Below, piece by piece: positions 1 through 20,838 of a DNA stretch of 20,838 nt. The stretch is from a virus. Numbering within the stretch: position 1 is the first letter of the stretch; every line of letters begins with the position of its first letter. The notes under the pieces were generated by a model. That model was not told where the DNA came from, ran no database searches, and saw nothing but the letters and a program-made list of their open reading frames with translations. Where the stretch lies: positions 1 to 20,838 of the IMG/VR virus record IMGVR_UViG_3300005043_000011; one strand, given 5' to 3'. The position numbers and the translations under genes are program-made.

Positions 1-766
1 ATTTGGTGCCGTTAGATTTCGGGCCTCTTCCCATATTGTGATCAGTGTTTGAACAATTGAAGATTGCCGTTTTAATATCCGATACCAGATACCCGTCGCT
101 CAATCGTTTTTTTATTGCCTTCGTTCGTTTGTCAGAAAACGCAGTGTTTGATTTCTTGTTCATCACCTCAAGCCAGTAATTAAAAATATCGGTTACCGGG
201 TCTTTGTTTTCTGACATTGTCATTTCGTATGAGTCCAAGTCACCCAATGCGATTTGCTGATCATCATTGTTTGCTGACAAGTCTCTTGATTTATTCTTAT
301 CTACTCTACTCTCTTCTACTCTCTTCTCTTCTTGCATGGGTTTCGCTGACTCAGTCATGATTGAGTCATGACTATTTGGCGTTTCGTCATGATTATTATG
401 CGTTTCGTCATGACTTTTGCGGAATTGATCAATTATTGCTCTCATTTCCTTGTTGCTTGTCATCGACTTGTCTATTCGCTTGGCCAACTTGAGGCACGTT
501 ATCTTGCCATCTTTGTCCTCAAACAATCCTAAGCTGACGAATGTTTGCATCATGTCGGTAACCTTCGCGGAGGTGGATCCGGTGTTTCTAGCAATGATTC
601 TTGCGTCATGCTCAAGCTCAAAGGTAGCGCAATCCTTGTCAACTTTGTTTGTTATTAGCTCAAGGCAATACCAGTATAAACCGTAACCCTCAAGCCCATA
701 ATCAAGCAAAACATCCTGCAATTTTGCGTCCATATGGGCATTAGAATCATGCTTGTACCACTTCAT
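1..766 (-). CDS. Phage replication initiation protein, DUF4373 (Lin1244/Lin1753-like) N-terminal domain, 3' end missing
   Basis: Reading leftward from ATG at 766-764, an open frame runs about 255 codons to the window edge without a stop, so the C-terminus is missing. The first 100 residues (MKWYKHDSNAHMDAKLQDVL, then GLEGYGLYWYCLELI) are typical of the winged-helix DUF4373 domain of phage replication initiators. Residues about 118-165 form a hydrophilic linker with a repeated SHDE/NHDE pattern and an acidic/basic EEKRVEESR stretch. A second conserved region starts near residue 190 (DIFNYWLEVMNKK, then DKRTKAIKKRL). The start has a strong GGAGG six bases upstream and overlaps the stop of the upstream gene (TAATG). 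The family is thought to bind the phage origin and help load host helicase; here that role is inferred. The linker DNA holds iteron-like repeats, as in lambda O. Confidence 0.8.
   Translation of the reverse strand, partial: MKWYKHDSNAHMDAKLQDVLLDYGLEGYGLYWYCLELITNKVDKDCATFELEHDARIIARNTGSTSAKVTDMMQTFVSLGLFEDKDGKITCLKLAKRIDKSMTSNKEMRAIIDQFRKSHDETHNNHDETPNSHDSIMTESAKPMQEEKRVEESRVDKNKSRDLSANNDDQQIALGDLDSYEMTMSENKDPVTDIFNYWLEVMNKKSNTAFSDKRTKAIKKRLSDGYLVSDIKTAIFNCSNTDHNMGRGPKSNGTK
301..333. other. Pyrimidine-rich tract beside the iteron-like array
   Basis: Thirty of 33 bases on the + strand are pyrimidines, built from a 10-bp period unit CTACTCTCTT (306-315, 316-325, with partial copies on each side). 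On the coding strand it is a purine tract encoding part of the EEKRVEESR linker. It lies 22 bp from the TCATGA array. Strand-skewed tracts of this kind can ease unwinding or form triplex structures; that role is speculative here. Confidence 0.45.
355..413. repeat. Iteron-like array of four TCATGA palindromes (candidate origin)
   Basis: TCATGA occurs at 355-360, 366-371, 387-392 and 408-413, with start spacings of 11, 21 and 21 bp, that is one, two and two helical turns. The 21-bp units at 366-386 and 387-407 match at 18 of 21 positions and both end in GCGTTTCG. The array lies in the linker region of a replication initiator gene, the place where lambda-type origins carry their iterons. The repeats are seen directly; the origin role is inferred. 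The alternative is a repetitive protein linker (SHDE/NHDE). Confidence 0.55.
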
Positions 767-933
767 TACTTGCCTCCGTTCTTTGCCGCCCGTTCCTGCA
801 AGTGCTCCAGCTTGTCTTGAATTAGGTTTCTTATGGTTGCAGCAAGAGAGTTTCCGGTTCTAGTTTGCTCTGCTTCTAGCCACACTCTTTGCGCTGTAGT
901 GACTCTTGTTGGCGGTAATAACTTGGGATCCAT
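766..933 (-). CDS. Small ribbon-helix-helix-like protein, probable regulator (55 aa)
   Basis: ATG at 933-931 opens a 55-aa frame ending at TAA (768-766). An AAGGA at 945-941 sits seven bases before the start. The sequence is MDPKLLPPTRVTTAQRVWLE, then a helical segment containing GNSLAATIRNLIQDKLEHL. This resembles the beta strand, helix A, turn and helix B of Arc/CopG-type regulators, with GNSL as the turn. The TAA overlaps the ATG of the replication gene by one base, so the two are one leftward operon with coupled translation. The gene begins just downstream of a divergent promoter pair, which suggests autoregulation or control of the early switch. The fold is inferred from a short sequence and no DNA target is proven. 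Confidence 0.65.
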   Translation of the reverse strand: MDPKLLPPTRVTTAQRVWLEAEQTRTGNSLAATIRNLIQDKLEHLQERAAKNGGK

Positions 934-962
934 CGGTCTTTCCTTTTGTTAGTGTTTCCAAA

Positions 963-991
963 ACAATAGATCAAAAAGAATATGCTGTCAA
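963..991 (-). promoter_or_regulatory. Leftward sigma70-like promoter for the regulator/replication operon
   Basis: On the minus strand, a perfect TTGACA (991-986) is followed after 17 bases by TATTGT (968-963, 4 of 6 to TATAAT). It would start RNA roughly 20-25 bases before the 933 start codon. Its -35 box is one arm of the inverted repeat TGTCAAT (986-992) / ATTGACA (1004-1010), whose other arm is the -35 of the rightward promoter. Confidence 0.5.
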
Positions 992-1004
992 TAACAAAAG
1001 GATA

Positions 1005-1034
1005 TTGACAAGATATGCGCAAGGGGTCTATATT
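1005..1034 (+). promoter_or_regulatory. Rightward sigma70-like early promoter
   Basis: TTGACA (1005-1010, perfect) and TATATT (1029-1034, 5 of 6) are separated by 18 bases. Transcription would begin near 1041, just ahead of the AGGAG at 1051-1055 and the ATG at 1063. This fixes the first rightward gene start at 1063, because an upstream ATG at 1015 would lie inside the promoter. It should drive the recombination cassette. Confidence 0.7.
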
Positions 1035-1062
1035 TGAATTATCAACACAGAGGAGCAGTAGA

Positions 1063-1197
1063 ATGAACGAGCGGAAAATGTACCAGGCAGCCTACCTTTC
1101 AGTTTTGTCATTATGGTTAAAATTGGATGCCGGTGTTTATTCTGATCATGTTTATCGTGTGGCTTCAAGTTTAAGGAATTTGAATCATGCTGATTAA
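1063..1197 (+). CDS. Small early protein of unknown function (44 aa)
   Basis: First gene of the rightward operon. The frame is open from 1015, but the promoter -10 at 1029-1034 and the AGGAG at 1051-1055 (seven bases before ATG) point to the start at 1063. The product begins MNERKMYQAAYLSVLSLWLK and has a mixed hydrophobic/charged helical appearance with no motif I recognise. Its 3' end overlaps the next gene by 11 bases, so translation is probably coupled. I cannot assign a function; early position suggests a host-takeover or accessory role, but that is only position-based inference. Confidence 0.55.
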   Translation: MNERKMYQAAYLSVLSLWLKLDAGVYSDHVYRVASSLRNLNHAD

Positions 1198-1372
1198 ATT
1201 ATGTATTCTCTGCATCTTTGTTTTGTTGGTTGGAGTGCTTGGTGAGATGGACCGCCAGGACGCTGAATTACAGCAGCGACATTACTGTGAAATGACGAAC
1301 GCCAAACTTTGGGCGCAATTTAAAACGAACGTTAACTGTGACGAAATAGTCGGGGAAGATTATGAGCGTTAA
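1187..1372 (+). CDS. Small phage protein with N-terminal membrane anchor or signal segment (61 aa)
   Basis: Residues 2-19 (LIKLCILCIFVLLVGVLG) are a strongly hydrophobic helix, and the rest is hydrophilic with two cysteines (HYCEM, VNCDE). Many phages of Gram-negative bacteria carry small proteins with a similar YCEM-type motif near the recombination or ninR-like regions; I recognise the pattern but not a defined function. AAGGA at 1173-1177 lies nine bases ahead of the ATG. The gene overlaps both neighbours (11 bases each), which indicates a tightly coupled early operon. The product is probably inner-membrane anchored with its C-terminus outside, or a cleaved peptide; the sequence alone does not decide. 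Confidence 0.6.
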   Translation: MLIKLCILCIFVLLVGVLGEMDRQDAELQQRHYCEMTNAKLWAQFKTNVNCDEIVGEDYER

Positions 1373-1664
1373 AAACAAAAGTGATTTGATTATGGAGTTC
1401 CTCTCTAAATGCAAAGAGCGTGAGGATCTTTTGTGTAGAACAGATGCGATGACACAAAAAATAGATGATATCGAGGAATCGATAAAAGACGATGTTGAGC
1501 TGATAGGGATTATCAAAACACGTGGTGTTTCTTTTCTTGATGAAGTTGTTCGATATTGCCCAGACATGGAATGTTTGCGCATTGATGCGGCCCCGGTTGT
1601 CTCAATAAATCTAACTGATTCGCTTAGCTTTGATCAATTGGAGGCTCTAAGTGTCGAACGATGA
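1362..1664 (+). CDS. Hypothetical early protein (100 aa)
   Basis: An ATG start follows GGGGAAG closely and overlaps the end of the upstream gene. The product is acidic and helix-rich: residues 1-50 contain charged heptad-like stretches (KCKEREDLLCRTDAM, then IDDIEESIKDDVELI) that could form a short coiled coil, and the C-terminal half is more hydrophobic. No catalytic motif or known domain is evident. It overlaps the start of the Rad52-like annealing protein gene by 14 bases and supplies that gene's GGAGG ribosome site. Function unknown; context suggests an accessory to recombination or early takeover. Confidence 0.6.
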   Translation: MSVKNKSDLIMEFLSKCKEREDLLCRTDAMTQKIDDIEESIKDDVELIGIIKTRGVSFLDEVVRYCPDMECLRIDAAPVVSINLTDSLSFDQLEALSVER

Positions 1665-2343
1665 TTCAAAAGACGTAGACACCGGAGGGTTGTCTAGATT
1701 GCTTGAGCCATTTCCAGAAAAAGAAATAAGTTGGAAGCCAAAACCAACAAAGGCTCAAACGGCAGAAGTAAAATCAGATTTCAAAAAGGGGTGTCGCTGC
1801 CAGTATTGCGGGGGGTGGCATCATCCGAACGCTGTTCATTTGGCTTATGTTGGTCATGCAGCAACAACGAAGCGGCTTCTTGATGTTGATCCAGCGTGGA
1901 ACTGGGAATTTCTCCACGTAGACGAGAAAGGCTTTCCTGTCTTTGATCCTAATGGTGGCTTATGGATAACCCTAACTATTCTTGGGGTCACTCGAAAGGG
2001 TTATGGGGACGCGGAAGGGAAGCAGGGTCCAAACGCAGTCAAAGAAGTCATTGGTGACGCAATAAGAAATGCAGCCATGAGATTTGGCGTGGCTCTTGAG
2101 TTGTGGCACAAGGGAGAGTTTGAAAAAACGACCGATCCAGTCGATGACAAACAGTCAAGTGATGACGGCGACACCGAATTTTATTCGGATGAAGACTTTA
2201 AAAAAATGTTCCCTAACTGGAAAGAGAAAATAGAGAAAGGGAAAAACACACCGAAAGGGATTATTGATTGGCTTACAAAAAAAGGCGTAAAGCTTAGCAA
2301 AGGTCAAATTGAAGAAATCAACAAAGTGGAGATAACCAGTTGA
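1651..2343 (+). CDS. Rad52-family single-strand annealing protein
   Basis: This 230-aa protein looks like a phage Rad52/DdrA-type single-strand annealing protein, which pairs complementary ssDNA during phage recombination and replication. Typical blocks are AVHLAYVGHAATTKRLLDVD (61-80) followed by PAWNWEF, LWITLTILGVTRKGYGD (104-120), and KEVIGDAIRNAAMRFGVALE (131-150), the motif ending in a FG-hydrophobic turn. A cysteine/histidine cluster (C48, C50, C53, H57, H58) precedes the core and may bind zinc. Residues about 180-230 form a separate helical tail. The start is GTG, supported by GGAGG six bases upstream. The stop overlaps the exonuclease start (TTGA), the usual partner pairing of annealase and 5'-3' exonuclease, as in lambda Red. 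Confidence 0.8.
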   Translation: MSNDDSKDVDTGGLSRLLEPFPEKEISWKPKPTKAQTAEVKSDFKKGCRCQYCGGWHHPNAVHLAYVGHAATTKRLLDVDPAWNWEFLHVDEKGFPVFDPNGGLWITLTILGVTRKGYGDAEGKQGPNAVKEVIGDAIRNAAMRFGVALELWHKGEFEKTTDPVDDKQSSDDGDTEFYSDEDFKKMFPNWKEKIEKGKNTPKGIIDWLTKKGVKLSKGQIEEINKVEITS

Positions 2344-4061
2344 AAATTCTAAATTTAGTGCAGGGTTCTGATGAGTGGCATGCGGCAAGAGATGAAGAAG
2401 ATGTTTGTTGTGCTTCTGAAGCTCCTGTGATGATGGGCGAGTCAAACTTTATGAGTCGCAACCAATTGTTGGATATAAAGAAAGGTGCGGCAAAAGAGCC
2501 AATCACCCCATTCTTGCAAAAGCTATTTGATGACGGCCATAGGGCTGAGGCTGCGGCGCGTGAAATACTTGAACTTGATCACTGCGAGGACTTTCCGGCG
2601 GTTACAGGCATCAAAACCGTCGAAGGCATAAAGATGCTAGCCTCTCTTGATGGACTTGAAGGCGGTGTTGCAGGTCAGTCCAATTGGGAACACAAGCTTT
2701 GGAATTTAACGTTAGTAAAAAATGTTCAAAACAACACTCTTGAGCCCAAATACTATTATCAGTTAGAGCACCAAATGCTTGTTAGTGGTGGCAATCAGAC
2801 AATTTTCACTTGCTCAGACGGAACCGACGAAAAGAAAGTTTCGATGATTTATTCCTCTGTTCCAGAGCGCCGCAAGCAATTGATTGCAGGATGGAAATCA
2901 TTCTTAAAGGATTTGGAAACGCACGAAATAAAAGCCAAGCAAGAAGTTGTTGTTGCTCAGAAGGCCACGATGCCTGTTTTTACATGGGAGGTGTCCGGTA
3001 CCGATATTTCGACAAATATTGCTACTTGCCTAAATCAGATTAAAGACCTTGCTGAAACTGAAATGGCGAAAAATCTTGATAGTGATCAAGACTTTGCTGA
3101 TAAAGACCAGTTAAACAAGGACGTTAAGAAGGCCAGGGACGCCCTCAAACTAACGCTTTCAAATGTGGAGGGTAAGTTCGTTAGCTTCTCAGAGTTCGCC
3201 GCAGTGGCCAAGGAAATGGACTCAGTACTGCAGAAGATGCAAAGCGCCGGTGAAAAGCAGGTCAAGCAAGCCAAGGACGCCAAAAAGAAAGATATTGAAG
3301 ATGGCGGTTATGATGAGTTGACCGGTTACATTCGCTCTCTCAATGAGAAAATAGCCCCCATGTATTTGGCTAACATTGTCCATGGCATTAACCCAGACCT
3401 AAAATCAGCAATGAAGGGCAAGCGCACGATTGAATCACTGCAAGCCGCTGTTGGTACCGAAATCAATAACGTGAAGTTGGCAGTTGATGACGCAATGGTT
3501 CGAATAGTGCCTAACCTTGCTTATCTTCGAGAGCATGCAGCGGAATACAAATTCCTTTTTCCTGACGCTGAGCAACTTGTTAATCAATCTGAAGAATCAT
3601 TTGGAGCTGTTGTTGGCTCTCGTATAGGTATACACAAAAGAGATGAGAAAAACCGCCTTGAAGCTGAAGCAAAAAAAGCAGCCGAAGCAGCACGCGAGAA
3701 GATACGCAAGGAGGAGGAGCAAAAGGCCAGGGATAAGGTTGCAGCCGAGGAAAAAGCTAGGCGAGAAAGTGAGGCCAAAGAACTTGCCGAAAAAGCCGCC
3801 AAAGAAACCAACGAAAGGGTTGCTGACAAGATCATTGAGCAGATTATGGAGCAGGAGCCTAGCAAAGAAACAAAGGCAGTTATTGAGGATGCAGCAACTT
3901 ATGGGGTTGGTGTTTCTGTTGGCGGTAAGCGAGTAGCTCCAGAGGATGTGCATATTGAACCCGTAACCTTTGAAGATGCCCTTGGAGTATGGCAAGAAAG
4001 GCACAATGTTAGCGGGCAAGCGATCAAAGAGCTTGGATTGCTTATAAACAAGTACCGATAA
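2340..4061 (+). CDS. YqaJ-type recombination exonuclease with long C-terminal extension
   Basis: The N-terminal ~200 residues match the YqaJ/lambda-exonuclease (PD-(D/E)XK) family: QGSDEWHAARDEE (8-20), ASEAPVMMG (25-33), GHRAE (66-70), SLDG with D104, and EHK (117-119) as catalytic acid/lysine, then YYYQLEHQM (138-146). This enzyme would resect dsDNA to give ssDNA for the upstream annealing protein. The protein is 573 aa, far longer than the usual ~200-350. Residues about 210-430 are helical and resemble DUF1351-type phage regions; about 430-500 is an Ala/Lys/Glu-rich coiled coil; the last ~70 form a small domain ending GQAIKELGLLINKYR. The start is TTG, overlapping the previous stop, with GGAG upstream. 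The fusion is continuous, without frameshift. Nuclease assignment is firm; the role of the extension is unknown. Confidence 0.82.
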   Translation: MKILNLVQGSDEWHAARDEEDVCCASEAPVMMGESNFMSRNQLLDIKKGAAKEPITPFLQKLFDDGHRAEAAAREILELDHCEDFPAVTGIKTVEGIKMLASLDGLEGGVAGQSNWEHKLWNLTLVKNVQNNTLEPKYYYQLEHQMLVSGGNQTIFTCSDGTDEKKVSMIYSSVPERRKQLIAGWKSFLKDLETHEIKAKQEVVVAQKATMPVFTWEVSGTDISTNIATCLNQIKDLAETEMAKNLDSDQDFADKDQLNKDVKKARDALKLTLSNVEGKFVSFSEFAAVAKEMDSVLQKMQSAGEKQVKQAKDAKKKDIEDGGYDELTGYIRSLNEKIAPMYLANIVHGINPDLKSAMKGKRTIESLQAAVGTEINNVKLAVDDAMVRIVPNLAYLREHAAEYKFLFPDAEQLVNQSEESFGAVVGSRIGIHKRDEKNRLEAEAKKAAEAAREKIRKEEEQKARDKVAAEEKARRESEAKELAEKAAKETNERVADKIIEQIMEQEPSKETKAVIEDAATYGVGVSVGGKRVAPEDVHIEPVTFEDALGVWQERHNVSGQAIKELGLLINKYR

Positions 4062-4068
4062 ACCAACA

Positions 4069-4084
4069 GGCGGTGAGAGCCGCC
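4069..4084 (+). other. Small hairpin between exonuclease genes
   Basis: GGCGG (4069-4073) and CCGCC (4080-4084) form a 5-bp stem with a six-base loop. No T-run follows, so it is not a good intrinsic terminator. It may stabilise or pause mRNA before the AGGGA ribosome site of the next gene. Confidence 0.4.
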
Positions 4085-4113
4085 AAAACCAACTAACAAA
4101 CCAGGGAAATAAA

Positions 4114-4689
4114 ATGTTAATACTTGTATTTGATACGGAAACAACAGGCCTTCCAAACTGGAAAGTTCCTTCAGAAAATGAAGATCAGCCGCACATGGTT
4201 CAAATCGCCGCAATCCTTTGTGATAGCGAGACTCGTGAAATCGAGGATAGTTTCGAGGCCATCATCAAGCCGGAAGGTTGGGTTATTCCTGAAGACACAA
4301 TAGAAGTTCATGGCATCACTAACGAGCATGCCATGGATGCCGGTATTTCAGAAGCTAAAGCCCTTCGGGGATTTATCGATTTGTATGATGGGTGCGATCT
4401 TCGTGTTGCCCACAACACAACGTTTGATAATCGAATCATTCGAATCGCACTGAAGCGATACATGCCTGATTTGATATCCGATGATGTTTGGAAGGATAAA
4501 GAATCTTATTTTTGCACTCTCATGAAGGCAAGAAAGATAATGGGCGGTAAAAAAGGCCATACGTTGGAAGAGGCCTACAAGTATTTTACCGGCAAAGAAT
4601 TAGAAAACGCACACCAAGCCATGCCTGATGCTATGGCGTGCATGGAAATTTACTTTGCCATGCAAGATTTGGAAAAGCTTACTCAGTAA
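4114..4689 (+). CDS. DnaQ-like DEDDh 3'-5' exonuclease
   Basis: The 191-aa product carries all five DEDDh residues: D7 and E9 in FDTETTGLP, D105 in AHNTTFDNR, and H167/D172 in AHQAMPDA. The EVHGIT block (64-69) is also characteristic of the DnaQ/epsilon family. The enzyme should remove nucleotides from 3' ends in a two-metal reaction. It stands alone rather than fused to a polymerase. It lies between the YqaJ exonuclease and SSB, so a role in phage recombination, repair or nucleotide recycling is likely; proofreading with a phage or host polymerase is the alternative. AGGGA at 4103-4107 sits six bases before the ATG. All key residues are intact. Confidence 0.88.
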   Translation: MLILVFDTETTGLPNWKVPSENEDQPHMVQIAAILCDSETREIEDSFEAIIKPEGWVIPEDTIEVHGITNEHAMDAGISEAKALRGFIDLYDGCDLRVAHNTTFDNRIIRIALKRYMPDLISDDVWKDKESYFCTLMKARKIMGGKKGHTLEEAYKYFTGKELENAHQAMPDAMACMEIYFAMQDLEKLTQ

Positions 4690-4721
4690 GCCCCTGTTTT
4701 TAACAGATTAAATTTAATAAC

Positions 4722-4737
4722 GCCCGCTGCGGTGGGC
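4722..4737 (+). promoter_or_regulatory. GC-rich hairpin just upstream of ssb
   Basis: GCCCGC (4722-4727) pairs with GTGGGC (4732-4737; one G-U pair) around a TGCG loop. It ends five bases before the AGGA of the ssb ribosome site. A smaller perfect hairpin, CTGTT-TTT-AACAG, lies at 4694-4706. The strong stem is followed by TATTAGG, not a T-run, so a translational or RNA-stability role is likelier than termination. Confidence 0.45.
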
Positions 4738-4751
4738 TATTAGGAATTATT

Positions 4752-5261
4752 ATGGCAAGACGTGGAATTAACAAAGCAATTGTTCTAGGCAACTTGGGTC
4801 AAGACCCTGAGACGCGCTATATGCCGAACGGTAACGCTGTAACGAACATCAGCATTGCTACCAGTGAATCTTGGAAAGACAAGCAGTCAGGCCAAGAGCA
4901 AGAGCGTACCGAGTGGCATCGTGTCGTTTTCTTCAATCGACTTGCAGAAATCGCTGGGGAGTATTTAAAAAAGGGCTCGAAAGTGTATGTTGAAGGTTCC
5001 CTGAGAACACGAAAGTGGCAAGACCAAAGCGGAGCCGATAAATATACAACAGAGATTGTTGCTAGTGAAATGCAGATGCTGGATGCCCGGGGTGATGATC
5101 AGCAGCAGCAACCTCAACAACAGGCTCCTCAACAGCAGCCGCAACAGGCACAGCAACCTCAACAACCAAGCCAGCAAACTCAGCAGCCAGCGCAACAACA
5201 ACCTCGGCAAGTGGCGCCATCGCCTGCAAGCTCTGAGTTTGAGGACGATATACCGTTTTGA
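4752..5261 (+). CDS. ssb: Single-stranded DNA-binding protein
   Basis: Residues 1-110 are a classic bacterial SSB OB-fold: [40 protein letters not shown] and [17 protein letters not shown], with the aromatic residues W41, W55, F61 and W89 in usual positions. Residues about 117-155 are glutamine/proline-rich and nearly pure QQ/QP, a flexible linker. The C-terminus is the acidic tip EDDIPF that docks host repair and replication proteins on SSB. At 169 aa it is close to E. coli SSB. It binds ssDNA made by the upstream exonuclease and should work with the Rad52-like annealase. AGGA six bases before the ATG and a hairpin upstream suggest strong, separately tuned expression. Confidence 0.93.
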
Positions 5262-5332
5262 TCTAAGTAATGCGCATTGATTCATCAAATGAAATAGCAA
5301 AACCGGAACGAACCATAAAACAGGAAAATGTA

Positions 5333-5533
5333 ATGACTAGTTCAGGAATAAAGGTGATTTTCATTCTAGAGAAAAGAGCGCCAATAACTAAACCGGTGGA
5401 ATATATCGTTGAAACACAAAACTACGATGTTGCACACGAAATAGCCAGAAATCAGCTTATACTTGATGGCATTGATCCAACTCAATACAAAAGAGTTTTG
5501 ATGGCTGATGTCTGCATACTAAAAGGTAGATGA
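5333..5533 (+). CDS. Hypothetical small protein (66 aa)
   Basis: The frame opens at 5270, but the start at 5333 has CAGGA seven bases ahead while the 5270 ATG has only a weak site, so 5333 is preferred. The product begins MTSSGIKVIFILEKRAPITK and continues with an alternating strand/helix look (VEYIVETQNYDVAHEIARNQ). No motif points to a function. Its stop overlaps an ATG of the endolysin frame (5530-5532), linking it to the lysis genes, while its 5' side follows ssb; it may be the last gene of the recombination block. Confidence 0.55.
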   Translation: MTSSGIKVIFILEKRAPITKPVEYIVETQNYDVAHEIARNQLILDGIDPTQYKRVLMADVCILKGR

Positions 5534-5535
5534 CG

Positions 5536-5952
5536 ATGGGGAATATAAAAAAGAACATTTCTAGTCACGAATTGATTTGCAATTGTGGTTGTTGCGACGT
5601 AAACATTCAGGAGCATGAGCCTATTATTGATGTGATCCAGAAGCTTTGTGACGCTATGGCTGAGAGTGCCGATGTAGAAAAAGTTGTTCTTAAGATAACC
5701 AGCTCAGCTCGCTGTCATGAATATAACCGGGTCCCGACATATGAAGGCGGGCCAGGCAGCAACGATCAAAGCCAGCATCCACGATGCAATGCAATGGATG
5801 TCCAGATTTTCGCTGATGGCAAGCAGATAAGCCCGAGACTTATTCACGAGTATATGTGCCAGATATACCCCAAAAAATTCGGTTTGGGCTTGTATGTAAA
5901 CTTCAACCACATCGATACCAGGGAAAAAATCGCTAGATGGGTGGCCGTATGA
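5536..5952 (+). CDS. M15-family peptidase, probable endolysin
   Basis: The protein resembles M15 zinc D-Ala-D-Ala carboxypeptidase/endopeptidases used as phage endolysins. Counting from M1 at 5536, it has the SARCHEYN block (57-64), an H81...D88 pair in QHPRCNAMDV, and a terminal HID with H125 and D127; these match the metal-binding H-x6-D ... H pattern. It should cut peptide cross-links of peptidoglycan in the periplasm during lysis. No signal peptide is present, so release depends on a holin, and the next gene is one. An ATG at 5530 overlaps the previous stop, but its AAAAGG is only three bases away; the ATG at 5536 has nine-base spacing, so I chose it. The stop overlaps the holin start (ATGA). 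Confidence 0.78.
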   Translation: MGNIKKNISSHELICNCGCCDVNIQEHEPIIDVIQKLCDAMAESADVEKVVLKITSSARCHEYNRVPTYEGGPGSNDQSQHPRCNAMDVQIFADGKQISPRLIHEYMCQIYPKKFGLGLYVNFNHIDTREKIARWVAV

Positions 5953-6518
5953 ACTGGAAAGATGTCGGGGACTTCTTAAAGGGCTCGCTTCCTACTTTGG
6001 GAATCGCTCTAGGCGGCCCCGCTGGGGGTGTTGCCGGAAAACTACTTTCCATGGCCTTGGGTACCGAAACACCAGAAGGCGCCATGGATATCTTAAAACA
6101 AGATCCTGAAGCCATAACCAGATACAAGTTGGCCGAGCTAGAAACAGATCGTGATGTTCTGATAGCCAGCTTTCAAGCTCAGCAGCAAATAATCAAGACC
6201 ATAAACGAAACCATACGCAGTGAGCATAACTCTCATGATCCATTTGTTAGGCGCTGGAGGCCATTCTATGGGTATGCTGTTGCCTCCTCATGGTTTATTC
6301 AAATGACGGGGTTCACCGTTATGTTTGTTTTTGTCGCCATAAGTGAGCCCAAAGAATTACCGGCGCTTGTTCAGCAATTTGCTGTGTTGTCCGGTTCTCT
6401 TCTTACCCTTTGGGGTGTTGCCCTGGCTGTTTTGGGGGTGAGTGTGCATAAGCGCAGCCTAGACAAAAAGCAAAACCTTGAATCTAAGGGTTTTTTCCAT
6501 AAACTAATGGGCAAATAG
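5949..6518 (+). CDS. Holin of the 3-TM GTA-type family
   Basis: This 189-aa protein begins MNWKDVGDFLKGSLPTLGIA with a glycine/alanine-rich segment (ALGGPAGGVAGKLL), a charged helix, then RRWRPFYGYAVASSWFIQ leading into two strong membrane helices (about 105-130 and 145-165) and a basic tail. That order, especially the RWRP motif, fits the GTA_holin_3TM family. It would permeabilise the inner membrane and release the adjacent endolysin. The start overlaps the endolysin stop as ATGA, preferred to an in-frame ATG at 5937 that would overlap more. No dual-start motif for an antiholin is obvious. Confident as a holin-type protein; actual pore activity is inferred from family and position. Confidence 0.77.
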   Translation: MNWKDVGDFLKGSLPTLGIALGGPAGGVAGKLLSMALGTETPEGAMDILKQDPEAITRYKLAELETDRDVLIASFQAQQQIIKTINETIRSEHNSHDPFVRRWRPFYGYAVASSWFIQMTGFTVMFVFVAISEPKELPALVQQFAVLSGSLLTLWGVALAVLGVSVHKRSLDKKQNLESKGFFHKLMGK

Positions 6519-6543
6519 CGCTTAAATGCTGGAGAATTGAGTT

Positions 6544-6723
6544 ATGAAAAAGGTTCTCATAAATACCCTAGATGATTTAGATATGATAGATGGATTCTAC
6601 AGGCTTGATCCACACACCATATACATCTTTGATAATCCTATTGTATTTAGCGAACGACCCAAAAAAGATAAGCGACCGTATTACAGAAAATTTGAACGTA
6701 ACAGAGGGCGTTTTGGGCGATAG
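6544..6723 (+). CDS. Small basic-tailed hypothetical protein (59 aa)
   Basis: ATG at 6544 has GGAG at 6531-6534 (nine bases). The 59-aa product begins MKKVLINTLDDLDMIDGFYR, has a hydrophobic/aspartate-rich first half and a strongly basic end (KKDKRPYYRKFERNRGRFGR). No homology comes to mind. It lies alone between the holin and a clear rho-independent terminator (6761-6784), so it is the last gene of that transcript. The arginine/lysine tail could bind nucleic acid or membrane. It is short, but the start signal and terminator placement support it. Confidence 0.5.
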   Translation: MKKVLINTLDDLDMIDGFYRLDPHTIYIFDNPIVFSERPKKDKRPYYRKFERNRGRFGR

Positions 6724-6760
6724 CTCAACGTGCAGTAATATCATAATTTTGCACTTCAAC

Positions 6761-6784
6761 AAGCCCCTTAATTGGGGCTTTCTA
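6761..6784 (+). terminator. Rho-independent terminator after the endolysin-holin block
   Basis: AAGCCCC (6761-6767) and GGGGCTT (6774-6780) form a perfect 7-bp stem with a TTAATT loop, followed by TTCT. The stem is near symmetric, so it may act on both strands. It separates the recombination/lysis transcript from the membrane-protein genes. Confidence 0.75.
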
Positions 6785-6818
6785 GGTGAAAACTCAACAA
6801 TAGCATCAAGGAATAGTT

Positions 6819-6968
6819 ATGCCTCAGTTAGTAAAATCAAATGGAACGCCAAAAAACGCAAAATCAGAGGATGAAAAAGAAAAAATAGCAAAAAAGAAAA
6901 AGCTAGCCAAGGCAGCGCGAAAGCGAATGCTCATTAGAGCGGCCAAAAAGAAAAAGTCAGGCAGCTAA
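6819..6968 (+). CDS. Very lysine-rich small protein (49 aa)
   Basis: ATG at 6819 has AAGGA at 6808-6812, six bases upstream. The product begins MPQLVKSNGTPKNAKSEDEK and then becomes a lysine/alanine helix (KKKKLAKAARKRMLIRAAKK) ending KKSGS. It would be highly positively charged and may bind nucleic acid or acidic membranes. No known domain applies. The stop TAA shares its last base with the ATG of the following membrane-protein gene (6968), so they are translationally coupled. A second, even shorter lysine-rich frame lies at 7937-8008. Confidence 0.5.
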   Translation: MPQLVKSNGTPKNAKSEDEKEKIAKKKKLAKAARKRMLIRAAKKKKSGS

Positions 6969-7426
6969 TGGCCCTCATGCTTTTTGTAATGATCGTTATA
7001 GGCTTCATTTTTCATTCAGATGAGGCCAATAAAAAAGCTATCGTCCTGTATGGGGTTGTATGCGCTCTAGTTTTTCCATTTCATGAATATCTGGAGCCGA
7101 CACCCTATATCTTCCTAATAAACATAGTGAGCGAGGTGGTGCTTTGTTACTTGATAGCGATGACGTGCCAAAAAGCCACGCTATTAATCGTTCTTCTTGT
7201 CCTAACTGAGTTTGCATTATCTTTGTGTAACGGTTTTCTGTATTTGTCTTATAATTACCTTGGCGATATTGTGTACAAAAAAACGTTAGCAATAACAGAT
7301 ATTGTTATCTTCTTTCAATGGGCTGTCTTATGGATTCGAGATGATAGAACTATTAACCTCTCCGGACACTATGTTAATATTATGCGGTATATGCAGCGTT
7401 GGGCGAATAGCTTTACTCATACTTAA
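6968..7426 (+). CDS. Multi-spanning membrane protein of unknown function (152 aa)
   Basis: Hydrophobic stretches near residues 2-15, 23-38, 47-67, 69-95 and 105-122 give about four or five membrane helices, with a polar end (RDDRTINLSGHYVNIMRYMQ). No enzyme or transporter signature is visible. It is coupled to the upstream lysine-rich gene and overlaps the next membrane gene by 86 bases in another frame. Its location in the lysis region suggests a holin-like, antiholin-like or superinfection-exclusion role; none is demonstrated. The upstream Shine-Dalgarno is weak, which fits translational coupling. Confidence 0.6.
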   Translation: MALMLFVMIVIGFIFHSDEANKKAIVLYGVVCALVFPFHEYLEPTPYIFLINIVSEVVLCYLIAMTCQKATLLIVLLVLTEFALSLCNGFLYLSYNYLGDIVYKKTLAITDIVIFFQWAVLWIRDDRTINLSGHYVNIMRYMQRWANSFTHT

Positions 7427-7508
7427 GCTATACATCAGGGGGTCAAAGGATGAAAACAAAACAAAACTTCCGAATAGCAACGGAATCGACCGAAGAACGA
7501 AAAGGTAG
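7341..7508 (+). CDS. Small single-TM membrane protein, overlapping the preceding gene (55 aa)
   Basis: The frame extends upstream to a TTG at 7302, but ATG at 7341 is the likely start. The product begins MIELLTSPDTMLILCGICSV, continues through one hydrophobic helix (about residues 9-30) and ends in a charged, lysine/asparagine-rich tail (SKDENKTKLPNSNGIDRRTK). Its first 86 bases lie inside the 3' part of the preceding membrane gene. Immediately downstream is another one-TM protein gene with a proper ribosome site. The size and topology are like small class III holins or antiholins, but no family could be named. The ribosome site is weak (GGA six bases upstream), so translation by coupling is likely. 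Confidence 0.45.
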   Translation: MIELLTSPDTMLILCGICSVGRIALLILKLYIRGSKDENKTKLPNSNGIDRRTKR

Positions 7509-7511
7509 ATA

Positions 7512-7727
7512 ATGGAAAATCAAGCCACAAACGCAGCTCTAAGTCTTGTTGATGGCAAAACAATAGCCGGTACAGGTGTTGCCGGTGGCAGTTACCTTGT
7601 AGACCTAATGCAGTGGGGGGAAATTGTAGGTAAGGTTCTCCCTGATGTTGTTGTATTTGCAACGCTTGTCTACATTTGCCTTGGGATCCGAAATAGAATT
7701 CAAGAGCATAAGAACGGAAAAAAATGA
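7512..7727 (+). CDS. Small holin-like membrane protein (71 aa)
   Basis: ATG at 7512 follows AAAAGG with six-base spacing. The N-terminal half is glycine-rich and mildly hydrophobic (GKTIAGTGVAGGSYLVDLMQ), followed by a membrane helix (about residues 42-60, VLPDVVVFATLVYICLGI) and a basic tail (RNRIQEHKNGKK). Small size, one clear membrane helix and charged tail fit a holin or antiholin, and the gene closes a run of membrane proteins begun by the holin at 5949. I cannot tell pore former from inhibitor. The region after it is non-coding and ends in a terminator. Confidence 0.55.
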   Translation: MENQATNAALSLVDGKTIAGTGVAGGSYLVDLMQWGEIVGKVLPDVVVFATLVYICLGIRNRIQEHKNGKK

Positions 7728-7823
7728 AATTCAATGCCGTTCGCCTAGTTGTATTAAAACAAATATCAATCTAAGGTTAATGAGTTCCTTACTCGTTGGA
7801 ATACACCCGACAATCATTTCCCT

Positions 7824-7834
7824 GGAGGTGATCC
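7824..7834 (+). promoter_or_regulatory. Orphan 11-nt extended Shine-Dalgarno sequence
   Basis: GGAGGTGATCC is exactly complementary to the conserved 3' end of 16S rRNA (GGATCACCTCC). The only nearby start, GTG inside the motif, gives six codons. No ATG, GTG or TTG with an open frame lies at normal spacing, and the terminator begins 12 bases later. It may be a relic, a chance match, or a ribosome-binding element in a short RNA. Confidence 0.4.
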
Positions 7835-7846
7835 CCGTCCGGCATT

Positions 7847-7869
7847 AACCGTCATTCGTGGCGGTTTTT
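7847..7869 (+). terminator. Rho-independent terminator with UUCG tetraloop
   Basis: AACCGTCA (7847-7854) and TGGCGGTT (7859-7866) pair over 8 bp (one G-T pair) around a TTCG loop, and the T-run 7865-7869 follows directly. UUCG loops are unusually stable and common in bacterial terminators. It closes the membrane-protein transcript. Confidence 0.85.
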
Positions 7870-7936
7870 GTCGCTTTAAGGGTCAAATGATATCCTCATA
7901 GCTCCAGTAACATTTGAAAAACACAGGAAAATTATC

Positions 7937-8008
7937 ATGCCAGCACATACCCCCGGTGAAAAGAAAAAGAAAATCGTTAAGAAGCCACCCGTCAAGAAGC
8001 CTCGTTAA
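7937..8008 (+). CDS. Tiny lysine-rich peptide (23 aa)
   Basis: ATG at 7937 has AGGA eight bases upstream. It encodes MPAHTPGEKKKKIVKKPPVK followed by KPR and a stop. Very short Lys/Pro-rich frames of this type are often seen among small genes of tailed phages, but no function is known to me. Eight bases follow before the ATG of the next gene, which lacks its own good ribosome site, so this frame may mainly serve to deliver ribosomes. The overlapping longer frame from a TTG at 7914 has no ribosome site at its start and is not preferred. Confidence 0.4.
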   Translation: MPAHTPGEKKKKIVKKPPVKKPR

Positions 8009-8015
8009 GCCCCTT

Positions 8016-8285
8016 ATGGATGACGTAATCAACAAAACCATTGATCAGGCAATACATGCTCTAGTCAATGACTCGCCAGAAAAAAGCGCTGAGGCACTGC
8101 AAGAGTTGGCGCATATATTCGCTAATGCAGGGCTATCGCTTAAAAGCTTCCAAGACATTCGTAAATTCATCATCAACCAAGCCTCTGAACAGACCAGCGC
8201 CTACTTTATCGAAGAGAAGGTAAAGGCTGAAGAGCAAATACTAAGGAATAAACGCAATGACAGTAGAAAAATCATCCTCCACTAA
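8016..8285 (+). CDS. Hypothetical helical protein (89 aa)
   Basis: The frame is open from 7914 but ATG at 8016 is the sensible start: the upstream part is basic and low-complexity and overlaps the tiny lysine-rich frame. From 8016 the product begins MDDVINKTIDQAIHALVNDS and is almost entirely helical and charged (EALQELAHIFANAGLSLKSF, then EEKVKAEEQILRNK). No Shine-Dalgarno lies at normal spacing, so coupling to the upstream stop is likely. It overlaps the next gene by 29 bases. No domain is recognised; its place upstream of the terminase genes hints at packaging or head accessory functions, nothing more. Confidence 0.5.
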   Translation: MDDVINKTIDQAIHALVNDSPEKSAEALQELAHIFANAGLSLKSFQDIRKFIINQASEQTSAYFIEEKVKAEEQILRNKRNDSRKIILH

Positions 8286-8550
8286 GAAGACTACAAAGAA
8301 AAATACAGATTCGGTGCCGTCAAATGAGGTTAAAACCGAAGTGATCGAAACGCCAGACCTGAAGTCTAAAGAGCAGATCAAGATAGAAAATCTTGAATGT
8401 GAGGTAGCTGAGCTTACTGCGGGAATGGTCGTGTTAATGAATGCAGTATCAAAGTTCGCGGTACTGACTGGTAACGGTAACCACCTTAAAGAATTCGGCC
8501 TTGAGCGTTGGGAGCCCAGCAAAAAGGACATGAACAAGCACACCGGTTAA
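8257..8550 (+). CDS. Hypothetical coiled-coil protein (97 aa)
   Basis: The ATG lies inside the 3' end of the previous gene, with AAGGA about nine bases upstream. Residues 1-30 are Ser/Thr/Lys-rich and probably disordered. Residues about 38-70 form a heptad-like helix (SKEQIKIENLECEVAELTAG) suited to oligomer formation, and the end is GLERWEPSKKDMNKHTG. No enzyme motif is present. Small coiled-coil proteins are common upstream of terminase genes; a DNA-recognition accessory role is possible but unsupported. Confidence 0.55.
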   Translation: MTVEKSSSTKKTTKKNTDSVPSNEVKTEVIETPDLKSKEQIKIENLECEVAELTAGMVVLMNAVSKFAVLTGNGNHLKEFGLERWEPSKKDMNKHTG

Positions 8551-8589
8551 TCCCTACATAAATCAAACGCTACCCGAGAGGATACTAGC

Positions 8590-8634
8590 ATGATTAGATC
8601 AAAAAACAGCCACTTGATTGGTGAACGTAAGTGA
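8590..8634 (+). CDS. Possible 14-aa leader peptide coupled to the small terminase gene
   Basis: ATG at 8590 has a good GAGAGGA seven bases upstream and reads MIRSKNSHLIGERK to a TGA at 8632-8634. That stop overlaps the GTG start at 8631 (GTGA), while the GTG itself has only a weak ribosome site. The layout fits a translational leader that feeds ribosomes to the next gene. It could also be a chance frame. Confidence 0.35.
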   Translation: MIRSKNSHLIGERK

Positions 8635-8978
8635 CTGATAATAGAGGGAAAAATACTCCCGCCAGACGTGTAGCAGCAGTAAAAGCTGAAAAGTACGACT
8701 CTATGCGCGCCAAGATGTCATTTCATAAAGCAATCAAAGCCATTAGTGAAGCTGAACAAGTACTCATTGATGCCATGAACAGAACAGAAACCCAAGACGA
8801 GAAAGGATTGTCCAATGCAAAGATTGGAGCTATCCGAACACTCATCGATTCTAAGTGGCGACGAATCGACAAACTCCTTCCAAACCTAAAAGCCGTTGAG
8901 CTATCTGGCGGCATCAGCGTTCGTAACGTTGTTAGGATTATCAACTTGGACGGTGAGCAGGGAGATGATGATGAATAA
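8631..8978 (+). CDS. Probable terminase small subunit
   Basis: The 115-aa product has a basic N-terminus (MTDNRGKNTPARRVAAVKAE), a helical core (MSFHKAIKAISEAEQVLIDA) and the segment LSNAKIGAIRTLIDSKWRRI followed by DKLLPNLKAVEL. The latter resembles the C-terminal oligomerisation region of phage small terminases in which a helix is followed by LP.L.AVEL. The end is acidic (DGEQGDDDE). The small subunit recognises the packaging site and hands DNA to TerL, encoded 530 bases downstream. The start is GTG, coupled to a 14-aa leader. Recognition is by pattern and position rather than an unambiguous HTH, so a different small DNA-binding protein remains possible. Confidence 0.6.
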   Translation: MTDNRGKNTPARRVAAVKAEKYDSMRAKMSFHKAIKAISEAEQVLIDAMNRTETQDEKGLSNAKIGAIRTLIDSKWRRIDKLLPNLKAVELSGGISVRNVVRIINLDGEQGDDDE

Positions 8979-9225
8979 AATAGAATTCGCCGCGCTTTAC
9001 GTTGCCACAATGGGGGCAGAGTTGAACAGTCAGCCGAAGAAAAAATGCGTCATATTTGTTGAGAGCCTGGACATCCCATTAAATAATCGTCAAAAGGTAA
9101 CTTTGGCATCCATGGTTAGGCAGCGATGCGGAAGAGGTAGTCGAGATTTCGCTTGGCTTAAAAGGCTTTATGAGGCGGTTCTAACCTCTAGCATTACAAA
9201 AGAAGCCCTAAAACCCGTTAATTGA
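8971..9225 (+). CDS. Hypothetical basic protein (84 aa)
   Basis: Three successive ATGs lie at 8965, 8968 and 8971; the last has GGGAG six bases upstream and is chosen. The product begins MNKIEFAALYVATMGAELNS and includes a mixed basic helix region (NNRQKVTLASMVRQRCGRGS) and AWLKRLYEAVL. It overlaps the terminase small-subunit gene by eight bases. I do not recognise it. Its basic content and position between terminase genes would suit a DNA- or packaging-related accessory, but this is only context. Confidence 0.55.
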   Translation: MNKIEFAALYVATMGAELNSQPKKKCVIFVESLDIPLNNRQKVTLASMVRQRCGRGSRDFAWLKRLYEAVLTSSITKEALKPVN

Positions 9226-9250
9226 ACATGGCATAAAAGGATTCCGATTG

Positions 9251-9505
9251 ATGGAAACTGTATACAAATACGAGTTGAAATTAACTGATAGACAGATTAT
9301 TTTCTTGCCTGCCGACTCTCAAATATTAGATGTACAAGAGCAAAACGGCGCCCTGTGTGCCTGGGTGAGACTTGAAACCAACAATCCTTATCGAAACAGG
9401 GAAATACTTATAGCCGGTACGGGGAACACAATTCCGAGCCACACAGGAAGACACATATCAACAGTGCAGATGGATTCGTTGGTCTACCATGTATTTGAGG
9501 TCTAA
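9251..9505 (+). CDS. Conserved phage protein of the DUF7352 type (84 aa)
   Basis: The sequence pattern KYELKLTDRQIIFLPADSQI, LDVQEQNGALCAWVRLETN, ILIAGTGNTI and a terminal SLVYHVFEV is that of a small beta-rich protein found in many tailed phages (DUF7352-like: LP.gA.IL.VQ.Q, GTG, VFHVFE). No activity is established. ATG at 9251 is chosen; an adjacent TTG at 9248 would add one residue and has equally good spacing to AAGGA (9237-9241). It lies immediately before TerL, with a five-base gap. Confidence 0.65.
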   Translation: METVYKYELKLTDRQIIFLPADSQILDVQEQNGALCAWVRLETNNPYRNREILIAGTGNTIPSHTGRHISTVQMDSLVYHVFEV

Positions 9506-9510
9506 AAATA

Positions 9511-10977
9511 ATGCCTATAACTGAGTACCGCACCAAGTCACAAGGAAAGGTGCTCAGGGCATACATGGAGGGATGGCATAGGGTAGAGGCAATTTGCGGC
9601 CCCTTGGGATCGGGGAAAACTGTGCAGAGCTGTCAGAAGCTATTCCAGGCCATGCTTAACCAGAAGCCTAACGCCGAAGGCATCCGTCCAACTCGTTTCG
9701 TTGCTGTTCGTAACACCTACCCTGATCTAACATCAACCACCATTAAGGATTGGAAAGAGCTTTATCTTGATTTGGGGCGTTATGTTGGTGGTGGTCTCGA
9801 ACCACCAACGCATCACCTTGATTTCGATTTAGAAGATGGGACCACCGTTAATAGCGAGCTGATATTCCTGGCGCTAGATAGACCTGATGCAGTCAAAAAG
9901 CTTAGGGGTTATCAGGTGACCGGCTTCTGGCTCAATGAAATGAAGGAGCTATCGAAAGCCGTTGTTGATATGGCTGATTTGCGTCACGGCCGTTATCCGT
10001 CAATGGCAGCAGGCAGAGTAAAGCCCACATGGCATGGCATGATAGGAGACACCAACGCCCCTGATGATGACAGTTGGTATTATGATTTGGCAGAAGTCAC
10101 AAAGCCCAAAAATTGGGTATTCCACAAGCAGCCAGGTGGAGTGCTGCCAGCTGGGGATGGTGAAACGTTTATACTGAATCCAGAAGCTGAAAACCTTGGT
10201 AACCTTCCTGATGGTTACTACTCGCAGGGCATGGAGGGCAAAAAGTACGACTGGATCAATGTTAATCTGGCTAACGAGTATGGATTTGTGGCCGATGGCA
10301 AGCCTGTTTACGAGGAATACGTCGATTCTGTCCATTGCCTGAAAGAAGATTACATCCCCAATCCAGCATACCCAATCATTCTGGGGGTGGATTTCGGTAG
10401 AACGCCAGCATGTGCCTTCCTTCAGTTCATACCTGGCATTGGTCGCTATGTCGGCTTTGATGAATTTGTCACTGAAAACATGAGTGCAGCCCTGTTTGCT
10501 CCTGAGCTTAAGAAATACATCACTCGCAACTATCCCAATTTCCAAATATCAAGAAGCGGTGGTGATCCATCGGGTGACAGTGGCGGTCAGGCTACTGAAG
10601 ATACGCCTTTCTCAATCTTACGTGCTCACGGTCTTCTGATGATATTTCCCACGGTAACCAATGACCCGCTAATCCGCAGAGCATCGATCATTAACCCAAT
10701 GACCAGGCTTTGCATGGATGGCAAGCCAGCATTCATGATCAGCCCCAAGGCTAAGCAATGGCGCAAAGGTTTAGCGGGTGGATTCTGCTACAAGAGGATC
10801 CAAGTTGTCGGCGATGATAAGTTTCATGATCAGCCAGACAAGAACAAATATTCGCATATTTGTGAGGCAGGAGAATATGGCCTGCAGCAAGCCGGTGAAG
10901 GTGTCAAAGTGATAGCGCCAAGCAACGATACTTGGACGGCACCGGTAACGGCTGGCAGCTGGTCACCTTATGATTGA
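9511..10977 (+). CDS. Terminase large subunit (packaging ATPase/nuclease)
   Basis: This 488-aa protein is the DNA-packaging motor. Residues 30-37 (GPLGSGKT) are the Walker A motif; GFWLNEMKEL near 138-147 is the Walker B-like/ catalytic-acid segment; FVAVRNTYPDLTSTTIKDW (about 65-85) is a typical terminase block. The RNase H-like nuclease domain begins about residue 288 with ILGVDFGRTP, whose D294 is the first metal-binding acid, followed by GGDPSGDSGGQ. The enzyme cuts concatemers and drives DNA into the prohead through the portal encoded downstream. Length is normal and all main motifs are intact. Its stop lies within the next gene, overlapping by eight bases. Confidence 0.93.
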   Translation: MPITEYRTKSQGKVLRAYMEGWHRVEAICGPLGSGKTVQSCQKLFQAMLNQKPNAEGIRPTRFVAVRNTYPDLTSTTIKDWKELYLDLGRYVGGGLEPPTHHLDFDLEDGTTVNSELIFLALDRPDAVKKLRGYQVTGFWLNEMKELSKAVVDMADLRHGRYPSMAAGRVKPTWHGMIGDTNAPDDDSWYYDLAEVTKPKNWVFHKQPGGVLPAGDGETFILNPEAENLGNLPDGYYSQGMEGKKYDWINVNLANEYGFVADGKPVYEEYVDSVHCLKEDYIPNPAYPIILGVDFGRTPACAFLQFIPGIGRYVGFDEFVTENMSAALFAPELKKYITRNYPNFQISRSGGDPSGDSGGQATEDTPFSILRAHGLLMIFPTVTNDPLIRRASIINPMTRLCMDGKPAFMISPKAKQWRKGLAGGFCYKRIQVVGDDKFHDQPDKNKYSHICEAGEYGLQQAGEGVKVIAPSNDTWTAPVTAGSWSPYD

Positions 10978-11365
10978 GTCAGAATCCAACACCAGAGTTT
11001 GGCATGTCGTATTTTGCAGGGCATCAATTAAACATTGGCTGCTAGATAGGCTAAAATATGGTCATGTGTATGCAATGCGCCTCAGTCCTGGTGGACAGTA
11101 TTGGACAGTAATTGACCCAACAACAAGTTGCATTGACGCCACAATGGTTCCTGTAGAGCTATATCCAAAGCCGATGGATTACAAAGAAACGGCGATTAAA
11201 TCGGTTCGTGTTATAGTTAAACCACAGGAGATGCGCCAATTTTCCATTGGATTTGATGTTTTTAGTTGTGTTTCAGTGGTTAAGCACTTGTTGGGGATAT
11301 CAAGTAGGCGCATATTTACACCAAATCAATTGTTCGAATATCTGGAGCAAAATAATCATGGCTGA
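10970..11365 (+). CDS. Phage protein with possible permuted papain-like (LRAT/YiiX-type) fold
   Basis: The 131-aa product has a strand-rich N-terminus (RVWHVVFCRASIKHWLLDRL), a GHVYAM segment with H32, then a Trp/Asp turn (YWTVIDP, 44-50), and later FSCVSVVKHLLGI with C100 at the head of a helix, then a TP.QL tail. A histidine on an early strand followed by a cysteine at the N-terminus of a helix is the order found in permuted NlpC/P60-like enzymes. I recognise similar proteins between TerL and portal in other phages, without known function. If active it could cleave or acylate a protein, lipid or peptidoglycan substrate. The fold is inferred; a third catalytic residue is not identified. Confidence 0.5.
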   Translation: MIESESNTRVWHVVFCRASIKHWLLDRLKYGHVYAMRLSPGGQYWTVIDPTTSCIDATMVPVELYPKPMDYKETAIKSVRVIVKPQEMRQFSIGFDVFSCVSVVKHLLGISSRRIFTPNQLFEYLEQNNHG

Positions 11366-11639
11366 AACGTTTGTAAAATCACCGTTTGGAAAGGCAGAGA
11401 AATTCATCAGCAGAGCTACGGGTTTTGAAAGCATTCTCGGTGGGTTGGCTGAAGATACCGCAGCCTTTGCCAAGTCGGATAAGCGACGAATAGAGCGTCA
11501 AAAGAAGGTTTTTGAAGCAGAGCAGAAACAAGAGCAGGCTGAATCATTCAAGCCTAAATCGGCAAAGGCTGTTCAATCCAGAAAGGCGGCAACCGCAACA
11601 GCAAACCGATCAGAATCACTTCTTACAAGGAAAGCGTAA
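11358..11639 (+). CDS. Hypothetical hydrophilic coiled-coil protein (93 aa)
   Basis: ATG at 11358 with GGAG at 11343-11346 (spacing 11) is preferred; the frame is open further upstream but overlaps the preceding gene entirely. The product begins MAETFVKSPFGKAEKFISRA, then a charged helix (KSDKRRIERQKKVFEAEQKQ), and an Ala/Lys/Ser-rich tail ending SLLTRKA. It has no recognisable domain. The TAA overlaps the next ATG (TAATG). Small charged proteins between TerL and portal are a recurring feature of podoviruses of this type; a minor head or assembly role is plausible but unproven. Confidence 0.55.
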   Translation: MAETFVKSPFGKAEKFISRATGFESILGGLAEDTAAFAKSDKRRIERQKKVFEAEQKQEQAESFKPKSAKAVQSRKAATATANRSESLLTRKA

Positions 11640-11854
11640 TGACCGATGTACTTGATCAAGGTGCGAAGAAACGCGCACAAGAAAGCGCAGAGCTGCAAGA
11701 GAAACAGCTTGGAGCGCAGGCCCGAAAGGAGAAGCTGGCAGCTGCCGAATCAGAAAGCGAGGTTGCAAGACGAAAGCTAACAGCAAAGGGCGGCGGTATT
11801 CGTAGCAGTTTGCTAGCAACTAGCGAAACCGGTCTTTCCAAGACTCTGGGGTAA
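11639..11854 (+). CDS. Small conserved phage protein ending in a GGG.RSSLL.TS.TGL motif (71 aa)
   Basis: Residues 1-50 are an extremely charged helix (KKRAQESAELQEKQLGAQAR, then EKLAAAESESEVARRKL). The last 21 residues are compact and glycine-rich (KGGGIRSSLLATSETGLSKT, then LG). A short terminal motif of this kind (GR.SLL.T...GL) recurs in small proteins encoded just before portal genes in several phage groups, from memory. The function is unknown; a helix with a conserved peptide end suggests docking onto the connector or another virion protein. It starts in a TAATG junction and ends three bases before the portal gene. Confidence 0.55.
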   Translation: MTDVLDQGAKKRAQESAELQEKQLGAQARKEKLAAAESESEVARRKLTAKGGGIRSSLLATSETGLSKTLG

Positions 11855-11857
11855 AAT

Positions 11858-13396
11858 ATGGCTTTCTCTGATTTGGGCGGTATTGCCCAGCTATTGAAGC
11901 GCTTTAAGGCAGCACAAACGGAGTATGAACTATTCCGTCCTCTGCATCAGGAAGCGTATGATTTCACAGCACCTCAGCGTGAGACCTATCGGTTTCATTC
12001 TCCAGGGCAAGAAAAGACTCGCCATATATTTGACTCAACCGCTCCAGAGAATGCGGTTCAATACGTTGGGCGCGTTAAGTCTGCGACCATGCCCATCTGG
12101 CGGGAGTTTTTTAAGTTTACCGCTGGCTCTGTCGTTCCCAAAGAAGAAGAGGATGCAGTAAACAAAGATTTGGAAGCAGGAACGAAGGCGTTTTTTAATG
12201 CCCTGAATCATTCCAACTTTGATACTGAAGTAGATCCCGCCTTACTTGATTGGACGATTGGTACCGGTGCCATCATCATGGATTCTGGTGAGCTGTCTGG
12301 GCGTGACTTGTTCAGATTCACCAATGTTCCTCTGTCCGAGTTGTATCCTGAGAAGGCAATAAAAGGCCGCGTTCGCTCTGGATGGAGAAAGCAAAGTATT
12401 CCAGTTGGCCACATCAAGCAGCTTTGGCCTGATGCGAAACTGACTGAAAAGCTCGAAAAGATGCTTCAGAAAAACCCTGAGGGAATGGTAGATATTCTCA
12501 ACGGTTACCTTTTTAATGCCAAAGACGGCAAGTACTACAATGTCGTCATTCGTGAGACCGAAAAGCACGTGTTATTTCAACAGGCTTTCAACACTCAGCG
12601 GCTAATTATATTCCGTGCAGACGTTATACCCGGTGAAACGTTTGGTCGTGGGCCAGGAATTCGCCTATTACCTGACATTCGCACGTTAAACAAAATCATT
12701 GAGTTCGACTTGCGAGCACTTGCCCTGAATGTCGGCGGTATTTATACGGGAGTGAATGATGGTATTTTTAACCCCAATACCGTTAGGCTTTCTCCTAATA
12801 CTATTATTCCTGTTGCGTCGAATAATTCTAGCAACCCTACTCTTCTTCCTCTTAATACTGGGGGTAATCCTTCTGCTGTTGAAGTCAGGGTTAGAGATCT
12901 TAGGGAACGCATAGACAAGGCGTTTTTCTCCAACCCCTTAGGTGACATTAGCGACCCAGTTAGATCAGCCAGTGAGCAAATGGCTAGATTGCAGGATATG
13001 CTTAAACAGCGTGGTGCCTCGTTTGGTCGTTTACGTTCAGAACTTATCGATCGCATTGCTGAAACTGGCGTGGATATCCTCAAAGAGCTTGGCCGGTTCC
13101 CCGATATCAATATTGACGGTGAACAGGTAACGCTCAAGCACACGAGCCCATTAGCGCAAGCTGAAGACCTGGAAGACTTCCAAGCCATCCAGACATGGGC
13201 GAGCGCTAACATTTCTTTGATTGGTCCAGAGGTATTCATGGGAACCGCTAAGGTTGAAGACTTCGCCAAGGTTACTGCTAGAATGCTCGGTATACCTGCT
13301 GACTTGATCAGAACAGATGCTGAGCGTGAGCTAGTTGGCAAAGCTGCTGCCGAAGTGGCGCAGAACCAGTTAGGAGGCCAACCAGTTGAGCAATAA
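11858..13396 (+). CDS. Portal (head-tail connector) protein, T7 gp8 type
   Basis: This 512-aa protein matches the podovirus head-to-tail connector family. The N-terminus (LKRFKAAQTEYELFRPLHQE, then AYDFTAPQRE) and the FDSTAPENAVQYVGRVKSAT block followed by MPIWREFFKF (about 58-87) are family hallmarks, as are DLRALALNVGG and the later PLGDISDPVRSASEQMARLQ. As a ring of twelve it would form the vertex through which TerL pumps DNA and on which the tail assembles. Length is close to T7 gp8 (about 535). Its 3' end overlaps the following gene by 11 bases, and the AGGAGG within it (about 13371) serves that gene's TTG start. Confidence 0.92.
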   Translation: MAFSDLGGIAQLLKRFKAAQTEYELFRPLHQEAYDFTAPQRETYRFHSPGQEKTRHIFDSTAPENAVQYVGRVKSATMPIWREFFKFTAGSVVPKEEEDAVNKDLEAGTKAFFNALNHSNFDTEVDPALLDWTIGTGAIIMDSGELSGRDLFRFTNVPLSELYPEKAIKGRVRSGWRKQSIPVGHIKQLWPDAKLTEKLEKMLQKNPEGMVDILNGYLFNAKDGKYYNVVIRETEKHVLFQQAFNTQRLIIFRADVIPGETFGRGPGIRLLPDIRTLNKIIEFDLRALALNVGGIYTGVNDGIFNPNTVRLSPNTIIPVASNNSSNPTLLPLNTGGNPSAVEVRVRDLRERIDKAFFSNPLGDISDPVRSASEQMARLQDMLKQRGASFGRLRSELIDRIAETGVDILKELGRFPDINIDGEQVTLKHTSPLAQAEDLEDFQAIQTWASANISLIGPEVFMGTAKVEDFAKVTARMLGIPADLIRTDAERELVGKAAAEVAQNQLGGQPVEQ

Positions 13397-13652
13397 CCCA
13401 TTTGATGAGCTAGGTGCTCAGCCTGAATACTCCGACGAGATGAAAGCCCAGTTTGAAAAGCGTGACGAGCTTATTCATCGGGTTTTTGAGCAATCAGAGG
13501 CAGGCAAAGAATTGCTGGCAATGTGGCAGGATGCACTAATCATGACTCCAACCGCACAACCTGGCGACGACTTGCTGACAGTAGGCCTGAACGAAGGCCA
13601 TAAAACTTTTATCCGCAAAATAATCACAACCATCAGAAAGGTAGAGACATGA
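13386..13652 (+). CDS. Bbp19-like conserved phage protein (88 aa)
   Basis: TTG start (13386) with AGGAGG about nine bases upstream. The product begins MSNNPFDELGAQPEYSDEMK; conserved-looking points are RDELIHRVFEQSEAGKELLA, the PGDDLLTVGLNEGHKTFIRK segment and a terminal hydrophobic helix. The F...VF...G...L and D....EG.R pattern is that of a small protein called Bbp19-like in podoviruses, encoded between portal and scaffold. No biochemical role is established; virion or assembly accessory is probable from position. Its stop overlaps the scaffold start (ATGA). Confidence 0.55.
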   Translation: MSNNPFDELGAQPEYSDEMKAQFEKRDELIHRVFEQSEAGKELLAMWQDALIMTPTAQPGDDLLTVGLNEGHKTFIRKIITTIRKVET

Positions 13653-14443
13653 CAGATGAAGCCACGATCACAGATGAATCTTTGCTTGGCCAAGCGCCGA
13701 ATGGCTCGACGCCGCCAGCGGAGGGAGATGCGCCAAATCCAGAGGGAAACACTCCACCAGACGAAGGATCAAAGTTTGAATTCGTCCTCGACAAATACCG
13801 AACAGACGACAGAACAGAGCAACAATCCCTAGAAGAACAGGCCAAGGGCTATGGTGAGTTGCAATCTAAGTTTGGTTCATTCACTGGCGCACCAGAAGCC
13901 TACGAGATAACGCTGTCTGATGAGATTGTGGAAAAGGGTATCGAGATTGATTCAGAAGACCCGCTTCTTGTTCGTGCAATGGAGTTTGCCAAAGAAACCA
14001 ACATGAGCCAGGAAGGGTTTAACCAAATGGTTAACCTTCACGTTGAAAACCAGCTCGCTGAGCAACAAGCGCTATCGGAAGTTAAAGCCAGTGAATTCAA
14101 AGGCTTAGGTAATAACGCCCAGAGTCGTATTGATTCCGTCAACTCGTTTATTGGTGCTAATTTTGATGGTGAGATGGTTGCGGCCATTCAGGGCATGGCA
14201 ACCAGCGCTGAAAGTATCTCAGCAATTGAAGCGCTTATTGCTCGTTCTCGATCCGCCCCCATTGCTTCTGATGGTGGAGAATCAACGCCGGGTGTTACCG
14301 CCGACGAAATCAAGGCCATGCAGTTTGAAAAGGATGCGAACGGAAATCGACGCATCCAGACTGATGCAGCATTCAAGGCTGATTTCAAGAAAAAGCAGGC
14401 TCAGCTATACGGATCAGAGCCTTACCGTCAGTCAGTAGGTTGA
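13649..14443 (+). CDS. Scaffolding protein
   Basis: The 264-aa product is acidic and helical, with a disordered Pro/Gly/Glu N-terminus (GSTPPAEGDAPNPEGNTPPD), a middle region starting KFGSFTGAPEAYEITL and a lysine-rich C-terminal helix (TDAAFKADFKKKQAQLYGSE), the usual capsid-binding element in scaffolds. Its position directly before the major capsid gene and after the portal agrees with a role in prohead assembly, where it guides capsid polymerisation and is then lost. The GAPE.YE motif is common in podovirus scaffold proteins. ATG at 13649 overlaps the preceding TGA. A promoter for the capsid gene begins at its stop codon. Confidence 0.8.
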   Translation: MTDEATITDESLLGQAPNGSTPPAEGDAPNPEGNTPPDEGSKFEFVLDKYRTDDRTEQQSLEEQAKGYGELQSKFGSFTGAPEAYEITLSDEIVEKGIEIDSEDPLLVRAMEFAKETNMSQEGFNQMVNLHVENQLAEQQALSEVKASEFKGLGNNAQSRIDSVNSFIGANFDGEMVAAIQGMATSAESISAIEALIARSRSAPIASDGGESTPGVTADEIKAMQFEKDANGNRRIQTDAAFKADFKKKQAQLYGSEPYRQSVG

Positions 14444-14468
14444 TATCGCATAGAAATCAAACTATTAT
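14440..14468 (+). promoter_or_regulatory. Sigma70-like promoter for the major capsid gene
   Basis: TTGATA (14440-14445, 5 of 6) and TATTAT (14463-14468, 5 of 6) have an ideal 17-base spacer. It overlaps the scaffold stop codon and would start RNA near 14475, giving a leader of about 115 bases before the capsid ATG. It would allow extra capsid mRNA beyond the upstream operon. Confidence 0.6.
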
Positions 14469-14499
14469 CTAACCATATCCCACCGATACCCTCTCTGAG

Positions 14500-14546
14500 G
14501 CCGGAAAAACGGATGATCTTTGCTTTACGATCAAACCTTTTCCGGC
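14500..14546 (+). promoter_or_regulatory. Long hairpin in the capsid mRNA leader
   Basis: GCCGGAAAA (14500-14508) and TTTTCCGGC (14538-14546) form a perfect 9-bp stem; GG/CC and TGATC/GATCA (14514-14518, 14529-14533) continue it inward with small bulges to a 10-base loop. A second hairpin, CCTT-GATCT-AAGG (14548-14560), follows at once. No T-run follows, so RNA stabilisation, processing (RNase III-like) or translation control fits better than termination. Confidence 0.65.
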
Positions 14547-14590
14547 ACCTTGATCTAAGGCCACACTAGATACTCAAAGAGGGACATAAA

Positions 14591-15454
14591 ATGTCTAAGT
14601 TTCTAACACAAGCAGCAGTCACCGAGTTTGATGATGAAGTCAAACACGAATACCAAGGTTCAGGTCGGTTACGTCACACCGTTTCAATTCGCACAGGTGT
14701 TACCGGCGAAGCTTATAAATTCACCCGCATGGGCAAAGGTCAGGCTAATCAAAAAGCCAGCCAAGCCGATGTCACCCCGATGGACGTTGCGCATGATCGC
14801 CAGACGGCAACCATGCAAAACTGGAACGCTCCAGAATATACCGACATCTTCGACCAGGCAGAAGTCAACTTTGATGAGAAGCAGGAATTGGCGCAAACAA
14901 TCGCCAAGGCTTTGTCTCGTCGAGAAGATCAGCTGATTATCGATGCACTGGCTGCGGTTAGTTTTGTTACTACAAACGACAGTGATCCAGATACCGGTCG
15001 AATTTTTGACGACTCAGCAACAACCAACTTCACTCTTGGTCTTATTCGAAGCGCCGCAGGCCATTTGGATGATATCGAGTCAGATGAAGGTGATCGCCAT
15101 CTAGTATTGCGTGCGCAGGCTATGCAAAAGCTGTTAGAAGACACAGAGGTTACAAGCTCTGACTTCAACACAGTGAAAGCACTAGTGAATGGTGACCTTG
15201 ATTCCTACATGGGTTTCAAGTTCCACAAAATCGGTACTCGTGCCGAGGGTGGTTTGCCAGGTGTAGCTGCTGATCGAATAGCCTTCGCCTATCATAAGTC
15301 GGCAATCGGTATTGCCATTGGCTTGGATATGAAGACAACCATTGATTGGATCGCTCAAAAGACATCGTGGTTGGCAAACGGCATGTTTAAAGCTGGTGCG
15401 GTAGCTCGTGAACCCCAAGGCATCGTTAAATTGCAATACGACGAGACCGCTTAA
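14591..15454 (+). CDS. Major capsid protein
   Basis: The 287-aa product belongs to a podovirus capsid family recognised by VTEFDDEVKHEYQGSGRLRH near the N-terminus, the VTPMDVAHDRQTATMQNW block (about 61-79), APEYTDIFDQAEVNFDEKQE (82-101) and LAQTIAKALSRREDQLIIDA. An HK97-type fold is expected. It forms the icosahedral shell with the upstream scaffold. The gene is set apart from its neighbours: own promoter (14440), structured leader, GAGGGA before ATG, and an intrinsic terminator 14 bases after the stop, consistent with high expression. I see no frameshift or readthrough signal for a second capsid form. Confidence 0.9.
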   Translation: MSKFLTQAAVTEFDDEVKHEYQGSGRLRHTVSIRTGVTGEAYKFTRMGKGQANQKASQADVTPMDVAHDRQTATMQNWNAPEYTDIFDQAEVNFDEKQELAQTIAKALSRREDQLIIDALAAVSFVTTNDSDPDTGRIFDDSATTNFTLGLIRSAAGHLDDIESDEGDRHLVLRAQAMQKLLEDTEVTSSDFNTVKALVNGDLDSYMGFKFHKIGTRAEGGLPGVAADRIAFAYHKSAIGIAIGLDMKTTIDWIAQKTSWLANGMFKAGAVAREPQGIVKLQYDETA

Positions 15455-15467
15455 GGCTCATTTAATT

Positions 15468-15488
15468 GGGGGTGAAAGCCCCCTTTTT
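15468..15488 (+). terminator. Rho-independent terminator after the capsid gene
   Basis: GGGGG (15468-15472) and CCCCC (15479-15483) pair around TGAAAG, followed at once by TTTTT (15484-15488). It should end or reduce transcription after the major capsid gene and lower expression of later virion genes. Confidence 0.85.
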
Positions 15489-15511
15489 AGTACGAATTTG
15501 GAGAAAATATC

Positions 15512-15787
15512 ATGGCTTTTTCAGCAACTGAATTCCTGCCATTAAGTAGCATGGCAAACAGCAATGCACCTCGGCACTTCAGCTACACAACCCCTGACAC
15601 TAAGGCGACGGTGGTAGCTTCTGGCTATTTCGATGCTGCCGCACTTACTTTAAGCCTAAAGCAGGGCGACATTATCTGGTCTGTTGATTCGAATGGCGGA
15701 ACGGAAACGCTCACAACCATTTTCATTGACGCGGTTAGTGCTACAGGCGTGGTCACGGTGTTAAGTACAGTTCAAATATTGGCTTAA
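15512..15787 (+). CDS. Small virion-type protein sharing a domain with the next gene (91 aa)
   Basis: GGAG about nine bases before ATG. After an 18-residue lead the protein consists of one domain with APRHFSYTTPDTKATVVASG, then YFDAA, a LKQGDIIWSVDSNGG segment and a short strand-rich end. The next gene starts with the same pattern (SY..PDT....V.A.GYF.A ... GD.......G), so the two are paralogous in this region. Its position directly after the capsid gene and between two terminators suggests a decoration or minor head protein. The domain is familiar from podovirus head regions but has no proven function. A free copy could cap or compete for the same capsid site as the larger protein. Confidence 0.65.
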   Translation: MAFSATEFLPLSSMANSNAPRHFSYTTPDTKATVVASGYFDAAALTLSLKQGDIIWSVDSNGGTETLTTIFIDAVSATGVVTVLSTVQILA

Positions 15788-15810
15788 TTCTGGATGGCTT
15801 AGAAAATAAT

Positions 15811-15836
15811 AAAGGGGGCTTATGTCCCCTTTGTTT
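15811..15836 (+). terminator. Rho-independent terminator before the fiber-like gene
   Basis: AAAGGGG (15811-15817) and CCCCTTT (15826-15832) form a perfect 7-bp stem around GCTTATGT, followed by GTTT. The T-run is short, so termination may be partial. The stem overlaps nothing coding and ends six bases before the AAGGAG of the next gene. Confidence 0.7.
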
Positions 15837-15850
15837 CGAAGGAGTGAATA

Positions 15851-17242
15851 ATGTCGTTTGATCAGAAGAGTTTTGCAACAGTTGGCGGGCAGTCTTCAAA
15901 CACCCCGAAAATATATTCCTACCAGTCCCCAGACACGTTAAGCCAGGTTACCGCTGCAGGTTATTTCAACGCCAAAAGAGATCAGCTATCTGTTGGTGAT
16001 TGGCTATTCTCTGTCTTGTCAGATGGAAATAACCTACTGCAAATTCAAAGCGACACCTCTACAGCTTCGAAATCAGAATTAACGGTTGCGGCAAATAGAA
16101 CCAAAATAATCAACACCAAGGATGATCTTCCTGCCCCATCTGGCGGGATAATTACCTTAGAAACCGATACAAATTACGTCCTTGGCGATGATGTTGATAT
16201 AGGCACTGATAGAATATTCGTTATCAGTGGCACAACTTCGTGGACAAGCGAAAACATGTTTGGCGCAACCCTGACCTATACCGGAACAGGGGCAATGTTT
16301 AACGGCATTGATAGCAGCTTTAACATATTTACGGGGGCTCTTTCAGCTCCAAACGGCCAGATATTTCAGTTCCAAGACTCCGTGTCACCAGGAGTAAACA
16401 CGATAACAATCGATGATCTGTTAATAAGGAATGCGGCTAAGTTCGGTACATTTACTGATATGGCCAGCCTTGTTATCACCGTTACAGCTAACTTCAATAA
16501 CGATGATGGTGTTTCGGTCTTTGGTTCTACTTGGCGAATTATCTCCATTATTGGTTTCGGGCAAATATCAACGTCAGCAAGCTTTGTAGGTATTGACCTT
16601 GGGACTGCCTCCAGTACGGTGGTTACATTAATTGAAATATTTGTTAGTGCTCCAGCGGGTGCCGTTGGTATTACTGGCGCAGCTAATAGCGCCAACGTTA
16701 CGGCTGGCAATATTGGGCGCATAAGGGATTCTAACTTTGTTGGTGGCGTTACGCCGTTAACGGTTATCGTTCCAGAGGATTTCAGGTGGAGCATTCTAGA
16801 AAATGGCTCTATACCTGACACTATTCTTGACGCAATGGTCTCACTGAATGCCAACGCTACAGAGACGGTTATTGCCTCCGCTGGTGTGGCTGTTCAAATC
16901 CCTGGTACGTGGTCGGTAGAGAGACAATCGCATTTTATTGCATTAACGGACGGCACGATTCAATACATAGGGGAACGAGATTTTACGACCCCAGTGGATT
17001 TTTCAATAACGCAAAAATCAGCAAGCGGAACAAATAAAGCTACTACAACGTATATAGCGTTAAATGGTTCAATTATCACAAACAGCGGTAGAACAAATGA
17101 AGTAGGGCAGAATAACCCGCAATCAAACACAGTGTTATGGCAATTAACATTGTCCGAGGGTGATATTTTGTCTGGCTGGCATGCCAACGATAGCGACACA
17201 GTGAACCTCATAGCCGTAGATGCGCTAATTAGAGTACGTTAA
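15851..17242 (+). CDS. Fiber-like virion protein with capsid-region N-terminal domain (463 aa)
   Basis: Residues about 18-80 repeat the domain of the preceding gene (YSYQSPDTLSQVTAAGYFNA, then VGDWLF). Residues about 85-330 are Thr/Ser/Gly/Asn-rich with regularly spaced hydrophobic residues, consistent with a beta-helix or beta-prism shaft. The last ~120 residues look like a jelly-roll tip of trimeric phage fibers: a TYIALNGSIITNSGRTNEVG strand pair, NNPQSNTVLWQLTLSEGDIL, and an end SDTVNLIAVDALIRVR. It is probably a trimeric head or tail fiber, possibly for host attachment. Position next to the capsid gene favours attachment to the head. No endosialidase or hydrolase motif and no chaperone gene are visible. 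AAGGAG precedes the ATG. Confidence 0.6.
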   Translation: MSFDQKSFATVGGQSSNTPKIYSYQSPDTLSQVTAAGYFNAKRDQLSVGDWLFSVLSDGNNLLQIQSDTSTASKSELTVAANRTKIINTKDDLPAPSGGIITLETDTNYVLGDDVDIGTDRIFVISGTTSWTSENMFGATLTYTGTGAMFNGIDSSFNIFTGALSAPNGQIFQFQDSVSPGVNTITIDDLLIRNAAKFGTFTDMASLVITVTANFNNDDGVSVFGSTWRIISIIGFGQISTSASFVGIDLGTASSTVVTLIEIFVSAPAGAVGITGAANSANVTAGNIGRIRDSNFVGGVTPLTVIVPEDFRWSILENGSIPDTILDAMVSLNANATETVIASAGVAVQIPGTWSVERQSHFIALTDGTIQYIGERDFTTPVDFSITQKSASGTNKATTTYIALNGSIITNSGRTNEVGQNNPQSNTVLWQLTLSEGDILSGWHANDSDTVNLIAVDALIRVR

Positions 17243-17253
17243 TAGGTGAAATT

Positions 17254-17475
17254 ATGGAATTTTCAGAATTAGAACAGATTGTAAAATCGATGGTATCTCT
17301 GCAGGAAGCCTGCACAATCAAGAAGCTAGACTTCAAGAAAAGAGGCATGAGCGACTTAATGGAGCAGTCTCAGGGTGAAGCGCTTGGTATTGGTAAATGC
17401 ATATCAATAATTGGCGGCCTCTATCCTGAAGAAGTAAAAGCGATAACGCACCACGAAGAAACGCAAGAAGGGTAA
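17254..17475 (+). CDS. Hypothetical protein (73 aa)
   Basis: ATG at 17254 follows AGGTGA. The product begins MEFSELEQIVKSMVSLQEAC and is helical and charged, with GEALGIGKCISIIGGLYPEE and an acidic end (HHEETQEG). It resembles no family I can name. It sits between the fiber-like gene and tail tubular A with gaps of a few bases, so it is co-transcribed with virion genes. It could be a small assembly factor for the fiber or tail; this is context only. Confidence 0.55.
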   Translation: MEFSELEQIVKSMVSLQEACTIKKLDFKKRGMSDLMEQSQGEALGIGKCISIIGGLYPEEVKAITHHEETQEG

Positions 17476-17478
17476 CTT

Positions 17479-18069
17479 ATGGCCAACAGCAGCATAGACA
17501 TAGCGTCCAACGCCCTCATTTTGATTGGTGATGAGCCTATAAACAGCTTTAATGATCCAGGTGCCGGTGCTACTGCGGCTTCAAACCTGTATCAAGAAGT
17601 CAAAGAAACAGCGCTATCCTTTCATCCGTGGACTTGGGCATTAAAAGAGCAGGAATTATCAAGGCTTAGCGCAGCCCCCGACAGCAGAACAAATTTTCAG
17701 TTTGCTTTCCAGAAGCCCACCGACATGATAAGGATATGGCAGATCATGCCACACTCGTATTATGAAGAAGTTGGTGATCTGATTTATTCAAATGAACCCT
17801 CTCTATTTATGCGCTATGTCTTTGATGTTCCTGAGACCTCCATGTCTGCAAGCTTCGTTAAGGCGCTTGAATATCAAATGGCTGCAGAGATGGCAATTTC
17901 TGTTACTGAAGACGAGAAGAAAGCCGCCTTGTATGAAAGAAAAGCAGAAAAACAAATCATCAAAGCGTCTAACATCAATAGCCAGGGACACCCTCAAAAA
18001 TCTGTTGTTGATAGCCCCTTTGTTGATGCCAGACGCAGCGGATCAGGAAGTAACGGAAGAGGGCTTTAA
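17479..18069 (+). CDS. Tail tubular protein A (T7 gp11 type)
   Basis: The 196-aa protein matches T7 gp11-type tail tubular proteins: NALILIGDEPINSFNDPG near the N-terminus, LSFHPWTWALKEQELSRL (about 47-64), a FQKPTDMIRIWQI strand region, LIYSNEPSLFMRYVFDV and a helical end (ALEYQMAAEMAISVTEDEKK). Twelve copies normally form a ring between the portal and the nozzle made by tail tubular B, encoded directly downstream. Length is about that of T7 gp11 (196). The tail after residue 165 is serine/glycine-rich. Confidence 0.87.
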   Translation: MANSSIDIASNALILIGDEPINSFNDPGAGATAASNLYQEVKETALSFHPWTWALKEQELSRLSAAPDSRTNFQFAFQKPTDMIRIWQIMPHSYYEEVGDLIYSNEPSLFMRYVFDVPETSMSASFVKALEYQMAAEMAISVTEDEKKAALYERKAEKQIIKASNINSQGHPQKSVVDSPFVDARRSGSGSNGRGL

Positions 18070-18071
18070 CA

Positions 18072-20126
18072 GTGGGGCTTTGGACTGCTCAAACATCGTT
18101 TACGCGGGGTGAACTCGATCCTAGGCTTGTTGGTCGAACTGATCTAGAAAGCTTCTACAAGGGAGCCTTTGAGCTAACCAACGTTTTATCTATACCTCAA
18201 GGTGGAGTGGAAAAGCGCCCCGGCATGGGGCATTCAGGTGACGCCCTTGGTGACGGTAGAATGGAGAATTTTAGCTTTAACGTTGAGCAAAATTATCTTC
18301 TAGTTTTCTCCGCTTTGCGCATGGAAATATACAAGGACGGAATTCTTCAGACAAACATCAATGGCTCTGGAAATGACCACTTGGTAACCACTCTTACCTT
18401 GTCTCAGATTCAGCAGATGGATTATATCCAGTCAGCTGACACGATCATAATCACTCATGAGGACGTTGAACCACAGATAATCCAGAGAACTAGCGATACT
18501 GCCTGGACCATTGCTGACGTTCCGCTATTAAACACCCCTCAGTTCAATTTCGACGATGCCAGTAGCCCAACGCCAACCAGTGAAATTCAAACCGTTCAGT
18601 TTAACGGAATAGAGCAGGGCTCTACGGTAAAATTGAGCCTTGAAGGAATAACAACAGAAGAGTTCGCCTATGAAGGGGCGAATTCGGGTATGGCAACAGC
18701 CATAGAAGAACAGCTTCAATCTCTACCTAATACAGCGTCCTCGGGAATAACCGTAGTCCACACAAGTGGAACGGAATTTAACGCTCTCTTCACTGTTACT
18801 TTTGCGGATGATTCGGCTAAGGACTGGCGATTAATAACCGGTTTCATGGTCCTTGGTACCGTTACTGGTGACGAAATAGTAAATACAGCCAGGACTCAAA
18901 CGGGGGTTTCAAAAAGCGAGGACACATGGAGCTCGGCAAGAGGCTGGCCAAGAACTGCAACCTTCCACGAGGGTCGTCTTTGGTTTGGTGGTAGCAAATC
19001 CAGGCCTAGCACGGCTTGGGGGAGCAATGTAAACCAGCCTTTTGATTTCAACATTGGGCGTGCTTTAGATGATCAGTCTATTGAAGCCACATTGGCAACC
19101 GACCAGGTAAACGCGATAAACGGTATAATTTCCAATCGCACTCTTCAGATTTTTACGTCTGGGGCTGAATTTTATGTTCCCGCTTCGCCAATAACGCCTG
19201 AGAATATAGCAGTTAAGGCACAGACAAACCTCGGATCAAAAAGGTTGCGCCCTATTGTTCTTGAAGGAACAACAATATTCATGCAAAGAACTGGCAAAGC
19301 GTTGTTTCAATTCCAGTTTATCGATGCCTTCCAGTCAAATGAATCAAGAAGTGTGTCGATACTTGCGCCTCACTTAATCAATGACCCGGTTCAAATGGCT
19401 GTTAGGAAGGGTGCGGCAACATCTGATGCCAACTATCTCTATCTAGTCGGCGATGATGGAAAAATGACCGTGTTTAATTCCAACGCTGCAGAAGGCGTGC
19501 AGGCGTTCACTAGATGGGATAATGGCGGTTTTATAGTTTCCGTTTCAGTGGTTGATGATCAGGTCTATACGCTCACAAAACGAACAATAAACAGTGTCGT
19601 TGTTTTTCATATAGAGCGTGAAAACCTTAATCTATTTATGGATTCTGGCGTATTTGACGCTTCTTTCACCGGAACTGTATTGACCGGGCTTGACCATCTT
19701 GAAGGTGAAACGGTAGAACTCAAAGTGAACGGGGCAGTTCAATTGGATAAGGTTGTTTCTAGCGGCCAAATAACGGTTAGTGACGACTCATTAACCAATG
19801 CTATAGTTGAGACCGGACTGAAGTTTAGACCCAGGATAGAAACCATGCCCTGGAATATCAACCTTGATAACGGCCCTACAGCAGCACAGAAAAAGAGAAT
19901 CATGAGGGTTGCGGTTCATTTATTTGAATCTAACGGTGTTGAAGTCAATGGTGCATTGCTGGCAGATAAGACTATAGGTCAAGATCAGTTTGATGCCCCC
20001 GCACCACAAACGGGGTTTAAAAGAATATTTGGCCTCGGCTGGAGCCTGGAAGCTTCAGTTGTAATTACACAGGTAACACCTATGCCATTTACAATTTTGG
20101 CTTTAGATTTGGAGGTGAAAACATAA
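18072..20126 (+). CDS. Tail tubular protein B (T7 gp12-like nozzle protein)
   Basis: The 684-aa product begins with the signature of this group: TSFTRGELDPRLVGRTDLES followed by FYKGAFELTNVL and a GGVEKRPG turn. Further markers are YLLVFSALRMEIYKDGIL, QMDYIQSADTIIITHEDVEP, and GWPRTATFHEGRLWFGGSKS with the P..F..A.D block after it, typical of the beta-propeller-like nozzle proteins. It would form the tail nozzle below the tail tubular A ring. It is smaller than T7 gp12 (794). The start is GTG at 18072 with GAGGG upstream, two bases after the previous stop. A short insert near residues 175-275 has a Ser/Thr/Gly-rich Ig-like look. Confidence 0.85.
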   Translation: MGLWTAQTSFTRGELDPRLVGRTDLESFYKGAFELTNVLSIPQGGVEKRPGMGHSGDALGDGRMENFSFNVEQNYLLVFSALRMEIYKDGILQTNINGSGNDHLVTTLTLSQIQQMDYIQSADTIIITHEDVEPQIIQRTSDTAWTIADVPLLNTPQFNFDDASSPTPTSEIQTVQFNGIEQGSTVKLSLEGITTEEFAYEGANSGMATAIEEQLQSLPNTASSGITVVHTSGTEFNALFTVTFADDSAKDWRLITGFMVLGTVTGDEIVNTARTQTGVSKSEDTWSSARGWPRTATFHEGRLWFGGSKSRPSTAWGSNVNQPFDFNIGRALDDQSIEATLATDQVNAINGIISNRTLQIFTSGAEFYVPASPITPENIAVKAQTNLGSKRLRPIVLEGTTIFMQRTGKALFQFQFIDAFQSNESRSVSILAPHLINDPVQMAVRKGAATSDANYLYLVGDDGKMTVFNSNAAEGVQAFTRWDNGGFIVSVSVVDDQVYTLTKRTINSVVVFHIERENLNLFMDSGVFDASFTGTVLTGLDHLEGETVELKVNGAVQLDKVVSSGQITVSDDSLTNAIVETGLKFRPRIETMPWNINLDNGPTAAQKKRIMRVAVHLFESNGVEVNGALLADKTIGQDQFDAPAPQTGFKRIFGLGWSLEASVVITQVTPMPFTILALDLEVKT

Positions 20127-20127
20127 C

Positions 20128-20541
20128 ATGGCTGATCCAATTACTATTTCTTTGGCGCTGGCAGCCGGTGGGTCGTTGCTGGGCGCTTCTCAGCAAGTCA
20201 GCGCCGGTCAAATTGCACAGCTTGAATCCAACGTCAAGTCAAAGCAAATAGAGACCGCCGCAGCATCAAGAGAAGCTGATAGGAAAGACGCTCTAGCCGA
20301 GGCATCAGCGAGCCAAGCGGCTGCTGCCGGGGCTTCTGGCATCCAGTTCGAGGGATCGCCGCTATCTATTCTTGAGGAGGATATCCGAAAAGAAGAACAG
20401 GCCTCTCAGCGTGACATATTCCAAACGCGCATCACTTCACAAGCAGAGCAGGCACGAGGATCTGTTCAGCGTCGACTTGCTACCGGCAAGGCCATCACTG
20501 GATTGTTGCAATCTGGACAGCAATTAGCGGGGCTTGCATAA
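20128..20541 (+). CDS. Internal virion protein (T7 gp14-like)
   Basis: The 137-aa protein has an N-terminal hydrophobic segment (ISLALAAGGSLLGASQQ), then a long Ala/Gln/Glu/Lys helix, the conserved GASGIQFEGSPLSILEED block (69-86) and a final helix RRLATGKAITGLLQSGQQLA. The short hydrophobic start, the G.SG..FEGSP.. motif and the position right after tail tubular B fit the smallest ejection protein of T7-like phages (gp14), which enters the cell envelope first during DNA delivery. It starts one base after the previous stop and its TAA overlaps the next ATG. Confidence 0.72.
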   Translation: MADPITISLALAAGGSLLGASQQVSAGQIAQLESNVKSKQIETAAASREADRKDALAEASASQAAAAGASGIQFEGSPLSILEEDIRKEEQASQRDIFQTRITSQAEQARGSVQRRLATGKAITGLLQSGQQLAGLA

Positions 20542-20838
20542 TGGCTAAACGATTTACAGGAACTACGCAAATTGGTACGCCAAACCTTGGAACTGGAGCA
20601 GCCTCGGGCCTTATGGCGCTTGGTGATAAATTTGCTCAGTTTGGCAGACAGCAGTTGCAGCAAGCAGAACAGCAAATTGTCGAAGAAGCCACGAAATTGG
20701 GCGAAGCGGCATTCGTTAAGGGTGATGCGCCTGGATTCAAAGAAGAGCGTTTTATTGGTGGAGTTCGATCAAAGGCTTTCAACAAAGGCCTTAAGCACTC
20801 CTATTTGTCGTCGCTTTCCAATGATTTGCGTCAAGACT
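20541..20838 (+). CDS. Second internal virion protein, 3' part beyond the window
   Basis: ATG at 20541 (TAATG junction) opens a frame of 99 codons that runs off the window. It begins MAKRFTGTTQIGTPNLGTGA and continues through a Gln/Glu/Ala-rich helix (FAQFGRQQLQQAEQQIVEEA) and FVKGDAPGFKEERFIGGVRS. Its position after the gp14-like gene, and the helical, Q-rich look, fit the larger ejection proteins (gp15/gp16-like) of podoviruses. The C-terminus is unseen, so whether it carries a transglycosylase domain cannot be judged. Confidence 0.65.
   Translation, partial: MAKRFTGTTQIGTPNLGTGAASGLMALGDKFAQFGRQQLQQAEQQIVEEATKLGEAAFVKGDAPGFKEERFIGGVRSKAFNKGLKHSYLSSLSNDLRQD

Follow-up and report, generated by a model that had tools for sequence, protein, structure and literature searches.

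The initiator gene and its surroundings

The sequence that we analyzed (hereafter the window) is the complete IMG/VR record IMGVR_UViG_3300005043_000011, a virus fragment of 20,838 bp, at whose left end lies a leftward initiator gene of the Lin1244_N/DUF4373 type (2..766, minus strand; 255 codons visible, truncated by the end of the record). This gene was recognized by a match to Pfam PF14297 (E = 3.8e-8, 34.4 bits against a cut-off of 25); its protein additionally matches PHROG replication-initiation and O-like families, and the Pfam search reported no Rep-type family. Residues 1-97 (476..766, minus strand) are predicted to form a winged-helix DNA-binding domain (AlphaFold2 pLDDT 78), for which every Foldseek E-value was weak. 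A second structural comparison gave general winged-helix matches only, CRP-type domains with a Z of 9.3 over residues 23-94, and a profile search of PDB sequences with this domain found no significant match. On the same strand there follow residues 98-112 (431..475), which contain DKSMTSN..MR and covary with the type of iteron present, a repeat-bearing linker, and a C-terminal domain at approximately residues 183-246 (29..220).

This C-terminal part matches other O-like PHROGs and shares 65.6% identity with the initiator of Vibrio phage 234P9, whose own N-domain is an unrelated DUF1376 and in whose linker ATGCGAACGCAT recurs every 21 bp, three copies in all. Some relatives have the C-terminal domain of lambda O; in the initiator of phage XM1 (locus L011), this part is homologous to lambda O, with 36% identity along 100 aa (E = 7e-21). 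The domain presumably recruits a helicase or helicase loader. The window's own downstream neighbour lies beyond the record end, so the relevant gene order comes from relatives only: in 13 annotated relatives, the majority of those examined, the next gene is of helicase or helicase-loader type (DnaB-type helicase, IstB/DnaC-type or other P-loop ATPase, or replication protein P), and in several others, e.g. L007, L011, L012, L014 and L021, it is of unknown function.

Initiators with other N-domains were also found to carry linker repeats of about 21 bp (L270 1021-1881, with a DUF1376 N-domain, and L271 967-1836), which suggests that phased repeats inside the gene may be a general feature of phage initiators. 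In two further initiators (L083 2501-3529 and L111 771-1622), a T5orf172/GIY-YIG nuclease domain is inserted after the DNA-binding domain and ahead of the iterons. The arrangement recalls the nuclease ICP1 Odn, which has a DNA-binding domain like that of RepA and cleaves the origins of satellites (PMC8263062).

Upstream of the initiator gene, a leftward 55-residue ORF (766-933) overlaps the initiator start and has no match in Pfam or PHROG. Positions 934-1034 separate the leftward initiator genes from rightward recombination genes and hold divergent promoter-like sites among inverted repeats, with TTGACA at 1005 (plus strand) and 991 (minus strand). One promoter-like site directed toward the initiator gene (963..991, minus strand; TTGACA-17-TATTGT) matches the consensus at 10 of 12 positions, and the count of such sites in the region is not above that in shuffled sequence.

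A helically phased iteron ladder within the gene

Within the linker, and reading in the coding direction on the minus strand, copies of the palindrome TCATGA begin at coding positions 354 (408..413), 375 (387..392), 396 (366..371) and 407 (355..360), the last two constituting a conserved 11-bp pair. The original prediction had described these four sites, with spacings of 11, 21 and 21 bp and two near-identical 21-bp units, and we recovered all of them, locating the units at 365-385 and 386-406. The array does not stop at four, however: two degenerate sites extend it, namely TCAGCG at coding position 418 (344..349), 11 bp after the fourth copy, and CCATGC at coding position 428 (334..339), 21 bp after it. 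The former position reads TCATGC or TCATGA in homologues L011, L097 and L015, and the latter is TCATGC in most homologues. A 10.5-bp ladder fits all six window sites within about 1 bp. Under synonymous recoding of the window linker, 0.9 copies of TCATGA are expected, and the chance of finding at least four is P = 0.002.

We compared the window with homologous loci from isolated phages (20 loci, from Vibrio, Pseudoalteromonas, Pantoea, Escherichia and Pseudomonas phages), virus contigs (80), bacterial-genome contigs (6) and one nearer match, which left 96 distinct genes once duplicates and short pieces had been taken out. Neighbouring TCATG[AC] sites in these genes are spaced by 10, 11, 21, 22, 32 or 42 bp in 156 of 157 cases (6, 100, 39, 2, 8 and 1 instances, respectively, with a single outlier at 98 bp), counts that come from related loci and thus do not represent independent events. 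TCATGA occurs at a density of 10.6 per kb in the linkers and 0.18 per kb elsewhere in the same genes. Codon usage follows the hexamer as well: the residue preceding His-Asp may be S, N, R, G, H, K or Y, yet the DNA still reads ..T CAT in 104 of 105 instances, and Val or Ile preceding Met is encoded by GTC or ATC in 132 of 132, compared with 11% and 24% for the same codons elsewhere. In phages XM1, 1.154.O (L012) and vB_VpM-PP270 (L014), five sites at 11-bp steps occupy all three reading frames.

As judged from these comparisons, the conserved entity is the DNA rather than a protein repeat, because the 11-bp TCATGA pair is present in 71 of the 96 genes, whereas synonymous recoding yields a mean of 2.4 and a maximum of 8. 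The expectation that TCATGA spacing would be kept while the encoded linker varies is thereby borne out, with hexamer and helical spacing held constant as residues, C-terminal domains and site number change; the homologues show the opposite of a pattern in which the SHDE/NHDE protein repeat persists and the DNA palindromes are lost. N-domains across the set diverge to about 45% identity with that of the window, and several kinds of C-terminal domain are represented.

Among complete or near-complete relatives that we scanned (phages 1.082.O, BS5 and XM1), each genome has one TCATGA cluster, located within the initiator gene. Cumulative GC skew in the same three genomes tracks gene direction and lends no support to an origin. 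The composite motif GTCATGA-N4-GTCATGA-N5-TCA was found in 64 virus loci, with 48 sites sharing a frame with the initiator motif in a motif test; three further initiators (L277, L323 and L333) were recognized by inspection, and locus L276 is cut at its edge. Among the rest are 11-bp tandem arrays lying between genes and a single site within a gene of L279. The latter (L279 7792-8418) is a primosomal/DnaD-like phage gene, unrelated to Lin1244_N, in which 11-bp phased TCATGA copies are followed by A+T-rich DNA. Tandem arrays of 11-bp units with GTCATGA, placed outside long reading frames, lie at L305 ~787, L311 ~14063, L327 ~7066, L291 3629 and L295 1906.

The AGANN tract and the different iteron types

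Adjoining the last iteron is a purine-rich tract of eight AGANN pentamers (293..332, minus strand), reading AGAAG AGAAG AGAGT AGAAG AGAGT AGAGT AGATA AGAAT on the coding strand, which we propose as the unwinding element. A skewed 33-mer with 30 pyrimidines at position 301 had been noted originally and was reproduced here, and only one other place in the window equals it in skew; its limit was set too short, the AGANN run reaching 8 bases further, and the 10-bp period ascribed to it gives way to a 5-bp unit, the self-identity of the window tract being 0.70, 0.75 and 0.78 at lags 5, 10 and 15. Scored as a run with at least 4 of 6 AGANN units, the tract is the only one in the window. In homologues, identity is about 0.65 at lags 5, 10 and 15 and 0.21-0.40 at other lags, and exact tandem runs of seven and eight units are commonest.

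Two further scans enlarged the set to 150 distinct genes, of which 132 carry an AGANN run of at least 4 of 6 units, compared with 0 of 150 control stretches; the remaining 18 lack a clear tract. Individual AGA units are spread almost evenly over the three reading frames (259, 251 and 223). In 83 of 94 genes, the last iteron and the first AGANNAGA start 7 bp apart, and the tract region, on the 3' side of the iterons, has an A+T content of 0.71-0.76 and a purine content of 0.69-0.83 over 40 nt. Using a threshold of at least 5 of 6 units, we found the tract of the initiator gene to be the sole run in the genomes of phages 1.082.O and BS5; the XM1 tract falls below this threshold.

The same tract is preceded in divergent relatives, which also keep the ladder, by different repeats, namely TCCGA, TCCGGA, TCCCGACA-like sequences and CTTTAAG. 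Counting five-base repeats at lags of approximately 10.5n against a synonymous null applied within each class, we obtained 862 observed vs. 136 expected, 190 vs. 14, 42 vs. 5.5 and 13 vs. 0.8, the last from a class of only two genes and the second and third from non-TCATG classes; class sizes are approximate because classes were assigned partly from these repeats and partly by hand. Few five-base repeats occur at control lags in the iteron classes. Among genes left unclassified by the spacing rule, the lag test peaks again at 10-11 and 21-22.

Iteron type goes together with a short stretch of the protein. The TCATG class (n = 105) can be told from the TCCG/TCCCG classes (n = 30) by residues 100-105, and completely so by residues 100 and 104; genes of opposite class can have 81% identity over residues 1-97 and only 7% over residues 98-112. 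These residues come after the wing of the predicted winged helix, and the covariation suggests that they may take part in reading the iteron. Joint inheritance without such a function is also possible, because residues 98-112 are encoded right beside the iterons. More tentatively, and as a proposal that we regard as somewhat less than an even prospect, the iterons might constitute, together with residues 98-112 and the AGANN tract, one contiguous, exchangeable origin-specificity cassette, in which a 15-residue arm behind the winged helix would read the iteron. The pentamer tract, common across classes, would then be a general strand-opening element on which initiator or helicase assembles every 5 nt, similar in kind to the DnaA-trio yet a different element.

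A candidate origin, its alternatives and related systems

Taken as sequence and by analogy, the segment is very probably a phage replication origin embedded in the gene of its own initiator, on the plan of lambda O and ori-lambda. Using its N-terminal winged helix and residues 98-112, the initiator would bind the iterons along a single face of the DNA; the resulting array would bend or strain the DNA and melt the AGANN tract, upon which the variable C-terminal domain would recruit the helicase or loader. As happens in lambda, transcription running leftward may help, the TTGACA promoter-like consensus match being the candidate promoter. We infer binding, melting and loading from likeness to lambda and plasmid origins.

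Phased palindromes would also suit a transcriptional regulator, and regulator genes (Rha, antirepressor) often adjoin the initiator gene, such that the repeats might instead be operators for the initiator or another phage regulator, with the origin located elsewhere. We consider this unlikely, given that the array lies some 350 bp within the gene at a fixed distance from the AGANN tract and that the type of iteron follows residues of the initiator itself, whereas the genes around it vary without constraint; autoregulation may nevertheless accompany origin function. An RNA element in the mRNA, whether a structure or a protein site, is a very improbable conserved feature here: palindromic copies can pair, and for three of the four segments folded the structure is more stable than in shuffled versions (z = -2.7, -3.0 and -4.2), but palindromes pair trivially, the fourth segment is unremarkable (z = -0.9), the folds differ among homologues and an RNA element predicts no 10.5-bp ladder. 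RNA structure was rejected on the ground that homologues share no common fold.

Three of the window sites lie in one frame within a 7-residue unit, as they would if a protein motif repeated in a flexible linker (SHDE/NHDE, KIRLD) had yielded the DNA repeats through coding. Steps of 11, 10 and 32 bp nevertheless shift the frame, the XM1 sites cover all three, codon choice is fixed where residues vary, and AGANN units occur in every frame. No protein repeat can cause the array, because 11-bp steps run through all three frames; as sole cause it was rejected by spacing and recoding, codon choice and AGANN frame counts, and we give it scarcely any credence. As for a chance cluster in one low-complexity linker, for which the window alone gives only P = 0.002, the same ladder in 96 distinct genes rules it out and leaves it a negligible probability.

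If the embedded-origin reading holds, it would predict the origin to the base for more than 100 marine or enteric phages and virus fragments from metagenomes, in which the initiator is annotated merely as DUF4373 or hypothetical. The matched variants of initiator and iteron could provide a natural series for reading the recognition code, and a defined tract of 5-bp repeats would bear on the mechanism by which initiators separate the DNA strands. Our search of the open-licence literature on DUF4373, Lin1244 or TCATGA phage replication found no account of this origin.

An origin embedded in its initiator gene is a known plan. In lambda and Stx phages, iterons, an A+T-rich tract and then a helicase-loader gene are found at and beyond the middle of the initiator gene (PMC7466680, PMC5043065), and the window family shares with lambda the order of iterons followed by an A+T-rich tract with a purine bias in the coding strand, mid initiator gene. 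What differs from lambda is iteron size, spacing and the pentamer tract: lambda has inverted repeats of 18 bp placed every 20-24 bp, whereas the iterons of the window family are 6-bp palindromes on a 10.5-bp ladder, and the 18-19-bp inverted-repeat iterons of lambda-type origins are absent from this family. On the AGANN score, the lambda O gene attains no more than 2 of 6. Although both the window protein and lambda O match PHROG 345, comparison of the N-domain with the single lambda O sequence gave an hhalign probability of 0.1 and no alignable similarity.

In SPP1, gp38 binds direct repeats within gene 38 by an A+T-rich unwinding element, with gp39 as loader and gp40 as helicase (PMC6316719). 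Gene 38/oriL is thus similar in layout to the window segment, but belongs to a different host group and has a second origin, oriR, beside it in the system. Iteron plasmid origins (RK2, P1, R6K) have helix-phased direct repeats by an A+T-rich region (PMC5043065), and helically phased repeats adjoining such a region are likewise found in the window family; the plasmid origins, however, use a plasmid Rep and DnaA sites, while in the window family the coding sequence that holds the repeats is that of a winged-helix initiator from a phage. The AGANN tract may further resemble the DnaA-trio (cited in PMC5043065) as a short tandem motif at a fixed distance from double-strand binding sites, with a unit of 5 bp rather than 3. 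Finally, in the PLE satellite RepA/ori and ICP1 Odn, DNA-binding domain and iterons change together while the C-terminal domain is shared (PMC8263062), and the exchange of origin cassettes proposed above would resemble the conflict between satellites and origin-directed nucleases known in Vibrio. The PLE origin is intergenic, with semi-palindromic iterons of ~30 bp and a RepA_N domain, whereas in the window family segment and iterons are contiguous in one gene.
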